Made by a program: the position numbers and the translations under genes. The notes under the pieces were generated by a model. The model was not told the origin of the DNA. It was given only the letters and a program-made list of their open reading frames with translations, and made no database searches. Shown here piece after piece: positions 1-64,000 of a DNA stretch of 64,000 nt; position 1 is the stretch's first letter, and each line of letters opens with the position of its first letter. The DNA comes from Tessaracoccus rhinocerotis. GTDB taxonomy: Bacteria > Actinomycetota > Actinomycetes > Propionibacteriales > Propionibacteriaceae. The DNA is taken from positions 310,001-374,000 of the forward strand of contig NZ_VKKG01000002.1 of NCBI RefSeq assembly GCF_007197885.1, in the 5' to 3' direction.

Positions 1-491
1 AGGAAGGCCGAGACCTCGCCCGCGGCCACCCGTGGCAGGAACCTCTCCTGCTGCTCCGGCGTGCCGAACATCTTCACGGGCTGCGGCACGCCGATGGACT
101 GGTGGGCGGACAGCAGCGCCCCGAGCGACGGGTGCGCCGACGAGATCAGCGTCAGGGCCCGGCAGTAGTGGAGGTGGCTCAGCCCGAGGCCACCGTGCTC
201 GGTGGGGACCTTCATGCCGAAGGCGCCCAGTTGCCCCAGCTCGGCGAAGACCTCGTCGGGGATGCTGGCCTCGCGTTCGATCCGACGGCCGTCGATGCCC
301 TCTGCTACGCGGCGGGCCCGTGCGAGGAACTCCTCGCCGGTGGCCTCGGCCTCCGGGCTCGCAGTGGGCCAGGGATCGATGAGGTCGAGGCGCAGCCGTC
401 CGAGGAACAGCTCGCGCCCGAAGCTCGGTCTGGTCCACTCGGTCTCGCGAGCTCCCTCGGCGACCTTTCGGGAATCGGTTTGTGTGGTCAT
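1..491 (-). CDS. Acyl-CoA dehydrogenase, N-terminal part (cut by window edge)
   Basis: The reading frame starts at ATG 491 and runs off the left edge, so only about 163 residues are visible. They match the N-terminal helical domain of flavin acyl-CoA dehydrogenases of the VLCAD/ACAD9-like type: ...GAFGMKVPTEHGGLG, then SLGALLSAHQSIGVPQPV and FGTPEQQERFLPRVAAGE. The family oxidises acyl-CoA to trans-2-enoyl-CoA using FAD. A good Shine-Dalgarno, AAGGAGG, lies about 6 nt upstream of the ATG and fixes the start. It is the last visible gene of a minus-strand operon behind thiolase, FabG and MaoC genes, so a role in beta-oxidation is supported by context. The flavin and catalytic regions are outside the window. 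Confidence 0.85.
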   Translation of the reverse strand, partial: MTTQTDSRKVAEGARETEWTRPSFGRELFLGRLRLDLIDPWPTASPEAEATGEEFLARARRVAEGIDGRRIEREASIPDEVFAELGQLGAFGMKVPTEHGGLGLSHLHYCRALTLISSAHPSLGALLSAHQSIGVPQPVKMFGTPEQQERFLPRVAAGEVSAF

Positions 492-524
492 CGCGCCTCC
501 TTGCGCAGGCGGGGCCGGATTTTG

Positions 525-1385
525 TTATTGCGTCGGCAGCACCTGCCCCACGAGGTACGCCTTGGACTGGTCTGAGTTGACGACGGCGAACTTCAGTTCG
601 TCGTCGGCCGCGAAGCGGACCCTGCCGGGCAGGGAGATCGGCTTGGTGAAGGCGACCCTGACCGTGTGGGTCCCCGGCAGTCGGGGACCGAGCGAGGACA
701 GGGCCTTCGCGTGGGTCCACATGCCGTGGATGATGGCGCGCTTGAACCCGAACGGCATCGCCGTCAGGCGGGAGAGGTGGATGGGGTTGGTGTCCCCGGA
801 GACCTGCGCGTACTGGCGTCCCAGGTCCGCGGGCAGCCGCCACAGCTGCGAGGCCGCCACGTCGGGCGCCTCGAGGCGGGGTGCCGGGACCGGGGTCCCG
901 GGCAGCTTCCTGCCCAGGGCCAGGTAGGTGCTCGTGCCGGTCCAGACGATCTCGGACCCGACGCGGATCTCGCCGACGAGGTCGAAGCTGACCCCGCGCT
1001 TGTGCGGCGCCAGGTTGTTGCAGGTGACCCGCACCCACAGCTTGTCGGCGACGGTGACCGGCCGGTGCAGCGTCATCTCGTTGCTGACGTGGACGGTCCC
1101 GGCCAGCGGGAACGGGAAGTCGGCCTGCGCCATCAACCAGGCGTGCAGCGGGAAGGTCTGGACGTGCAGCCACGTCGCCGGGACGTGGTCTCGCAGCCCG
1201 AACCCTGTGACGTGGTTGTAGGCCACCAGCCGGGCGGGGTCCTGGGCGAGGGACTCGACCACCACGCTGCGGCTGGGCAGCCCTGCATCCGGCCCCGGCC
1301 GGTTGAAGCCGGTGGCGAGGGCCTTGACGAACAGTCCGCCCAGGCTGGGCAGTTCGTGGAGTCGCTTGAGCTCGTCGGCGGCCAT
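525..1385 (-). CDS. MaoC-like (R)-specific enoyl-CoA hydratase
   Basis: A 286-residue double hot-dog protein. The hydratase-2 motif is clear near residues 190-222: YAQVSGDTNPIH with Asp198 and His203 as the expected catalytic pair, followed by AIIHGMW. The N-terminal half (1-160) looks like a second, degenerate hot-dog fold without that motif. This layout is that of HtdX/Rv0241c-type enzymes, which hydrate 2-enoyl-CoA to 3-hydroxyacyl-CoA. The ATG overlaps the fabG stop codon (ATGA), indicating translational coupling. An acyl-CoA dehydrogenase gene follows 33 bp downstream. Function is well supported by motif and operon; chain-length preference cannot be read from the sequence. Confidence 0.88.
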   Translation of the reverse strand: MAADELKRLHELPSLGGLFVKALATGFNRPGPDAGLPSRSVVVESLAQDPARLVAYNHVTGFGLRDHVPATWLHVQTFPLHAWLMAQADFPFPLAGTVHVSNEMTLHRPVTVADKLWVRVTCNNLAPHKRGVSFDLVGEIRVGSEIVWTGTSTYLALGRKLPGTPVPAPRLEAPDVAASQLWRLPADLGRQYAQVSGDTNPIHLSRLTAMPFGFKRAIIHGMWTHAKALSSLGPRLPGTHTVRVAFTKPISLPGRVRFAADDELKFAVVNSDQSKAYLVGQVLPTQ

Positions 1386-2794
1386 CAGGCCCCCACGAGG
1401 TTCTGGCCGCAGACGCGGACCACCTGGCCGGTGACGCCGCCCGAGGCGGGATTGGCGAGCCATGCGATGGTCTCGGCCACGTCCACCGGCTGCCCGCCCT
1501 GGCCCAGCGAGTTGGTGCGACGGAAGATCTCCCGGCTGACGAAGGGGATGGCCCCCGTCATCTCGGTCTCGATGAATCCGGGGGCGACGGCGTTGACGGT
1601 GACCGGGCGGTGCTCCAGAGCCTCCGACTCGGCCCACACCAGCCCCATGACGCCTGCCTTGGACGCGGCGTAGTTGGTCTGGCCCTTGTTCCCGGCGACG
1701 CCGGAGGTGGAGGCGATGCCGATGATGCGGGAGTTCTCGGCGAGACCACCGGGGAGCGAGGTGTCGAGGAGGATCTCGTTCATGCGGATCTCGGCGGCCA
1801 GGTTCACGTCCAGCACCTGCGCCCAACGCTTCTCGTCCATGTTCGCGAGCATCTTGTCCCGGGTGATCCCGGCGTTGTGGACGATGGCCCAGATCTTCGC
1901 GTCGGCGCCGTGGACCCGCGCGACGTGCGCGGCGATCCGGTTGCCGGCCTCCGGGATGGTGATGTCCAGCTGCAGCGCGGACCCGCCCACCTCGTTGGCC
2001 ACCTCTGCCAGCGACTCGCCGGCGGCCGGGATGTCCACGGCGACGACGGTCGCGCCGTCGCGCGCGAAGGTGCGGCTGATCGCGGCGCCGATGCCCCGGG
2101 CGGAGCCGGTGACCACCACGATGCGTCCCTTGAACGGGCAGCTGCGGTCGTAGTCGGTGCCGGTGGCGTCGCCCTCCTTGCGGGGGCCCACCCGCCACGA
2201 CTGCCCGGAGACGAATGCGGAGCGTCCCTCGAGGAGGAAGTCGACGGTCGAGGCCAGGTCCGCGGCGGTGGTGCCCTCGCGCACGAACACGAGGTTCGAC
2301 GTCGAGCCACCGCGCAACTCCTTGCCCACGGTCCGGTTGATGCCGTCGATCCCCTGGGCGACGGCGTGGGCCTCCAACCCGTCGACGGCGGAGGCGTCGG
2401 TGGCCAGCAGGACGATCCGGCCCGAGCGCTCCAGCGACTTCATGGCCGGACGCAGCACCTGCCGCAGTTGCTCGAGCTGTTCGATGCTGCGCAGGCCGGT
2501 CGCGTCGACGACGAGTGAGCCGGGGCGGGTGGGGTAGCTGGGCGGAGCCTCCCGGCCCTTCTCGTCCTTGGTGCGCAGTTCGGGAAGGTCCCGCAGCGCC
2601 TCTTCGGCGCTGATCCCGAGCTCGGCGAGCACGGAGGCGCCGATGCCGCCCCCGTCCAGCTCCGCCAGGACCACGGGTCCGATGAGGGTGCGGCCGCGCT
2701 TGAGGCGCGGCGGGTCGGACAACCCCGCCCGGCGGGCGACCGCGCGCCCCGGTCCGGTGTTGTAGATGGTCTCGAGGATGCTCCTGGACGCCAT
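1385..2794 (-). CDS. fabG: High-molecular-weight 3-oxoacyl reductase (FabG4 type)
   Basis: A 469-residue short-chain dehydrogenase with an extra N-terminal domain. The C-terminal half holds TGSARGIG at 229-236 (cofactor loop), NAG at 307-309, catalytic Ser at 362/364 and YxxxK with Tyr375 and Lys379. Residues 1-210 form a second, degenerate Rossmann-like domain lacking these motifs. Ordinary FabG proteins have about 245 residues; the doubled size and the neighbours match mycobacterial FabG4 (Rv0242c), which prefers NADH and acts on CoA-linked substrates. It starts one base after the thiolase stop and overlaps the MaoC start. Its probable task is 3-hydroxyacyl-CoA/3-oxoacyl-CoA interconversion in fatty-acid or short-chain acyl metabolism. 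Confidence 0.9.
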   Translation of the reverse strand: MASRSILETIYNTGPGRAVARRAGLSDPPRLKRGRTLIGPVVLAELDGGGIGASVLAELGISAEEALRDLPELRTKDEKGREAPPSYPTRPGSLVVDATGLRSIEQLEQLRQVLRPAMKSLERSGRIVLLATDASAVDGLEAHAVAQGIDGINRTVGKELRGGSTSNLVFVREGTTAADLASTVDFLLEGRSAFVSGQSWRVGPRKEGDATGTDYDRSCPFKGRIVVVTGSARGIGAAISRTFARDGATVVAVDIPAAGESLAEVANEVGGSALQLDITIPEAGNRIAAHVARVHGADAKIWAIVHNAGITRDKMLANMDEKRWAQVLDVNLAAEIRMNEILLDTSLPGGLAENSRIIGIASTSGVAGNKGQTNYAASKAGVMGLVWAESEALEHRPVTVNAVAPGFIETEMTGAIPFVSREIFRRTNSLGQGGQPVDVAETIAWLANPASGGVTGQVVRVCGQNLVGA

Positions 2795-2795
2795 G

Positions 2796-4043
2796 TCAGC
2801 AACCCTCCATGATCGCGGTGACGGCCTGTCCGCCTGCGGCGCAGATGGAGATCAGTCCCTTGGAACCGGGCCCCTTGTCGGCCAGCATCTTGGCCAGGCT
2901 GGCCACGATGCGGCCGCCGGTCGCGGCGAACGGGTGCCCGGCCGCGAGTGAACTGCCGTTGACGTTCAGCTTCGAGCGGTCGACGGTGCCGGTGCCGTTG
3001 GCCTCCAGGCCCTTGATGGTGGCCAGGACGGTGGCGGCGAAGGCCTCGTGGATCTCGATGAAGTCGAAGTCGTCGAGGGTCATCGAGTTGCGCTCCAGCA
3101 GGGCGGGGATGGCACGGGCGCCGCCCATCAGGAGGCCCTCCTTGCCGGTCACGTAGTCGGTGGCGGCCACCTGCGAGTCGACGATGCGGGCCAGCGCGGG
3201 CCAGCCGTTGGCCCTGGCCGTCTCCTCCTCGGCCACCAGGACGACGGCGGCACCGTCGCTCAGGGCCGTGGAGTTGCCGGCGGTCATCGAGGCACCCTCG
3301 CCCTTGCCGAAGACCGGCCGGAGCCTGGCGAGCTTCTCCAAGGTGGTGTCGGAACGCAGGATCGTGTCCCGGGTGACCCCGAGGTAGGGGGTGACAAGGT
3401 CGTCGAAGAAGCCGGAGTCCCAGGCGCGGGCGAGGTTCTGGTGGGAGGCGAGCGCAAGTTCGTCCTGCGCCTCGCGGGTGACGTCCCACTCCTTGGTGGT
3501 GATGGCCTGAGACTCACCCATGGACAGGCCGGTGCGTGCCTCGTTGACCGCGGGTGGGACGGGGACCAGGTCTGCGGGTCGGACGGCCAGGAATGCCTTC
3601 AGGCGGTCCGGCAGGTTACGGGCGGTGTTCGCCCGCAGCAGCGCGCGCCGCAGCTTCTCCGTGATGACGATGGGGGCGTCGGAGGCGGTGTCGGCGCCAC
3701 CTGCGATGCCGGTGTCGACCTGGCCGAGGCGGATCTTGTTGGAGACGTAGATGACGGCCTCCAGGCCGGTCCCGCAGGCCTGTGCGAGGTCGCACGCCGG
3801 GGTGTGGGGCGACAGGGCGGAGCCGAGCACCGACTCGCGCGTCAGGTTGAAGTCCCTCGTGTGCTTCAGGACCGCGCCGGCGGCCACCTCGCCGAGCTCC
3901 GCGCCGGCCAGCCCGAACCGGGCGACGAGCCCGTCGATCGCTGCCGTGAGCAGGTCCTGGGCGGAGGCTGCGGCGTACTTGCCGCCCGCCTTGGTGAACG
4001 GTGTGCGGTTTCCGCCGACGACGACGGCGTTGCGGGTTTCCAT
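2796..4043 (-). CDS. Acetyl-CoA C-acetyltransferase (FadA/FadI-type thiolase)
   Basis: A 415-residue thiolase. The three catalytic elements are present: nucleophilic Cys90 in DLAQACGTG, His370 in SLAAGHPFAATGG and Cys401 in ICAAGGQ. The third motif of most thiolases, NxxGGA, reads NVNGSSLA here, as in FadA2/FadI-like members. It cleaves 3-ketoacyl-CoA with CoA, or condenses two acyl-CoA in reverse. The ATG at 4043 is preceded by CCGGAGG. It is the first gene of the minus-strand operon thiolase-fabG-maoC-acyl-CoA dehydrogenase, which has the composition of the M. tuberculosis Rv0241c-Rv0244c locus. It is divergent from a TetR gene that is the obvious candidate regulator. Confidence 0.92.
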   Translation of the reverse strand: METRNAVVVGGNRTPFTKAGGKYAAASAQDLLTAAIDGLVARFGLAGAELGEVAAGAVLKHTRDFNLTRESVLGSALSPHTPACDLAQACGTGLEAVIYVSNKIRLGQVDTGIAGGADTASDAPIVITEKLRRALLRANTARNLPDRLKAFLAVRPADLVPVPPAVNEARTGLSMGESQAITTKEWDVTREAQDELALASHQNLARAWDSGFFDDLVTPYLGVTRDTILRSDTTLEKLARLRPVFGKGEGASMTAGNSTALSDGAAVVLVAEEETARANGWPALARIVDSQVAATDYVTGKEGLLMGGARAIPALLERNSMTLDDFDFIEIHEAFAATVLATIKGLEANGTGTVDRSKLNVNGSSLAAGHPFAATGGRIVASLAKMLADKGPGSKGLISICAAGGQAVTAIMEGC

Positions 4044-4136
4044 TGAGTGAACCTCCGGAGCGGGGTGTTTTCGGCATTGAAAAGTGTCTGGGACTCAGGG
4101 TAGCAGGTACTTGAAGTTTGCGATACCGTAGGACAC
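4044..4136. promoter_or_regulatory. Divergent promoter region between thiolase operon and tetR
   Basis: A 93-bp divergent intergenic region serves both the thiolase operon (minus) and the tetR/acyl-CoA oxidase pair (plus). On the plus strand TACCGT at 4125-4130 lies 6 nt before the tetR ATG, fitting a -10 box of a leaderless transcript. The minus-strand leader keeps a Shine-Dalgarno (4051-4058). A weak interrupted palindrome, GGTA-N14-TACC, spans 4107-4128 and would be placed well for a TetR-family operator. The arms are short, so the operator call is only a suggestion. Confidence 0.4.
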
Positions 4137-4784
4137 ATGAACACGACGACGGCGTCAGACGGACGGGCCACCCGCTGGCAGGAACACAACCTGCAGCGCA
4201 GGCGGGACCTGGTCGCCTCGACGCTGCGTGCGATCCGCCGGCACGGGGCCGGGGTCGGCATGGACGAGGTAGCGGCCGCCGCCGGCACCTCCAAGACCGT
4301 CATCTACCGCCATTTCGGTGGCCGCACCGGCCTCTACGTGGCGGTGGTGGAGTGGGTCCACGCCTTCATCCGGTCGAAGCTGATCCCGGCGCTCGAGTCC
4401 GCCGCGGACATGGACCCGGCTCACCTGGTCGCAGAGCTGACGGACCGCTACCTCTCCCTGGTCGAACGGGACCCGGAGATCTACCAGTTCGTCGTCACCC
4501 GCCCCACCGACTCGGACCCGGTCGCGGACCCCGTGACCGGTATCACCGGCCGCATCGGCGACGAGCTGGCCGAGGTGCTCCGGGTCTGGCTGGACGCGCG
4601 TGGGCTGGACACGAACGCCGCCACGGCCTGGGGGCACGGGATCGTCGGCTACGTCTGGGCGGTGGCCGACAAATGGATCACCACCGGGCACAAGCGCCCC
4701 CGCGCAGAGATCGTCGCGTTCACCGCCCAACTCTTCACACCCGCATTCGCGAACCAACCACCAGCCACGGAAGGCAATCGATGA
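4137..4784 (+). CDS. TetR/AcrR-family transcriptional regulator
   Basis: A 215-residue regulator. Residues about 22-68 form the TetR helix-turn-helix: RRDLVASTLRAIRRHG, then MDEVAAAAGTSKTVIYRHFGGRTGLY. The C-terminal ligand domain is unlike any I can name. The start at 4137 has a TACCGT box 6 nt upstream and no Shine-Dalgarno, so translation is probably leaderless. Its stop overlaps the start of the acyl-CoA oxidase-like gene, and it is divergent from the thiolase operon. By position it probably represses both units and responds to an acyl-CoA, like the fatty-acid TetR regulators, but the ligand is inference. Confidence 0.85.
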   Translation: MNTTTASDGRATRWQEHNLQRRRDLVASTLRAIRRHGAGVGMDEVAAAAGTSKTVIYRHFGGRTGLYVAVVEWVHAFIRSKLIPALESAADMDPAHLVAELTDRYLSLVERDPEIYQFVVTRPTDSDPVADPVTGITGRIGDELAEVLRVWLDARGLDTNAATAWGHGIVGYVWAVADKWITTGHKRPRAEIVAFTAQLFTPAFANQPPATEGNR

Positions 4785-6718
4785 TGATCACCCCAACCGG
4801 CCAGGCCCTCAAGGTCTCCTTGGACGGACGTTTCCACGAACTCAAGGAGAAGTGGCGCAGCGAGATCAGCTCCGCCGACATCGTCCGCGACCCCACCCTG
4901 CCGATGGCGGAGGCCCGGGTCTGGGCTTTGGAGAAGCTCGTGGACCTCGCCAGCCGCGGCTTCGCCGTCGCCGGGTTCCCGAACCACCCCGGCACCGTCG
5001 CCGAGTCCGTCGCCCACTTCGAGATGCTGGCGCTCGGTGACCTCTCGCTGAACATCAAGTCGGGCGTCCAGCACGGCCTGTTCGGCGGCGCGATCACCAA
5101 CCTCGGCACCAGCTGGCACCACGAGCGCTTCATCGACGGCGTCGTCGACTGCTCGATCCTCGGCTGCTTCGCCATGACCGAACTCGGCCACGGCTCGGAC
5201 GTGCAGTCGGTCGAGACCACCATCACCTACGTGCCCGAGACCGACGAGTACGAGGTGAACTCGCCGACCCCGACCTCCCGCAAGGCCTACATCGGCAACG
5301 CGGGCAAGGACGGCCGGATGGCGGTCGTGTTCGGACAGCTGGTCGCCGCTGGCGAGAACCAGGGCGTGCACGCCATCCTGATGGACATCCGTGACGAGGA
5401 CGGCAACGACGCACCCGGCGTCGAGACCGGTGACCAGGGCCACAAGGGCGGGTTGCTGGGCGTGGACAACGGCACACTGTTCTTCGACCACGTCCGCGTG
5501 CCGCGCCGCATGCTGCTGAACCGCTACGGCGGCGTCAATGACGAGGGCGTCTACGAGTCCGAGATCGCCAGCAAGAACGCCCGCTTCTTCACCATGCTCG
5601 GCACCCTCGTGCGCGGGCGCATCTGCGTCGGCAGCGCCGCCGCGATGGCCACCCGCAAGGCCCTCACGATCGCCACCCGCTACGCCCTGCAGCGCACCCA
5701 GTTCAACCGCCCCGGAGCCGGCGGGGAGATCACGCTGCTGGACTACCAGACCCACCAGCGCAAGCTGCTGCCGAACATCGCCCGCGCCTACGCCTCAGGG
5801 TTCGCCATCAACGTCGTGAGCGAGCAGTTGCAGCGCGTCAACGACACCAGGGGCTCCGACCCGACGGCGGCCCGCGAGCTGGAGACGCGCGCGGCCGGGC
5901 TCAAGGCGACGCTGACCCGCTGGACCAACGACACCATCCAGCTGTGCCGCGAGGCCTGCGGCGGTGCCGGCTACATGACGGAGAACGGCCTCACCCTCCT
6001 GCGCCAGGACGCAGACGTGTTCGCCACGTTCGAGGGCGACAACACCGTGCTGATGCAGCTCGTGGCCAAGGCGCTCCTGCTCGACTACAAGAAGAGCTGG
6101 GGCGAGTTGGACATGATCGGCACCGCCCGCTCCGGGGCGAAGCTGCTCGGTGACCGGTTCATGGAGCGCACCACCGCCGGCACCACCATCGGGCGCCTGA
6201 TCTCCAACGCCACCCTGAAGCCCGAGGCCCAGAAGATCAAGGCCCGCGGCTGGCACCTCGAGATGTTCGAGTTCCGTGAGCGCCACGTCGTGGAGGGCCT
6301 GGCCCGCCGCATGCGTGAGGCAGGCAAGTCCGACGGGCAGGCGGCCTTCGAGGCGGTCAACGACTGCCAGTCGCACATGCTCGAGGCGGCTCGTGCACAC
6401 ACGGACCGAGTCATCCTCGAGGCCTTCGTCGAGGCCATCTCGGGGGTTCGCGACGAGTATGTCCGCTCGCTGCTGATCCGGGTCTGTGACCTGTACGCGC
6501 TCAGCACGATCGAGGACAACCGCGCCTGGTTCATGGAGCACCACGCCTTCGACAGCGGCCGCAGCAAGGCGGTCACCGACGCCGTCGACGGCCTCTGCAA
6601 GGACCTCCGGGGCAAGGCACAGGAGCTGGTGGAGGGCCTCGGGGTGCCGGAGAAGTGGCTGAACTCGGCCATGCTGGAGCCGACCCGGGAGGAGGAGGCG
6701 GCGGCGAGCGCCGCCTGA
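4781..6718 (+). CDS. Acyl-CoA oxidase / large acyl-CoA dehydrogenase (FadE5-like)
   Basis: A 645-residue flavoprotein, longer than standard acyl-CoA dehydrogenases (about 380-400) and with the architecture of acyl-CoA oxidases. Visible landmarks are CFAMTELGHGSDVQ near residue 125-140 (FAD/substrate loop), RTQFNRPG, CREACGGAGYMTENG near 388, and TFEGDNTVLMQ with Glu418 as probable catalytic base. Residues after about 450 form the extra C-terminal helical domain of the oxidase group. GGAAGG at 4769-4774 precedes the ATG at 4781; an adjacent ATG at 4784 is an alternative. The start overlaps the tetR stop. Whether O2 or an electron-transfer flavoprotein is the acceptor cannot be decided from sequence. 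FadE5 of mycobacteria is the likely relative. Confidence 0.85.
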   Translation: MMITPTGQALKVSLDGRFHELKEKWRSEISSADIVRDPTLPMAEARVWALEKLVDLASRGFAVAGFPNHPGTVAESVAHFEMLALGDLSLNIKSGVQHGLFGGAITNLGTSWHHERFIDGVVDCSILGCFAMTELGHGSDVQSVETTITYVPETDEYEVNSPTPTSRKAYIGNAGKDGRMAVVFGQLVAAGENQGVHAILMDIRDEDGNDAPGVETGDQGHKGGLLGVDNGTLFFDHVRVPRRMLLNRYGGVNDEGVYESEIASKNARFFTMLGTLVRGRICVGSAAAMATRKALTIATRYALQRTQFNRPGAGGEITLLDYQTHQRKLLPNIARAYASGFAINVVSEQLQRVNDTRGSDPTAARELETRAAGLKATLTRWTNDTIQLCREACGGAGYMTENGLTLLRQDADVFATFEGDNTVLMQLVAKALLLDYKKSWGELDMIGTARSGAKLLGDRFMERTTAGTTIGRLISNATLKPEAQKIKARGWHLEMFEFRERHVVEGLARRMREAGKSDGQAAFEAVNDCQSHMLEAARAHTDRVILEAFVEAISGVRDEYVRSLLIRVCDLYALSTIEDNRAWFMEHHAFDSGRSKAVTDAVDGLCKDLRGKAQELVEGLGVPEKWLNSAMLEPTREEEAAASAA

Positions 6719-6742
6719 GCACCGGGCCGCTAGGCTCAAGCC

Positions 6743-7828
6743 ATGAGCCTTGACCTCTCCGCGGACCTAGTCAGCCTGCTGCGAACGATCACCGACGTCG
6801 AGAGCGTCTCCGGGAACGAGAAGGAACTGGCCGACCTCATCGAGGAGGCGATGCGCACGCTCGGGCACCTGGAGGTGCACCGCGACGGTGACGCGGTGAT
6901 CGCGCGCACCAACCTCGGGCGTCCCGAGCGGGTGGTCATCGCGGGCCACATCGACACGGTGCCCGTGGCCGGGAACCTGCCCAGCCGGCTGGAGGAGGGG
7001 GAGCGCGGCCTGCACGTCGTCGGACGAGGCACCTGCGACATGAAGGCCGGCGTGGCGGTGCAGCTGAAGCTGGCGGCCGAGCTCGCCGAGCCCAATCGTG
7101 ACATCACGTGGATCTTCTACGACAACGAGGAGGTCGGCGCCGACGAGAACGGGCTCGGTCGGGTGGCGGAGAACTCGCCGGAGCTGCTCGAGGCTGACTT
7201 CGCGGTGCTGATGGAGCCCACTGACGCGCAGATCGAGGGCGGCTGCCAGGGCGTGCTCCGCATCTTGATCACGGTCCCCGGCAAGGCGGCCCACGCGGCG
7301 CGCTCCTGGCTCGGCGTCAACGCCATCCACGGCCTCTCCGACGTCCTGGACCGACTGAATGCCTATGAGGCCCGCGAGGTCGTCGTCGACGACCTGACCT
7401 ACCACGAGGGCCTCAACGCGGTCCTCGTCTCCGGCGGGGTGGCCACCAACGTGATCCCGCCCTCAGCGCGCATCGAGGTCAACTACCGATATGCCCCGGA
7501 CAAGACCACCGAAGAGGCGCTGGCGGAGCTGCGACGCGTCTTCGAGGGCCACAGCTTCGACATCAACGACGTCTCGCCGGCGGCCCGCCCGGGCCTGGAC
7601 CAGCCGCTGGCGCGGGCCTTCGTCGAATCGGTCGGCCAGCCGGCCAGGCCGAAGTACGGCTGGACCGACGTCGCCCGGTTCTCGGAACTGGGCATCCCGG
7701 CGGTCAACTACGGGCCGGGGGACCCGTCGCTGGCCCACACCGACCACGAGTACTGCCCCGCCAACCAGTTGGACCAGTGTGCCGAGGGCCTGCGGGTCTG
7801 GCTGAGCAACCAGGAGGACGACGCATGA
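6743..7828 (+). CDS. dapE: Succinyl-diaminopimelate desuccinylase
   Basis: A 361-residue M20-family zinc hydrolase that releases succinate from N-succinyl-LL-diaminopimelate in lysine and cell-wall synthesis. Metal-binding motifs are AGHIDTVP (His69, Asp71), GTCDMKAG (Asp99), DNEEVG (Glu129/130) and the C-terminal LAHTDHEYCP. The start has TAGGCT at 6731-6736 and exactly 6 nt to the ATG, with no Shine-Dalgarno, so the mRNA is probably leaderless. The next gene (LOG family) begins in its stop codon. M. tuberculosis has dapE (Rv1202) in the same local gene order, which supports DapE over other M20 peptidases. Confidence 0.92.
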   Translation: MSLDLSADLVSLLRTITDVESVSGNEKELADLIEEAMRTLGHLEVHRDGDAVIARTNLGRPERVVIAGHIDTVPVAGNLPSRLEEGERGLHVVGRGTCDMKAGVAVQLKLAAELAEPNRDITWIFYDNEEVGADENGLGRVAENSPELLEADFAVLMEPTDAQIEGGCQGVLRILITVPGKAAHAARSWLGVNAIHGLSDVLDRLNAYEAREVVVDDLTYHEGLNAVLVSGGVATNVIPPSARIEVNYRYAPDKTTEEALAELRRVFEGHSFDINDVSPAARPGLDQPLARAFVESVGQPARPKYGWTDVARFSELGIPAVNYGPGDPSLAHTDHEYCPANQLDQCAEGLRVWLSNQEDDA

Positions 7829-8574
7829 CCGACAAGCGACGCCAGGGCGCGGTGACCCGCCGCGGCCGGGAACGGAACGCACCCACCACCGACGAGGCGC
7901 TGCTGGCCAAGAACGGCCCGGACTGGATGCACAACGACCCGTGGCGGGTGCTGCGCATCCAGTCGGAGTTCGTCGAGGGCTTCGAGGCCCTCTCCAGCCT
8001 CGGGCCCGCGGTCAGCCTCTTCGGTTCGGCGCGCGCCAGGCAGGACCACCCGATGTACCGGTCGGCAGAGCGAATCGCCCGCGGACTCGTGGACAAGGGC
8101 TTCGCCGTCATCACCGGCGGCGGCCCCGGCATCATGGAGGCCGGCAACAAGGGCGCCACGGACGCCGGCGGCGACTCGGTCGGGCTCGGGATCGAGCTCC
8201 CGTTCGAGCAGGGCCTGAACCAGTACGTATCGCTCGGCGTCGACTTCCGGTACTTCTTCGCCCGCAAGACCATGTTCCTCAAGTACTCGCAGGGCTTCAT
8301 CACCCTGCCCGGCGGGTTCGGCACGCTCGACGAGCTGTTCGAGGCCCTCACCCTGATCCAGACCGGCAAGGTCACGCACTTCCCGGTGGTGCTGTTCGGC
8401 ACGGACTACTGGGGCGGCCTGATGGACTGGGTCACGCACACCGTCGCCGACGGCGGCTTCGTCGCGGAGAAGGACCTGAGGCTGGTCACCCTCACCGACG
8501 ACGTCGAGGAGGCGGTGGAGGCGATGGGCATCCCCGGTGCGCCGGCCACCGCCCCCGAGGGCTCCGAGCGCTAG
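7825..8574 (+). CDS. LOG-family protein (TIGR00730), nucleotide 5'-monophosphate phosphoribohydrolase type
   Basis: A 249-residue Rossmann-type protein. It carries the two family signatures: GGGPGIMEAGNKGA near residues 98-111, and LPGGFGTLDELFEAL near 160-174, the PGGxGTxxE motif. The family includes cytokinin riboside 5'-monophosphate phosphoribohydrolase (LOG) and related nucleotide hydrolases; M. tuberculosis Rv1205 is the syntenic relative. The first 45 residues are a basic, low-complexity extension (DKRRQGAVTRRGRERN). The ATG overlaps the dapE stop (ATGA), so the two are translated together. The physiological substrate here is unknown. Confidence 0.88.
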   Translation: MTDKRRQGAVTRRGRERNAPTTDEALLAKNGPDWMHNDPWRVLRIQSEFVEGFEALSSLGPAVSLFGSARARQDHPMYRSAERIARGLVDKGFAVITGGGPGIMEAGNKGATDAGGDSVGLGIELPFEQGLNQYVSLGVDFRYFFARKTMFLKYSQGFITLPGGFGTLDELFEALTLIQTGKVTHFPVVLFGTDYWGGLMDWVTHTVADGGFVAEKDLRLVTLTDDVEEAVEAMGIPGAPATAPEGSER

Positions 8575-8584
8575 GCTTTCCACC

Positions 8585-8998
8585 ATGGTTTGGGCGATCG
8601 TCGTAGTGGCCGTGCTGGTGATGGCAGTGGGTGCCTGGGTGGGCACGGGCAAGCTGGGCGAGATGCCCGACGTGGTCAACGACCGCCCCAAGGGCCGCAT
8701 CCCCGACGGCGAGGTCGATGCCGCGTTCCTTGAGGGGCTCGCGGTGCCGCTGGCCCCCACCGGGTACGACCCCGCGCAGGTGGACAAGTATCTCGACGAC
8801 GTGATCGCCGGGGAAGCCGCGCCCGCCGCCGAGGTGCGCTTCGACACGGTGCGGCGCGGCTACGACATGCAGGTGGTCGACGCCATCCTCGAGCGCGTCC
8901 CCGGAGCCCACGAGGCCCGACGGGCAGTCGCGCAGGACGCGGAACCGGCTGCCGTGGAGGACGTGGCCGATACGGTTGCGGACACCGAGACGCGCTGA
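8585..8998 (+). CDS. Small membrane protein with DivIVA-type repeats
   Basis: A 137-residue protein with one N-terminal membrane segment (residues about 2-21, rich in V and A) followed by two short DivIVA-domain repeats: GYDPAQVDKYLDDV near 60 and RRGYDMQVVDAILERV near 87. The C-terminal tail is acidic. Such DivI1A repeats occur in actinobacterial proteins linked to the cell pole and envelope growth; the syntenic M. tuberculosis gene is Rv1209. TAGGCT at 8572-8577 lies 7 nt before the ATG, overlapping the end of the LOG gene, so it can be transcribed separately as a leaderless mRNA. Precise function is unknown. Confidence 0.75.
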   Translation: MVWAIVVVAVLVMAVGAWVGTGKLGEMPDVVNDRPKGRIPDGEVDAAFLEGLAVPLAPTGYDPAQVDKYLDDVIAGEAAPAAEVRFDTVRRGYDMQVVDAILERVPGAHEARRAVAQDAEPAAVEDVADTVADTETR

Positions 8999-9071
8999 GG
9001 CGTGCCGTGGCCCGCGAAATGCGGAATAATAGGGCACAACCACGTAAACGCAAAGGATCGAGGTTGGCAAG

Positions 9072-9239
9072 ATGGCAGCGATGAAGCCCCGTACGGGTGA
9101 CGGCCCCATGGAGGTCACGAAAGAGGGCCGGGACATTGTTATGCGCGTACCCGTGGACGGCGGTGGACGCCTGGTGGTCGAGATGAACGCCACCGAGGCA
9201 ACGGCCTTGTTGACCGCGCTGAAGGACGTCGTCGGCTGA
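9072..9239 (+). CDS. DUF3117 small protein
   Basis: A 55-residue protein, too short for most gene filters but clearly real. It begins MAAMKPRTGDGPMEVTKEG, continues IVMRVPVDGGGRLVVEM and ends LTALKDVVG, which is the conserved pattern of the actinobacterial DUF3117 family (Rv1211 in M. tuberculosis). Its place between a DivIVA-repeat protein and glgA is also the mycobacterial order. A purine-rich stretch GGATCGAGG lies 11-19 nt upstream. AATAAT near 9026-9031 could be the -10 box. A strong hairpin terminator follows 23 bp after the stop. Function is unknown; the family is small, soluble and strongly conserved. Confidence 0.9.
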   Translation: MAAMKPRTGDGPMEVTKEGRDIVMRVPVDGGGRLVVEMNATEATALLTALKDVVG

Positions 9240-9262
9240 CGAACGCCCTCCGCTGAACAACG

Positions 9263-9294
9263 AGAGGCCGCCCGGTGCGAACCGGGCGGCCTCT
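9263..9294. terminator. Bidirectional hairpin terminator between DUF3117 gene and glgA
   Basis: A perfect 13-bp stem (AGAGGCCGCCCGG against CCGGGCGGCCTCT) encloses a 6-nt loop, TGCGAA. It sits between two convergent genes, 23 bp after the DUF3117 stop and 16 bp before the glgA stop. Only two T follow on the plus strand, as is common for actinobacterial terminators without long U tracts. Confidence 0.85.
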
Positions 9295-9310
9295 TGGCGT
9301 CTGCAGCCTG

Positions 9311-10507
9311 CTACCGGCCCGCGTGGTGCGCGATCGCAGCCTCGTAGACGGCGACCGTCTCCTGCGCGATCCTGGCCCAGGAGAACTCCTCGATACAGCG
9401 CTCCCGGCCGGCCCTGCCGAAGGCTCGTGCCTGCTCCGGGTTCCGCGTGAGCTGGTTGACACGGTCGGCGAACGTGGACTCGAAGTCGGAGACGAACGAG
9501 GGATCGTCGGCCCGTGCCGGGTCGTAGGGGACCAGGAGGCCGGTCTGGCCGTCCATGACGACCTCCGGGATGCCTCCGACCGCCGACGCCACGACTGCGG
9601 TCTCGCAGGCCATGGCCTCGAGGTTGACGATGCCCAGCGGCTCGTAGACGCTCGGACAGGCGAACACGCTCGCATGGGTCAGGACCTGCCGCACCGAGGC
9701 GCGGGGCAGCATCTCCTGGACCCAGACCACCGGTGCCGAGCGCTGCTTCTCCAGCTCGGCGAAGGCCGCCTCGAACTCGGCCGCGATCGCGGGGGTGTCT
9801 GGGGCGCCCGCGAGCAGCACCACCTGGGTGTCGGGGTCGAAGCTGGTTGCTGCCCGCACGAGGTGCACGAGGCCCTTCTGGCGGGTGATCCGGCCGACGA
9901 ACGCCACCGACGGGCGGTCCGGGTCGATGCCGAGGCCCTCCACCACGTCGCGCTCGGTGTCCGGACGGAACTCGTCGGTGTCGATCCCGTTGCGGACCAC
10001 GTGCACCCGGTCGGGATCCAGGTCCGGGTAGCTCGCCAGCACGTCGAGGCGCATGCCGGAGCTCACCGAGATGACTGCGTCGGCCGCCTCATAGGCGGTC
10101 TTCTCCGCCCAGGAGCTGATCGCGTAGCCGCCGCCGAGCTGCTCGGCCTTCCAGGGGCGGTGCGGTTCCAGCGAGTGGGAGGTCACCACGTGCGGGACGT
10201 CCCGGATCAGCCCGGCGAGGTGGCCGGCCATGTTGGCGTACCAGGTGTGCGAGTGCAGCACGTCCACGTCGTCCGCCACCGCCGCAGCCATCGAGAGGTC
10301 CGCGCCCAGCACGCGCAGGGCCGCGTTGGCCCCGGCCGGGTAGCTCTCGGCGTGTGCCGTCGCGCCCTCGCGGGGGTTGCCCATGCAGTGGACCTCGACG
10401 TCGATCAGCTTGCGCAGCTGCGGGACCAGCTGCGCGACGTGGACGCCGGCGCCGCCGTAGATCGACGGCGGGTACTCACGTGTCAGCAGCGACAGTTTCA
10501 TGCTCAT
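9311..10507 (-). CDS. glgA: Glycogen synthase / ADP-glucose-dependent alpha-glucosyltransferase, GT4 actinobacterial type
   Basis: A 398-residue GT-B glycosyltransferase. It opens with MKLSLLTREYPPSIYGGAGVH, closely matching the M. tuberculosis Rv1212c start, and contains VAFVGRITRQKGLVHLV near 205-221 and the donor-site region ACPSVYEPLGIVNLEAMACE near 305-325 with the E-x7-E motif. Actinobacterial GlgA of this type uses ADP-glucose and is involved in alpha-1,4-glucan or maltose-1-phosphate synthesis. I chose ATG 10507 because CACGAT lies 7 nt upstream; ATG 10501 is an equally plausible start. It is divergent from glgC, which makes its substrate. Confidence 0.9.
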   Translation of the reverse strand: MSMKLSLLTREYPPSIYGGAGVHVAQLVPQLRKLIDVEVHCMGNPREGATAHAESYPAGANAALRVLGADLSMAAAVADDVDVLHSHTWYANMAGHLAGLIRDVPHVVTSHSLEPHRPWKAEQLGGGYAISSWAEKTAYEAADAVISVSSGMRLDVLASYPDLDPDRVHVVRNGIDTDEFRPDTERDVVEGLGIDPDRPSVAFVGRITRQKGLVHLVRAATSFDPDTQVVLLAGAPDTPAIAAEFEAAFAELEKQRSAPVVWVQEMLPRASVRQVLTHASVFACPSVYEPLGIVNLEAMACETAVVASAVGGIPEVVMDGQTGLLVPYDPARADDPSFVSDFESTFADRVNQLTRNPEQARAFGRAGRERCIEEFSWARIAQETVAVYEAAIAHHAGR

Positions 10508-10596
10508 GGGACTGATCGTGTCACAGAACTTCCGGGGTCGGCACACGGATCCCGGAGGTTGTGGCCCGAGGCGACGATGCATCTTTTGCCAACTGG

Positions 10597-10625
10597 TTGT
10601 GGGGCCCATATGGATGCAATAGGTT
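10597..10625 (+). promoter_or_regulatory. Promoter of glgC
   Basis: TTGTGG (10597-10602), a 17-bp spacer and TAGGTT (10620-10625) form a good housekeeping-type promoter. Six bases separate the -10 box from the ATG, so the transcript would begin at or next to the start codon. Confidence 0.6.
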
Positions 10626-10631
10626 CAGCCC

Positions 10632-11858
10632 ATGGCCGCTCGTCCGAAAATCCTGTCCATCGTCCTCGCCGGTGGTGAGGGAAAGCGGCTGATGCCGCTC
10701 ACCGCCGACCGCGCGAAGCCAGCCGTGCCCTTCGGTGGCAACTACCGGCTGATCGACTTCGTGTTGTCCAACCTCGCCAACGCCGGCCTGACCAGGGTCG
10801 CGGTCCTCACGCAGTACAAGTCACACTCCCTCGACCGCCACATCTCCATGACCTGGCGGTTCTCCACGTTGCTCGGGGCCTACGTCACCCCGGTGCCGGC
10901 GCAACAGCGGCTGGGGCCGCGCTGGTACCAGGGCTCCGCGGACGCCATCTACCAGTCGCTCAACCTGATCCGCGACGAGGACCCCGACTACGTCGTCGTG
11001 TTCGGCGCGGACAACATCTACCGGATGGACGTCTCCCAGATGGTGGACGCCCACATCGACTCCGGCCTGGGGGCCACCGTCGCCGGGATCCGGGTGCCAC
11101 GCAAGGAGGCCAGCGCGTTCGGCATCATCGACGCCGCCGCCGACAACAAGATCAAGAGCTTCCTCGAAAAGCCCGCCGACCCGCCGGGGCTGGTCGACTC
11201 TCCCGACGAGTCGTTCGCGTCGATGGGCAACTACGTCTTCACCCGGCACGCCCTCATCGAGGCGCTGCGTGCCGACGCCGAGAACCCCACCGCGAAGCAC
11301 GACATGGGCGGCGACATCGTGCCCTGGTTCACCGAGCAGGGGCAGGCGCAGGTCTACGACTTCCAGGACAACGTGGTTCCCGGCGCCACCAGCAAGGACC
11401 GCGACTACTGGCGCGACGTCGGCACCATCGACGCCTACCACGAGGCCCACATGGACCTGGTCTCCGTGGACCCGGAGTTCAACCTCTACAACTCCCAGTG
11501 GCCGATCCTCACCAACCAGGCGCAGCTCCCGGGCGCGAAGTTCGTGATCCGAGGCAAGGCCGAGGACTCGATCGTCAACCCCGGCTGCATCATCTCCGGC
11601 GGCGAGGTGGACCGGACAGTGCTCGGCCCGAACGTCCACGTCGACAAGTGGTCGCAGATCACCGACTCCGTGCTCATGGACGGCGCCAGGGTGGGACGCG
11701 ACTGCGTCGTGCGCAAGGCCATCCTGGACAAGGGCGTGACGGTGCCCGACGGGGTCCAGATCGGCGTCGACCACGAGCACGACAGGGCACGCGGCTTCCA
11801 CGTCTCCTCCGGTGGCGTGGTCGTCATCGGCAAGGACGCGGTGGTCCCGAAGGACTGA
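10632..11858 (+). CDS. glgC: Glucose-1-phosphate adenylyltransferase (ADP-glucose pyrophosphorylase)
   Basis: A 408-residue enzyme converting glucose-1-phosphate and ATP to ADP-glucose and pyrophosphate. The nucleotide-binding N-terminus reads [19 protein letters not shown] (residues about 12-30), with IDFVLSN near 44, the substrate loop [17 protein letters not shown] near 92-108, and SFLEKP near 175. The C-terminal 130 residues form the left-handed beta-helix typical of bacterial GlgC ([20 protein letters not shown] and following hexad repeats). It is divergent from glgA with the shared 124-bp region carrying promoters for both. Length and motifs are standard. Confidence 0.95.
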
Positions 11859-11919
11859 CACGAACGGGGGCACGCCCTCGGCAAGCACCGAGCTCGCTGC
11901 GCTCGCGCGATTTTCTGTT

Positions 11920-11957
11920 CCGACGAACCAGGCGCGCTTCGCTCGACGGTTCGTCGG
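11920..11957. terminator. Inverted repeat between glgC and methyltransferase, possible terminator
   Basis: CCGACGAACC (11920-11929) and GGTTCGTCGG (11948-11957) are perfect 10-bp inverted arms around an 18-nt loop. The element lies between two convergent genes and ends exactly before the methyltransferase stop codon. No T tract follows on either strand. The 99-bp gap holds nothing else I can identify. Confidence 0.45.
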
Positions 11958-12614
11958 TCAGTTCTTGACCGCCACCAGCAGGCCGTTGCCGATCGGCAGC
12001 AGGGTCTGCTGGTACGCGTCGGACTCGTTGACCGCCTGCAGCGCCTCCCGGATGATGATGGCCTCGTCGCCCTCGTTCTCCGGGTCCGCCACCTGGTTGT
12101 GCCACAGGACGTCGTTGACCACCAGCAGGCCACCGGGGCGCAGCAGGCGCTCGGCGTTGGCGACGTACTCCACGTACTCCAGCTTGTCGCCGTTGACGAA
12201 CACGATGTCGTAGGCGCCGCTGTTCAGCTTGGGGAGCACCTCCAGCGGGTTGCCCGCGATCAGGCGGAACTTCGAGGACGTGTAGCCCGCCTCGGTCAGC
12301 AGCTTGCGCGCGGGAAGCTGGGAATCGGTCTCCGGGTCGATGCTGGTGAGGATCCCGCCCTCGGCCATGCCCTCGAAGAGCGCGAGCGCCGAGGCGCCCA
12401 TCGCGGTGCCGACCTCGACGACAAGCTTGGCCCGGGTGGTGGCGGCGAGCACCGTCAGCGTGGCGACGACGCCGGGGCTGATCGGAGTCAGGCCGCTGAG
12501 GGTGGCCTCGTCCCTGGCGAGGCGCACGGCCTCGGGCATCGCGACGTAGTCCTCGGCGAACTCCCAGCTCTGCTGGCTCGGGACTGCATTGTTCTGCGGC
12601 TGTGTGCTGTTCAC
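11958..12614 (-). CDS. O-methyltransferase (class I SAM-dependent, Rv1220c-like)
   Basis: A 218-residue methyltransferase. The SAM-binding motif I is VVEVGTAMGASALALFEGM (residues about 72-90), followed by the acidic residue of strand 2 in LTSIDPETD and the motif DIVFVNGDKLEYVEYV near 139, as in caffeoyl-CoA-type O-methyltransferases. The N-terminal MPEAVRLARDEA helix is also typical. M. tuberculosis has such a gene (Rv1220c) immediately before sigE, as here apart from dapA. The GTG start is 6 nt from TAGGGT, suggesting a leaderless mRNA. The substrate is unknown. Confidence 0.85.
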   Translation of the reverse strand: MNSTQPQNNAVPSQQSWEFAEDYVAMPEAVRLARDEATLSGLTPISPGVVATLTVLAATTRAKLVVEVGTAMGASALALFEGMAEGGILTSIDPETDSQLPARKLLTEAGYTSSKFRLIAGNPLEVLPKLNSGAYDIVFVNGDKLEYVEYVANAERLLRPGGLLVVNDVLWHNQVADPENEGDEAIIIREALQAVNESDAYQQTLLPIGNGLLVAVKN

Positions 12615-12648
12615 AGGGCCACCCTACCGATTCCCCTAGGATGAGCGC
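12615..12648. promoter_or_regulatory. Compact divergent leaderless promoters (methyltransferase / dapA)
   Basis: Only 34 bp separate the two divergent start codons. TAGGAT (12637-12642, plus strand) lies 6 nt before the dapA ATG, and TAGGGT (12626-12621, minus strand) lies 6 nt before the methyltransferase GTG. The two -10 boxes are 10 bp apart, so each -35 region falls beyond the opposite -10 box and the two promoters must compete. Confidence 0.55.
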
Positions 12649-13578
12649 ATGAGTCATGACGCAACCACCGAACTGGGGGACCAGCCCGAAGACACGCACA
12701 TGCCGGTCTTCGGTCGATTGCTCACCGCGATGGTCACGCCGTTCGGCAAGGACGGCGGCATCGACCACTCGGAGGCGGCCAGGCTCGCCGCGCACCTCGT
12801 CGACGACCTCGGCAACGAGGGGCTCGTCGTCAACGGCACGACTGGGGAGTCGCCCACCACCTCCGACGAGGAGCAGGCGGCGCTGCTGCGGACCGTCGTC
12901 GAGGCAGTGGGGGACCGGGCGAGCGTGGTCGCCGGCGTCGGCACGTTCTCCACCGAGCACACGGTCCACCTCGCCGAGCAGGCAGCCGCCGCCGGCGCCG
13001 AAGGCCTCCTCGTGGTCTCCCCGTACTACTCCCGCCCGCCGCTGGACGCGCTCGAGGCCTACCACCTCGCCGTCGCGGAGGCCACGGACCTGCCGATCAT
13101 GCTCTACGACATCCCGCACCGCGTCGGGCTGCCCATTCCGGAGGACCTCCTCATCCGGCTCGCGGCGCACCCGAACATCGTCGCGGTCAAGGACGCCAAG
13201 GGTGATGCGGTGTCGTCCTCCGCCGTGATCGCGGCCACCACGCTCGACTACTACGCCGGCGACGACGGCTTCCTGCTGCCGCTGCTCGGCGTGGGCGGCG
13301 TCGGGGTGGTCGGGACCTCCACGCACTTCAGCGGACGTCAGGCAAGGGCCATCATCGAGGCGCACGCCGCCGGCGACACCCGGCGCGCCATCGCCATCCA
13401 CCAGGCCGCGCTGCCGGTCTTCCGGGGCGTGTTCGCCACGCAGGGCTGCATGATGGTGAAGGCCGCCCTCAACGCGCGGGGATGGAGCGTCGGTGACTGC
13501 CGACCGCCCATGGGCACCGTCGCGCCGGAGATGCTGGAGACGTTCCTGGCCACGCTGCATCACCTTCTCGAGGACTGA
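12649..13578 (+). CDS. dapA: 4-hydroxy-tetrahydrodipicolinate synthase
   Basis: A 309-residue aldolase of the DapA/NanA family. It condenses pyruvate with aspartate semialdehyde at the start of the diaminopimelate/lysine branch. Key residues are visible: VNGTTGESPT with Thr64/65, LYDIPHRVG with Tyr153 and Arg158, and the Schiff-base Lys181 in VAVKDAKGD. The end YYAGDDGFLLPLLGVGGVG is also typical. The start at 12649 has TAGGAT 6 nt upstream, which favours it over the internal ATG at 12700 that aligns better with the family start. A dapA at this position differs from M. tuberculosis, where it lies elsewhere. Confidence 0.92.
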   Translation: MSHDATTELGDQPEDTHMPVFGRLLTAMVTPFGKDGGIDHSEAARLAAHLVDDLGNEGLVVNGTTGESPTTSDEEQAALLRTVVEAVGDRASVVAGVGTFSTEHTVHLAEQAAAAGAEGLLVVSPYYSRPPLDALEAYHLAVAEATDLPIMLYDIPHRVGLPIPEDLLIRLAAHPNIVAVKDAKGDAVSSSAVIAATTLDYYAGDDGFLLPLLGVGGVGVVGTSTHFSGRQARAIIEAHAAGDTRRAIAIHQAALPVFRGVFATQGCMMVKAALNARGWSVGDCRPPMGTVAPEMLETFLATLHHLLED

Positions 13579-13583
13579 GCCCG

Positions 13584-13609
13584 GGAACATTCGGGGTCGC
13601 CCGAGCGTT
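13584..13609 (+). promoter_or_regulatory. ECF (SigE-type) promoter upstream of sigE
   Basis: GGAAC (13584-13588), a 17-bp spacer and CGTT (13606-13609) make a textbook ECF promoter for SigE/SigH-like factors, 60-80 bp before the sigE start. It implies positive autoregulation. A second, housekeeping-like -10 box, CAGACT at 13653-13658, lies 6 nt before the ATG. Confidence 0.7.
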
Positions 13610-13664
13610 GTACCTGTGCATGGACTCACAGCTTCCTCACAGGTGGGGCTGTCAGACTGGATTA

Positions 13665-14261
13665 ATGGAAGGGTCGCGATTGTTCAAGGGCAAGCCGAAG
13701 CAGGCCGTCGACGAGGCGGTCGGTTGGACTGCGCCCACGTGGGCCGAGCTGGTCCGTGACCACTCCGCCCAGGTGTACCGGCTGGCCTACCGGCTGACCG
13801 GCAACCAGCACGACGCCGAGGACCTGACCCAGGACGTGTTCGTCCGGGTCTTCCGGTCCATCCACACCTTCCGGCCCGGCACCCTCGAGGGCTGGCTGCA
13901 CCGCATCACCACCAACGTCTTCCTCGACGGCGCCCGCCGCAAGCAGCGGATCCGGATGGACGCCCTCAGCGTCGCCCCGGACCACGTCTGGGGCTCCGCC
14001 TCCGGTGCCGGGGACCTGCACGCCGACGCGATCCTCGACGCCGACGTCGCGGAGGCCCTCGCTGGCCTGACCCCCGAGCAGCGCGTCGCCGTCGTCCTGT
14101 GCGACATCGAGGGACTCAGCTACGAGGAGATCTCCGACGTCCTGGACATCAAGCTCGGAACCGTGCGCAGCCGTATCGCACGCGGCCGCTCCCAGTTGCG
14201 CGCCTCACTCGCGCACCGGGCACCCGTGGAGGGACACGAGCGCTACCTCGGGGTGTCCTGA
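13665..14261 (+). CDS. sigE: ECF RNA polymerase sigma factor, SigE type
   Basis: A 198-residue sigma-70 family ECF factor. Region 2 is VYRLAYRLTGNQHDAEDLTQDVFVRVFRS (about residues 34-63) and region 4 is LTPEQRVAVVLCDIEGLSYEEISDVL... with LGTVRSRIARGRSQLR (about 128-180). Both are close to M. tuberculosis SigE (Rv1221), and the flanking genes (O-methyltransferase before, anti-sigma factor and tatB after) are those of the mycobacterial locus. I chose ATG 13665; in-frame starts at 13608 and 13620 exist, but 13608 lies inside the ECF -10 box. The stop is two bases from the anti-sigma GTG. Predicted role: envelope and heat stress response. Confidence 0.9.
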   Translation: MEGSRLFKGKPKQAVDEAVGWTAPTWAELVRDHSAQVYRLAYRLTGNQHDAEDLTQDVFVRVFRSIHTFRPGTLEGWLHRITTNVFLDGARRKQRIRMDALSVAPDHVWGSASGAGDLHADAILDADVAEALAGLTPEQRVAVVLCDIEGLSYEEISDVLDIKLGTVRSRIARGRSQLRASLAHRAPVEGHERYLGVS

Positions 14262-14263
14262 CG

Positions 14264-15727
14264 GTGACCGAGGGGCTGGGCAACGGTCGGTGCGGCAGGT
14301 TCTCCGAGGACCTGTCGGCGTTCGCGGACCACACCCTGCCCCCGCGCCGCTGGCAGCAGGTGGGCTACCACGTCGCCGGCTGCCCCGCCTGCCGTGACGA
14401 GGTCGCGGCCATCAAGCGCGTCTGCTCCAGGCTGAGCGGCAGTTGCGCCGCTCCCACCACGTCGGCCCCCGAATCGCTCGCCGCCCGGCTCGAACGGATC
14501 GCGGAAGGGGCCTCGGACGCCCCCCTCTACATGTCGGCCGGTGCCCCCGGCGAGCTGCCAAGCCGTCGTCGGGCCCGCAGCAGGCTCATCCGGCAGGGGA
14601 GCATCGCCGGCCTGGGTGCCCTGGCGACGATGTTCGTGCTCGCGCTGATGCTGGCACCGGACCCGCCGACGGTGGAGGACCCGGTCCACATGGCGCGCGA
14701 GGAGTACTCGCTGTCCATCACCTCCATCAGCGTCAACGAGACCATCGGGGCGGTGCTGCTGGCCCACGAGCGCGGGGCCCGGCCGTCGGAGCCCGTGCAG
14801 CAGCGGGCGCGGGCGAGCATCGTCGGCTCGCCGTTCGAGATCTCCGCCCGCGAGGCCGCGGCGGCCCTGTCCCACGGGCCTGAGGCCCACCTCACGTACT
14901 CAGGGACCCAGCGCGTCTGGATCTCCGACGGCAGGGGAGCGTTCCACGTCAACGACGTCAGGGTGGACGAGGTCGCCGGCGAGGGCTCGACCCTCGCGGT
15001 GCTGGACGCGCAAGGGGACGAGTTCGTCTCCTGGTTCGTGCCCACCTCCACCTGCTGCAGCCCCACCAGCCCTGCAGGTTGGAGCTTCCTCGAGTACGAG
15101 GGCCGCGACCAGGTGGCCGGACGCTGGGCGAAGGTCATCGAGGCGCGTGACGTCGACGGTCACACCGTCTCCAAGTGGTGGGTGGACACCGCCAACGGGA
15201 TGGTGCTGTGGACCGAGCGGTACGACACCTTCGGCCGCCCCACGGTGATCTCAGGCTTCACGGAGCTGGACCTCGAGCACGCCCAGCTGGCCCCCGACGG
15301 GATCGAGCTGGCGTTCATGAACGTTCCGGCCGCCGTCGTGAGCGAGCCCGTCCAGGAGTGGTGCACCGGCCTGCGGTACTGCCCCGAGATGCTCGCCGGC
15401 ATGCCGCTGGTGGCGCACGCGTCCTCGGACCTGGGGAACCGGACCACGATGCGACTCGTCTACTCGGACGGCTTCCGCAGCGTCAGCGTCTACTGGACCG
15501 AGGGCCTGCTCGCCGCCGACGGCGCCACCCGGGTGAGCGACGACACCCCGGGCATGCCCGAGGTCGAGGTGTGGCAGGCCGGCCACGGCGTGGTCTCGGT
15601 GGCCACCAACGGAGGGCTCGCCGTGCTGGACCGCGCGGTCAGTGCGCTGCCCGCGGAGGAGCCCTGGCGACCCACCCTGCTCGAGCGGTTCCGTGAGGGA
15701 CTGGCGCGAGTGGGCGGGATTAACTGA
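14264..15727 (+). CDS. Fused anti-sigma factor: zinc-binding RseA-like domain plus RseB/MucB-like extracytoplasmic domain
   Basis: A 487-residue protein, three times the usual RseA size. Residues 1-60 form the cytoplasmic anti-sigma part with the ZAS motif H-x3-C-x2-C (His36, Cys40, Cys43 in YHVAGCPACRDEV). One membrane span lies at about 111-132 (GSIAGLGALATMFVLALML). The remaining 350 residues are outside the membrane; stretches such as LTYSGTQRVWISDGRG, VAGRWAKVIEARDVDG and WWVDTANGMVLWTERYD recall the RseB/MucB/LolA sensor fold, and CC occurs at STCCSPTSP. It follows sigE after 2 bp with a GTG start. Inference: it holds SigE at the membrane and senses envelope lipid or protein damage within one polypeptide. 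The outer-domain assignment is by eye. Confidence 0.75.
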   Translation: MTEGLGNGRCGRFSEDLSAFADHTLPPRRWQQVGYHVAGCPACRDEVAAIKRVCSRLSGSCAAPTTSAPESLAARLERIAEGASDAPLYMSAGAPGELPSRRRARSRLIRQGSIAGLGALATMFVLALMLAPDPPTVEDPVHMAREEYSLSITSISVNETIGAVLLAHERGARPSEPVQQRARASIVGSPFEISAREAAAALSHGPEAHLTYSGTQRVWISDGRGAFHVNDVRVDEVAGEGSTLAVLDAQGDEFVSWFVPTSTCCSPTSPAGWSFLEYEGRDQVAGRWAKVIEARDVDGHTVSKWWVDTANGMVLWTERYDTFGRPTVISGFTELDLEHAQLAPDGIELAFMNVPAAVVSEPVQEWCTGLRYCPEMLAGMPLVAHASSDLGNRTTMRLVYSDGFRSVSVYWTEGLLAADGATRVSDDTPGMPEVEVWQAGHGVVSVATNGGLAVLDRAVSALPAEEPWRPTLLERFREGLARVGGIN

Positions 15728-15755
15728 AACCACGACCACCCGGTAGCCTGATTCC

Positions 15756-16181
15756 GTGTTTGGCATTGATGCAGTTGAGCTGGTGTTGCTCATCGCGCTC
15801 GCCGTCATCCTCTTCGGCCCCGAGAAGCTGCCACAGTTCGCCAAGAAGGCCGCCCGTGTGGTCGTCTACCTGCGGGGCATCGCCAACAACGCCCAGACCC
15901 AGCTCCGCTCCGAACTCGGCCCCGAGTACGCGGACCTGGAGATCAAGGACCTGAACCCGAAGGCGTTCGTGGCCAAGCACATGAGCGCCGAGATCCAGGC
16001 CATCGAGGAGGCTCGGGCGGACCTCGCCAACGCCAAGACCACCGTCACCTCGGCCGCCACGATGGCCAAGCAGGAGACCCGCTCGGCCACCACCCAGGCC
16101 GCGGCCGCGATCAAGGACAAGAACTCCACCGCGGCCGCCACCGTCGACAGCCCCGTCCTGTTCGACGACGAGGCCACCTGA
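15756..16181 (+). CDS. tatB: Sec-independent translocase subunit TatB
   Basis: A 141-residue protein beginning MFGIDAVELVLLIALAVILFG, a single N-terminal membrane helix followed by PEKLPQFAKKAARVVVYLRG, the amphipathic helix of TatA/B proteins. Its long acidic, Ala/Thr-rich cytoplasmic tail and the Glu in the membrane segment favour TatB over TatA. The GTG start lies 6 nt after TAGCCT (15744-15749), suggesting leaderless translation separate from the sigE operon. M. tuberculosis tatB (Rv1224) is also next to sigE/rseA, after htrA; no htrA is present here. TatB hands twin-arginine substrates to the translocon. Confidence 0.9.
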   Translation: MFGIDAVELVLLIALAVILFGPEKLPQFAKKAARVVVYLRGIANNAQTQLRSELGPEYADLEIKDLNPKAFVAKHMSAEIQAIEEARADLANAKTTVTSAATMAKQETRSATTQAAAAIKDKNSTAAATVDSPVLFDDEAT

Positions 16182-16194
16182 GCGGCGCGCCGGC

Positions 16195-17379
16195 TCAGTT
16201 GGTGGACACGGGCAGGCGCTGACCCACCAGGCTCGGCCTGCGGCCGGCGATGTCGGCCGCGAGTGCCTCCAGGGCCTGCGCGGCCGGGTGCTCGGGAGCG
16301 GCGGCAACGATCGGGGCGCCCCTGTCACCGCCGGCGAGCAGCGCCTCGTCGAAGGGCACCTGGCCCAGCAGCGGAACCTCGTAGTGGACGCGCTCGGTGA
16401 GGCCGTCGGCCACCTTCCGGCCACCGCCAGTGCCGAACAGCTCCACCCGATGGGTCTTGGAGCAGTGCGGGCAGAGCGTCTCGAGCCAGCTCATGTTCTC
16501 CACCACGCCGAGCACTTTCTGTTCCATGATGTGCGCCATGGTGCCGGCCCGCTCGGAGACCTCGGAGGCTGCCTGCTGCGGCGTCGTGACCACCAGCACC
16601 TCGGAGGAGGGGATCTTCTGCCCGAGGCTCATGGCGACGTCGCCGGTGCCTGGCGGCAGGTCGAGCAGGAGGAAGTCCAGATCTCCCCAGTAGACGTCGG
16701 CCAGCAACTGGGTGAGCGCGCGGTCGAGGATGGGTCCCCGCCAGGCGACCACCTGGTCCCGGCTCGGCTTCAGCATGCCGATGCTGATCACGGCGATGTC
16801 ATGGGTGACGTTCGGGTCGTCCTTCGAGGGGATCACTGCGGGCACCGGCATGATCATGTCCTCGACCATGGTGGGGCGCGCGTCACCGAGCCCGAGCATG
16901 TCGGGGATGGAGTGGCCGTAGATGTCCGCGTCGAGGATTCCGACCTTGCGTCCCTGGCGGGCCAGCGCGACGGCCAGGTTCACGGTGACCGACGACTTGC
17001 CCACGCCGCCCTTGCCCGAGGCGACGGCGAGCACCTTGGTCAGGTTGCCGGGCTGCGCGAACGGGATCAGGCGCTCCATCTGGCCGCCGCGCAGCAGCTG
17101 GCGCATCGCCTCGCGCTGCTCATCGGTCATGACACCGAGCTCCACGCGTACTCCCGTGACGCCCTCGACGGCCTCGACGGCGGTGGTGACACGTCCGGTG
17201 ATCTCGGTGCGCATGGGGCAGCCGGACACCGTCAGCAGCACCCGCACGAAGACCTGGCCGTCGTCGGTGGCGGTGATCTCGTCGACCATGCCCAGGTCGG
17301 TGATGGGGCGTCGGATCTCCGGGTCCTCCACCTCGTGGAGGGCGGCTCGGACGAGGGGCAGCAGAGGATTCTCAGTCAC
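16195..17379 (-). CDS. mrp: Iron-sulfur cluster carrier P-loop ATPase (Mrp/ApbC/NBP35 family)
   Basis: A 394-residue protein with an N-terminal MIP18/DUF59 domain (LVRAALHEVEDPEIRRPITDLGMV) and a ParA/MinD-like ATPase whose deviant P-loop is ASGKGGVGKSSVTVNL (about residues 125-140). A CxxC metal site, LCPHCSKTH, lies near 286. These proteins bind and transfer Fe-S clusters to target apoproteins. The GTG at 17379 is chosen because TAGACA lies 7 nt upstream; TTG 17385 is a longer alternative. The gene converges on tatB with 13 bp between stops. The same gene (Rv1229c) lies in the mycobacterial locus. Confidence 0.9.
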   Translation of the reverse strand: MTENPLLPLVRAALHEVEDPEIRRPITDLGMVDEITATDDGQVFVRVLLTVSGCPMRTEITGRVTTAVEAVEGVTGVRVELGVMTDEQREAMRQLLRGGQMERLIPFAQPGNLTKVLAVASGKGGVGKSSVTVNLAVALARQGRKVGILDADIYGHSIPDMLGLGDARPTMVEDMIMPVPAVIPSKDDPNVTHDIAVISIGMLKPSRDQVVAWRGPILDRALTQLLADVYWGDLDFLLLDLPPGTGDVAMSLGQKIPSSEVLVVTTPQQAASEVSERAGTMAHIMEQKVLGVVENMSWLETLCPHCSKTHRVELFGTGGGRKVADGLTERVHYEVPLLGQVPFDEALLAGGDRGAPIVAAAPEHPAAQALEALAADIAGRRPSLVGQRLPVSTN

Positions 17380-17436
17380 ACCCAAGTGTCTACGCGTTCA
17401 GATTGCGCAAATCAAACCGGACCCTCGCGCAGATGG

Positions 17437-17787
17437 TCACGGGAGCGAGGCGACCGTGCGGGATTTCTCGTTCAGCGCATCGCACATCACGGTGGTGCTC
17501 AGGGCAACGAGGGCGGGCAGCCACAGCCCGGCGAGACTCGCCAGGACCACGATCGCCGGTCCGAGGACGCAGTGCACGGTGAGGCGTTCCTTGTAGCTGA
17601 GGCGTCGCGACGAGCCCGGTGCCAGCAGCAGGGCCCAGCACAGGCCGTAGGCCACCACGAAGAGGGCCGCGACGACCGCACCGAGCCACCAGCCCCCGGC
17701 GATCCGCCACAGCGACCAGGCACCCAGGCCGAGCAGGGCGAGCTGGCCGAGGAACAGCACGATCGCGTACCAACGGAGTTCACTCAT
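17437..17787 (-). CDS. Small integral membrane protein, unknown function
   Basis: A 116-residue protein beginning MSELRWYAIVLFLGQL with three to four hydrophobic segments: about residues 5-26, 31-54 and a long one at 75-105 that could be two helices. A short basic loop, SSRRLSYKERL, separates the second and third. I recognise no family. Its start overlaps the end of the DUF1003 gene by 8 bp, so the two are co-transcribed and probably translationally coupled. The tail DALNEKSRTVASLP is polar. Confidence 0.6.
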   Translation of the reverse strand: MSELRWYAIVLFLGQLALLGLGAWSLWRIAGGWWLGAVVAALFVVAYGLCWALLLAPGSSRRLSYKERLTVHCVLGPAIVVLASLAGLWLPALVALSTTVMCDALNEKSRTVASLP

Positions 17788-18316
17788 CGATTTCTGCCAC
17801 CTTGTTGAGTCTCGCCTCGAGGTCCCGGAGCTCCCCGCGCAGTTCGCCACGGACGAAGTCGCGGGTGGCGAGCTCACCCAGGGCCATTCTGATGGCCGCG
17901 ATCTCACGGGCCAGGAAGTCCATGTCGGCCCGGGACTGCCGGGCCACCTCGCGGTCCTCGTCCAGGCTGAGCTTGTCCCGCATCTCCTGGCGGTTCTGCG
18001 CCAGCATGATCAGCGGCGCCGCGTAGGAGGCCTGCGTGGAGAAGAACAGGTTCAGCAGGATGAACGGGTACGGGTCCCACCTGAACCCGAACAGCCCGAC
18101 GAGGTTGACCACCACCCACGCGATCACGAAGACCGTCATGTAGAGCAGGAACTTCGCGGTTCCCATGGACTGGGCCACCCATTCCGCGAACTTCCCGAAG
18201 GTCTCCGAGTCAAGGGTGACCTGCGGGAACAGCGAACGACGGCGACCGCCCGGCTCAGAGAGGATGTTGCGGTCGCGGTCGCGGTCGCGGTCCCGCTCGC
18301 GCTCAGCCCCGGCCAC
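17780..18316 (-). CDS. DUF1003 family membrane protein
   Basis: A 178-residue protein. The DUF1003 signature is clear: WDPYPFILLNLFFSTQASYAAPLIMLAQNRQ near residues 80-112, after a membrane helix (FLLYMTVFVIAWVVVNLVG). The C-terminus is a charged, probably coiled-coil region. The N-terminus is unusual: ERERDRDRDRDRN, encoded by four exact GCGGTC hexamers (18269-18292, plus-strand reading), a possible slippage site. The GTG start overlaps the end of the upstream MgtE-N gene by 14 bp. Rv1231c is the probable mycobacterial counterpart. Biochemical function is unknown. Confidence 0.82.
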   Translation of the reverse strand: MAGAERERDRDRDRDRNILSEPGGRRRSLFPQVTLDSETFGKFAEWVAQSMGTAKFLLYMTVFVIAWVVVNLVGLFGFRWDPYPFILLNLFFSTQASYAAPLIMLAQNRQEMRDKLSLDEDREVARQSRADMDFLAREIAAIRMALGELATRDFVRGELRGELRDLEARLNKVAEIDE

Positions 18317-19580
18317 CGGTCACCTCGGAAGCGCGCTGGGCGTCCATCTGGATACCGCGCCAGTCGTCGGGGAGCATGTGGTCGAGCACGTCGTCGACCG
18401 TCACGGCGCCCACGAGCTGGCCGAGGTGGTTCACCACGGGAGCCACCACCAGGTTGTAGGTGGCGAAGAATCGGCTCACCTCGGCGAGGGGTGTGGTGGG
18501 GGTGAGCGCCTCCAGGTTCTGGTCCAGCATCGTGGCCACCTGCAGCGTGGGCGCCGAGCGCAGCAGCTGCTGGAAGTGGCAGGCCCCGATGTAGCGGCCG
18601 GAAGGCGTCTCGTGCGGCGCCCTGGTGATGAACACCATGGCGGCCAGGGCGGGGGTGAGCTGCTCGTCGCGGCACCTGGCGAGGGCCATCGCGACGGTGG
18701 CGTCGGTGTCCAGGACGATCGGCTCGGGCGTCATCATGCCGCCGGCGGTGTGCTCCTCGTAGAGCAGCAGCCTGCGCACGTCCGAGGCGTCCTCCGGCTC
18801 CATGCGCTGCAGCAGGTCCTCGGCCATCGCCGCCGGGAGTTCCTTGATCAGGTCCGCGGCGTCGTCGGGATCCATCTCCTCGAGCACGTCGGCGGCGCGC
18901 TCGTGGTCCAGCGCCTGGATCAACTCCACCTGCTCGTCCTCGGGCAACTCCTCGATGGCCTCGGCGAGGGTCTCGTCGTCGAGGGCGTGGACCACCTCGG
19001 CGAGCCGCTCCGGGTCGAGGTCGTGGAGTTCGCGGGCGACGTCGGCGGCCTTCATGTCCGAGAACTCGGCGACGAAGTGCGCGGCGGTGCGCCCCTTGGC
19101 GAGCACCAGGTCGGGCACCTCGTCCCACCGGACGATCTCGGTGGTGGAGCGGCCGCCGAAGCCGAACCGGCCCACCTTCGTGCGGCTGTGCAGCGCCACC
19201 GATCGGACCTCCCACTCGCGGTTGCGGACCTGCACGATGGACACGTCGTAGATCTTTGTGGGGTGCTCGCGGGGGACCGGCCTGTCGAACAGGTCCCCGT
19301 CGACGAGCAACTCGGTGTCGCGCTTCTGGAACTTGCGGGTGTCCACCTGCCCGAGGATGGAGACCTGGTTGGCGGTGATCGCGTGGACGCGGATCATGGG
19401 GACGAAGATCCGCTGGCGGGCGAACAGCTCCACCAGCAGGCCCCGCACGCGCGGCGCCAGGCTGCCAGTGCGGAGGTGGAAGACGACGTCCCGGATGCGG
19501 CCCACCTGGTCCCCGGCCGCGTCGACGAGGGGGAGGCCGATGACGCGTGAGACATAGACCTGCGTGTCCTTGGCGTTCAT
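18303..19580 (-). CDS. PRC-barrel / MgtE N-domain / CBS-pair protein without transport domain
   Basis: A 425-residue cytosolic protein. Residues 1-85 form a PRC-barrel-like domain (VIGLPLVDAAGDQVGRIRDV). About 170-290 are the MgtE intracellular N-domain, a helical superhelix (DLDPERLAEVVHALDDETLAEAIEELPEDE and on). A CBS pair follows from about 295 to 415 (MMTPEPIVLDTDATVAMAL; LTPTTPLAEVSRFFATYNLVVAPVV). In MgtE these domains sense Mg2+ and gate the channel, but no membrane domain follows here. M. tuberculosis Rv1232c has the same layout. It starts the operon with the DUF1003 and small membrane genes, which may be its membrane partners. Confidence 0.85.
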   Translation of the reverse strand: MNAKDTQVYVSRVIGLPLVDAAGDQVGRIRDVVFHLRTGSLAPRVRGLLVELFARQRIFVPMIRVHAITANQVSILGQVDTRKFQKRDTELLVDGDLFDRPVPREHPTKIYDVSIVQVRNREWEVRSVALHSRTKVGRFGFGGRSTTEIVRWDEVPDLVLAKGRTAAHFVAEFSDMKAADVARELHDLDPERLAEVVHALDDETLAEAIEELPEDEQVELIQALDHERAADVLEEMDPDDAADLIKELPAAMAEDLLQRMEPEDASDVRRLLLYEEHTAGGMMTPEPIVLDTDATVAMALARCRDEQLTPALAAMVFITRAPHETPSGRYIGACHFQQLLRSAPTLQVATMLDQNLEALTPTTPLAEVSRFFATYNLVVAPVVNHLGQLVGAVTVDDVLDHMLPDDWRGIQMDAQRASEVTGGRG

Positions 19581-19594
19581 GGGTGGCAATCTAC

Positions 19595-19771
19595 ACTCAC
19601 GCATGGGGGCTTCGCCCCCATGGACCCCCACTCACGGGGCTTCGCCCCGTGTACCCCGCTCACGGGGCTTCGCCCCGTGTACCCCACTCACGGGGCTTCG
19701 CCCCGTGTACCCCACTCATGGGGCTTCGCCCCCATGGACCCCCACTCACGGGGCTTCGCCCCGCGTACCCC
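19595..19771. repeat. Tandem array of six GC-rich hairpin repeats
   Basis: Six head-to-tail units fill most of the 293-bp divergent gap between the MgtE-N gene and the stress-protein gene. Units 2, 3, 4 and 6 are 28 bp (core ACTCACGGGGCTTCGCCCCG, then TGTACCCC); units 1 and 5 are longer (35 and 30 bp). Each forms a hairpin with stem CACGGGGC or CATGGGGGC and a TTC loop. In units 1 and 5 both arms change together (CACGGGGC/GCCCCGTG to CATGGGGG/CCCCCATG), so pairing is conserved. The units are 19595-19629, 19630-19657, 19658-19685, 19686-19713, 19714-19743 and 19744-19771. An in-frame reading across them is an artefact of the repeat. Confidence 0.9.
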
Positions 19772-19873
19772 GGACCTGTCCGCGCCTCGGTTGGGACGAA
19801 CTTGCCGCCCGGGCCCGGGCTCGGGGATAGAGTTCTCAGCGACGGACCTCGCGCACGAAGTCAGGAGCACACC

Positions 19874-20377
19874 ATGAGTCTGAACCCACAACAGGGAATG
19901 GGTCTCGAACTCGAGTACCCGCAGCACCTCGCGGAGTACAGGACCTACGCGGAGGCGCAGGAGGCGGTGGACTACCTCTCGGACAAGGAGTTCCCGGTCC
20001 AGAATCTGGTGATCCTGGGCACCAACCTGCGCACGGTGGAGCGCGTGACCGGGCGCCGGACGTGGGGCAGTGTGCTCGTCAACGGCGCGGTCGGGGGCCT
20101 CGGGATGGGCATCTTCGTCTCACTCATGCTCTGGTTCTTCTACCGCGGCTTCGCGTCGTTCCTGTTCATGCTGTTGATCGGCCTCGTGATGGGCGCCGTC
20201 TTCGGGCTCATCACCTCCGCCATCGGCTACGCCCTCAGCGGTGGCAAGCGCGACTTCGACTCCATGCGGCAGACCATCGCCACCGCCTACGAGCTCCAGT
20301 GCGAGCACAAGGTGGTGGAGCAGGCCCGCCAGCTGCTGGCGCAGCGACCCGGCGCCCGCGCCGAAGCGTTCGAGTGA
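19874..20377 (+). CDS. General stress protein 17M/YflT-domain membrane protein
   Basis: A 167-residue protein. Residues 15-55 match the YflT/GSP17M N-domain (EYRTYAEAQEAVDYLSDKE, then VQNLVILGTNLRTVERVTGR). Two membrane helices follow at about 68-92 and 97-120 (GGLGMGIFVSLMLWFFY; LFMLLIGLVMGAVFGLITS). The C-terminal 40 residues are soluble. Rv1234 is the apparent mycobacterial counterpart and lies in the same relative place. The start at 19874 is preceded by CAGGAG at 19862-19867. The gene lies directly downstream of the hairpin repeat array, so its 5' leader may contain those hairpins if transcription begins upstream of them. Confidence 0.78.
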   Translation: MSLNPQQGMGLELEYPQHLAEYRTYAEAQEAVDYLSDKEFPVQNLVILGTNLRTVERVTGRRTWGSVLVNGAVGGLGMGIFVSLMLWFFYRGFASFLFMLLIGLVMGAVFGLITSAIGYALSGGKRDFDSMRQTIATAYELQCEHKVVEQARQLLAQRPGARAEAFE

Positions 20378-20988
20378 GCAGCGGCCCCCAGTTCTGGGAC
20401 GACCGCTACTCCCACCCCAACTACGTCTTCGGCTACAGGACGAACGACTTCCTGGCCGCCAACGCGCGCTTCCTGAGGCCCGGATCCCGGGTGCTGTGCC
20501 TGGGCGACGGCGAGGGGCGCAACGGCGTCCACCTCGCCAAGCTGGGCCACGACGTCGTAAGCCTCGACCAGTCCGGCGTCGGCCTGGCCAAGGCGGAGCA
20601 GCTCGCCGCGGACAGCGGCGTGCGGATCGAGACCTGGCAGGTGGACCTGGCCGACTGGGTGGACCATCCCGCCCCTGAGCGGAGCTGGGACGCGATCGTG
20701 TCCATCTTCTGCCACCTGCCGTCCGAGCTGCGTCGTCGCGTCTGCCAGACCTCCACGGCCCAGACCCGCCCGGGCGGGATGCTGCTGCTGGAGGCCTACT
20801 CGCCCGCCCAGGTCGCCCTCGGGACGGGCGGCCCGAAGGACCCGGACAAGCTGCTGACCAGGCAGGACGTGCTCGCGGACTGGCAGGGATGGCGCCTGGA
20901 CGTGAGGCTCGTGGAGCGGAGGATCTTCGAGGGCATGGGGCACCAGGGCCTCTCCAGCGTGGTGCAGGTGCTGGGAAAGCGGACCTGA
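20374..20988 (+). CDS. Class I SAM-dependent methyltransferase
   Basis: A 204-residue protein starting with FWDDRYSHPNYVFGYRTNDFL, a common opening of small methyltransferases in the tellurite-resistance (TehB)-like group. Motif I is RVLCLGDGEGRNGVHLAKLG (about 40-59), and the strand-2 acidic residue follows in VVSLDQS. The GTG start overlaps the stop of the stress-protein gene (GTGA), indicating coupling. The product is soluble. I cannot assign the substrate; a TehB-like or thiopurine-type role is possible but not shown. Confidence 0.8.
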   Translation: MSSGPQFWDDRYSHPNYVFGYRTNDFLAANARFLRPGSRVLCLGDGEGRNGVHLAKLGHDVVSLDQSGVGLAKAEQLAADSGVRIETWQVDLADWVDHPAPERSWDAIVSIFCHLPSELRRRVCQTSTAQTRPGGMLLLEAYSPAQVALGTGGPKDPDKLLTRQDVLADWQGWRLDVRLVERRIFEGMGHQGLSSVVQVLGKRT

Positions 20989-21060
20989 CCTCCCCGCGCC
21001 CGAGTGGGTTCGGTAGCTTGGTGGGGGACAGAGTCTTTCGGCGAGCAGTGAGGTGGACCG

Positions 21061-21879
21061 ATGAAGTTGACGTTTGACACCTACAACCCCGGCGGACGGG
21101 CGGAACGGATCCTCGTGCTCGGGCCGAGCCTGGGCGGCAACGCGCAGCACCAGTGGACCGCGGTGGCGGAACGCCTCCGGCACGAGGCTCGCATCGTGTT
21201 CGTGGACCTGCCCGGGCACGCACTCACCCCGGTCTGGGACGACGCCGACGAGCCGACGCTCGACGTCGTGGCCGAGGCCGTCATGGACGTGGTCCGGGAG
21301 GTCAGCGAGGAGAACGACGGGCTGCCCGTGTTCTTCGCGGGGCTGTCGATCACGGGCGCGACGGGTCTGCACATCGCCAGGGATTTCGAGGACGAGATCG
21401 CCGGCGTGGCGGTGCTGTGCTCGGCTGCCACCGTCGGCGAACCCGACGCCTGGCGGGCGCGCGCGGACGCCGTCGAGGAGCGGGGCACCCAGCACCTGGT
21501 CGACGAGCTGCGCAAGCGCTGGTTCACACCGGACTTCCGGGCCCGGCAGCCCCGGACCGTGGACACCCTGCTCGAGGGGGTCGCGGTCACCGACGACCAC
21601 TCCTACGCGCAGCTCTGCCGCGCGCTGGCGGTCCACGACGTGCGGGCCGACCTCGAGAACATCCGCACCCCGCTGTTGCTCCTCGCTGGCGAGCGGGACT
21701 CCTCGACGCCGTTCGGGAACGTGGAGCTGGTCGCCAGCACGGTTCCCGGTGCGGAGCTGCGCACCATCCCGGAGGCCGCCCACCAGATCACGGTGGCCGA
21801 CCCCGAGGACGTCGCGGGAGCGCTGTCCAGCTTCATGGCGCGGGTCAGCAGGCCCAGGCGCCCCCACCTGGAGGACTGA
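21061..21879 (+). CDS. Alpha/beta hydrolase
   Basis: A 272-residue alpha/beta hydrolase of the enol-lactonase-like size. The oxyanion region is ILVLGPSLGGNAQHQW (about 15-30). The nucleophile elbow is GLSITG with Ser near residue 98, the acid is likely Asp in LAGERDSSTP near 220, and the base is His in EAAHQITVADPEDVA near 241. GAGGTGG before the ATG serves as ribosome binding site. The sequence recalls 3-oxoadipate enol-lactonase (PcaD), but no other aromatic-degradation gene is near, so the substrate is open. It converges on the pepP gene with 5 bp between. Confidence 0.8.
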   Translation: MKLTFDTYNPGGRAERILVLGPSLGGNAQHQWTAVAERLRHEARIVFVDLPGHALTPVWDDADEPTLDVVAEAVMDVVREVSEENDGLPVFFAGLSITGATGLHIARDFEDEIAGVAVLCSAATVGEPDAWRARADAVEERGTQHLVDELRKRWFTPDFRARQPRTVDTLLEGVAVTDDHSYAQLCRALAVHDVRADLENIRTPLLLLAGERDSSTPFGNVELVASTVPGAELRTIPEAAHQITVADPEDVAGALSSFMARVSRPRRPHLED

Positions 21880-21884
21880 CCGGG

Positions 21885-23309
<1,425 letters not shown>

Positions 23310-23391
23310 GGGGCCACAGTCTAGTCCGGTGCAGAACAACCGGCAGGGGCGTAGATTGTCCCCCTAGGACAACTCAACTGGAGGACACGAG

Positions 23392-24132
23392 ATGCTCGCC
23401 GAACCCGCCGACCAGATCCGCCTGCTCGAACTCGCGGACCTGGACCAAGAACTTGGCAGGGTGCAGCACGCCGCGCAGGCCCTGCCCGAACACAAGCAGA
23501 TCAACGAGCTGATGGCCGCCAGGCAGGAGGTGACAGACGCACTCGTGGCCGTCACCACGGAGGTGGACGACCTCCAGGTCGCAGTCCGTCGCGCCGAGGC
23601 TGACCTCGTGCCCGTGAAGCAGCGACTGGAGCGCGACGCCAGACGGGTGGAGGACGGATCGGTCACCGACGGAAAGACGCTGCGGGGACTCATCGACGAG
23701 GTCGAGCACATCAAGCGCCGCATCGCCACGCTCGAGGACGAGCAGCTCGAGGTCATGGGACAGCTCGAGGACGCCGAGAGCCGCAAGCGCGACATCGAGC
23801 AGCGCAAGACCGGCATCGAGGCGAGGCTGCGGGACCTCGTCGGGGTCCGGAACGAGAAGGTCGGCGCACTGCAGGCGGAGGCCGGCGAGATCAGCGCCTC
23901 ACGCAAGGCCAGGGCCGCTGCGGTGGCGGCGGACCTGCTGAAGCTCTACGAGCGGATCCGCGAACAGCGTGGGCTGGGCGCGGCCCGCCTCGCACGCGGG
24001 CGCTGCAGCGGCTGCCAGCTCGAGATCACCGTCTCGGACCTGGACACCTACCGCAAGGCGCCCGCCAACCAGGTGCTGCGCTGCGTCGAGTGCGACAGGA
24101 TCCTGGTGCGGACCGCGGAGTCGGGTCTCTGA
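23392..24132 (+). CDS. Coiled-coil zinc-ribbon protein (C4-type, Rv2229c-like)
   Basis: A 246-residue protein. Residues about 15-185 are a long charged coiled coil (VDDLQVAVRRAEADLVPVKQRLERD and on). The C-terminus is a four-cysteine zinc ribbon: GRCSGCQLEI near 205 and LRCVECDRIL near 230. GGAGG at 23379-23383 gives the ribosome binding site. The family is widespread and conserved in actinobacteria (Rv2229c), thought to act with nucleic acids or translation, but its exact role is not something I can state. It overlaps the following RNB ribonuclease gene by one base, suggesting a shared task in RNA handling. Confidence 0.85.
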   Translation: MLAEPADQIRLLELADLDQELGRVQHAAQALPEHKQINELMAARQEVTDALVAVTTEVDDLQVAVRRAEADLVPVKQRLERDARRVEDGSVTDGKTLRGLIDEVEHIKRRIATLEDEQLEVMGQLEDAESRKRDIEQRKTGIEARLRDLVGVRNEKVGALQAEAGEISASRKARAAAVAADLLKLYERIREQRGLGAARLARGRCSGCQLEITVSDLDTYRKAPANQVLRCVECDRILVRTAESGL

Positions 24133-25571
24133 TGCCGGCCCGCCACATCGAGTTCCGCGGCGTCCCGGAGGAGGTCCGCAAGGGTCTGGACCGGCTCCGC
24201 GCGTCCCTCGAGCTGCCGGAGGGGTTCCCCACCGACGTCGACGCGCAGGCCGAACATCTGGCGGCCTCCCCTCCGGAGTTCCCGGATCACAAGGACATGA
24301 CCGACGTCGAGTTCGTCACCGTCGACCCGCCGGACGCGATGGACCTGGACCAAGCGCTGCACATCCGGCGCGAGGGGGAGGGCTACCGGGTCCGCTACGC
24401 GATCGCCGACGTCGGGGCCTGGGTGGAGCCGGGCAGCCCCGTCGACCGCGAGGCCCACCTGCGCGGCCAGACCCTCTATGCGCCGAGCGCGAAGGTCCCG
24501 CTGCACCCCAGGGCGCTCAGCGAGGGCGCCGCGTCCCTGCTCGCGGACGGCGTCGCACGGCCCGCAATGGTGTGGACCCATCTACTGGACGCCAAGGGCG
24601 AGGTGACCGCCACCACGCTCGAGCGCGCCATGGTGGTCAACCGCGCCAAGCTCAGCTACGAGGGGATCCAGGCAGACCTCGACGCCGGCAACGCCAACGA
24701 GACGGTCCGCCTGCTCGCTGAGGTGGGACCGCTGCGCGAACGGATCGAGGCCGAGCGCGGCGGCATCTCCCTGAACCTGCCGGACCAGGAGATCGTCACA
24801 GACGGGCACACCTGGCTGCCGGTCTTCCGCGAACTGGTGAAGGTGGAGGACTGGAACGCGCAGATCTCCCTGCTGACCGGGATCGCCGCAGCCGACCTGA
24901 TGATCTCCGGCGGGGTGGGGATCCTCCGCACCCTGCCGCCCGCGGAGGACCATGCCGTGGACAGGTTGCGCCGAGCTGCCAGGACGTTGGGCGTCGAGTG
25001 GCCCAAGGGCCAGTCGTACCCGGACTTCGTGCGCAGCCTGCACCCGTCGGACCCGAGGGAGCACGCCGTCCTGGTGAAGTGCACCATGCTGTTCCGGGGC
25101 GCCGGTTACCTGGCCTTCGACGGTGAGGTGCCCGACGCCAACCTCGAGCACTCCGCGCTGGCCACCCCGTACGCGCACACGACGGCGCCCCTGCGACGGC
25201 TCGTGGACAGGTTCGTGCTGGAGATCTGCCATGCACTCGCCAACGACCTGCCGGTGCCGCAGTGGGCGCGAGAGGCCCTGGACACGCTGCCCGAACAGAT
25301 GCAGGCGTCCGGCCGGAAGGCCGGCTCCTACGAGCGCGGCGTCGTGGACCTGGCCGAGGCTCTCGTGCTCTCCGACAGGGTGGGGGAGATCTTCGAGGCC
25401 GTCCTGATCGACGTCTACCCGAAGAACTCGATGGGCACCTTCCAGATCGCCGACCCGGCGGTCGAGGCGGAGCTCAAGGCCGACAGGCGCGACGTCGGGA
25501 CGAGGATCCGCGTCCGGCTGGACAAGGTGGACCTGGTCTCGGGCCGCCTGACGTTCAGCCACCCAGGCTGA
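24132..25571 (+). CDS. RNB-domain ribonuclease, short actinobacterial type
   Basis: A 479-residue protein centred on an RNase II/R catalytic (RNB) domain. The active-site stretch is FVTVDPPDAMDLDQALHIRR near residues 60-80. Compared with RNase II, Asp201, Asp207 and Asp209 equivalents are kept, but the fourth Asp (210) is Gln; I believe this variation is normal in the actinobacterial group. Later RNB signatures include HTTAPLRRLVDRF near 351 (the RYxDLxxHR-like region). It lacks the two N-terminal cold-shock domains and a full S1 domain of RNase R. The ATG overlaps the stop of the zinc-ribbon gene (TGATG). Confidence 0.85.
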   Translation: MPARHIEFRGVPEEVRKGLDRLRASLELPEGFPTDVDAQAEHLAASPPEFPDHKDMTDVEFVTVDPPDAMDLDQALHIRREGEGYRVRYAIADVGAWVEPGSPVDREAHLRGQTLYAPSAKVPLHPRALSEGAASLLADGVARPAMVWTHLLDAKGEVTATTLERAMVVNRAKLSYEGIQADLDAGNANETVRLLAEVGPLRERIEAERGGISLNLPDQEIVTDGHTWLPVFRELVKVEDWNAQISLLTGIAAADLMISGGVGILRTLPPAEDHAVDRLRRAARTLGVEWPKGQSYPDFVRSLHPSDPREHAVLVKCTMLFRGAGYLAFDGEVPDANLEHSALATPYAHTTAPLRRLVDRFVLEICHALANDLPVPQWAREALDTLPEQMQASGRKAGSYERGVVDLAEALVLSDRVGEIFEAVLIDVYPKNSMGTFQIADPAVEAELKADRRDVGTRIRVRLDKVDLVSGRLTFSHPG

Positions 25572-25577
25572 ATCGCC

Positions 25578-26567
25578 TCAGAGCAGGTCGCGGCGCAGGT
25601 CGGCCGCCGGGCGGGGGGAGAGCAGGCCCGGGGCCACGTCGAACACGGTCTTCGCGCCGTGTTGGCCCGCGGCGCTCATCCGGTGGACGGCGCGGGCGTA
25701 GGCCACCAGCGCGCTGGCGGTGAACTCAGGGTTGCTCTCGAGGGCGAGCCGGTACTCAACCACCTGCGAGTTGCCCTCGCCGGTGGAGCCGCTGCGGATC
25801 ACGAAGCCACCGTGCGGCATGGCCGCGTGGTCCCGCTCGAGCTCCTCGGCAGTGATGAAGTTCACGGTCGTGTCGTAGTCGGCGAAGTAGTGCGGCATAC
25901 CGACGATCTCGGACCGCACGGCCTCGGCGTCGGCGCCATCTGCCAGTACGACGAAGCACTCGCGGGTGTGCTTCTCACGCGTGGACAGCTCCGGTCGGCC
26001 GCCCGCGCGCACCGCCTCGACGGCCGCGTCAGCGGGCAGGGTGTACTGGACCGCCCCCGCGACCCCCGGGACGCGACGCACGGCATCGGAGTGGCCCTGG
26101 CTGAGGCCTCGGCCCCAGAACGTGTAGGTCTCGCCGTCGGGCAGCAGCGCCTCGCCGAAGAGCCGGTTCACGGAGAACACGCCGGGGTCCCACCCGCAGG
26201 AGATCAGCGCGGTCCGGCCCGCGGCCCGTGCGGGGGCGTCCACGGCCGCGAAGTACTCGGGGATGGTGGCGTGCGTGTCGAAGCTGTCGACGGTGTTGAA
26301 CAGGGCTGCCATGGCCGGGCCCTGTTCGGGCAGGTCGGACTTGGACCCGCCGCACAGCACCAGCACGTCGATGTCCTCGGTCCGCTCCGGCAGGCTGTCC
26401 CAGGGGTGGACGGGAACCTGACCCGACAGCGTCGTCACCGTCTCCGGGGCCCGGCGGGTGAAGACCCCCACGAGCGTCATGTCCGGGGTCTTGGCGATCG
26501 CGGCCTCCACGCCGCGGCCGAGGTTGCCGTAGCCGCCGATGCCGATTCGGATTGGGTGCTGGGACAC
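25578..26567 (-). CDS. ddh: meso-Diaminopimelate D-dehydrogenase
   Basis: A 329-residue NADP-dependent enzyme with N-terminal Rossmann motif RIGIGGYGNLGRGVEAAI, then FTRRAP, CGGSKSDLPEQGP and SFDTHATIPEYF, all characteristic of DAP dehydrogenase. SCGWDPGVFSVNRLFGEALLP and the WGRGLSQGHSDAVRRVPGV segment (substrate loop) confirm it. It aminates tetrahydrodipicolinate directly to meso-DAP, bypassing the acylase route. GTG 26567 is preceded by GAAAGG and matches the family start; it lies 49 bp downstream of the rnpB 3' end. The same window contains dapE, so both lysine routes coexist. Confidence 0.92.
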   Translation of the reverse strand: MSQHPIRIGIGGYGNLGRGVEAAIAKTPDMTLVGVFTRRAPETVTTLSGQVPVHPWDSLPERTEDIDVLVLCGGSKSDLPEQGPAMAALFNTVDSFDTHATIPEYFAAVDAPARAAGRTALISCGWDPGVFSVNRLFGEALLPDGETYTFWGRGLSQGHSDAVRRVPGVAGAVQYTLPADAAVEAVRAGGRPELSTREKHTRECFVVLADGADAEAVRSEIVGMPHYFADYDTTVNFITAEELERDHAAMPHGGFVIRSGSTGEGNSQVVEYRLALESNPEFTASALVAYARAVHRMSAAGQHGAKTVFDVAPGLLSPRPAADLRRDLL

Positions 26568-26615
26568 GTGGGAGACCTTTCGTCGGGTGCGCGAACAGCC
26601 GATGATACTGGTGGG

Positions 26616-26980
26616 GGACGAGCCGGCCGGTAAGCCGGATTCTGTCGAAGGATGATCATCCATCTGGGCCAACCGTCACCGGTTGGCTCGGTGCGACCTA
26701 CCCGGACACCTCGCGCGAGCAGCGCTCGGACGGTGTCCGCAGCCAGCGAGCTGGCCTTCTTGGTCTTGCTCCGGGTGGGGTTTGCCTAGCCACGCAGGTC
26801 ACCCTGCGTGCTGGTGGTCTCTTACACCGCCGTTTCACCCTTGCCCGGCTCTCGCCGGGCGGTCTGTTCTCTGTGGCACTTTCCCGCGGGTCACCCCGGG
26901 TGGGCGTTACCCACCACCCCGCTCTGCGGAGTCCGGACTTTCCTCAGCGCATGCGCCGCGATCATCTGGCCGACTCGTCC
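26616..26980 (-). ncRNA. rnpB: RNase P RNA, bacterial class A
   Basis: On the minus strand the conserved core GAGGAAAGTCCGGACTCC occurs near the 5' end, followed by GGGTGAAACGGCGGTGTAAG and, near the 3' end, GACAGAATCCGGCTTACCGG. The two ends pair as a 13-bp P1 helix: GGACGAGTCGGCC (from 26980) with GGCCGGCTCGTCC (ending 26616), with a single G-U. Length is about 365 nt. It is the catalytic RNA that matures tRNA 5' ends. It lies between map and ddh, all on the same strand; boundaries are good to a few bases. Confidence 0.95.
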
Positions 26981-26996
26981 GCGACCATTCTAGCGC

Positions 26997-27845
26997 TCAC
27001 GGCAGGGTGAGGATGTCCGCCCCGGATTCGGTGACGACGAGGGAGTGCTCGAACTGGGCGCACCAGGAGCCGTCGACGGTGGTGACGGTCCAGTTGTCGT
27101 CCCACTGCTGGGTCTCGGCGGAGCCGAGGGTGAGCATGGGCTCGATCGTGAACGTCATGCCCGGTTCCATCACGGTGTTGAGGCGCGGCTCGTCGTGGTG
27201 CAGGATCACCAGCCCGGAGTGGAACGACGTGTGCACCCCGTGCCCGGTGTACTCCTTGACCACGCCGTAGTTGAAGCGCCTGGCGTAGGCCTCGATGACC
27301 CGGCCGATGACGGAGATCGGGCGACCGGGCTTGACCGCCCTGATGCCGCGCATCAACGCCTCCTGCGTCCGCTCGGACAGCAGTCTGGCCTCCTCGGAGA
27401 CGTCGCCGCAGAAGAACGTGCCGCAGTTGTCGCCGTGGACGCCGTTCTTGTACGCCGTGACGTCGATCTTGACCAGGTCGCCGTCCTCGAGCGGTCGGGC
27501 GTCGGGGATGCCGTGGCAGATCACCTCATTGACCGAGGTGCAGATGGACTTCGGGAACGCGCGGTAGCCGAGGGCCGAAGGGTAGGCGCCGTGGTCCAGC
27601 ATGTACTCGTGCGCCACGGCGTCGAGGTGGTCGGTGGTGACTCCCGGGGCGATCGCCTTGGCCGCCTCCTGCATCGCGTTGTGGGCGATCCGGCCCGACT
27701 CACGCATCGCCTCGATGACCTCGGGGGTCTGCACGTGCGAACCCTTGTAGGGCTTCGGTGCGGGTCGGTCGACGTACTCCGGACGCGTGATGGACCTCGG
27801 GACGTCGCGACGGGGGCTGATACGGTGCGGGGTAATACGGCTCAC
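26997..27845 (-). CDS. map: Methionine aminopeptidase, type I with N-terminal extension (MapB-like)
   Basis: A 282-residue peptidase with all five metal ligands: Asp in [11 protein letters not shown] and VHGDNCGTF, His in [11 protein letters not shown], Glu in TIEPMLT and Glu in FEHSLVV. The first 40 residues ([24 protein letters not shown]) are the proline-rich extension of actinobacterial type Ic enzymes such as M. tuberculosis MapB (Rv2861c). It removes initiator methionine. The GTG start lies 6 nt after TAGACT (minus strand, 27857-27852), so the mRNA is probably leaderless. rnpB lies immediately downstream. Confidence 0.93.
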
Positions 27846-27871
27846 GGGGCCAGTCTAGGCGAGCGGAACTC

Positions 27872-28765
27872 TCAGGCGCGGTCGACGAGCGCGCCCAGCG
27901 GTGAGTCCGCCGGGACCTCCGGGAGCCGGGCGGCCCCGTCGAGGCCCGTGCCGGCGGCCTCCACCACCTCGACGCCCGGCACCTGCGCGGCCAGTTCCTC
28001 CCGGAAGGTCGACTCCACGAGCCGGTTGCGGAAGACGTTGCCCAGCCGGCCCACCCGGGGCTCGGCCCCGACGCTGCGCAGGCCCGAGGCGACGCTGTCG
28101 GCCAGGTGGCGGCCCGCCCGCAGCGAGATGTCGCGGCAGACCGTGTCGGTGGCGGAGAGCTCGGAGACCACACGCGCCCACGCGGCCACCCGCTTCACGC
28201 GGCCGGTGTCCGCCTGGATCTCGAGGTAGAGGCGGGCCAGGTCGCCGAACTCGCGCTCGGCCACGGCCGTGAGCTCGGTCCGGGGGCCGCGGCCGTCGAA
28301 GGCGGCCAGCACGGCGCTGAGCGCCTCGCGCCCGATCCAGAACCCGGAACCGAGGTCGCCCAGGAGGTGGCCCCAGCCGTCGACTCGCAGGACGCGTTCC
28401 GGGCCGACGGCGAGGGTCACGGCGCCGGTCCCCGAGGCGATGACGGCGCCCTGGGAGACCCCGAGCGCGCCCAGGTAGCTCGTGGCGGAGTCATGGGCGA
28501 GCAGGACGCTGCCGGCCGTGCCGCCCAGCAGGTCCGCGAGGGCCGCGGCGGAGTCGCCCGGGCCGAGGCCGGAGACTCCCGCGGCCACGACGTCCACGCG
28601 CCGGCCCTGCAGCGCGGACCCGACCAGTTCGGCGAGCTGCTCCAGCAGCGGACGGTGGCTGAGGATGCCGCTGGACTCCGGGCCGGGGCGGGTGTGCCCA
28701 CCCTCGGTGAGCAGGGTTCGGATGCCCGACTGGCCGCCGTCGAGCGAGAGCTGTGTGAGGGTCAT
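27872..28765 (-). CDS. BadF/BadG/BcrA/BcrD-type ATPase, probable N-acetylglucosamine kinase
   Basis: A 297-residue actin-fold kinase. LDGGQSGIRTLLTEGG at the N-terminus is the phosphate-1 loop, IASGTGAVTLAVGPE near 112-126 the second phosphate loop, and GWGHLLGDLGSGFWIGREAL near 135-154 the signature found in GlcNAc kinases of the BadF/BadG family. LDGAARLPEVP near the end is also typical. It overlaps the stop of the DUF2510 protein upstream (ATGA), so it belongs to that four-gene operon. Phosphorylation of GlcNAc or another amino sugar from wall recycling is likely but not proven. Confidence 0.78.
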   Translation of the reverse strand: MTLTQLSLDGGQSGIRTLLTEGGHTRPGPESSGILSHRPLLEQLAELVGSALQGRRVDVVAAGVSGLGPGDSAAALADLLGGTAGSVLLAHDSATSYLGALGVSQGAVIASGTGAVTLAVGPERVLRVDGWGHLLGDLGSGFWIGREALSAVLAAFDGRGPRTELTAVAEREFGDLARLYLEIQADTGRVKRVAAWARVVSELSATDTVCRDISLRAGRHLADSVASGLRSVGAEPRVGRLGNVFRNRLVESTFREELAAQVPGVEVVEAAGTGLDGAARLPEVPADSPLGALVDRA

Positions 28766-29787
28766 GAGAACACCAGGTCCGCGAAGGCTTCCTGCACCAG
28801 GTCGTAGTCCTCCTCGGAGCTGTCCGGCACCACCGCGATGCCGACGTGCAGTTCTCCGTCGCGCTCGGCGGTGACCACGGTCACCCAGTCGCGGCCGACC
28901 CCCTCGACCCCGGTGACGTCGACGTCGACGTCCAGCCAGGTGACCGCGTTCTCTGCCTGCGAGTCGAACGCGAAGACCGTTGCCCCGGCGAGGTGGTCGC
29001 CGTAGAACTCCGAGCTGAGCATGCACTGGGCGAGCCGGACGGCGGCCTGTTCGTGGCCCTCGAACCCGTCAGCCGCGTCGAGGGTCCCGACTGTGACGCT
29101 GGCCATCCAGTCGTTGCCGTAGTCCTTGTACTGCGAGTTGGAACCCCACACCCAGGGGTACTGGATGGGCTGGGCCGTGAAGCCGGGCACGGCGGGGAAG
29201 CTGAGGCCGAGGCTGGACTCGATGCGCCCCTCGGCGTTCTCCTCGCCGCGGGCGTCGTCGGCGGTGCCCTCGCACTCGAGCGGCGTGAGGGTGTCGCCCT
29301 CGGCCACGGTGGTCACGGCCTCGTCGGTGGGCTCGGGCTCCGGTGTGGTCGGGTCGGGCTTCGGGTCGGTCGTCTCCGGCGCGGGCGTCGTCGGGTCCGG
29401 CTCGGCCGTGGTGGCGGCCGGCTCCGGGGTCGTGTCCTGCTGCGTGGTCGCGGTGACCGAGGGGGCGGTCCCGGGCGTGGTCTGCGGGGCCGCGTCACGG
29501 AAGAACAGGAGCCAGGTGCCCAGGCCGATGATCAGGGCCACCGACACCGCCAGGGTGATCCAGAGGGCGAGGGTGCTGCCGCCCCGCGGGGCCTGTGGCG
29601 GCTGGCCGGGCTGCTGCTGGTGCTGGGGCCCGTGGCTGCCCGGCTGCGGCGGGTACTGCTGCGGCGGGTTGCCCGGGTACTGCGGGTACTGGCTGGGTTG
29701 CTGGACCTGGTCGGTCCAGCGGACGCCGTCCCAGTACCGACGGCCGCCACCGCCTCGAGGATCTGGGTACCAGCCGGGTGCAGACAT
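28762..29787 (-). CDS. DUF2510 membrane protein, paralogue 1
   Basis: A 341-residue protein. It opens with the DUF2510 module, APGWYPDPRGGGGRRYWDGVRWTDQ, then a Gln/Pro-rich linker to about residue 68, one membrane helix at about 72-93 (LALWITLAVSVALIIGLGTWLLFF), a long Thr/Pro/Glu-rich stalk (about 98-160) and an outer domain of about 175 residues with two cysteines (LECEG; AQCMLSSEF). It resembles the two upstream neighbours in layout and in the Cys pair, though the outer domains are strongly diverged. It is the third in the tandem set and overlaps the kinase gene. Function unknown; the DUF2510 module is cytoplasmic by the positive-inside pattern. Confidence 0.75.
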   Translation of the reverse strand: MSAPGWYPDPRGGGGRRYWDGVRWTDQVQQPSQYPQYPGNPPQQYPPQPGSHGPQHQQQPGQPPQAPRGGSTLALWITLAVSVALIIGLGTWLLFFRDAAPQTTPGTAPSVTATTQQDTTPEPAATTAEPDPTTPAPETTDPKPDPTTPEPEPTDEAVTTVAEGDTLTPLECEGTADDARGEENAEGRIESSLGLSFPAVPGFTAQPIQYPWVWGSNSQYKDYGNDWMASVTVGTLDAADGFEGHEQAAVRLAQCMLSSEFYGDHLAGATVFAFDSQAENAVTWLDVDVDVTGVEGVGRDWVTVVTAERDGELHVGIAVVPDSSEEDYDLVQEAFADLVFS

Positions 29788-29831
29788 GGGACAGATTCTA
29801 GCGATCGGGGCAGTGTGCGGGGGATCGGCGA

Positions 29832-30689
29832 TCAGTCCACCCGCAGGGTGTCGGTGGCCTCGGCCACCTCCTGCAGGTTCTCCTCGTGGTCGATCGTGGC
29901 GCAGGAGATGAAGATCGAGAACGTCTCCGCATCACCGAGGTCGAGCACGATGATGTCCACGACGTCGCCCTCGATACCCTGCCCGAAGTTCGCGACGCGC
30001 ACGTTGGCGGTGATCCGCCAGCCGCGCTTGCCCTGGAGTTCGAACTGCTCGTTGAGGAGGTCCTCCCGCCCGGAGAAGTCGTTGAACAGGGAGGAGGACG
30101 ACATACAGGCCATGATCGACTCCGCAGCCTGCCGCGGCGAGGTGAAGCCCTCCTCCTTCCTCACCGTCCCGACGCTGAGGTTCGACTGCCAGCCATCGAC
30201 GATGATGCGGGTCTGCGAGTTGTGGTCGTAGATCCAGGGCATGTAGACGGGGTCGGCGCGCCAGTCGTCACGGGCCTCGAAGGACAGCCCGCCGCCGTGC
30301 ATGCGTCCGTCGGGTGCGATCTCGGAGCGGTCGTCGTCGCTGTTGTCCGGGCACTCCACCAGGTCACCGGGGCCGAGGTCGTCGGGGTTCGTGGGCGTCT
30401 CCGTCGGCTCCAGCTCGTTCCACTGGCTGCCCGAGGGCCGGGCGGAGTTGGTGTCCTCCGGGGTCTGCGGGAACAGCGCGGCCGGGCGCCACAGCAGCGC
30501 CACGAGCACCGCGCCGGCCACCACCAGCGCCACCACGAACCAGATCCAGGACCTGCGCCCGCCCGGGCCTCCGTCGGGAACCTGGCTCCCGGCGCTGCCG
30601 CCCGAGGTCTGGTTGGTCCACGAGTTGCCGTCCCAGTAGCGAAAACCTCCGCTGTTGGCGGGATCCGGGTACCAGCCGGGTGCTGACAT
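29832..30689 (-). CDS. DUF2510 membrane protein, paralogue 2
   Basis: A 285-residue protein with the DUF2510 start APGWYPDPANSGGFRYWDGNSW, a short Gly/Ser linker, a membrane helix at about 47-68 (SWIWFVVALVVAGAVLVALLW) and an outer domain from about 75. It shares with paralogue 3 the juxtamembrane stretch EDTNSARPSGSQWNELEPTETPT and with both paralogues a Cys early in the outer domain (VECPDN) and another in MACMSSSSLF. The outer domain continues through VGTVRKEEGFTSPRQAAES, comparable to VGTLDAADGFEGHEQAAVR in paralogue 1. It starts 7 bp after paralogue 3 ends. Function unknown. Confidence 0.75.
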   Translation of the reverse strand: MSAPGWYPDPANSGGFRYWDGNSWTNQTSGGSAGSQVPDGGPGGRRSWIWFVVALVVAGAVLVALLWRPAALFPQTPEDTNSARPSGSQWNELEPTETPTNPDDLGPGDLVECPDNSDDDRSEIAPDGRMHGGGLSFEARDDWRADPVYMPWIYDHNSQTRIIVDGWQSNLSVGTVRKEEGFTSPRQAAESIMACMSSSSLFNDFSGREDLLNEQFELQGKRGWRITANVRVANFGQGIEGDVVDIIVLDLGDAETFSIFISCATIDHEENLQEVAEATDTLRVD

Positions 30690-30696
30690 CGGCTGC

Positions 30697-31536
30697 TCAC
30701 CTCCTGCTGAGTGATTCGAGGGCCGCGGCCACCTGGTCCTTGCGGTGCTGGTCCTCGATCGGCGCCTGGGTGTGGAAGAGGGTGAGGCTGTCCTCGTCCC
30801 CGGCGTCGAGCACCACCACCACGATCTCGTCTCCCGTGACGGGCTGGTCCGGGACGTTCCAGAAGTTCTGGCGGATGATCCAGCCGCTGACGCCGTCGGA
30901 AGTGGTGAACGCCTCGTCGGCCAGCGGTTCGCGGTGGTCGAGGGTGCGGTAGTAGTACGAGGTCGACATGCAGTCCGACAGTTGGTGGGCGGCGGTGCGT
31001 GGGTCAGCGCTGAAGTCCTCCTTCGACACCTGCCCGATGGCCGTGATCGCGACCCATCCCTGAGCCACCTCCTCCACCTGGCCGGAGCGCTCGGAGGCGA
31101 AGTCGATGGTCCAGCCGCCGCCGTCGTCCCAGCCGGGTACCCCCATGAACCCCATCCCACCCGAGACGTACCAGTCGCCCTGTGGGCCCAGGTCGTAGCC
31201 GTCCACGTAGGGGCAGGCGACGGGGCGGCCCTGGCCGTCGGTGGGCTGCGGTGAGGTCGGGGTCTCGGTGGGCTCCATCTCGTTCCACTGGCTGCCGGTG
31301 GGCTTGGCGGAGTTCGTGTCCTCCTGGGCTGCGAACGGGTTGCTGCTCCAGGGGCGGAAGATCAGGAGGGCGACCACCACCCCCACGGCGACCAGCGCGA
31401 CGAGCACGGCGTAGAGGGGCTTGTTGCTCCGGCCCGTGCCGGTTGCGGAGCCGACGACGGGCGCCCAGGACCTGCCGTCCCAGTAGCGGGGTTGGCCAGA
31501 GCCGCTGGGATCTGGGTACCAACCGGGCTGACTCAT
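30697..31536 (-). CDS. DUF2510 membrane protein, paralogue 3 (first of the operon)
   Basis: A 279-residue protein: DUF2510 module QPGWYPDPSGSGQPRYWDGRSW, one membrane helix at about 41-62 (LYAVLVALVAVGVVVALLIF), then EDTNSAKPTGSQWNEMEPTETPT almost identical to paralogue 2, and an outer domain with CPYVDGYDLG and SDCMSTSYYY holding the conserved Cys pair. It is the first gene of a minus-strand operon (paralogues 3, 2, 1 and the BadF-type kinase), divergent from glnA2 with a 145-bp gap. No Shine-Dalgarno is evident before ATG 31536. Function is unknown. Confidence 0.75.
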   Translation of the reverse strand: MSQPGWYPDPSGSGQPRYWDGRSWAPVVGSATGTGRSNKPLYAVLVALVAVGVVVALLIFRPWSSNPFAAQEDTNSAKPTGSQWNEMEPTETPTSPQPTDGQGRPVACPYVDGYDLGPQGDWYVSGGMGFMGVPGWDDGGGWTIDFASERSGQVEEVAQGWVAITAIGQVSKEDFSADPRTAAHQLSDCMSTSYYYRTLDHREPLADEAFTTSDGVSGWIIRQNFWNVPDQPVTGDEIVVVVLDAGDEDSLTLFHTQAPIEDQHRKDQVAAALESLSRR

Positions 31537-31643
31537 GTGCCCATTATTGCCAATGCCGCAGGTCAGGTCGTCGACCGATCGGCGGATGCAGCGTTTCGGC
31601 GGGCTCCCCTCCACCGAATCGGGGCGCCCACGAACGGCGAACC

Positions 31644-31659
31644 GAAACACGCTCGTCAC
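31644..31659 (+). promoter_or_regulatory. GlnR-like half site upstream of glnA2
   Basis: GAAAC (31644-31648), six bases and GTCAC (31655-31659) have the 5-6-5 spacing and core bases of actinobacterial GlnR boxes. It lies 11 bp upstream of the CACAAT -10-like box (31670-31675) that sits 6 nt before the glnA2 ATG. Only one pair of half sites is convincing, so this is tentative. Confidence 0.3.
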
Positions 31660-31681
31660 ATTCACAAGGCACAATTGACGC

Positions 31682-33007
31682 ATGGATAGGCAAACGGAGT
31701 ACGTCCTGCGCTCGATGGAGGAGCGTGACATCCGATTCGTGAGGCTCTGGTTCACCGACGTCCTCGGCTCACTGAAGTCGGTGGCGATCGCGCCTGCGGA
31801 GGTCGAGGGCGCCATCTCCGAAGGCGTCGGGTTCGACGGTTCGGCGGTTGAGGGCTTCGCACGGGTCTTCGAGTCGGACATGGTGGCCCATCCGGACCCG
31901 TCCACGTTCCAGGTGCTGCCGTGGCGCCAGATGGAGCGCGGCACCGCCCGCATGTTCTGCGACATCAGCCTGCCCGACGGCTCCCCGAGCTTCGCGGACC
32001 CCAGGTACGTCCTCAAGCGCGCGCTCAACAGGGCCGCGGAGGCCGGGTTCACGTTCTACATCCACCCCGAGGTGGAGTTCTTCCTGCTGCGCGAGCTCAA
32101 CCCGCCGGTCCCCCTCGACGAGGGCGGCTACTTCGACCACACCACGCTCGGCGACGGCACCGACTTCCGCCGCGACGCCATCACCATGCTCGAGCAGATG
32201 GGCATCTCGGTGGAGTTCAGCCACCACGAGGCCGCCCCCGGGCAGCACGAGATCGACCTGCGCTACGCCGACGCCCTCACCATGGCGGACAACATCATGA
32301 CCTTCCGGGTGGTGATCCGCGAGGTCGCCGTGAACCAAGGTATCCACGCCACCTTCATGCCCAAGCCCTTCTCCGACTTCGCCGGGTCCGGGATGCACAC
32401 CCACATGTCGCTGTTCGAGGGGGACACCAACGCCTTCTACGACGGCGCCGACGAGTACCGGCTGTCCAAGACCGCGCGTCACTTCATCGCCGGCCTGCTG
32501 AAGCACGCCCCGGAGATCACCGCCGTCACCAACCAGTGGGTCAACTCCTACAAGCGGCTCAGCGGCGGCAGCGAGGCCCCCACCTACGCCTGCTGGGGAC
32601 GCGCGAACCGCTCGGCGCTGATCCGCGTGCCGCAGTTCTCGCCGGGCAAGTCGTCCTCCGCGCGGATCGAGTACCGCGCCCCGGACTCGGCCGTCAACCC
32701 CTACCTCGCCTACGCGTTGATGCTGAACGCGGGCCTGGCCGGGATCGAGGGCGAGTACGAGCTCCAGGAGGAGACCGAGGACGAGGTGTGGCGCCTGTCC
32801 GACCGCGAGCGCAGGTCGCTGGGGATCCAGTCCCTGCCGCGCAACCTCGACGAGGCGCTGCGGATCATGGAGAACAGCGAGCTCGCTGCCGAGACGCTGG
32901 GCGAACACGTCTTCGAGTACTTCATGCGCAACAAGCGCGAGGAGTTCGAGGTCTACCGGGCCCAGGTGACGCCCTGGGAACTGGAGCGCCACATCCGCGT
33001 CCTCTGA
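31682..33007 (+). CDS. glnA2: Glutamine synthetase type I-alpha (GlnA2-like)
   Basis: A 441-residue glutamine synthetase, 32 residues shorter than GlnA1 at 41474-42895. It starts RQTEYVLRSMEERDIRFVRLWFTD and carries the GS signatures VGFDGSAVEGFARVFESD, HPEVEFFLL (metal Glu), FMPKPFSDFAGSGMHTHMS, NRSALIRVP and ARIEYRAPDSAVNPYLAYA. The Tyr loop of adenylylatable enzymes, DLYELPPEE in GlnA1, is absent; the region reads LSDRERRSLGIQSLPRNLDEA. It is therefore probably not modified by GlnE. M. tuberculosis has glnA2 beside glnE too. CACAAT lies 6 nt before the ATG, fitting a leaderless start. Confidence 0.9.
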   Translation: MDRQTEYVLRSMEERDIRFVRLWFTDVLGSLKSVAIAPAEVEGAISEGVGFDGSAVEGFARVFESDMVAHPDPSTFQVLPWRQMERGTARMFCDISLPDGSPSFADPRYVLKRALNRAAEAGFTFYIHPEVEFFLLRELNPPVPLDEGGYFDHTTLGDGTDFRRDAITMLEQMGISVEFSHHEAAPGQHEIDLRYADALTMADNIMTFRVVIREVAVNQGIHATFMPKPFSDFAGSGMHTHMSLFEGDTNAFYDGADEYRLSKTARHFIAGLLKHAPEITAVTNQWVNSYKRLSGGSEAPTYACWGRANRSALIRVPQFSPGKSSSARIEYRAPDSAVNPYLAYALMLNAGLAGIEGEYELQEETEDEVWRLSDRERRSLGIQSLPRNLDEALRIMENSELAAETLGEHVFEYFMRNKREEFEVYRAQVTPWELERHIRVL

Positions 33008-33024
33008 GGGACGCGGCGGGTGCT

Positions 33025-33498
33025 TCAGAGGGGGAACGCCCTGGCGGCGTCGGCCGCGTGCGCCCCAGAGGCCGTGAGCTGTGGCCGGGCCGTCTCCCAG
33101 TCGATCCAGCCCGTGGCCAGCCCGAGGAACACCTCCGGCGAGATCTCCACCACGTTCGGTGGGGTCCCGCGCGTGTGGCGGGAGCCCGTCTCGAAGCCGA
33201 TCTGCACCGCCGCGTACGGCGGCACCCGTACCTCGATCGTCGCGCCCGGGTGCAACTTGCCGAGGCGGCTGCACGCGGCCCTGGCCGTAGCGGCCGTCAA
33301 CGCGTCGCCGAGCTCCAGGTGATGCTCCTGCGCGGACGAGGCCAGGTCCAGGAGGGTCTGCGTCAGGTCCGGGCGCTTGCGGTTCAGCTCGGCGTCGAGG
33401 CTGAGTTGGTGGCCGGCGGCGCGCGGGCAGTCGACGGCGAACAGGCAGGCGATGAGGTCCCGCGCGGCGCTGACGACGGGTGCGGTCGGCTTGAACAC
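33025..33498 (-). CDS. Sterol-carrier-like protein (bacterial SCP orthologue type)
   Basis: A 157-residue soluble protein with segments RVPPYAAVQIGF, HTRGTPPNVVEISPEVFLGLATGWIDW and ASGAHAADAARAFPL, which I recognise as the actinobacterial SCP_3-type pattern. A lipid-carrier fold is inferred from that family; no ligand is known to me. GTG 33498 lies 6 nt after TAGCCT on the minus strand, fitting a leaderless mRNA. It converges on glnA2 (17 bp) and is divergent from glnE (77 bp). Confidence 0.7.
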   Translation of the reverse strand: MFKPTAPVVSAARDLIACLFAVDCPRAAGHQLSLDAELNRKRPDLTQTLLDLASSAQEHHLELGDALTAATARAACSRLGKLHPGATIEVRVPPYAAVQIGFETGSRHTRGTPPNVVEISPEVFLGLATGWIDWETARPQLTASGAHAADAARAFPL

Positions 33499-33575
33499 AC
33501 CCTCAGGCTAGTCGAGCCGGTTCCGCGACCTGGCAACACCCCCTGCGAGGCGCCCATGCTGGATAGTCTGGCCGG

Positions 33576-36494
33576 ATGAGCAGGGTGACCACGACAGTCG
33601 GTGACTTCGCACGCCGGGGCTTCGACTCGGCGTCCGGGGCCGCCACCGTGTGGCGCCGGTGGCACGAGGCCGTCGGGGGCCCACCGCCCGTCGGGCTCGA
33701 CGTCTTCGAGCCGGCGGCGTACCGGGACCAGGCGCTCGAGGCGCTCGCCAGGATGTGGGAGGCGGACGCCGCGCTCGTGGACCGCATCGTCGCCGAACCC
33801 GACTGGCTGCGCCGCGTGGTCCTGGTGAGCGGAGCCTCCAGCGCTCTGGCACGCTTCCTCGTCAGGCACCCCGGCGAGGCGGAACTCCTCCGGAGCGCGG
33901 GTGAGCACCGCACCCACCAGGAGTGGCGGGAGTTCTTCGAGGGGCGGTGCGCGCCCGTCGACGGCGTGGTCGAGGGCAACGCGGACGTCCTGCGCAGGGC
34001 CAACCACGCGGCGCTGTGCGAGATCGCCGCCCGCGACCTGTCGGCCCCCGACCCGTTCGCGATCATCCACAAGGTGGGCGCCGAGCTCAGCGCGGTCGCG
34101 GATGCCGTCCTCGAGATGGCGCTGGCCCACGCGCGCTCCGAGGTGCCCGGCTGGGAGAAGGTCCGGCTCGCAGTGCTCGCCATGGGCAAGTGCGGCGCGG
34201 GCGAGTTGAACTACATCTCGGACGTGGACGTCATCCACGTCGCCGAGCCCGTCGAGGGGGTGGGTGTCGACGAGGCCATGGCGATCGGGGGACGGCTGGC
34301 CGGCGCCCTGGCGCGGGTCTGCTCCGCCCACAGCCGGGAGGGCACGATCTGGCCGGTGGACGCGGCCCTGCGGCCCGAGGGCAAGGCCGGTCCGTTGGTC
34401 CGCACGCTCGACTCCTGCCGCAAGTACTACTCGGATTGGGCCAAGAACTGGGAGTTCCAGGCACTCATCAAGGCGCGCCCCGCCGCCGGTGACCTGGCCC
34501 TGGGGCAGGAGTTCTGCGACATGGTGGGGCCCAAGGTGTGGCAGGCCGGCCAGCGCGAGGGCTTCCTGTCCGAGGTGCGCGCGATGCGGCAGCGCGTGAT
34601 CTCCTTGATCCCGGACAAGCACGCGGACACCGAGATCAAGCTCGGTGCCGGCGGGCTGCGCGACACCGAGTTCTCCGTCCAGTTGCTGCAGCTCGTCCAC
34701 GGCCGGGCCGACGACCGGATCAGGGGGCGGGGGACCTTCGAGGCCCTGCGTGCCCTGGTGATGACCGGCTACATCGGCCGCTCCGACGGCGTGGAGCTCG
34801 AGAACGCCTACCGCTTCCAGCGCGTGCTCGAGCACCGCGTGCAGCTGCTGAACCTGCGGCGCACCCACCTCCTGCCCGAGGACCCGATGGCGCTGCTGCA
34901 CGTCGCCCGTGGCCTGGCCAGCACCCCCGATGAGGTGGTTGCCACGTTCAAGAAGTCCCTGCGCAGTGTGCTGCGGCTGCAGCAGCGCATCTTCTACTCG
35001 CCGCTGCTCGACGCCGTCAGTTCGCTGCCCACCGACACCCTGAAGCTCTCCGACAACGCGGCCCAGACCCGGATGCGAGCCCTCGGGTTCCTCGACCCGC
35101 GCTCGGCCCTGGGCCACATCAAGGCGCTCACCAAGGGTTCCTCGCGCAGCGCCGAGATCCAGCGCCAGCTGCTGCCCGCGATGCTGCAGTGGTTCGCGGA
35201 GGGTCCCAACCCGGACTTCGGGCTGCTGGCCTTCCGGCAGCTCTCGGAGACGCTCGGCAGCACCAGCTGGTACCTGCGAGCCCTGCGCGACGAGGGATTC
35301 ATGGCCAAGCGGCTGGCGCGGATCGCGTCGTCGAGCCGCTACGTGGTGGACCTCCTGCGGCGCGCTCCCGAGATGGTCCAGATGCTGGCCAGCCGGGAGG
35401 AACTGCGTCCGCGCACCGCGGCCGAGCTCTCGGCCTCGATGACCAGGGCAGCCGGTCGCCACGAGGACCCTGGCAAGGCGATCGCCTCCGTGCGGGCGAT
35501 GCGACGCTCCGAGCTGTGCCGGATCGCGCTCAGCGACGTGCTGGGCGAGGGCGACCTGGACACTGTCTGCCTCGGCCTGTCCAACCTGGCTGCCGCCTCG
35601 ATCGACGCGGCGCTGGTGATCGCGGGCCGCGGGACGGACGCACCGCCGGTGGGGGTGATCGCGCTGGGTCGCTGGGGCGGACGCGAGATGAGCTACTCCT
35701 CCGACGTCGACGTGATGTTCGTGGTCGACGACGACACCGGCCCAGAGGCGTTGGCCGCCGCCACGCAGGTGGTGCGCGTGGCCTCGGACATCCTGGGCAA
35801 GCCGGGGCCGGACCCGGCGCTCGTGATGGACTCGGACCTGCGTCCCGAGGGCAAGGACGGACCGCAGGTGCGCACCGTCTCCTCCTACCTCACGTACTAC
35901 GAGAAGTGGTCCGCCACGTGGGAGGCCCAGGCGCTGGTGCGTGCTCGCGCCGGGGCGGGGGACAGGGACCTGGCGGCGCGGGTGGTGGCCGGGATCGACC
36001 ACCTCCGCTACCCCGACGGCGGGCTGGGCCACAAGCAACTGGTCGAGATCCGCAAGCTGAAGTCGCGGATGGAGTCCGAACGGATCCCGCGCGGGGTGCC
36101 ACGGGAGCGGCACCTGAAGCTGGGCAAGGGCGGCCTCTCCGACGTCGAGTGGACGGTCCAACTGCTGCAGTTGCAGCACGGCGCGGAGCTGGAGTCGTTG
36201 CGCACCACCTCGACGATGGAGGCGCTCGTGGCCCTGGAGCAGGAGAAGCTCCTGACGCAGCAGCAGGCGACCGCGCTGCGGGAGGCGTGGCAGCACGCCA
36301 GCCGCCTGCGCAACGCGATCATGCTGGTGCGCGGCCGGGCCAGCGACTCACTGCCGGCCGACTACCGGGAGCTGGCCGCCATCGCCGAGCTGATGGGGGA
36401 CCACTCGGGGCTGACCTCCCACCTGCTGGAGGAGACCCGGCGGCTCCTCAGGCGCGCCTCCCAGGTGGTGGACAGGATCTTCTGGGAAAGCTGA
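33576..36494 (+). CDS. glnE: Glutamine synthetase adenylyltransferase/deadenylylase
   Basis: A 972-residue bifunctional enzyme with two nucleotidyltransferase halves. The first contains AMGKCGAGELNYISDVDVIHV near residue 205 and GGLRDTEFSVQLLQLVHG near 358; the second contains ALGRWGGREMSYSSDVDVMFV near 700 and GKGGLSDVEWTVQLLQLQHG near 855. These paired GxGxxGxxExxxxSDxD and GGLxDxE motifs define GlnE. It adds and removes AMP on the Tyr of GlnA1. TAGTCT lies 6 nt before the ATG. It converges on a DsbA-like gene with 5 bp between stops. Length matches the family. Confidence 0.95.
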   Translation: MSRVTTTVGDFARRGFDSASGAATVWRRWHEAVGGPPPVGLDVFEPAAYRDQALEALARMWEADAALVDRIVAEPDWLRRVVLVSGASSALARFLVRHPGEAELLRSAGEHRTHQEWREFFEGRCAPVDGVVEGNADVLRRANHAALCEIAARDLSAPDPFAIIHKVGAELSAVADAVLEMALAHARSEVPGWEKVRLAVLAMGKCGAGELNYISDVDVIHVAEPVEGVGVDEAMAIGGRLAGALARVCSAHSREGTIWPVDAALRPEGKAGPLVRTLDSCRKYYSDWAKNWEFQALIKARPAAGDLALGQEFCDMVGPKVWQAGQREGFLSEVRAMRQRVISLIPDKHADTEIKLGAGGLRDTEFSVQLLQLVHGRADDRIRGRGTFEALRALVMTGYIGRSDGVELENAYRFQRVLEHRVQLLNLRRTHLLPEDPMALLHVARGLASTPDEVVATFKKSLRSVLRLQQRIFYSPLLDAVSSLPTDTLKLSDNAAQTRMRALGFLDPRSALGHIKALTKGSSRSAEIQRQLLPAMLQWFAEGPNPDFGLLAFRQLSETLGSTSWYLRALRDEGFMAKRLARIASSSRYVVDLLRRAPEMVQMLASREELRPRTAAELSASMTRAAGRHEDPGKAIASVRAMRRSELCRIALSDVLGEGDLDTVCLGLSNLAAASIDAALVIAGRGTDAPPVGVIALGRWGGREMSYSSDVDVMFVVDDDTGPEALAAATQVVRVASDILGKPGPDPALVMDSDLRPEGKDGPQVRTVSSYLTYYEKWSATWEAQALVRARAGAGDRDLAARVVAGIDHLRYPDGGLGHKQLVEIRKLKSRMESERIPRGVPRERHLKLGKGGLSDVEWTVQLLQLQHGAELESLRTTSTMEALVALEQEKLLTQQQATALREAWQHASRLRNAIMLVRGRASDSLPADYRELAAIAELMGDHSGLTSHLLEETRRLLRRASQVVDRIFWES

Positions 36495-36499
36495 GCCCC

Positions 36500-37216
36500 T
36501 CAGCAGCCCTCGGGACCGCAGGCGGGCGCGTTCTCGGTGCCGGGAATGGTGATGAACGACGGCGTGGCCGGCTTGATCTCCTCCCACACCTGCTCCAGGA
36601 CCTGGGTGAACACGGACGAGTCCTGCGCGCCGGAGACGCCGTACTTGCCCTCGAAGACGAAGAACGGGACGCCGCTGACGCCGATGGCGCTGGCCTGGTC
36701 GATGTCGGCGCGGACGGCGGCGTTCAGCTCGTCGCTGACCAGGGCCGCGCGGGCCGCGTCCTCGGTGAGGCCGTTGTCGGTGCCGATCCGCACCAGGACC
36801 TCCTCGTCACTGATCGCCTCGCCCTTCTCGAAGTGGGCCGACAGCAGCGCCTCCTTGACGGCGTCGACGTCGAGCCCGGCCTGCTTGACCGCGTGCAGCA
36901 GCTGGTGGGCCTTCATCGAGTTGGCGGGCACGAGGGAGTCGAAGTCGTAGGAGAGCCCTTCACCGCGGGCCACCTCGGTGACGTGCGCGAGCATGGCTGC
37001 CACCTGGTTGGCGGGCATCCCCTTTGCCTGCTCAAGGTACTCGTGCTCGGAGAGCTCCGAGCGCTCCGGGAGCGTGGGATCCAGCTGGTAGGAGTGCCAG
37101 GTGACCGAGACCTGGTCCTTGGCCCCGAAGCCGTCCAGGGCCTTCTCGAACCGCCGCTTGCCGATGAAGCACCACGGGCAGGCGATGTCGGACCAGATGT
37201 CGATGTTCAGAGTCAT
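36500..37216 (-). CDS. DsbA-family (FrnE-like) thiol oxidoreductase
   Basis: A 238-residue cytoplasmic thioredoxin-fold protein with active site CPWC near residues 13-16 (IWSDIACPWCFIGKRRFE) and the cis-Pro loop GVSGVPFFVFEGKYGVSGAQ near 180. The helical insertion between them is typical of FrnE/2-hydroxychromene isomerase-like proteins. The tail ACGPEGC holds two further cysteines. No signal peptide is present. TACACT (minus strand, 37229-37224) lies 7 nt before the ATG, suggesting leaderless translation. It is divergent from the FMN-riboswitch transporter. Confidence 0.88.
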   Translation of the reverse strand: MTLNIDIWSDIACPWCFIGKRRFEKALDGFGAKDQVSVTWHSYQLDPTLPERSELSEHEYLEQAKGMPANQVAAMLAHVTEVARGEGLSYDFDSLVPANSMKAHQLLHAVKQAGLDVDAVKEALLSAHFEKGEAISDEEVLVRIGTDNGLTEDAARAALVSDELNAAVRADIDQASAIGVSGVPFFVFEGKYGVSGAQDSSVFTQVLEQVWEEIKPATPSFITIPGTENAPACGPEGC

Positions 37217-37275
37217 GGGACCCAGTGTAGTTGTAAAATCAACTACATTGGGGTGATAGGATCCAGCCACACACA

Positions 37276-37406
37276 GCGTGTTCCGGGGTCGGTGAAAGTC
37301 CGAACCGGCGGTTACAGCCCGCGACCCTCCCACTGCCGCAAGGCGACCGGAGGTTGACTCGGTGGAACTCCGAGGCCGACAGTCAGAGTCTGGATGGGAG
37401 GAACGC
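37276..37406 (+). promoter_or_regulatory. FMN riboswitch (RFN element)
   Basis: The conserved RFN blocks occur in order: GGGGTCGGTGAAAGTCCG, AACCGGCGGTTACAGCCCGCGA, CGGTGGAACTCCGAGGCCGA, and CAGTCAGAGTCTGGATGGGAG. The ends pair as P1 (GCGTGTTCC at 37276-37284 with GGAACGC at 37400-37406). It binds flavin mononucleotide and lowers expression of the downstream gene. It lies 79 nt before the first transporter gene. Confidence 0.93.
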
Positions 37407-37447
37407 GTGGTTGCGGTCGCGCCCTGACGGGTCGACCGCCGCTGAGC

Positions 37448-37482
37448 GAACCCCGGAACCTGACAGGAAGGTACCGGGGTTC
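37448..37482 (+). promoter_or_regulatory. Expression-platform hairpin abutting the permease start
   Basis: GAACCCCGG (37448-37456) pairs with CCGGGGTTC (37474-37482), and inside it ACCT pairs with AGGT across one A-A mismatch. The hairpin contains the only Shine-Dalgarno-like stretch, AGGAAGG (37465-37471), and ends two bases before the TTG start. No U tract follows. It is therefore more likely a ribosome-site sequestering hairpin controlled by the riboswitch than a terminator. Confidence 0.6.
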
Positions 37483-37484
37483 AG

Positions 37485-38330
37485 TTGTCCACGAAGGAGC
37501 GCAGCAGGGCGCGTGAGTTCGCGCGCCTCGGCGTCTGGTCCGCCTACCCGGCGCGGACCCGTCCGGCCCACGGCCCGGAGCGGTGGCTGCCCGCCACCGT
37601 GGCCGCCGTCGCCCTGCTCGGGGTCTGGCTGGCCGCCACCCGCGGCGACCTCGTCCCGGACGCGTTCCTGCCCGACGCCTTCGCCGTGTGGGACCGGCTC
37701 GTCGTGTGGACCGGCAACGGCACCATCTGGCGCTACCTCTGGCCCACCGTCGTCGCCGCGCTGATCGGCTCGGCCATTGCCGTCGTCGCGTCGCTGGTGC
37801 TGGGCATCCTGATCGCCCACTCCCGCCTGCTGGGAGCGGTCATCGAGCCGTTCGTGGCCTTCTCGCAGGCCATTCCCCTGGTGGCCATCGCGCCGCTGCT
37901 CGCGCTGTGGATCGGCTACGGCATGGTCCCAATCGCCGTGCTGTGCGCCCTGGTTGCGTTCTTCCCGATGGTGACCACCACCGTCGTCGGGTTCCGCAGC
38001 CTGGACATGCGCATGGTCGAGAACGCGTGGCTCGACGGGGCGGGCTTCCGCGCCCGGTTGTGGCACGTGGAACTGCCAGTCGCCGCGCCCGCGATCCTGG
38101 CCGGGATCAGGGCCGGCTTCGTGCTGTCCATGACCGGCGCCATCGTAGGCGAGTTCGTCATCGGGGGCGCCGGACTCGGCACCCTGCTCACCATCTCCCG
38201 CGAGGCCACCGACACCGTCGGCGTCTTCGCCGTCCTCGTCTGGATCGCCGCCGTGGCGCTGGTCCTGCAGGGCATCATCCAGGCCGCGGAGCACATCAGC
38301 GTCCGCCGACTCCAAGGAGAGACCACATGA
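37485..38330 (+). CDS. ribX: ABC transporter permease, probable riboflavin importer subunit
   Basis: A 281-residue binding-protein-dependent permease with about six membrane helices. The ATPase-contact (EAA) loop is DGAGFRARLWHVELPVAAPAI near residues 184-204. It is of the SsuC/ThiX/TauC subfamily. Its position behind an FMN riboswitch and before an NMT1-type binding lipoprotein matches the RibXY riboflavin transporters. The TTG start at 37485 is weak; no other in-frame start precedes the first helix, and AGGAAGG lies 13 nt upstream inside a hairpin. No ATPase gene is nearby, so the energising subunit must be elsewhere if this works as a normal ABC importer. Confidence 0.75.
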   Translation: MSTKERSRAREFARLGVWSAYPARTRPAHGPERWLPATVAAVALLGVWLAATRGDLVPDAFLPDAFAVWDRLVVWTGNGTIWRYLWPTVVAALIGSAIAVVASLVLGILIAHSRLLGAVIEPFVAFSQAIPLVAIAPLLALWIGYGMVPIAVLCALVAFFPMVTTTVVGFRSLDMRMVENAWLDGAGFRARLWHVELPVAAPAILAGIRAGFVLSMTGAIVGEFVIGGAGLGTLLTISREATDTVGVFAVLVWIAAVALVLQGIIQAAEHISVRRLQGETT

Positions 38331-39331
38331 ACCTTCGACGCCGCACCCTGCTCGCGGGCGCGCTCGGGCTCCCGCTCACGGCGCTTGCCGCCTGTGCGCC
38401 GCAGGAGCAGGCGCCGCCGGAGTCCGCGCAGCCCACGGATGTAAAGACGAGGCTCACCGTCGGGCTCACCTACATCCCCAACGTGCAGTTCAGCCCCTTC
38501 TACCTGGCGGTGGCGCAGGACGTGTTCGCGCGCAGCGGGCTGGACGTGAGGCTGCGACACCACGGCGCCCAGGAGGACGCCTTCGGTGCCCTGCTCTCCG
38601 GCGAGGAGGACGTGGTGTTCGCCTCCTCCGACGAGGCGGTCGTCGCGGCCGTCCAGGCCCCCGAGCTGCGGACCTTCGCCACGGCGTACCAGACCTTCCC
38701 GGGCGTGGTGATCGTCCCTGCGGACGCAGGTGTCACCACTGTCGCTGACCTGCGCGGCCGACGCGTCGGGATCCCCGGGCACTTCGGCTCCACCTACTAC
38801 TCCGCCCTGGCCGCCCTCCACAACGCGGGCCTGGACGAGGCCGACGTCGAGCTGACCGACATCGGGTTCACCCAGGTGGCCGCCCTCAGCTCCGGCAAGG
38901 TGGACGCCATCGTCGGGTTCACCAACAACGAGACCGTCCAGTTCCGGATGTCCGGCTTCGACGTCGTGGAGCTGCCCGTGCAGCCCGCCGACGAGGTCTC
39001 GCTCGTCGGCCCCGGCCTCGTCACCGTCGCCGGGCGCCTGGAAGACGCCGTCCTGTCCCGGGTCGCCGAGGCGATGCGCGAGGCCGAAGCCATGATCATC
39101 GCCGACCCGGAACTGGCGATGACCGCCACGCAGGAACACGTCCCGACCCTGGCCGACGAGGCGCAGCGCGAGGCCGCAGCGGCAGTGCTGGAGGCCACCT
39201 CGGGTCTGTGGTTGCGCGACGGTGAACCCAGCGTGGCGGTCGACGAGGCGGCCTTCGAGCGCATGGGCGGTTTCCTCGTCGACGTCGGGATCATCGAGAC
39301 CGCGCCGGCGGAGACGACCATCATCCTCTGA
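38327..39331 (+). CDS. ribY: NMT1/THI5-like substrate-binding lipoprotein, probable riboflavin binder
   Basis: A 334-residue lipoprotein. The leader LRRRTLLAGALGLPLTALAAC has a twin-arginine and a lipobox (LAAC, Cys about residue 22). The mature part matches NMT1/SsuA-like binding proteins: LTVGLTYIPNVQFSPFYLAVAQDVF, GRRVGIPGHFGSTYYSALAAL, and SSGKVDAIVGFTNNE. It overlaps the permease stop (ATGA). Family members bind hydroxypyrimidine, sulfonates or riboflavin; the FMN riboswitch upstream points to riboflavin. The gene is followed by a 225-bp gap that holds a leader peptide for the next gene. Confidence 0.78.
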   Translation: MNLRRRTLLAGALGLPLTALAACAPQEQAPPESAQPTDVKTRLTVGLTYIPNVQFSPFYLAVAQDVFARSGLDVRLRHHGAQEDAFGALLSGEEDVVFASSDEAVVAAVQAPELRTFATAYQTFPGVVIVPADAGVTTVADLRGRRVGIPGHFGSTYYSALAALHNAGLDEADVELTDIGFTQVAALSSGKVDAIVGFTNNETVQFRMSGFDVVELPVQPADEVSLVGPGLVTVAGRLEDAVLSRVAEAMREAEAMIIADPELAMTATQEHVPTLADEAQREAAAAVLEATSGLWLRDGEPSVAVDEAAFERMGGFLVDVGIIETAPAETTIIL

Positions 39332-39360
39332 GGGACGGCTACGCCCACGGCGAACTGGTT

Positions 39361-39389
39361 TTGACGAACGACTTGGGCGGTGTTTGGAT
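39361..39389 (+). promoter_or_regulatory. Promoter of the leader peptide/symporter unit
   Basis: TTGACG (39361-39366), a 17-bp spacer and TTGGAT (39384-39389) form a good promoter. Seven bases separate it from the ATG of the leader peptide at 39397, so the leader peptide is probably translated from a leaderless transcript. Confidence 0.6.
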
Positions 39390-39396
39390 GGGCCCC

Positions 39397-39468
39397 ATGG
39401 ACCTGATGCTCGTGACCCGCCCCTGGGTCGACCTGTGCCGTCAGCGCTCCACGGCCTGTCGAGTCTGA
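39397..39468 (+). CDS. Cysteine-type leader peptide upstream of symporter
   Basis: A 23-codon reading frame with its own promoter. The peptide begins MDLMLVTRPWVDLC and continues RQRSTACRV. The core RxxVDLxRxxSxxCR is the pattern of the short leader peptides that precede sulfur and cysteine genes in actinobacteria; position two of the HVDL element is Trp instead of His. Two Cys codons (TGC, TGT) lie at positions 14 and 21, near the end. Ribosome stalling at Cys codons would couple cysteine supply to the symporter gene 88 bp downstream. The 88-bp spacer has small GCAC/GTGC hairpins, but I could not resolve a clear attenuator. Confidence 0.7.
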   Translation: MDLMLVTRPWVDLCRQRSTACRV

Positions 39469-39556
39469 CTCCGGACCGTCTCCCAGCCCGATCGTCCAGC
39501 AGGGCACTTCCGTGCGCACCCCGTGCGATCCCCGAATACCCAGAGAAGAGACCGGC

Positions 39557-40927
39557 ATGTCCGCAACCCGTGAGGCCGCCGCCGAAGAGGCGTCGCCCGA
39601 GAAGACCCCCTCCAGGAAGAACCCGCTGAGCAAGTTCAGCGTCCAGGTCGTCATCGGCCTGGTCGCGGGCGTGGCGCTCGGCTTCGTCGCCGTCGGCATC
39701 GGTACCGGCGCCGACGGCGAGCCGAACTGGCTCACCGCCACCCTCTCCGAGATCGGCGGCGCCTACGTCAACCTGCTGAAGCTGCTGGTGGTGCCGCTGG
39801 TGGTCACCGCGGTGATCAGCTCCATCGCCCGCCTGCGTGAGGTCGCCAACGCGGCGCGCCTCGCCGTCCAGACCCTGGTCTGGTTCGGCATCACAGCCCT
39901 CGCCTCCGTGGTGGTGGGCCTGGCCGTGGGGCTCGTCTCCGGCCCCTGGCTCACCGCCGGCGTCTCCGGGGAGGGTGCCGCCGAGCCGAGCCGCGTGGGC
40001 TCCTGGTGGGCGTTCCTCGCCGGACTGGTCCCGAGCAACATCTTCGGCCTCGAGGTGGGCCTGCGCGGATCGGCCGAGGCCGGGTTCACCGCCAACCCGA
40101 GCTTCAACGTGCTCCAGATCATCGTGCTGTCGATCGCCTTCGGCGTCGCCGCCCTCAAGGTGGGGGAGAAGGCCGCCGGGTTCATCGAGTTCACCGAGTC
40201 CGCGCTCGCCGTCGTGCAGAAGGTCCTTTGGTGGGTCATCCGCCTCGCCCCCATCGGCACCGCCGCCCTCATCGGGCGCGCCATCGCCACCTACGGCTGG
40301 AACTCGCTGGCGTCGCTGGGCACCTTCGCCATTGCGATCTACGTCGGACTGCTGCTGGTCTGGGTGATCGTCTACCCGGTCATCCTGCGCGCCCACGGCC
40401 TGTCGGTGCTGCAGTTCTACAAGAACGTCTGGCCCGTCACGACCCTCGGGTTCGTCACCCGCTCCTCGATGGGCGTGCTGCCCGTCACCGAGCAGGTGAC
40501 CGAGCGAAACATGGGCGTGCCGCGCTCCTACGCCAGCTTCGCGGTCCCGCTCGGCTCCACCACCAAGATGGACGGTTGCGCCGCGATCTACCCGGCGATC
40601 GCCGCCATCTTCGTGGCACAGTTCTACGGCGTGGAGCTGGGCATCACGCACTACCTGCTGATCGCGTTCGTGTCCGTGCTCGGCTCCGCCGCCACCGCCG
40701 GCACCACCGGCGCGACGGTGATGCTCACGCTGACGCTGTCCACCGTCGGGCTCCCGCTCGAGGGGGTCGGCCTGCTGATCGCCGTCGACGCCATCCTCGA
40801 CATGGGCCGCACGGCGCTCAACGTCACCGGCCAGGCACTGGTGCCCACGATCGTCGCCAAGCGCGAGGGCATCCTCGACGAGGACGTCTACAACTCCAAC
40901 CCGGAGTTCGAGGGCGTCAAGATCTGA
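39557..40927 (+). CDS. Dicarboxylate/amino acid:cation symporter (DAACS), possible cystine importer
   Basis: A 456-residue transporter with about eight membrane helices and two re-entrant loops. Family signatures are NLLKLLVVPLVVTAVISSI near residue 74, VTRSSMGVLPVTEQV near 300 (the serine-rich loop is reduced to RSS), GSTTKMDGCAAIYPAI near 336 and GTTGATVMLTLTLS near 385, with DAILDMGRTALNVTG near 414 for substrate and cation binding. GltP, DctA and TcyP belong here. The upstream Cys leader peptide favours an L-cystine/cysteine role (TcyP-like). AGAAGAG at 39543-39549 is a plausible ribosome site for ATG 39557. Confidence 0.88.
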   Translation: MSATREAAAEEASPEKTPSRKNPLSKFSVQVVIGLVAGVALGFVAVGIGTGADGEPNWLTATLSEIGGAYVNLLKLLVVPLVVTAVISSIARLREVANAARLAVQTLVWFGITALASVVVGLAVGLVSGPWLTAGVSGEGAAEPSRVGSWWAFLAGLVPSNIFGLEVGLRGSAEAGFTANPSFNVLQIIVLSIAFGVAALKVGEKAAGFIEFTESALAVVQKVLWWVIRLAPIGTAALIGRAIATYGWNSLASLGTFAIAIYVGLLLVWVIVYPVILRAHGLSVLQFYKNVWPVTTLGFVTRSSMGVLPVTEQVTERNMGVPRSYASFAVPLGSTTKMDGCAAIYPAIAAIFVAQFYGVELGITHYLLIAFVSVLGSAATAGTTGATVMLTLTLSTVGLPLEGVGLLIAVDAILDMGRTALNVTGQALVPTIVAKREGILDEDVYNSNPEFEGVKI

Positions 40928-40993
40928 CACCGCCGAAAGGCACCTGCTGCCGCGGAGGGGTCGGGTCGAACGGCCGGAGCGTACGGTTGTGCC

Positions 40994-41413
40994 ATGAGGG
41001 AACGCAACATCGCCGTGGCCACGTCCATGCTGCCCATCGTGCTCGCCGTGGTCCTGGTGCTCACCGGTGACGCCAGCCCTTGGTGGGCGGCGGCGGCCGT
41101 GGTCGTCGGCGGTGGACTGGCCTGGTTCCTGCTCCGCGGGGGGCGGCACACGCCGTGGGAGAGGGCGCGCCGGCTGGTGGCGCCCGGCCACGCGGTGGTG
41201 TTCTGGAAGCCGGGCTGCAGCTACTGCGAGCGGCTGCTGCGCGCGCTGGGCGACGACAGCCGCGTCACCTGGGTCAACGTCTGGAAGGACGAGGCGGCCA
41301 ACGCCGAGTTGAGGAGCCACAACAACGGCGACGAACTGACCCCGACGGCGCTCGTGGGCCCCGAGGTCCTGCGCAACCCGAGCGCCGACGAGCTCCGGGC
41401 CGCCCTGGCCTGA
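40994..41413 (+). CDS. Membrane-anchored glutaredoxin/mycoredoxin-like protein
   Basis: A 139-residue protein. Two membrane helices (about 8-24 and 30-47) precede a cytoplasmic glutaredoxin fold with active site C-S-Y-C (Cys75, Cys78 in WKPGCSYCERLLRAL), followed by VTWVNVWKDEAANAELR and ELTPTALVG, where TPT carries the cis-Pro. The CxYC site and actinobacterial context suggest mycoredoxin activity with mycothiol. It lies 66 bp downstream of the putative cystine symporter on the same strand and ends at a strong terminator. A link to thiol uptake is inference. Confidence 0.8.
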   Translation: MRERNIAVATSMLPIVLAVVLVLTGDASPWWAAAAVVVGGGLAWFLLRGGRHTPWERARRLVAPGHAVVFWKPGCSYCERLLRALGDDSRVTWVNVWKDEAANAELRSHNNGDELTPTALVGPEVLRNPSADELRAALA

Positions 41414-41430
41414 GGTTCCCCGAACGCAGG

Positions 41431-41458
41431 AAGGCCCCCGCCGAGTGGCGGGGGCCTT
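41431..41458. terminator. Bidirectional terminator between glutaredoxin-like gene and glnA1
   Basis: A perfect 12-bp stem (AAGGCCCCCGCC, 41431-41442; GGCGGGGGCCTT, 41447-41458) with loop GAGT lies between convergent genes, 17 bp after one stop and 15 bp before the other. The A and T at the stem ends give short U runs on both strands. Confidence 0.9.
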
Positions 41459-41473
41459 CGAGCAGTCAGCGGC

Positions 41474-42895
41474 TCAGAGTGCGTAGTACAGCTCGAACTC
41501 GTGCGGGTGCGGACGGACCTGGATGGCCTGGATCTCGGCGCGCTTGAGCTCGATCCACGTCTCGATCAGGTCGGGCGTGAACACGTCACCGGCCAGCAGG
41601 AACTCCTGGTCCTCCTCGAGCGCGTCCAGCACCGCGCCGAGCGTGGTGGGCACGGTGTCGACGGTCGCGTGCTCCTCCGGCGGCAGCTCGTAGAGGTCCT
41701 TGTCGATCGGGGCCGGGGGCTCGATCCGGTTCTGGATGCCGTCGAGGCCGGCCAGCAGCATGGCGGCGAACGCCAGGTACGGGTTCGACGACGGGTCCGG
41801 GCAGCGGAACTCGACGCGCTTGGCCTTCGGGTTGGACCCCGTGATCGGGATGCGGATGCAGGCCGAACGGTTTCGCGAGGAGTAGACCAGGTTCACAGGA
41901 GCCTCGAAGCCGGGCACGAGGCGGTGGTAGGAGTTCACCGACGGGTTGGTGAACGCCAACAGGGCCGGGGCGTGCTTGAGCAGGCCGCCGATGTACCAGC
42001 GGGCGGTGTCGGAGAGGCCGGCGTAGCCGTTCTCGTCGTAGAACAGCGGGTCGCCGCCGTCCCACAGCGACTGGTGGCAGTGCATGCCCGAGCCGTTGTC
42101 GCCGAAGATCGGCTTCGGCATGAAGGTGGCGGTCTTGCCGGCCTCCCAGGCGGTGTTCTTGACGAGGTACTTGAACTTCATCACGTCGTCGGCGGCGGTC
42201 AGCATCGTGTTGAAGCGCCAGTTGATCTCCGCCTGGCCGGCGGTTCCGACCTCGTGGTGCGCACGCTCGACGATCAGTCCCGAGTTCTCCATGTGGCGCA
42301 CGATGTCGTCGCGGAGGTCGCCGAAGTGGTCCACCGGGGCGACCGGGAAGTAACCACCCTTGTACTTGACCTTGTAGCCACGGTTGCCGCCGTCCTCGAC
42401 GCGGCCGGAGTTCCAGGCGCCGGCCTCGGAATCGATGTGGTAGTAGGCGCTGTTCGACGTGGAGTCGAAGCGGATGTCGTCGAAGACGTAGAACTCGGCC
42501 TCGGGGGCGAAGTAGGCGGTGTCGGCGATGCCGGTGGAGCCGAGGTAGGCCTCCGCCTTGCGCGCGATGTTCCGCGGGTCGCGGGAGTAGGGCTCCTTGG
42601 TGAGCGGGTCATGCACGAAGAAGTTCACGTTCAGCGTCTTCGACTTGCGGAAGGGATCGACGAATGCGCTGGTGGGATCAGGCAGCAGTGCCATGTCCGA
42701 CTCGTGGATCTTCTGGAATCCCGTGATTGACGATCCGTCGAAGGACAGGCCGTCGGTGAACACCTCCGGGCCGAAGGATCCGGCCGGGACGGTGAAGTGC
42801 TGCATGACGCCCGGCAGGTCGCAGAAGCGGCAGTCGATTGTCTCGATGCCCTCTTCCTTGACGTAGGCCAGGAGCTCTTCTGCGCCGTTGAACAT
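41474..42895 (-). CDS. glnA: Glutamine synthetase type I-beta, adenylylatable
   Basis: A 473-residue GlnA1, the main ammonia-assimilating enzyme (glutamate + NH3 + ATP to glutamine). Signatures: [83 protein letters not shown]. The adenylylation loop [11 protein letters not shown] is present, so the nearby GlnE can modify its Tyr. GGAGG lies 13 nt before ATG 42895. A TAGGCT box (minus strand, 42940-42935) and a GlnR-like box upstream indicate nitrogen control. It is divergent from an RDD protein gene, as in mycobacteria. Confidence 0.96.
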
Positions 42896-42948
42896 TGGTG
42901 GTTTTCCTCCATTTTGGCTTGTGACTGTGGAGAGCCTATGGGCCCGCG

Positions 42949-42986
42949 ATTGCTCCACAGTTGCTGCAGGGTAACAGCCACGTTAC
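42949..42986 (-). promoter_or_regulatory. Candidate GlnR box upstream of glnA1
   Basis: Read on the minus strand, four pentamers follow each other with exact 6-nt spacers: GTAAC (42986-42982), GTTAC (42975-42971), GCAAC (42964-42960) and GCAAT (42953-42949). The a-n6-b-n6-a-n6-b layout is that of GlnR boxes (gTnAC-n6-GaAAC). The box ends 8 bp before the TAGGCT -10 box, so it would act close to the promoter. Confidence 0.45.
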
Positions 42987-43009
42987 ACAGGCCCGGATAA
43001 GCTTCGGGC

Positions 43010-43429
43010 GTGACGGACAACAAGCTCTATCCCGGTTCCACCCTCGGCCTGCCTGCCGCGGGGCGCGGTTCACTGGCCGGGTGGTGGCCCCGGATCGGGG
43101 CCCTCGTGGGTGACTGGGCGGCGAGCACGGTGGTGGCGATCGCCATCTTCGGCTGGGCCGGCGTCTACCAGGACGCTCGCGGCTCCTTCACCGTCCTCGG
43201 CGTCTACCTCGTGGAGGCCACGGTCCTCACGATCCTCACCGGGGGCTCGTTCGGGCAGCTGATCGCGCGCATCGGCGTGATCCGCGTCGACGGCGGGCCG
43301 CTGGGCATCTGGCGCCCCGTCGCCCGTACGCTGCTGAAGTGCCTGGTCATCCCGCACGTGGTGCTGGGGGCCGAGCGGCGGGTCATGACGGACCTGCTAC
43401 TGGGCACCGCCGTCGTCAACCGCCGCTGA
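43010..43429 (+). CDS. RDD-domain membrane protein
   Basis: A 139-residue protein with three hydrophobic segments (about 27-52, 58-80 and 100-125) and RDD-type charges: WWPRIGALVGDWAASTVVA carries the Arg and Asp pair, and IARIGVIRVDGGPLGIWRPVARTLLKC the second half. The GTG start lies 6 nt after TAAGCT (42998-43003). An RDD gene divergent from glnA1 is also present in mycobacteria (Rv2219A). Some RDD proteins act as transporters, but the role of this one is unknown. Its last 33 bp overlap the tail of the convergent TetR gene. Confidence 0.8.
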   Translation: MTDNKLYPGSTLGLPAAGRGSLAGWWPRIGALVGDWAASTVVAIAIFGWAGVYQDARGSFTVLGVYLVEATVLTILTGGSFGQLIARIGVIRVDGGPLGIWRPVARTLLKCLVIPHVVLGAERRVMTDLLLGTAVVNRR

Positions 43430-43999
43430 CGGCAACTCGCCCGTCAGGTAGCGCTGGATCGTCGGGCCGACGAGTTGCACCACCTCCTCGCGCGGCATCG
43501 AGGCCATCGGCTCCATCCGCACGAGGTACTTCGCGACGAAGATCCCCACGAACTGTGAGCCGACCAGCACCGCGCGCTTCGCCCGCTGCTCCGGAGGGCC
43601 GTCCAGGTGGCCCACGAGCAGCCTGAGGATCCGGTCGCCGACGAACCGGCGCAGCAGGTCCGGATGGCTCGCGATGCCGCTGCGCATGACGGCCCGCAGC
43701 GCCGGGCCCGCCGGCGACTCCATCAGGCCGAGGGCTGCGCGCACCAGTTCCTCACCCCACTCATGCCGGGGGAAGGACGTGACCCGCTCGATCAGTGAGT
43801 CCGGCGACGCCCCGCGCGAGAGGACCTCATCGAACAAGTCGTCCTTGCTGCCGAAGTAGTGGTGGATCAGCGCCGGGTCGACGCCCGCCTCGCGCGCGAT
43901 CGCGCGCATGCTCACGCCGTCGAAGGACTTGGCGGCGAACAACGATGCCGCGGCGTCGAGGATGCGCGCCCGGGTGCGCTCGGACTTGGCGGGGCTCAT
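43397..43999 (-). CDS. TetR-family regulator of the adjacent ABC exporter
   Basis: A 200-residue TetR protein. The DNA-binding part is ERTRARILDAAASLFAAKSFDGVSMRAIAREAGVDPALIHHYFGSKDDLF (residues 7-56), and the C-terminal domain resembles the QacR-type TetR_C of actinobacterial regulators. It starts inside the permease stop codon (ATGA) and is the last gene of the ABC operon, so it very likely autoregulates through the palindrome at 45505-45533. The inducer is unknown. It converges with, and overlaps by 33 bp, the RDD gene. Confidence 0.88.
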   Translation of the reverse strand: MSPAKSERTRARILDAAASLFAAKSFDGVSMRAIAREAGVDPALIHHYFGSKDDLFDEVLSRGASPDSLIERVTSFPRHEWGEELVRAALGLMESPAGPALRAVMRSGIASHPDLLRRFVGDRILRLLVGHLDGPPEQRAKRAVLVGSQFVGIFVAKYLVRMEPMASMPREEVVQLVGPTIQRYLTGELPSAAVDDGGAQ

Positions 44000-44790
44000 C
44001 GGGACTGCCTCGGCATCGAGCGGGAGGCCACGAACAGGAAGACGACGACGATGCCCGCGAGGAGGCCCAGCCGCCCCCAGGTGGCGCCGGAGACTGTCTC
44101 GTTCGCGGCGACGTCGACCACCGAGTCCACCGCCCAGGTCATCGGCAGGAAGTCGGCCACCACGCCCAGCACGTCAGGCATGTGCTCCTTCGGCACGAAC
44201 AGGCCGCACAGGAACAGCTGGGGCCCGATGAACACCGGCATGAACTGGACGGCCTGGAACTCGGTCCTCGCGAACGCACTGGCCAGCAGGCCGAAAGCGA
44301 CTCCGACGAGTGCGTCCAGCAGCGCGATCAGGATCAGCATCCAGGCGGTCCCGGCGATCTCGACACCCATCGGTCCCAGCACCAGCAGCCCGAGGAGGGT
44401 GGCCTGGGCAACCCCCAGGAACCCGAACACCGCGCCGTAGGAGGCCAGCAGGTTCCAGCGGCTCAACGGGGTGGTCAGCAGTCGCTCGAGGGTTCCCGAG
44501 GTGCGTTCCCGGAGCATGGTCACAGATGTCACTATGAACATCAGCATCATGGGCAGGATCGCGAGCATCATGGGTCCGATGGTGTCGAAGGGTGCCCGCC
44601 CGCCCGGCGGGACCGGCACGTCGACGAATGCGTACCAGAGCAGCGAGACCAGGACCAGGGGCATCACGATGATGATGCCGATGGTGCGCGGGTCGGCGCG
44701 CAGTTGCGCCGCGATCCGCCCCGTGGTCGTCAGCGCTGCCGGGAGGTGGGGACGCGTGCGGCTCGCTGCGTGCCGTGCCGTGGTCGTCAT
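43996..44790 (-). CDS. ABC-2 type transporter permease
   Basis: A 264-residue permease with six predicted membrane segments, starting near residue 37 (IGIIIVMPLVLVSLLWYAFV). The conserved region LRERTSGTLERLLTTPLSRWNLL near 92-114 and the late FLPMTWAVDSV are typical of ABC-2/DrrB-like exporters. It is overlapped at both ends by the ATPase gene and the TetR gene, so the three are one translational unit. It probably exports a drug or lipid; the substrate is unknown. Confidence 0.88.
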   Translation of the reverse strand: MTTTARHAASRTRPHLPAALTTTGRIAAQLRADPRTIGIIIVMPLVLVSLLWYAFVDVPVPPGGRAPFDTIGPMMLAILPMMLMFIVTSVTMLRERTSGTLERLLTTPLSRWNLLASYGAVFGFLGVAQATLLGLLVLGPMGVEIAGTAWMLILIALLDALVGVAFGLLASAFARTEFQAVQFMPVFIGPQLFLCGLFVPKEHMPDVLGVVADFLPMTWAVDSVVDVAANETVSGATWGRLGLLAGIVVVFLFVASRSMPRQSR

Positions 44791-45521
44791 GCCGCCACCT
44801 CCTGCTTGATGAGGGTGAGGAAGGTGTCCTCGGGCGTGGCCGCTCCGGTGCGCTCCTGCAGCTCGTCGATCGGCGCGTGTGCCAGGAAGTGGCCCTCGCG
44901 CATCAGCAGGATCGAGTCGCAGCGGGTGGCCTCGTCCATGACGTGGCTGGAGACCAGGAGCGTCGTTCCCTGCCGTGCGAGTGCGTGGAAGTGCTCCCAC
45001 AGCGACTCCCTGGTCAGGGGGTCGAGGCCGACGGTCGGCTCGTCGAGGACCAGGAGCTCCGGCGACCCGACCAGCGCGCAGGCGAGCGAGGCGCGGCTGG
45101 CCTGACCGCCGGAGAGGATCTCCACCCGCCTGCCGGCCAGGGCGGTGAGCTCGACGGCGTCCAGCGTGCGCGCGACGTCGTCGGGGCCGGCCCCCACGAG
45201 GCGTGCGAAGTGGGCCACGTTGTCGCGGATGGACAGGTCCCTGTACACACTCAGCGTCTGGCTGGTGTAGGCCACCCGGCGGCGCAGCGCCTCGTCGGCC
45301 GCCGGCCGGCCGAGCACGGTCAGCGATCCCGAAGTGATCCGCTGCACGCCCACCATCGCGCGCATCAGGGTGGTCTTCCCGCAGCCCGACGGGCCCAGGA
45401 GTCCGGTGACCGAGCCCGGGGCGAGGTCCATCTCGAGCCCGTGGAGGACCTCGTTCCCGGCCCGGTGCACCACCAACGCGCGGGCCGAGACAGCGGATTC
45501 CACAAGCGTTGAATTCAACAT
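44787..45521 (-). CDS. ABC transporter ATP-binding protein (drug-export type)
   Basis: A 244-residue ATPase with Walker A GPSGCGKTT near residue 40, signature LSGGQASRASLACAL near 137, Walker B LLVLDEPTVGLDP near 158 and the switch His in LLVSSHVMDEATRC near 188. The ATG at 45521 lies within a near-perfect palindrome, and no Shine-Dalgarno is visible. It is the first gene of the ATPase-permease-TetR operon, divergent from the subtilisin operon. Confidence 0.88.
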   Translation of the reverse strand: MLNSTLVESAVSARALVVHRAGNEVLHGLEMDLAPGSVTGLLGPSGCGKTTLMRAMVGVQRITSGSLTVLGRPAADEALRRRVAYTSQTLSVYRDLSIRDNVAHFARLVGAGPDDVARTLDAVELTALAGRRVEILSGGQASRASLACALVGSPELLVLDEPTVGLDPLTRESLWEHFHALARQGTTLLVSSHVMDEATRCDSILLMREGHFLAHAPIDELQERTGAATPEDTFLTLIKQEVAA

Positions 45522-45533
45522 GTGTTGAACGCT
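45505..45533. promoter_or_regulatory. Nested palindromes over the ABC operon start codon (TetR operator candidate)
   Basis: TTCAACA (45514-45520) and TGTTGAA (45523-45529) are inverted arms around two bases; outer arms AGCGTT (45505-45510) and AACGCT (45528-45533) extend the symmetry, and GTTGAATTCAAC (45508-45519) is a perfect 12-bp palindrome of its own. The ATPase start codon lies inside the element. The TetR encoded by the same operon is the likely ligand. Confidence 0.55.
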
Positions 45534-45686
45534 ACGCCGCTGCCATCGGCTCCGCAAGGGTTCGGCGTAACCGGCTCCGTGCGGCGGGGTTGGCCACTAG
45601 GCTGCCGCAGAGGGGTCCGGGGATGTATCACAGCTTGCGCGGGGCCCTCTTGGGAGGTGTCAGGAACCAACAGTGGAGGGACCCGA

Positions 45687-47183
45687 ATGTCACCGCAGGA
45701 AGCCGTACTGAATCCGTACCCGCAGTTCGACCCCTACGTCGCGGCGGCCTGGGGGATCAGGGTGGCCACGTCCGAGGCCGGTCGCGCGACCGCCTACGTG
45801 GCCGACTCGCTGCTGGTCACCTCGGAGCGGGGAGCCATGGCGGGTCTGGTCGACAAGGTGGCGCGGGTGGCGAAGGAACTCGGTCTGGGGCTGGAATCCA
45901 CAGACCTGGGTGTTCCCGCCGAGACGGACCTCCCCGGCGAGGGAATCGTCGCCGAGACCAACAAGATCACCCTCCACGGCGTGGCCGGACCCGTCGATGC
46001 GCTGACGGTGCTGGAGCGCGTGGGGGAGGGGCAGGGCGTGGCCCTGGACCACATGCTGGTCGCGACGCCCTACTACGCGGGGATGCCGTACTACGCCGGA
46101 ATGCCGTACTACGCGGGGATGCCCTACTACGCGGGGATGCCGTACTACTCCGGCGTCGGGGCCGCCGCCAGCAGCTACGGTGCGCCGGGGATGGGAGGAC
46201 GTGCGCCGGTGTCAGTGGTGCTGCCCGACCCGGCCTGCCGCCGCCGCGAACTGAAGCGGCCACCCGTGGTGGTGATCCCGGACACGGGCCTCGAGGACCA
46301 TCCGTGGTTCCGTGACCCGGCCCTGGCCACCTCGGAGGTCTACGTCGACGGGCAGCTGCTCGGCCGCTTCGGGACCGTTCCCGGCTCGGCCACACCGGAG
46401 CCGCCCCGCAACCCACTCGACGGCAGCGTGCTGCCCTACGCCGGCCACGGAACCTTCGCGGCCGGCCTGGTCCGACAGCTCTGCCCGGAGGCCCGGATCC
46501 TCGGCATCCCCGTCATGGCCGACGACGGGGTGGTCGCGGAGTCCTGCCTCCTCGCCACGCTCAACTCGCTGCGCTCGCGCCAATTGGACGCCATCGCCCA
46601 GGGCCGCCACGAGGACCTGTTCGACGTGCTCTCGCTCTCTCTCGGGTACTACCACGAACGGCCCGAGGACGCGCTGTCCGACGGCCCGCTCATGCTGGTG
46701 CTGCAGCAGCTCGGACGCCTCGGGGTCCTCGTGGTGTGTGCGGTGGGCAACGACTCGACGACCGCGCCGAACTTCCCGGCCGCCTTCGCCGTGGAGCCGC
46801 ACGCCCCCGACGCACTGCCGATGGCCGGGGTCGGGGCCACCAACCCGGACGGCACCGTTGCCTACTTCAGCAACGCCGGGCCCTGGGTCGGCTGCCACCG
46901 CCCGGGGGCAGCCGTGGTCAGCACCATGCCGGTGGCGCTCGGCGGCGACCGCCAGTCCATGGCCGCGATGCAGCTTCCGGCCCAGCAGCGCGGGACCATC
47001 GACACCGACGACTTCTCCGGCGGCTTCGCCACCTGGAGCGGCACCTCGTTCTCGGCGCCCGTGCTCGCCGGTGAGCTGGCCGCCCGGCTGGCCGCCGACG
47101 GCCGCCCCGGGGTGGAGCTCGAGGAGGCCGTCGAACTCGGTTGGTCGGCCCTTGCCGACGAACTCGGATGGAAGCGGCCATGA
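45687..47183 (+). CDS. Cytoplasmic S8 (subtilisin-like) serine protease with PYYAGM repeats
   Basis: A 498-residue subtilase with no signal peptide. The catalytic triad is intact: Asp199 in VVVIPDTGLEDHPWF, His254 in YAGHGTFAAGLV and Ser454 in SGTSFSAPVLAG; the oxyanion Asn is probably in VVCAVGNDS. A 120-residue N-terminal region of unknown fold (VATSEAGRATAYVADSLLVTSERG and on) is followed by five PYYAGM-like repeats (residues 128-157) as a Tyr/Gly-rich linker. GGAGGG before ATG 45687 is the ribosome site, and TAGGCT at 45598-45603 a possible -10 box. The stop overlaps the sigma factor start. First gene of a four-gene operon. Confidence 0.9.
   Translation: MSPQEAVLNPYPQFDPYVAAAWGIRVATSEAGRATAYVADSLLVTSERGAMAGLVDKVARVAKELGLGLESTDLGVPAETDLPGEGIVAETNKITLHGVAGPVDALTVLERVGEGQGVALDHMLVATPYYAGMPYYAGMPYYAGMPYYAGMPYYSGVGAAASSYGAPGMGGRAPVSVVLPDPACRRRELKRPPVVVIPDTGLEDHPWFRDPALATSEVYVDGQLLGRFGTVPGSATPEPPRNPLDGSVLPYAGHGTFAAGLVRQLCPEARILGIPVMADDGVVAESCLLATLNSLRSRQLDAIAQGRHEDLFDVLSLSLGYYHERPEDALSDGPLMLVLQQLGRLGVLVVCAVGNDSTTAPNFPAAFAVEPHAPDALPMAGVGATNPDGTVAYFSNAGPWVGCHRPGAAVVSTMPVALGGDRQSMAAMQLPAQQRGTIDTDDFSGGFATWSGTSFSAPVLAGELAARLAADGRPGVELEEAVELGWSALADELGWKRP
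46068..46157 (+). repeat. Five 18-bp in-frame repeats encoding PYYAGM
   Basis: Units at 46068, 46086, 46104, 46122 and 46140 encode P-Y-Y-A-G-M, the last one diverged to P-Y-Y-S-G-V. Units 1 and 4 are identical in DNA (CCCTACTACGCGGGGATG) and the others differ only at wobble positions, so the array is recent and may vary in copy number between strains. Confidence 0.9.
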
Positions 47184-47752
47184 CCGCCGCCACCAGCCTC
47201 GCGGAGCGCGCCTCCACCCTCTTCGAGGGCTACCGGGACGGCGAGCCGGGGCGCCTCGACGGGCTCGTGGAACTGCTCACCCCGACGCTGTGGCACGTCG
47301 CGCGCGCCTGTGGCCTGGACCGCTCCGACGCCGAGGACGTCGTCCAGACGGCGTGGCTGCGGCTCGTGGAAAAGCAGGCCACCGTGGAGAACCCCAAGGT
47401 GGTCCTCGCGTGGCTCGGCACCACCGTGCGGAGGGAGGCCTGGCGGGTCCGCAAGGAGCGCCGCCGCTCGATGACGTGGGAGGAACCCCCGGAACAGGCC
47501 GACGCCGGCCCCGACCCGGCCGACGCCGCGGTGCTGGGCGAGACCCAGCGTGTCCTGTGGGGGCACTTCAGGAAACTGACGCCCCGTTGCCAGGCACTCC
47601 TGCGTGTGGTGAGCCGGGGCGGGCGGCCGGACTACGCGGTCCTGGCCGAGACCCTCGGGATGCCGGTCGGCTCGATCGGACCCACCCGCGGCCGCTGCCT
47701 GGCCGCCCTGCGCAAGGCGCTCACCTCCGACCCGACCTGGAGCCAGACATGA
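47180..47752 (+). CDS. ECF-type RNA polymerase sigma factor of the protease operon
   Basis: A 190-residue sigma-70 family protein. Region 2 is LVELLTPTLWHVARACGLDRSDAEDVVQTAWLRLVEKQATVE (about 26-68), and region 4 is FRKLTPRCQALLRVVSRGGRPDYAVLAETLGMPVGSIGPTRGRCLAALRKAL (about 133-183). GSIGPTRGRCLAAL is typical of one actinobacterial ECF group. There is no classical zinc anti-sigma gene next to it. The ATG overlaps the subtilisin stop and its stop overlaps the next start, so the genes are tightly coupled. Target promoters are unknown. Confidence 0.88.
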   Translation: MTAATSLAERASTLFEGYRDGEPGRLDGLVELLTPTLWHVARACGLDRSDAEDVVQTAWLRLVEKQATVENPKVVLAWLGTTVRREAWRVRKERRRSMTWEEPPEQADAGPDPADAAVLGETQRVLWGHFRKLTPRCQALLRVVSRGGRPDYAVLAETLGMPVGSIGPTRGRCLAALRKALTSDPTWSQT

Positions 47753-48222
47753 CCGAAGCCTTCCAGCAGCCCATGGACGAGCTCGACGAGGAGATCCTCG
47801 AGCAGGTCCTTGACCTCTTCGACGCCCTCGACCCACCGCCGGCGGACCTCACGGAGGAGGTCGTGGTCGCCATCTCGCTCGCAGCCCTGGACGCAGAGAT
47901 CGCCACCCTGCAGGACGAGTCCGCCCTGTTGTTGCGCACCACCGGAGCGTCCCCGACCGATGCCGTCACGTTCACCAGTTCGGCGGTGCAGCTGATGGTC
48001 TCCACCTCCGAGGACGAGGGCGACAACCTCCGGATCGACGGCTGGGTCACCGGGGGCGGCGTCGAGGTGGAGCTGATGCGCGGCACCGAGTCCACCCCGG
48101 CGGTGGCCGACGCCCACGGCCGGCTCGTGTGGCGGAGAGTGCCCCGCGGCCAGGTCCGGTTCCTGATCCACCCCCCCGCGTCCGGAGCGCGGCCCGTGCT
48201 GACGCCGGTGATCGAGCTCTGA
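47749..48222 (+). CDS. Small two-part protein of unknown function, possible sigma-factor regulator
   Basis: A 157-residue acidic protein without membrane segments. Residues 8-60 are helical and acidic (ELDEEILEQVLDLFDALD; ADLTEEVVVAISLAALDAEIA). Residues about 75-157 look like a beta-sandwich with ADAHGRLVWRRVPRGQVRFLI, a pattern of carboxypeptidase-regulatory-like domains. It sits between the ECF sigma factor (overlap ATGA) and the CHAT protease (one base gap). By position it could bind and inhibit the sigma factor and be a substrate of one of the two proteases, but nothing in its sequence proves this. Confidence 0.6.
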   Translation: MTEAFQQPMDELDEEILEQVLDLFDALDPPPADLTEEVVVAISLAALDAEIATLQDESALLLRTTGASPTDAVTFTSSAVQLMVSTSEDEGDNLRIDGWVTGGGVEVELMRGTESTPAVADAHGRLVWRRVPRGQVRFLIHPPASGARPVLTPVIEL

Positions 48223-48223
48223 G

Positions 48224-50716
48224 GTGACTGGGACGGACCCCGTCGAACAGGCCGGGGAGGCCTACCAGGAGGCGCGGGCAGCGATCGCGCAGTACCGCCT
48301 CCAGGACGCGCGCGCCCACATCGCCCGGGCGCTGGAGCACCTGGGTGGGGCCGAGGCGTCGGAGGAGCGGTTCGAACTGGGGATCCGCATCCGTGTGACC
48401 CGGTCCTGGCTCACCTCCGACTCCGACGGGCTGGCCGCGGCCCTGGCGGAGGTGGAGGCCGTGCGTGAGGAGGCGGCCGCCGCGGGGCGGGACGACCTGC
48501 GGGCCGTCACCCACGTCCAGGCCGGTGTGCTTCGTGCCCGGGCGGGATTCGTGGAGGAGGCGCTCGACGAGTTGCGGCCGGCGGTGGAGCTGTCGGCACG
48601 CCTCCCGGTCGAGGACCGCGTCAGGCTCCTGCTGAACAAGGGCACCATGGCCTCCGAAGTGGGGCACCTGGCCGAGGCGGCCACGGACCTGTCCGCGGCC
48701 GCCGCCCTCGCCGTCGACCTGCCGGACCACGCCTTCATGGCGATGCACAACCTCGGGTTCGTGGAGTACCTCCAGGGCGATCTCCCTGCCGCGCTCCACA
48801 CCATGCGCATGGCCGACGACCTGGACGCACCCGTGGACCGCTCAGTGTCGCGCCTCGACCGGGCCCGCGTGCTGATGGAGGTGGGCCTGCTCGACGACGC
48901 GGCGGAGCTGCTGGCTCGCACGGTCGAGGACATGCGCGGTGCGGGGATGGCCGACGAGCTCACCAGCGCGCTGCTGGACCGAGCCAGGTGCGAGCTGCTG
49001 CGGGGCAACACCGCCACCGCCTCGGAGCTGGCCGAGGAGGTGGTCGCACGCGCCGACGAGCGCGGCGAGCAACTCAGGTCCCTCGCGGCCGCCGGGGTGC
49101 GCGTGGAGGCACTGCTGGCAGGTGGAGCCGACGACTCCGGGGCCGCCGAGGAGGCGGCTCGCCTCGTCACCGCTGCCCGGTCAGCCGGCATGGGGCTGCT
49201 CGCGGACCGGGCGGAGGCCGTGCGCGTCATCGCGGGGTCGAGGCTCGGGGCCGTGGCACCCGACGACGCCACCCGCGCCGCGCTGGAGCGGCTGGCGGCG
49301 TCCCCCTACTTCACCACGCGGCTGCTGGCCGGCCGCGCAGAACTGGCGTTGACCCCCGACGAGGAGCGCCGCGCGGACGTCGTCGCCGGGGCCATCGAGG
49401 ACCTCGCCCGCGCCAAGTCCGGCATGGCGAGCCTCGACCTGCGCACGGCCCTCACCGTCCACGTGGAGCCGATCCTGGCGATGGACCTGGAGCGGGTCGT
49501 GGCCCGTGGCGACGCCGCCGGGGCGCTCGTGGTCACCGAACGGTGGCGGGCGGCCCTGGACACCGTCCCTTCGGTCAGGCCGTCGGCGGACCCCGACGTC
49601 GCCGCCCTGTGGTCCCGGCTCAGGAAGCGGCACGAGGAGTTGCGCGACGCCCCGGCCGAGGCCGTGGCCGGTCTGCAGACGGACGTGGCCGAGCTCGAGC
49701 GGCAGTTGCGTGAGCGGTCCTGGCGGGGTGCTGGGGAACGGCTCGAGCGGGGGACCGGCGGGCCGCGGGGGACACAGCACGCCGAGCCGAACCTGCTGAG
49801 CTACTTCTGGGCCGACGGCGGAGCGCACCTGGTGCACGTCCCACCCGGCGAGCCCGCCCGGCTCGCCCGAGTGGGCCCGGCGGACGAACTCTCCGAGCTC
49901 GTGACGCGTGCGGTCTCCGACGCGGCGGCGCTCTCCCACGCCCCGCCCGGACCGTTGGGGGCCGCAGTGCGCAGCTCACTGGAGGAGGAGTTGGCCGAAC
50001 TCGACCGGATGCTCCTGCCACCCGAGCTCGGGCCGGGTCCCGTCGTGGTCGTCCCCAGCGGCAGGCTCGCCCGCCTGCCCTGGGGCATGCTGCCCCGGCT
50101 GCGGCAGCGGGGACTGACCCTGGCGCGCTCGGCCGCGCTCTGGCGCGACGGCGCGACCGCAGTGACAGGCGGCCCGCGCGTCGCCGTGGCGAGCGGCCCG
50201 GAAGTGGCGCTGGCACAGCAGGAGATCGGGCGCGTGGCCGCGAACTGGGAGCTCGCGGAACTCGTCCCCGGGGAACCGGGCGCGGTCAGGGAGGCGCTGC
50301 GCCACCACGACGTCGTCCACGTGGCCGCGCACGGCCGGCACCGGGCCGACAACCCGCTGTTCTCCTCGATCCGTCTCCACGGCGGCTCGCTGTTCGCGCA
50401 CGAACTCGAGGGCCTGGACGTCCGATCGAGCCTCGTGGTGCTGTCCGCCTGTGGTGTCGGCAGGGCGAGGCTGCGTCCCGGGGACGAGGCCCTGGGCCTG
50501 ACCTCGAGCCTGCTGGCTCTCGGTGTGCGGGCGGTGGTCGCGCCGCTGACCGACGTGCCCGACGCGCTGGCGTGCGAGACCATGGCCGCCCTGCACCATG
50601 GCCTGGCCCGGGGCATGCCAGGGCCGGAGGCCTTGGCCGCGGCGGCCGGTGGCGACCCCCTTGCCCGCAGCTTCACGTGGTTCGGTTCCGACTGGAGGGC
50701 ACATGTTTCGCAGTGA
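48224..50716 (+). CDS. TPR-CHAT caspase-like protease
   Basis: An 830-residue protein. Residues about 1-400 are helical repeats of TPR type (EAYQEARAAIAQYRLQDARAHIARALEHLG; VQAGVLRARAGFVEEALDELRPAV). The C-terminal 250 residues form a CHAT domain: VVVVPSGRLARLPWGMLP, then VHVAAHGRHRADNPLFSSIRL with catalytic His703, and VVLSACGVGRARLRPGDEALGL with catalytic Cys743. The dyad is intact, so it should be an active cysteine protease. Basic P1 preference is usual for the family. GTG 48224 follows the previous stop by one base. It is the last gene of the operon. Confidence 0.9.
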   Translation: MTGTDPVEQAGEAYQEARAAIAQYRLQDARAHIARALEHLGGAEASEERFELGIRIRVTRSWLTSDSDGLAAALAEVEAVREEAAAAGRDDLRAVTHVQAGVLRARAGFVEEALDELRPAVELSARLPVEDRVRLLLNKGTMASEVGHLAEAATDLSAAAALAVDLPDHAFMAMHNLGFVEYLQGDLPAALHTMRMADDLDAPVDRSVSRLDRARVLMEVGLLDDAAELLARTVEDMRGAGMADELTSALLDRARCELLRGNTATASELAEEVVARADERGEQLRSLAAAGVRVEALLAGGADDSGAAEEAARLVTAARSAGMGLLADRAEAVRVIAGSRLGAVAPDDATRAALERLAASPYFTTRLLAGRAELALTPDEERRADVVAGAIEDLARAKSGMASLDLRTALTVHVEPILAMDLERVVARGDAAGALVVTERWRAALDTVPSVRPSADPDVAALWSRLRKRHEELRDAPAEAVAGLQTDVAELERQLRERSWRGAGERLERGTGGPRGTQHAEPNLLSYFWADGGAHLVHVPPGEPARLARVGPADELSELVTRAVSDAAALSHAPPGPLGAAVRSSLEEELAELDRMLLPPELGPGPVVVVPSGRLARLPWGMLPRLRQRGLTLARSAALWRDGATAVTGGPRVAVASGPEVALAQQEIGRVAANWELAELVPGEPGAVREALRHHDVVHVAAHGRHRADNPLFSSIRLHGGSLFAHELEGLDVRSSLVVLSACGVGRARLRPGDEALGLTSSLLALGVRAVVAPLTDVPDALACETMAALHHGLARGMPGPEALAAAAGGDPLARSFTWFGSDWRAHVSQ

Positions 50717-50728
50717 CTAACTTGAAAT

Positions 50729-50744
50729 GTTCGAGGGGTCGAAC
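50729..50744. promoter_or_regulatory. Inverted repeat before metal-uptake operon (candidate DtxR/MntR site)
   Basis: GTTCGA (50729-50734) and TCGAAC (50739-50744) are perfect arms around GGGG, flanked by CTTGAAA and TTAAG that extend partial symmetry. The site lies 32 bp before the start codon of the metal-binding lipoprotein gene, where a DtxR-family repressor such as the one encoded at 54253 could block transcription. Confidence 0.4.
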
Positions 50745-50775
50745 TTAAGATCTGGGAATCAACATGGAGGTTCCC

Positions 50776-51723
50776 GTGCGAGCGAGTGCGACGAGGTTCC
50801 TGCCGGTGGTGCTGGCCAGTGCGGTCGCCCTCGGCGGGTGCGGCACTGCCGCGGGCGCCGGCGAGGAGTCGCTGACAGTCGTTGCCACCACCGGCTACCT
50901 CGCCGACGTCGCGGCCGAGGTCGCGCCCGGAGCCAGCGTCACCACCCTCGTCGGCCCGGGTGGCGACCCACACACCTACCAGCCCTCCACCCGGGACATC
51001 CAACAGATCCTCGACGCCGACCTGGTCCTCTGGACGGGGTTGCGACTTGAGGCCCAGATGGAGGAGGTGCTGCGCGGGCAGGACGAGCGCCAGCTCGCCG
51101 TAGCGGAGACGCTGCCGGAGCACCTGCTCCTGGGACTGGAGAGCACGGGTGCCGACGGCGTGCCGATGAGCGATCCGCACGTCTGGAACAGCCCGGAGGC
51201 CTGGGCGCTGGTGGTGGGTGAGGTCGCGGCCCGGCTCGCGGCCGTCGACCCGGGGGGCGCCGTCGGGTATCGGGAGCGGGCGGACGCCTTCGTCGTGCAG
51301 ATCGCCGAGGCCGACCGGTGGGCGGGCGCGCTCATGGCAGCAGTCCCCGAGACCGACCGCATCCTGGTCACGGGCCACGACGCGTTCAACTACTACGGGC
51401 ACACCTACGGCCTCGAGGTGCGCGCCACCGACTTCATCTCCACCGACGCCCAGCTCAGCGCCCGCCAGCTCAGCGAGTTGGCCGACCTCGTCGCCAGGGA
51501 GCAGGTGCCGGTCGTCTTCGCCGACAACCAGGCCAACCCCCAGGCGATCACCAGCCTCACCGAGGCGGTCGCGGCGCGGGGGTGGGACGTTGCGATCTCC
51601 GACGCCGAGCTCTACGCCGACTCGCTGGGCGTCGGCCCGGAGGTGGACAGCTGGCTGGAGGTCTTCGAGCACAACACGCGCGCTATCGCCGCCGCCCTCG
51701 GAGTTCCGGAGGAGGAACGATGA
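50776..51723 (+). CDS. Mn/Zn/Fe ABC transporter substrate-binding lipoprotein
   Basis: A 315-residue cluster A-I binding protein. The leader RASATRFLPVVLASAVALGGCG ends in a lipobox (LGGC). Metal ligands are visible: His in GPGGDPHTYQPS, His in SDPHVWNSPEAW, a third in VTGHDAFNYYGHTYGL and the Asp in ISDAELYADSLG. I chose GTG 50776 because GGAGG lies five bases upstream; ATG 50764 would place the Shine-Dalgarno inside the gene. Zinc versus manganese cannot be told for certain; no His-rich loop is present, which favours manganese. It overlaps the ATPase gene. Confidence 0.9.
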   Translation: MRASATRFLPVVLASAVALGGCGTAAGAGEESLTVVATTGYLADVAAEVAPGASVTTLVGPGGDPHTYQPSTRDIQQILDADLVLWTGLRLEAQMEEVLRGQDERQLAVAETLPEHLLLGLESTGADGVPMSDPHVWNSPEAWALVVGEVAARLAAVDPGGAVGYRERADAFVVQIAEADRWAGALMAAVPETDRILVTGHDAFNYYGHTYGLEVRATDFISTDAQLSARQLSELADLVAREQVPVVFADNQANPQAITSLTEAVAARGWDVAISDAELYADSLGVGPEVDSWLEVFEHNTRAIAAALGVPEEER

Positions 51724-52469
51724 CCGAAACACCCGCCTGCTCGGTGCGCGGGCTCAGCGCCGCGTACGGGACCACGCCCGTCCTGCGCGACGTGGACCTC
51801 GAGGTGCCGCGCGGCGTGGTGCTGGGGGTGGTCGGTCCCAACGGTGCTGGCAAGTCCACGCTCCTGAAGGCGATGCTCGGCCTGGTGCCCCCGCTGGCCG
51901 GGCAGGTCGAGTTCTTCGGGCGCCCGCTGTCGCGGGTCCGGGCCCGGGTGGGGTTCATGCCGCAGGCCACCACCGTCGACTGGGACTTCCCGACCACCGT
52001 GCGCGACGTGGTCACGATGGGCACCTACGGCTTCCTCGGATGGCTGCGTCGCCCGGGGCGGGTGGAGCGGGAACGCACGGGCCGGGCGCTGGAGCAGTGC
52101 GGCATCGCCGACCTCGCGCGCCGGCAGATCGGGGAGCTCTCCGGAGGCCAGCGCCAGCGGGTCTTCCTGGCCCGCACCCTGGTCTCGGAGCCGGACCTGT
52201 ACCTCATGGACGAGCCCTTCGCGGGCGTCGACGCCCGCAGCCAGCAGGCGATCGTCGGTGTGCTGCACGGGTTGCGGCAAGCCGGCCGGACGGTGGTCAT
52301 CGTGCACCACGACCTGGCCACCGTGCGGGACTACTGCGACCACGTCGCGCTCCTCAACGGCACCGTGGTCGCCAGCGGCCCGGTCGACGCCGCGTTCACT
52401 CCCGAGAACGTGCGCCGCGCCTACGACGTCGCGACGGCCGACGACCCCTTCCTGGACGTCATCGGATGA
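51720..52469 (+). CDS. Mn/Zn/Fe ABC transporter ATP-binding protein
   Basis: A 249-residue ATPase with Walker A GPNGAGKSTLLKAMLG near 39, Q-loop in GFMPQATTVDWDFP typical for manganese/zinc/iron transporters, signature LSGGQRQRVFLARTL near 142, Walker B LYLMDEPFAGVD near 162 and switch His in VIVHHDLATVRDYCDHV. It overlaps the lipoprotein stop and the permease start by ATGA, so the whole importer is one coupled unit. Confidence 0.92.
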   Translation: MTETPACSVRGLSAAYGTTPVLRDVDLEVPRGVVLGVVGPNGAGKSTLLKAMLGLVPPLAGQVEFFGRPLSRVRARVGFMPQATTVDWDFPTTVRDVVTMGTYGFLGWLRRPGRVERERTGRALEQCGIADLARRQIGELSGGQRQRVFLARTLVSEPDLYLMDEPFAGVDARSQQAIVGVLHGLRQAGRTVVIVHHDLATVRDYCDHVALLNGTVVASGPVDAAFTPENVRRAYDVATADDPFLDVIG

Positions 52470-53374
52470 ACCTGTTCGAGTTCCTCGGGAACCACACCTA
52501 CCGGATGGTGTTCCTCGGAACCGCTGCCATCGGGCTGGCGTCCGGGGCGCTCGGCGCGTTCGCGTACCTGCGCAAGCGCTCGCTGGTCAGCGACGTGATC
52601 TCGCACGCGGCGCTGCCGGGGGCGCTGGGGGCGTTCCTGGTCGCCGTCCTGCTCGGTCTCGACGGCCGGAGGCTCGCGCTGCTGCTCTTGGGGGCCCTCC
52701 TGGTCTCGGGTCTGGCGGTGGCGGCCTCCGGCCACATCGCCCGCGCCTCGAAGGTCCGCGTCGACACGGCCATGGCGATCGTCCTGACGGTCTTCTTCGG
52801 CGCGGGAATGCTGTTGATGAGGGTGATCTCCGACGGTCCCTACCCGGGCAAGGGTGGAATCCAGGACTACCTGTTCGGCAACGCGACGGTGATCACCCGT
52901 GCCGACCTCGCCACCATCGTCGCGGTGGCCGCCCTCGCCATCGGTGTGATGGTGGTGTTCTGGAAGGAGTTCTCGCTGCGGACCTTCGACCCGGCGCACT
53001 CGGCGTTCCTCGGCTTCGGGCGAAGAGTGGACGGCCTGATGTCGGTCGCCCTCGTGCTGGCCGTCGTGATCGGGGTGAAGGCAGTGGGGCTGGTGCTGAT
53101 GGTGGCGCTCGTCGTCACCCCGGCCGCCGCCGCGCGGCAGTGGACGCGCCGACTGCCCACGATGGTGGCCCTGTCCGCGCTGATCGGGGCGATGGGCGGC
53201 GGTCTGGGCACCTACGTCTCGGTGAACCTCGGCGCCGTCCCCCCGGGACCGGTGGTGGTGCTGGTGCTGTTCACGGTCTTCGTGGTCTCGCTGCTGCTGG
53301 CCCCCGGCCGCAGCGTGGGCCACCGGCTCGTGCAGCGCGCACGGGTCCGCAGGGCCCTGCGGGAGACAGCATGA
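52466..53374 (+). CDS. Mn/Zn/Fe ABC transporter permease 1
   Basis: A 302-residue ABC-3 permease with eight or nine membrane helices. Family motifs include SLVSDVISHAALPGALGAFL near residue 38 and FDPAHSAFLGFGRRVDGLM near 174, with VVTPAAAARQWTRRL near 218 as the ATPase-contact region. It is paired with a second permease of the same family that starts in its stop codon (ATGA), giving a heterodimeric pore. Confidence 0.92.
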   Translation: MNLFEFLGNHTYRMVFLGTAAIGLASGALGAFAYLRKRSLVSDVISHAALPGALGAFLVAVLLGLDGRRLALLLLGALLVSGLAVAASGHIARASKVRVDTAMAIVLTVFFGAGMLLMRVISDGPYPGKGGIQDYLFGNATVITRADLATIVAVAALAIGVMVVFWKEFSLRTFDPAHSAFLGFGRRVDGLMSVALVLAVVIGVKAVGLVLMVALVVTPAAAARQWTRRLPTMVALSALIGAMGGGLGTYVSVNLGAVPPGPVVVLVLFTVFVVSLLLAPGRSVGHRLVQRARVRRALRETA

Positions 53375-54243
53375 GCTTCCTCGTGGGCGTCGTCCTGCTC
53401 GCAGTCGTCACGGCCGTCGCGTGCGCGCTGCCGGGGACCTTCATGGTCCTGCGCCGCAGCTCGATGCTGGTCGACGGCATCAGCCATGCCGTGCTGCCGG
53501 GAATCGTGCTGGGCTACTTCCTCACGCGCAATCCGGACTCGCCGTGGCTCCTACTGGGCGCGGCGCTGTCCGGGCTCCTGGTGGTGCTGGGCAGCGAGTA
53601 CCTGACCCGGACCGGCCTGATCGCCGGTGACGCGCCACAGGGCCTGGTGTTCCCCGCCCTGTTCAGCGTCGGCGTGATCCTGGTCTCGCTCGAGTTCTCC
53701 GACGTCCACCTGGACACCCACACCGTGCTGGTGGGTGACCTCAACCTCGCGGGATTCCGGCAGCTGACAGTCGGCGGCCTCGACGTCGGACCCGCCGCGC
53801 TCTACGTCATGGCCGGCGTCGCCGTGCTGAACGGCGCGTTCGTCTGGCTGTTCTATCCCCGCCTCAAGCTGGCGACCTTCGATCCCGCGTTCGCCCGCAG
53901 CCTGGGGATCCCGACGGGCCTGCTCAACACCGCCCTGATGCTGCTGGTGGCGGTGACGGTGACCGCCGCGTTCAACGTGGCGGGGGCGATTCTCGTGATC
54001 GCGCTGATGGTGGTTCCCGCAGCCTCGGCGTTCCTGCTGACCAAGCGCCTGTCGCGGATGATCGCCGTCACGCTGGTGATCGCCGTCGGGGGTTCGTTCG
54101 CGGGCTTCTGGTTGGCGTACTTCCTCGACGCCCCCACCAGCGCCGGGATGGCGGTGTTCCAGGGGATCGTGTTCGCCGCGGTGTTCGTGGCCACTCAATC
54201 ACGGCGAACGGTGCCGGTCGGCGGCGCCGCGGCGGCCCGGTAG
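53371..54243 (+). CDS. Mn/Zn/Fe ABC transporter permease 2
   Basis: A 290-residue ABC-3 permease with MVLRRSSMLVDGISHAVLPGIVLGY near residue 28, FDPAFARSLGIPTGLLNTALM near 170 and VVPAASAFLLTKRLSRM near 211. It is the last gene of the importer; the TAG stop is also the first half of the TAGGCT promoter box (54241-54246) of the regulator gene, an economical overlap. Confidence 0.92.
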   Translation: MSFLVGVVLLAVVTAVACALPGTFMVLRRSSMLVDGISHAVLPGIVLGYFLTRNPDSPWLLLGAALSGLLVVLGSEYLTRTGLIAGDAPQGLVFPALFSVGVILVSLEFSDVHLDTHTVLVGDLNLAGFRQLTVGGLDVGPAALYVMAGVAVLNGAFVWLFYPRLKLATFDPAFARSLGIPTGLLNTALMLLVAVTVTAAFNVAGAILVIALMVVPAASAFLLTKRLSRMIAVTLVIAVGGSFAGFWLAYFLDAPTSAGMAVFQGIVFAAVFVATQSRRTVPVGGAAAAR

Positions 54244-54252
54244 GCTCCGAGC

Positions 54253-54924
54253 ATGTCGGTCTCCGAGCTCTCGGCCAGCGCGCAGAACCACCTGAAGGTG
54301 ATCTGGGGCTTGCAGGAGTGGTCCGACGACCCGGTCCTGCCGTCCACGATCGCCGAGAAGTCGGGGCTGCGGCCCTCGTCGGTCTCCGGCGCGATCTCGA
54401 AGCTCGTGGAGCGCGGCCTCGTGGAGCACGAGCCCTACGGCGCGGTCCACCTCACCGATGCGGGCCGCCGCCTGGCGCTGGACATGGTGCGCCGGCACCG
54501 GCTGATAGAGACGTTCCTGGTCCGGGCCCTCGGGTACGGCTGGGACGAGGTCCACGACGAGGCGGAGGAGCTCGAGCACGCCGTCTCCGACCTGATGGTC
54601 GAGCGCCTGGACGCGTTCCTCGGCCACCCGCGGCGCGATCCGCATGGTGACCCGATCCCGGCCGTCGACGGCTCGGTCCAGCAGCCGCGGGCGGAGCGCC
54701 TCTCGACGGTTGCCCCGGGCCGCTACGTCGTCGAACGGATCTCCGATGATGATCCGGACCTGCTGCGGTTCTTCGCGGACAACGGCATCGAACTCGACGT
54801 GGAGCTGGTGGTGGGGGAGGGGCCGGCCTACTCGGGGGCCATCACGGTCGGTGTGGGCGGCGGGGCACCGTTGCCGCTGGGTCGCGCCGCGGCCGAGGCC
54901 GTGCGCGTTTCCTCCCTGGACTGA
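54253..54924 (+). CDS. mntR: DtxR-family metal-dependent repressor (MntR-like)
   Basis: A 223-residue regulator. The winged helix (ASAQNHLKVIWGLQEW; TIAEKSGLRPSSVSGAISKLVERGLV) is followed by the metal/dimer domain with the conserved ligands: RRHRLIETFL, and DEVHDEAEELEHAVSD, then FLGHPRRDPHGDPIP. The C-terminal 70 residues form an SH3/FeoA-like domain. ATG 54253 lies 6 nt after TAGGCT, so it has its own leaderless promoter within the importer operon. Position beside the ABC-3 importer and absence of other iron genes favour manganese over iron sensing. Confidence 0.88.
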   Translation: MSVSELSASAQNHLKVIWGLQEWSDDPVLPSTIAEKSGLRPSSVSGAISKLVERGLVEHEPYGAVHLTDAGRRLALDMVRRHRLIETFLVRALGYGWDEVHDEAEELEHAVSDLMVERLDAFLGHPRRDPHGDPIPAVDGSVQQPRAERLSTVAPGRYVVERISDDDPDLLRFFADNGIELDVELVVGEGPAYSGAITVGVGGGAPLPLGRAAAEAVRVSSLD

Positions 54925-54960
54925 CCCGCACCAGGCATTCGCCGGTGGCCCGGTCGGCGC

Positions 54961-56724
<1,764 letters not shown>

Positions 56725-56731
56725 TTGTTGA

Positions 56732-57496
56732 TCAGCGGCCGCGCATGGCCTGGCGGGAGCCCTTGGTGCTGAGCGGGCCCTTCGGGATGGGCAGCTTCGG
56801 GCGCATCGCGTCGAGGGCGCGCAGTCGGGCCTGCACCTCGACGACCTTGGCCGGGCTGAGCTGCTTGGGGAGCTTCTTGATGTGGTCCACGAGCTTGTCC
56901 AGCGGCACCTGGCCGGCGCCCTTGCCCATCTGGACCACCTGGACCACGACGCCGTAGGAGACCTGCTCGTGCTTGCGCTTCTCGCTGGCGAGCTGGGCCT
57001 TCAGCGCCTTCGCGTCGCCCTCTCCGATCAGGATCAACCCGCCGGGGCCGATCGCGCGGTGGATGACGTCCACCGAGTTGCGGTTCCGGGTGGCGGTGAT
57101 CACCGGGGTGTAGGACCACTTCTTGGGCAGCATCTGCAGCGCGACCTCGGCGGAACCGGCCTGGCCCTCGTAGCGCTTGTAGGCGGCGCCCTTGGCGCGG
57201 CGCACGAAGATCAGCATGGCCACCAGCAGGCCGGCCATCAGCCCGGTGACCAGCCACATCCACCACGGCGGAACGAACAGGCCGATGACCACGAACACCG
57301 CGGCCGTACCCAGTCCCGCACCCAGGAGGATCCAGGGCAGGGGCTTGTCGTGCTGCGCGGTGACCTTGTAGGACTCGCGGATCTGGCGCAGTTGCCCCCA
57401 GTCCGCGGGGTCGGTGGAGTTCTTCCTGCGCAGCTTCTCGGCCCTTGCCTCGGCCTTCTGCCGGGCCGCCAGTTCCTTGGCCTTCTCGCTTGCCAT
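56732..57496 (-). CDS. DUF4191 membrane protein (Rv2219-like)
   Basis: A 254-residue protein. A basic coiled-coil N-terminus (SEKAKELAARQKAEARAEKLRRK) precedes two membrane helices at about 54-75 and 79-100 (LPWILLGAGLGTAAVFVVIGLF; WMWLVTGLMAGLLVAMLIFV). The soluble C-terminus contains RYEGQAGSAEVALQMLPKKWSYTPVITATRNRNSVDVIHRAIGPGGLILIGEG, the DUF4191 core. Its ATG overlaps the lipA stop, and mycobacteria keep it next to lipA. Function unknown. Confidence 0.85.
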   Translation of the reverse strand: MASEKAKELAARQKAEARAEKLRRKNSTDPADWGQLRQIRESYKVTAQHDKPLPWILLGAGLGTAAVFVVIGLFVPPWWMWLVTGLMAGLLVAMLIFVRRAKGAAYKRYEGQAGSAEVALQMLPKKWSYTPVITATRNRNSVDVIHRAIGPGGLILIGEGDAKALKAQLASEKRKHEQVSYGVVVQVVQMGKGAGQVPLDKLVDHIKKLPKQLSPAKVVEVQARLRALDAMRPKLPIPKGPLSTKGSRQAMRGR

Positions 57497-58440
57497 CAGC
57501 TCTCCCAAATACTCTTCTCGTTGCGGGCACCCATCGCGGTCCGGTACAGGCGTCCAGCTCGGTAGGACGAGCGGACCAGCGGCCCGGACAGCACTCCAGA
57601 ATATCCGATCTCCGTGGCCTCCTGCTCCAGCTCCTCGAACTCCTCGGGGCGGACCCAGCGGTCGATCGGGTGCAGCGTCGCGTTCGGGCGCAGGTACTGG
57701 GTGATGGTGATCAGTTCGGTGCCTGCGTCGTGGAGGTCCTGCAGCGCCTGCGAGATCTCCTCGCGGGTCTCGCCCATGCCCAGGATCAGGTTGGACTTGG
57801 TCACGAGGCCCTCGTCGCGCGACCACTGCAGCACCTCGAGGGAGCGGTCGTAGCGGAAGCCGGGACGGATCCGCTTGAAGATCCGCGGCACGGTCTCCAC
57901 GTTGTGGGCGAACACCTCGGGGCGGGCGTCGAAGAGTTGCTGGAGGAGCTCCCGTCGCCCCGAGAAGTCCGGCGCCAGCATCTCGACGCCGACGCCCGGG
58001 TTCACCGAGTGGATCTGGCGGATCGTCTCCGCGTAGAGCCAGGCGCCCTCGTCGGGGAGGTCGTCACGGCACACACCGGTCACCGTTGCGTAGCGCAGCC
58101 CCATCTTCTTCACCGAGCGGGCGACGCGCATCGGCTCGGCGGGGTCGTAGCCCTCCGGCTTGGCGGAGGTGATCTGGCAGAAGTCGCAGCGACGGGTGCA
58201 CTGGTCACCTCCGATGAGGAACGTGGACTCCCGGTCCTCCCAGCACTCGTAGATGTTGGGGCAGCCGGCCTCCTGGCACACGGTGTGCAGGTCGCCCTCG
58301 TTGACGATGTTCTGCAGGTCCTTGTAGTTGGGGCCCATCTTGGCGGTGGTCCGGATCCAGGAGGGTTTGCGCTCGATCGGAGTCTCCGAGTTCTTCGCTT
58401 CGACGCGGAGGAGACGACGGCCTTCTGGTTTCACTGTCAC
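57496..58440 (-). CDS. lipA: Lipoyl synthase
   Basis: A 314-residue radical SAM enzyme that inserts two sulfurs into octanoyl groups. The radical SAM cluster is [10 protein letters not shown] (CxxxCxxC) near residue 85, and the auxiliary cluster is [12 protein letters not shown] near 54-65. Other signatures are [44 protein letters not shown] and the C-terminal RSSYRAG, whose Ser ligates the auxiliary cluster. GTG 58440 lies 7 nt after TAGGGT; GTG 58434 is an alternative. It follows lipB by 10 bp. Confidence 0.95.
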
Positions 58441-58450
58441 GCCAGCCACC

Positions 58451-59131
58451 CTACCCTGCCGCACCCGCGCCGCGGCCGGGGGCCAGCTCGCCACTCAGGT
58501 GCCTGGTGAGCAGTGGCTCCAGGTCCGCCGCGACGCCAGCCACCGTCCACTCACCCGGGGCCTCCTCGACGACGGAGGTCACGCCCGCGTCCGCGATCCC
58601 GCAAGGGATGATGTTCGCGAAACGGGTGGTGCTGGGCTGCACGTTGAGGGCGAAGCCGTGCATCGTCGTGCGCCTTGCCACCCGGACCCCGATGGCGCAG
58701 ATCTTGCGTTCGGGACGCTCGCCGTCGGCGTCGAACCAGACGCCCGTGCGCCCCTCCACCCTGCGGGGTGCCAGGCCGTAGCCCTCCAGGAGCTCGATGA
58801 CGGCTGCCTCGAGGCGACGCACGTGGTCAACGACGCCGACGCCGTCGGCAAGGTGGACGATGGGGTAGCCGACGAGTTGGCCGGGCCCGTGGTAGGTGAT
58901 CCGTCCGCCGCGGTCCACGTCCACCACGGGGGTGCCGTCGAAGGGACGCTCCTGCGGCTCGGTCCGGCGTCCGGCCGTGTACACGGGCATGTGCTCGTTG
59001 AGGATGACGTGCCCCGGCCGGAGGTCGGCCGCGACCTGGGCGTGTATTTCGCGCTGGTAGTCCCAGACCTCGCGGTAGTCAGTCAGCGACGGCTCTCGTC
59101 CCAGTCCCAGGTACTCGTAGGTCAACGTCAC
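58451..59131 (-). CDS. lipB: Octanoyl-ACP:protein N-octanoyltransferase
   Basis: A 226-residue enzyme transferring octanoate from ACP to lipoyl domains. Key parts: [35 protein letters not shown], and the catalytic pair Lys in [12 protein letters not shown] near 142 and Cys in [14 protein letters not shown] near 176. GTG 59131 lies 6 nt after TACGAT on the minus strand, giving a leaderless start. It begins the lipB-lipA-DUF4191-ABC-F series. The product is used by SucB at 60125-61924. Confidence 0.94.
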
Positions 59132-59203
59132 CTCGCCATCGTAGCCCCGGTCCCGGGAGCCCCGGATTGGTGTTCGGGTCCGCGCAGGGACGAGGATGCA
59201 CCC

Positions 59204-60091
59204 ATGGACAAGGGGTTGCTCTACGGCGGTGGTGCCTACCTGCTGTGGGCGCTGTTCCCGCTGTACTTCAAACTGCTGGAGGACTCGCCGGCCCTGGAGA
59301 TCATCGGCTACCGGGTGGTGTGTTCGCTGCTGTTCTGCGTCCTGCTGCTTGCCGTCGGGCGGCAGTGGCGAGCGGTGCGCGCCGTGCTGTCCAACCGGCG
59401 CGCCACCTGGACGCTCGCCCTCGCCGGAGTCCTGGTGACCGCGAACTGGACGTTCTACGTCGTCGGGGTGAACTCGGGACGCACGCTGGACGCAGCACTT
59501 GGCTACTTCATCAACCCGCTGGTGGCCGCGGTGCTGGGCGTCGCCGTGCTGGGGGAGCGCCTGAGCCGGGTGCAGTGGGTGGCCTTCGCCGTGGGCACGC
59601 TCGCGTGCGCGGTCCTGATCGTGGGCTACGGCCAGGTGCCGTGGATCGCCTTCGGCGTGGCGGGCACGTTCGGTGTCTACGGACTGATCAAGAAGCAGGT
59701 CGGGGCCAAGGTGCCGGCCCTGGTCGGTCTCGGGGTGGAGACGGCCGCGGTGACGCCGGTGATGATGGCCTACCTGGTGTGGCTGGGGTTGGCCGGGGGC
59801 TCCACCGCCGACCCGGGCACGGCCTACGGCTGGTTGATGTACCTGGCGGGCCCGATCACGGCAGTCCCGCTGCTGTTGTTCGCGGCCGGCGCCAGGCGAC
59901 TGCGCCTCGTCACGCTGGGGATGATCCAGTACATCGCGCCCATCGGGCAGTTCGTGCTCGGCTGGCTCGTCTTCGACGAGCCGATGCCCGCCCAGCGGTG
60001 GGTGGGGTTCGTGCTGGTGTGGACCGCGGTGGCGATGTTCGTTGCCAGCGCCGTGTCCCGGGTGGGACGCAGAGGGCGGCAGCCGGCGTGA
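59204..60091 (+). CDS. rarD: RarD-like EamA permease
   Basis: A 295-residue inner-membrane protein with ten predicted helices in two EamA halves. It matches RarD: GGGAYLLWALFPLYFKLLE, EIIGYRVVCSLLFCVLL, ANWTFYVVGVNSGRTLDAALGYFINPLVAAVLGVAVLGERL, FGVYGLIKKQ, and IQYIAPIGQFVLGWLVFDE. RarD proteins were named from chloramphenicol sensitivity; their substrate is not settled. ATG 59204 has CGAGGA about 10 nt upstream. It is divergent from lipB and converges on sucB with 33 bp in which I see no terminator. Confidence 0.9.
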   Translation: MDKGLLYGGGAYLLWALFPLYFKLLEDSPALEIIGYRVVCSLLFCVLLLAVGRQWRAVRAVLSNRRATWTLALAGVLVTANWTFYVVGVNSGRTLDAALGYFINPLVAAVLGVAVLGERLSRVQWVAFAVGTLACAVLIVGYGQVPWIAFGVAGTFGVYGLIKKQVGAKVPALVGLGVETAAVTPVMMAYLVWLGLAGGSTADPGTAYGWLMYLAGPITAVPLLLFAAGARRLRLVTLGMIQYIAPIGQFVLGWLVFDEPMPAQRWVGFVLVWTAVAMFVASAVSRVGRRGRQPA

Positions 60092-60124
60092 ACCGACTGC
60101 CGCCCATCGACGGTGGAGCTGGGC

Positions 60125-61924
60125 TCAGAGGCCGAACTCGCTGCCGAAGTCTCCCTCTTCCAGGCGGGCCTTGACGGCCGACAGGAACCGAGCCGCGTCC
60201 GCGCCGTCGATGAGGCGGTGGTCGTAGCTGAGCGAGAGGTACATCATGTCGCGGATCGCGATCGTCTGGCCGCCGAACTTGTCGATCACGACCACGGGGC
60301 GCTTCACGAGCGCACCGGTGCCGAGGATCGCGGCCTCGGGCAGGTTGATGATCGGCGTGTCGAACAGCGTTCCGGCCGAGCCGTAGTTGGTGATGGTGAA
60401 GGTGCCGCCGGACAGGTCGTCGGGGCCGACCTTCCCGTCCCGCGTGCGCTTCGCCAGGTCGCCGATCTTCTTGGCCAGGCCGGTGAGGTTCAGGTCTCCG
60501 GCGTCCTTGATCACCGGGACCATCAGTCCGCGCTCGGTGTCCACCGCGAGGCCGATGTTCTCGACGTCGTGGTAGGTGACAGTGCCCTCATCGGTGTCGA
60601 TGGTGGCGTTCACGACCGGGAACTGCTTGAGGGCCTCGACCACGGCGGCCGTGATGAACGGCAGGTAGGACAGCGAGGCTCCCTCGCGCTTCTTGAAGTC
60701 GTCCTTCACCTGCGCCCTGATCCGGCTGATGGAGGTCAGGTCCACCTCGACCGTCGCGGTGAGCTGGGCCGAGCCCTGCAGCGAGGCCACCATGCGGCTG
60801 GCGATCACCTTGCGCATCCGGCTGAGCTTCTCGGTCTTGCCACGCTTGGCGGTGTCGACAGGTGCGGCTGCCTTGGCCGCCGGTGCGGCTGCGGGTGCCT
60901 TCTCCGCAGCCGGAGCGGCTGCCGGCTCGGCGGCCGACTTCTTCGCGGCCTCGGCGGCGGCGAGCACGTCCTGCTTGCGGATGCGGCCGCCGACACCGGT
61001 GCCGGTCAGTCCCGACAGGTCGACGCCGTGCTCCTTGGCGAGCTTGCGCACCAGCGGGGTCACGTAGGTGGCGTCGCCCTCGGCCTCGGCCGCCCGGCGA
61101 GCCACGGCCGCCTTCACGGCCTCGGACTGCTCGGGCTTCTCGGCGGGAGCCGGAGCCTGCTTCGGCTCCGGTGCGGGCGCTGCCTTCTCCGGCTCCGGCT
61201 CGGGTTCCGGCTCGGGCTCGGGCTCGGGTTCCGGCGCGGGCTCGGGCTCGGGTTCCGGCTCGGGAGCGGCAGGAGACTCCTGCTCGGAGGTGGCAGCTTC
61301 ACCGACGACGGCGAGGACGTCGCCCACCTGGGCCACGTCGTCCTCGTTGAAGCGAACCTCCAGCAGGGTTCCGGCGACGGGGGAGGGGATCTCGGTGTCG
61401 ACCTTGTCGGTCGATACCTCGAGCAGCGGCTCGTCCACCTCGACGGCGTCGCCGACCTCCTTGAGCCAGCGGGAGATGGTGCCCTCGGTCACGGACTCGC
61501 CCAGCGCGGGCAGCGTGACCTCGGTGGACTCGCCGGTGGACGCCGGCGCCTTCTCTGCTGGGGCCTCGGCCGGGGTTGCCTCCTCAGTGGGTGCTGCCTC
61601 GGCTGGTGCGTCCTCGGCGGGTGCTTCGTCAGCAGGCTCCTCAGCGGCGGCGTCGTCGGAGCCGGAGTCCGAGGACCCGGACTCGGCGGCGTCCCCGACG
61701 ACGGCCAGGACGTCACCGACCTGGGCCACGTCGTCCTCGTCGAACCGGATCTCCAGCAGCACCCCGGCGACGGGGGAGGGGATCTCGGTGTCAACCTTGT
61801 CCGTCGAGACCTCGAGCAACGGTTCGTCGACCTCGACGGTGTCCCCAACCGCCTTCAGCCAGCGGGAGATGGTGCCTTCGGTCACGGACTCGCCCAGGGC
61901 CGGCAGGCTTACTTCGGTGGACAT
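60125..61924 (-). CDS. sucB: 2-Oxoacid dehydrogenase E2, dihydrolipoamide succinyl-/acetyltransferase
   Basis: A 599-residue E2 with two lipoyl domains (1-78 and about 129-207), each carrying [14 protein letters not shown] with the lipoylated Lys. A Pro/Ala/Glu linker joins them, and an extended Glu-Pro linker (about 215-262) follows. The E1/E3-binding domain is [37 protein letters not shown] near 283-319, and the catalytic domain ends with [15 protein letters not shown], holding the DHRxxDG active site. GAAGGAG precedes the ATG. The mycobacterial counterpart is DlaT (Rv2215), beside lipB/lipA. It depends on LipA/LipB and is reoxidised by an Lpd. Confidence 0.94.
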
Positions 61925-61982
61925 GGGTATGTGGCTCCTTCGCTGAGCTTTGTCTGGCGTTCGGTTCCTAGACTAGCCCGCC

Positions 61983-63380
61983 TCAGCCGTGCATGTGCAG
62001 CGCGGCCCCGGCCAGCTGGAGGTTGGCCTCGGCGAGCGCTTCACCGAGGGTCGGGTGTGGGTGGACGACGTCGCGCACGTCCTCCGGAGTGGCCCGCCAG
62101 TTGACGAGCAGGGCGCCCTCGGTGATCAGTTCCGCCACGTCGTCGCCGATGGCATGCACCCCTACGATCTCGCCCCCCTTGCGGCGGATGATGCGAACCA
62201 GGCCCGGTTCCCTCTCGCCCGGTGCGCGCAGGATGAGGGCGCGACCGTTGCCGCGCAGGTGGAAATCGGCGGTCTCGACCTCCCCGACGGAGCGCGCCTG
62301 CTCCGTGGTCATTCCCACCGAGGCCACCTGGGGGGAGGAGTACGTGATGCGGGCGATGTCGCGATCCTTGGGCAGGACGGGAACACCGGGGAACCTGCCC
62401 TCGAGCTGCGCGATCCGCTCCGCCACGAACATGCCGTGCGCGTAGCCGCGGTGCGCCAGCTGGGGCCCCTTGACCAGGTCACCGACGGCGAACACGCCGC
62501 GCTGCGAGGTGGCGAGGAACTCGTCGACGGCGACGTGGGCCCCGTCCAGGCGCAGTTCCGTCTCGGCCACCGGTGCGACGTTGGGGCGTCGCCCGACGGC
62601 CACCAGCACCAGGTCCGACGACAGCGCCTCGCCGCCGACGGTGACCTCGACGCCGTCGTCCGTGGCCCGGGCGCCCTCGACGGCCGCCCCGAGCCGGAGG
62701 TCGATGCCGCGCCGCCCCAGTTGCCGGGCGAGGATCTCGCTGAGGTCGGGCTCCTCCGTCGGTAGGAGGCGGGGGAGGGCCTCGACGAGGGTGACCTCGA
62801 CACCGAGGTCGTTCCACATGGACGCGAACTCGACTCCGATGACGCCGCCGCCGATGACGACTGCACGTCGCGGCAGCCGCTGCAGCCGGAGTGCGTGCTC
62901 GCTGGTGATGATGCGTTCCCCGTCCACCGGCAGGCCGAGCGTGACCGGCTCGGCGCCGGTTGCCACCACGATGTTGCGGGCGCGCAGGATGGAGCCGTCG
63001 AGGTCGATCCCGGGCCCGAGCTCGTCCACGACAAGGCGCCCGTCGCCGGGGACCACCTCGACGTTCCGGGAACGCAGCAGTCCCTCGAGTCCCTTGTGCA
63101 GCCCTCCGACCACCTGCTCCGCGTACTCCCGGACCCGGGCCGCGTCGACGTCGCCGCCCTGCGCGCTGATTCCGAAGGAGGGGGCGGCCGCCACCGTCCG
63201 GCGGACGTCGGCGGCGTGCAGCCAGGCCTTGGTCGGGATGCAGCCACGGTGCAGGCAGGTGCCGCCCACCGGTCCGCGGTCCACCATCACCACGCCGAGT
63301 CCCAGTTGGGCGGCGCGCAGCGCGGTGGCGTATCCGGCCGAGCCGGCTCCCAGGATGGCGACGTCGTGGCGTTCAGTCAT
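61983..63380 (-). CDS. lpd: Dihydrolipoyl dehydrogenase (E3)
   Basis: A 465-residue flavoprotein. FAD-binding GAGSAGYATALRAAQLG at the N-terminus, redox disulfide C-x4-C in GGTCLHRGCIPTKAW, NAD-binding VVIGGGVIGVEFASMW near 180, GVFAVGDLVKGPQLAHRG near 305 and the C-terminal HPHPTLGEALAEANL with the catalytic His and Glu. It reoxidises dihydrolipoyl groups of E2 and transfers electrons to NAD+. CAGACT lies 6 nt before ATG 63380, so it may have its own leaderless promoter; sucB follows 58 bp downstream. Confidence 0.93.
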   Translation of the reverse strand: MTERHDVAILGAGSAGYATALRAAQLGLGVVMVDRGPVGGTCLHRGCIPTKAWLHAADVRRTVAAAPSFGISAQGGDVDAARVREYAEQVVGGLHKGLEGLLRSRNVEVVPGDGRLVVDELGPGIDLDGSILRARNIVVATGAEPVTLGLPVDGERIITSEHALRLQRLPRRAVVIGGGVIGVEFASMWNDLGVEVTLVEALPRLLPTEEPDLSEILARQLGRRGIDLRLGAAVEGARATDDGVEVTVGGEALSSDLVLVAVGRRPNVAPVAETELRLDGAHVAVDEFLATSQRGVFAVGDLVKGPQLAHRGYAHGMFVAERIAQLEGRFPGVPVLPKDRDIARITYSSPQVASVGMTTEQARSVGEVETADFHLRGNGRALILRAPGEREPGLVRIIRRKGGEIVGVHAIGDDVAELITEGALLVNWRATPEDVRDVVHPHPTLGEALAEANLQLAGAALHMHG

Positions 63381-63485
63381 GGGCCCAGTCTGGCACGCGG
63401 TGCAGTCGTGGTGCCTCCGGTGACCTCCTGCCGTACTAGGATGCCCGGGCAGCGCCCTGCGTGGATGCGGATGGAGTTGATCGCC

Positions 63486-64000
63486 GTGAAGTCGTTCGTC
63501 GGAAGGCCGACTGTGCTGGCTCTCGTCACGGTCCTCGCCGCCTCGGCGTCCTTCGTGGGGGCCGTGCAGGTGGCCACCGCGGCCCCCGTGGTGGTCGAGC
63601 TCGCCGCCACGGAGATCCTGCCGGGCGGCGAGACCAGCATGACCATCAGTGGCTGTTCCGTCGGGGCCGAGCTGGTGGTCTTCGACGGCTCCGAGCAGGA
63701 GGGCCGCAGCATCGTCGTCGCCGACGAGACCCTCCCGATGACCGTGCCCGTCTTCCACGACTCCTTCCCGCTGGCTGCCGGAGGCCGGGGCGTCACGGTG
63801 CAGGTGGGTGCGGACTGCCTGCCGGCGGCGGGGTCGCAGGAGGCTCCGACGCAGTCCCGCCAGAACGTCTACGTCTACGGCAGCTGGCTCACCGCCGAGC
63901 CCGAGGAGTTCACCGTCGGCTCCCCGGTGACCTTCACGGCCGGGGACTTCCCCGCAAGCAGCCTGGTCTCGGTCGAGCTCTATGCCGCGGGGGGAGCCGA
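63486..64000 (+). CDS. Secreted protein, N-terminal part (cut by window edge)
   Basis: An open frame runs from GTG 63486 to the right edge (171 codons) without stop. GGAG at 63473-63476 supports this start; in-frame ATG at 63465 and 63471 are alternatives. Residues 1-36 form a signal peptide (RPTVLALVTVLAASASFVGAVQVATA) with likely cleavage after TAA. The visible mature part contains two similar Ig-like beta segments: LAATEILPGGETSMTISGCSVGAELVV and LTAEPEEFTVGSPVTFTAGDFPASSLVSVEL. I do not recognise the family; surface or secreted protein with repeated domains is the safest description. Confidence 0.65.
   Translation, partial: MKSFVGRPTVLALVTVLAASASFVGAVQVATAAPVVVELAATEILPGGETSMTISGCSVGAELVVFDGSEQEGRSIVVADETLPMTVPVFHDSFPLAAGGRGVTVQVGADCLPAAGSQEAPTQSRQNVYVYGSWLTAEPEEFTVGSPVTFTAGDFPASSLVSVELYAAGGA

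Follow-up and report, generated by a model that had tools for sequence, protein, structure and literature searches.

What controls an ECF sigma factor whose gene lies in one operon with the genes for two proteases? The question is raised by a locus in a 64,000-nucleotide stretch of the Tessaracoccus rhinocerotis genome (hereafter the window; contig NZ_VKKG01000002.1, positions 310,001 to 374,000). The first-pass annotation described four genes joined by overlaps or a 1-bp gap, with intact catalytic residues, and coordinates, Pfam matches and alignments bear this out. The genes form one plus-strand operon encoding an S8 protease (S8), the sigma factor (SIG), a small protein (SML) and a TPR-CHAT protease (CHAT). 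ATGA overlaps join S8 to SIG and SIG to SML, and SML and CHAT are separated by 1 bp (Table 1). The table also lists two elements that the first-pass annotation overlooked: residues 128-157 of S8 are five tandem hexapeptides, and a promoter-like site lies at 45625-45652.

Table 1. Features of the operon, with positions in the window
Feature	Position	Strand	Basis
Candidate promoter for SIG itself, GTATCAC-N15-CTCTTG, 34 nt 5' of the S8 start codon	45625..45652	+	Many relatives have this motif ahead of their first operon gene
S8 subtilase, signal-less, 498 aa, triad D199/H254/S454	45687..47183	+	ORF, Pfam, alignment
Tandem hexapeptide array in S8, PYYAGM x4 + PYYSGV, residues 128-157, separating the N-terminal from the catalytic domain	46068..46157	+	Repeat in translation
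SIG, ECF sigma factor, 190 aa	47180..47752	+	ORF, Pfam, TIGR02937
SML, 157 aa, two-part: a helical hairpin and a beta sandwich joined by a disordered linker; putative anti-sigma factor	47749..48222	+	ORF, predicted structure, alignment
Arg63 codon of SML, disordered linker; candidate cleavage site	47935..47937	+	79/79 invariance
TPR-CHAT caspase-like protease, 830 aa, GTG start, dyad H703/C743, CHAT domain about residues 589-807	48224..50716	+	Pfam, alignment

Pfam matched Peptidase_S8 (E value 2.5e-14), Sigma70_r2 (6e-9) and CHAT (4.5e-24, with TPR_12); it reported no family above cut-off for SML and no sigma region 4 in SIG. SIG scored 49.7 bits against the sigma70-ECF model TIGR02937 (cut-off 42.9), and Sigma70_r2 was also above its cut-off. 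The S8 triad and N355 are kept in 55/55 aligned S8 proteins. Of 57 aligned CHAT proteins, 54 keep the dyad and three have gaps there.

Conservation of the operon and its sigma factor group

We surveyed the class through 60 loci, taken from matches to SML (mostly the best-scoring) in a draw of 394 genomes. In 59 of them (57 in a cruder count) SIG adjoins SML in the same orientation; CHAT is present in 38 and S8 in 40, so the gene linkage exceeds chance. Neither CHAT nor S8 lies near the SIG-SML pair in 20 loci, 17 of which belong to one family, f23. Among 18 relatives, SIG and SML overlap by 4 bp in 17 and by 1 bp in the remaining one; these two genes are the constant and tightest pair of the operon. 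Co-occurrence of the families, for which the first-pass annotation had proposed a search, is thereby supported, and gene order and the small protein are largely conserved. A 105-aa protein encoded behind CHAT in two loci (L041, L083) received no Pfam support as a chagasin-type inhibitor.

A necessary part of the subtilase in the switch is not supported. Four genomes (G022, G030, G019 and G023) keep SIG-SML-CHAT and have no S8 match at E <= 1e-8, where two controls gave 1e-192 and 1e-196. On this ground we rejected the subtilase as a core part.

ECF54 sigma factors are described as adjoining subtilase and CHAT genes, and proteolytic control has been suggested for them, in an account that rests on Huang 2015 and Casas-Pastor 2021 (cited through the sections of PMC8999054 compared here). 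The linkage itself is therefore not new. The operon shares with that account an actinobacterial ECF sigma factor, a conserved subtilase and CHAT context and a proposal of proteolytic control. On this gene context SIG likely belongs to ECF54; the subtilase and CHAT are present, and there is no carboxypeptidase among the four operon proteins. SML may be the protein formerly named carboxypeptidase in the ECF54 context, which is a guess. In contrast to the published account, which in those sections has no anti-sigma factor, a conserved SML would occupy that place here, and we propose a promoter and genes as targets of SIG. The sections compared also do not mention peptide arrays. New here are the tandem peptide arrays of S8, a putative promoter motif (GTATCAS-N15-CTCYT) that precedes both the operon and genes dispersed over the genome, and Arg63 of SML as a candidate cleavage site.

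The small protein as a proposed anti-sigma factor

The predicted structure of SML has helices at residues 11-26 and 34-58 and a beta sandwich at 71-141, with pLDDT below 50 at residues 63-67 only. Arg63, which falls in this disordered linker, is invariant in 79/79 SML proteins, a feature that fits the cleavage suspected for the small protein by the first-pass annotation. Even where no CHAT gene is nearby, in 22 of the 60 class loci (some on short contigs), Arg63 is just as invariant, so the residue may have a structural role or be cut by a different protease. Gene pairing and predicted fold lead us to propose SML as an anti-sigma factor. In the RseA/sigmaE system, a protease cuts the anti-sigma factor and the ECF sigma factor is released, and the same relation is proposed here. 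As a difference from RseA and other cleaved anti-sigma factors, SML has no zinc motif or membrane segment that we could see by eye.

Our tentative reading, which we place slightly below an even chance, is that the four genes make up a sigma switch that regulates itself and is gated by a protease, with SML as the anti-sigma factor cut by CHAT. In an unstressed cell SML, translationally coupled to the sigma factor, would keep it inactive through its helical half, as the gene pairing and fold suggest. Through its TPR region the CHAT protein would sense a signal, and its CHAT domain would cut SML after Arg63, freeing the sigma factor; this cut site is suggested by the invariant Arg in a disordered linker together with the preference of clan CD proteases. 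SIG would then recognise GTATCAS-N15-CTCYT and switch on its own operon as well as dispersed genes that include several proteases, as their association in sequence suggests. The S8 protease would be an accessory element. The protease-gated switch of the first-pass annotation is partly supported, by co-occurrence, gene order, the pairing with SML, the invariant Arg63 and the promoter set, but not in a necessary role of the subtilase.

A different view, proposed from gene context (PMC8999054, in the sections compared), is that there is no anti-sigma factor and that the neighbouring peptidases degrade the sigma factor itself, with SML as an adaptor or as the partner once called carboxypeptidase. 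Proteases do adjoin the sigma gene in most loci, but the SIG-SML pair persists without S8 in the four genomes and without nearby CHAT in 22/60 loci. Moreover, SML is a constant partner, and a 4-bp overlap is, as is generally known, the usual layout of a sigma/anti-sigma gene pair. We consider direct degradation unlikely.

The anti-sigma reading has a close parallel in the type III-E CASP/Craspase system, as described in the sections of PMC10028731 compared here. That system comprises the TPR-CHAT protease Csx29, the two-domain inhibitor Csx30 and the ECF factor CASP-sigma, whose binding motifs lie inside its own locus, including at the defence gene cas1; cleaved anti-sigma factors of the RseA/sigmaE kind are mentioned there as well. 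Both systems have a TPR-CHAT protein with a His/Cys dyad, a two-domain protein as inhibitor (here proposed) and an ECF sigma factor with motifs in its own locus. They differ in that SML has 157 aa and Csx30 565 aa, and in that the cut in Csx30 falls within a C-terminal-domain loop (residues 427-429), whereas the candidate here is an invariant Arg of the interdomain linker (PMC10028731, same sections). By eye we noticed no CRISPR gene, Cas7-11 or array among the ORFs at 43500-53500. A profile of CHAT (A4) matched 38 PDB sequences at E <= 0.01, nearly all TPR proteins and none named CHAT or Csx29, and the best match of an SML profile (A1) had E 0.057, with none named Csx30; the PDB copy may not include Csx29 or Csx30.

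Promoter motif and putative target genes

Shared promoter motifs upstream of the operon and elsewhere, which the first-pass annotation had suggested looking for, were found. Within the genus the motif occurs at 43 sites in 16/16 operon-bearing genomes (18 beside the operon, 25 elsewhere) and at 7 sites in 7 of the 20 operon-less genomes, with a reversed-motif control of 8 versus 8. In other genera 18/21 operon-bearing genomes have 44 sites, 24 of them next to the operon and 20 elsewhere, and 3/20 operon-less genomes have 4 sites, the control giving 5 and 2. Motif discovery and part of this test drew on the same operon-near loci. The base before TATCA is G in all 51 operon-zone sites, many of them from related loci, and that search had not asked for it. 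The motif was found in only 41 of 80 loci, and in none of the 17 loci of family f23, where only SIG-SML is present. Some sites fall inside ORFs, or have no plausible gene behind them, and probably arose by chance.

Two downstream gene families occur with the operon only. A 721-aa protein is encoded in 7/37 operon genomes versus 0/39 without the operon, in one genus and always beside the operon, with the motif before 7/7 copies. A protein with S8 and VWA domains is found in 5/37 operon genomes (one a partial match) versus 0/39; its gene is unlinked to the operon in the window's genome. Under a relaxed pattern, the motif precedes 4/4 copies with a matched N-terminus; in two of these the spacer has one extra base.

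A fused PtuB-PtuA gene of the Septu anti-phage system is a putative target in the window's genome; its single protein matched both PADLOC models (PtuA, E 1.8e-189; PtuB, E 5.2e-26). The motif precedes this fused gene, which lies outside the operon, in three genomes and 3 of 11 copies. The other eight fusions have no motif, and six of these are in operon-bearing genomes.

Several proteases are among the putative targets, and one examined locus adds a C14 caspase that has peptidoglycan-binding domains. This composition would also suit an arrangement in which SML regulates CHAT as a subunit, or is its substrate, and has no part in sigma inhibition, the sigma factor only boosting a proteolytic defence or cell-death unit. 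However, SML stays with the sigma factor where CHAT is not nearby, and L122 is the sole locus among the 60 without an adjoining sigma gene, so we regard this arrangement as improbable.

Tandem peptide arrays of the subtilase

S8 proteins contain a short peptide, usually a hexapeptide, repeated in tandem 2-8 times with hardly any change; this peptide varies from lineage to lineage. A literature search with a strict term combination, a weak test, found no paper on such arrays. Between neighbouring units of 29 arrays we counted 277 synonymous and 11 non-synonymous differences, where about 822 non-synonymous differences are expected at an equal per-site rate; the copies are therefore not recent and the peptide has been held. 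These counts, and the absence of any such array from 740 shuffled S8 sequences, argue against the arrays being a mere low-complexity spacer between propeptide and protease, made uniform by replication slippage. Slippage can create tandem repeats, and 8 of 37 close S8 relatives yielded no array, though two of these (L071, L075) have longer degenerate repeats by eye; even so, a mere spacer seems a doubtful explanation.

In four loci (L031-L034) a short ORF stands in place of S8 and keeps PYYVP 3, 3, 2 and 1 times. Its repeats are less uniform than those of the S8 arrays, and the ORF may be a relic or still have a function. We infer that the tandem peptides of S8 are probably recognised by a partner that persists after loss of the protease; this partner could be the TPR region or SML. 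By partial correlation over 26 loci, the repeat unit covaries with the S8 catalytic domain (0.58), the SML beta domain (0.50) and the TPR region (0.32); values were 0.06 for the CHAT domain, -0.09 for SIG and the SML helices and -0.23 for the S8 N-terminal domain. This covariation is confounded by ancestry and we do not take it as proof.

Two other roles for the units were rejected. As a mimic of a stretch in a partner protein, the unit matched at best 4/6 residues in the 14 loci tested. R or K does precede G, T or S in the units of some lineages (TRG, GRT, MKT), but units of other lineages have no R or K (PYYAGM, PYDSSH, GYGDGV), and we discarded the arrays as general Arg/Lys cleavage sites for CHAT.

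Much more speculatively, and with little expectation that it is right, we suggest that the hexapeptide could serve as a password. S8 would be a precursor whose peptides, released or displayed, are read by the CHAT TPR region or the SML beta domain as a sign of an intact self protease, with peptide and reader changing together in each lineage. Interference, for example by phage, would fire CHAT and free the sigma factor, inducing proteases and, in some species, Septu.

The lineage-specific arrays, near-constant within each protein, point to a peptide-reading step that is absent from the compared sections of the published accounts. If the proposed switch is correct, sigma release gated by a TPR-CHAT protein would be a widespread actinobacterial logic with its own target genes rather than a speciality of type III-E CRISPR systems, and in some species it would be coupled to Septu. 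A sigma factor group whose control is unclear would thereby gain an anti-sigma factor, a cleavage residue and a promoter that can be tested.

The four-gene operon and its distribution

The first-pass annotation had assembled genes for a signal-less subtilase (S8), an ECF sigma factor (SIG), a 157-aa two-part protein (SML) and a TPR-CHAT protein into one operon, and this placement is correct (see table). The genes are joined by two ATGA overlaps, then by a 1-bp gap between SML and CHAT. The catalytic residues described as intact are indeed kept: D/H/N/S in 55/55 aligned S8 proteins and H/C in 54 of 57 aligned CHAT proteins, the remaining 3 having gaps. In PADLOC, the sole match of the CHAT protein is a weak one to BovA (E 0.0014). 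A second, weaker CHAT match in the window genome (L002/L152, contig C46 near 20 kb; 377-aa frame) falls under the cut-off at E 6.5e-5.

Features of the operon and its surroundings in the window
Feature	Position	Strand	Annotation
DNA with a match close to the operon of L023, L025, L026 and L028	41473-43431		
Cassette before operon	43397-45557		TetR/ABC genes
Motif site	45625-45652	+	GTATCAC-N15-CTCTTG
S8 gene	45687-47183	+	Pfam: S8
SIG gene	47180-47752	+	Pfam: sigma region 2
SML gene	47749-48222	+	Pfam: no family above cut-off
TPR-CHAT gene	48224-50716	+	Pfam: CHAT with TPR
Cassette after operon	50764-54243		Metal-type ABC transporter

Synteny is broken at the two flanking cassettes, neither of which matched L023, L025, L026 or L028 over 250 bases.

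SML is present in 20 of 60 genomes, including the window's own, and its profile matched at least 87 of 394 genomes drawn from the class, a lower bound because only nine candidates per genome were scored in the first pass. Longer loci were retrieved for the 19 other matches of the 60-genome search and for 60 class-search matches, mostly the best-scoring. Among 18 relatives (the fragmentary L037 left out), the SIG-SML overlap is 4 bp long in 17 and 1 bp in the other; CHAT lies immediately 3' of SML in 16. S8 is upstream of SIG in 12: the two genes share 4 bp in nine of these and 1 bp in another, and are 218 and 2494 bp apart in the last two. Two other relatives have the order SIG-SML-S8-CHAT. 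In the remaining four (L031-L034) S8 is missing from the locus, and searches of their whole genomes found none at E <= 1e-8 (two controls, 1e-192 and 1e-196).

Among the 60 class loci, mostly best-scoring matches, SIG adjoins SML in 59, CHAT occurs in 38 and S8 in 40. Neither CHAT nor S8 is found in 20; a single family, f23, accounts for 17 of these (L092, L094-L096, L098-L104, L108, L111, L112, L114-L116). These 17 keep SIG-SML, with no S8, CHAT or motif nearby; genes flanking SIG-SML recur among those that were read. Named relatives come from genera such as Paeniglutamicibacter, Arthrobacter, Phycicoccus, Pedococcus, Knoellia and Nocardioides. Among 16 SIG matches in the named collection, 12 have SML and S8, 11 of these also CHAT (the twelfth contig is just 3.7 kb long), and SML is absent at the other four. 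Within this collection, the SIG proteins closest to the window's (65% identity) are from Paeniglutamicibacter (L131) and Arthrobacter (L132), which carry all four genes and motif sites upstream of the operon and 3' of CHAT. Given these counts across relatives, class loci and SIG matches, the four genes do not co-occur rarely, and the linkage is evident from sequence. It was already known, since a published account gives a conserved carboxypeptidase, subtilase and CHAT protein alongside ECF54 sigma factors, and relays the proposal, made on this basis, of their proteolytic control without an anti-sigma factor (PMC8999054). What that source says of ECF54 mentions neither the candidate anti-sigma factor described here nor the motif, its target genes or the arrays.

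A promoter-like motif and the genes behind it

A promoter-like motif shared by the operon and other genes, of the kind that the first-pass annotation advised looking for, was found. Upstream regions of the operons have TATCA-N16-CTCYT in common, and a looser form lies near the operon in 41/80 loci. TATCA-N16-CTCNT occurs 65 times in the examined loci, 51 times on the operon strand within a zone around the operon comprising about 28% of the sequence; the preceding base is G in all 51. In the genus, among the genomes that had been searched for SML (which leaves out three, G445-G447), there are 43 sites in 16/16 operon genomes versus 7 in 7/20 operon-less genomes; a reversed-pattern control gave 8 versus 8. 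In other genera, the counts are 44 sites in 18/21 versus 4 in 3/20 (control, 5 versus 2). Sites adjoining the operon number 18 of 43 and 24 of 44, respectively. Because some of the tested operon loci had served in finding the motif, the sites away from the operon, 25 in 16 genomes of the genus and 20 in 21 of other genera, are the fairer measure.

The window genome has six sites. One lies just upstream of the operon, and four more precede genes for an S8-VWA protein of 1174 aa, a PtuB-PtuA (Septu) fusion, a PKD/VWA protein of 1918 aa whose start resembles that of a secreted protein, and a short-chain dehydrogenase; the sixth has no clear gene behind it. In other genomes, the motif precedes S8 proteases (3' of CHAT or standing alone), an M6 protease, a DUF2278 protein and an AAA- and BTAD-domain regulator. 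Seven genomes of the genus also have it upstream of a 721-aa protein that is encoded 3' of CHAT and lacks a Pfam match. These genes form a listing, not an enrichment test for proteases, and several other sites look like chance occurrences.

The 721-aa protein occurs in 7/37 operon genomes versus 0/39 without the operon, always adjoining it and with the motif upstream in 7/7; in L030 the next genes encode a large unknown protein and a C14 caspase that bears peptidoglycan-binding domains. The S8-VWA protein is found in 5/37 (one a partial match) versus 0/39, with the motif, in a relaxed pattern, upstream of 4/4 copies with a matched N-terminus. The Septu fusion occurs in 9/37 versus 2/39, and the motif precedes 3 of these 11 (G000, G026 and G411, the last from another family) and is missing from eight, six of them in operon genomes. 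By eye, the motif-less fusions (L278, L279, L281-L285, L288) have a different upstream element in common, CCCTTCCC ... ATAATC, exact in 4/8 and partial in the others. A dehydrogenase about 50% identical to the window genome's follows the motif in one genome from a different family.

Similar 105-aa proteins, with no Pfam family above cut-off, follow CHAT in L041 and L083, with a motif site upstream. In L027 (14435-16251) and L221 (after 15019), target S8 genes are followed by an about 225-aa protein and an ATP-grasp-like protein (R2K_3, E 0.0027, under cut-off).

The small protein and the peptide arrays

An AlphaFold2 model of SML built from 19 sequences (pLDDT 83, pTM 0.57) has helices at 11-26 and 34-58 and a beta sandwich at 71-141, with pLDDT < 50 at residues 63-67 only. 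By eye, SML has no zinc motif or membrane segment. Across 79 sequences, only Arg63 and Gly124 are invariant. The linker holding Arg63 varies in length; the preceding residue is V, L or A in 72/79 and the following one G, S, A or T in 79/79. Clan CD proteases frequently cleave after Arg, and Arg63 is therefore a candidate cleavage site. Counting against this, it is equally invariant at loci with no CHAT gene in the vicinity.

Between its N-terminal and catalytic domains, the S8 protein carries tandem peptides, with the unit PYYAGM in the window. Units elsewhere include PYYAGV, PYYVSM, PLTRGN, PFTRGA, PYDSSH, PFHASN, NPYHSG, GYGDGV, GHPITG, NPFTRT, NPYGRT and NPFMKT, among others; two are heptapeptides. 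The 12 loci of named relatives that hold SIG, SML and S8 have PYYAGV, PYWAGT, GVGETH, PYDEGH, PYEETH, PYHESE, GHGDGI, PFEDPH and PEIHGG, and in two a ten-residue unit. Arrays are present in 29/37 close S8 relatives, in none of 18 more distant ones and in 0/740 shuffled control sequences. Adjacent units, degenerate edge units included, differ synonymously at 277 codons and non-synonymously at 11, against about 822 expected at an equal per-site rate; detection by amino-acid identity favors uniform units, and some of the species are closely related. The synonymous differences nevertheless show that the copies are not recent and that the units are constrained. In L031-L034, the S8 position upstream of SIG is taken by a short ORF, about 61-67 codons long, in which PYYVP occurs 1-3 times; thus, one of the genes retained without S8 may encode a reader of the peptide, or the ORF may be a relic.

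A possible protease-gated switch

The sequences themselves show the gene linkage, the motif and its association with the operon, the invariant Arg63 and the constraint on the arrays. We infer a switch in which SIG would read the motif and SML would act as an anti-sigma factor, to be cleaved by CHAT upon some trigger; the peptide arrays may also have a role. In Craspase, the type III-E CRISPR system, a TPR-CHAT protease similarly cleaves a protein that inhibits an ECF sigma factor (PMC10028731). Because of this likeness and the Septu target, a role in defence is a fair guess; the protease targets are also consistent with a response to protein damage or cell death.
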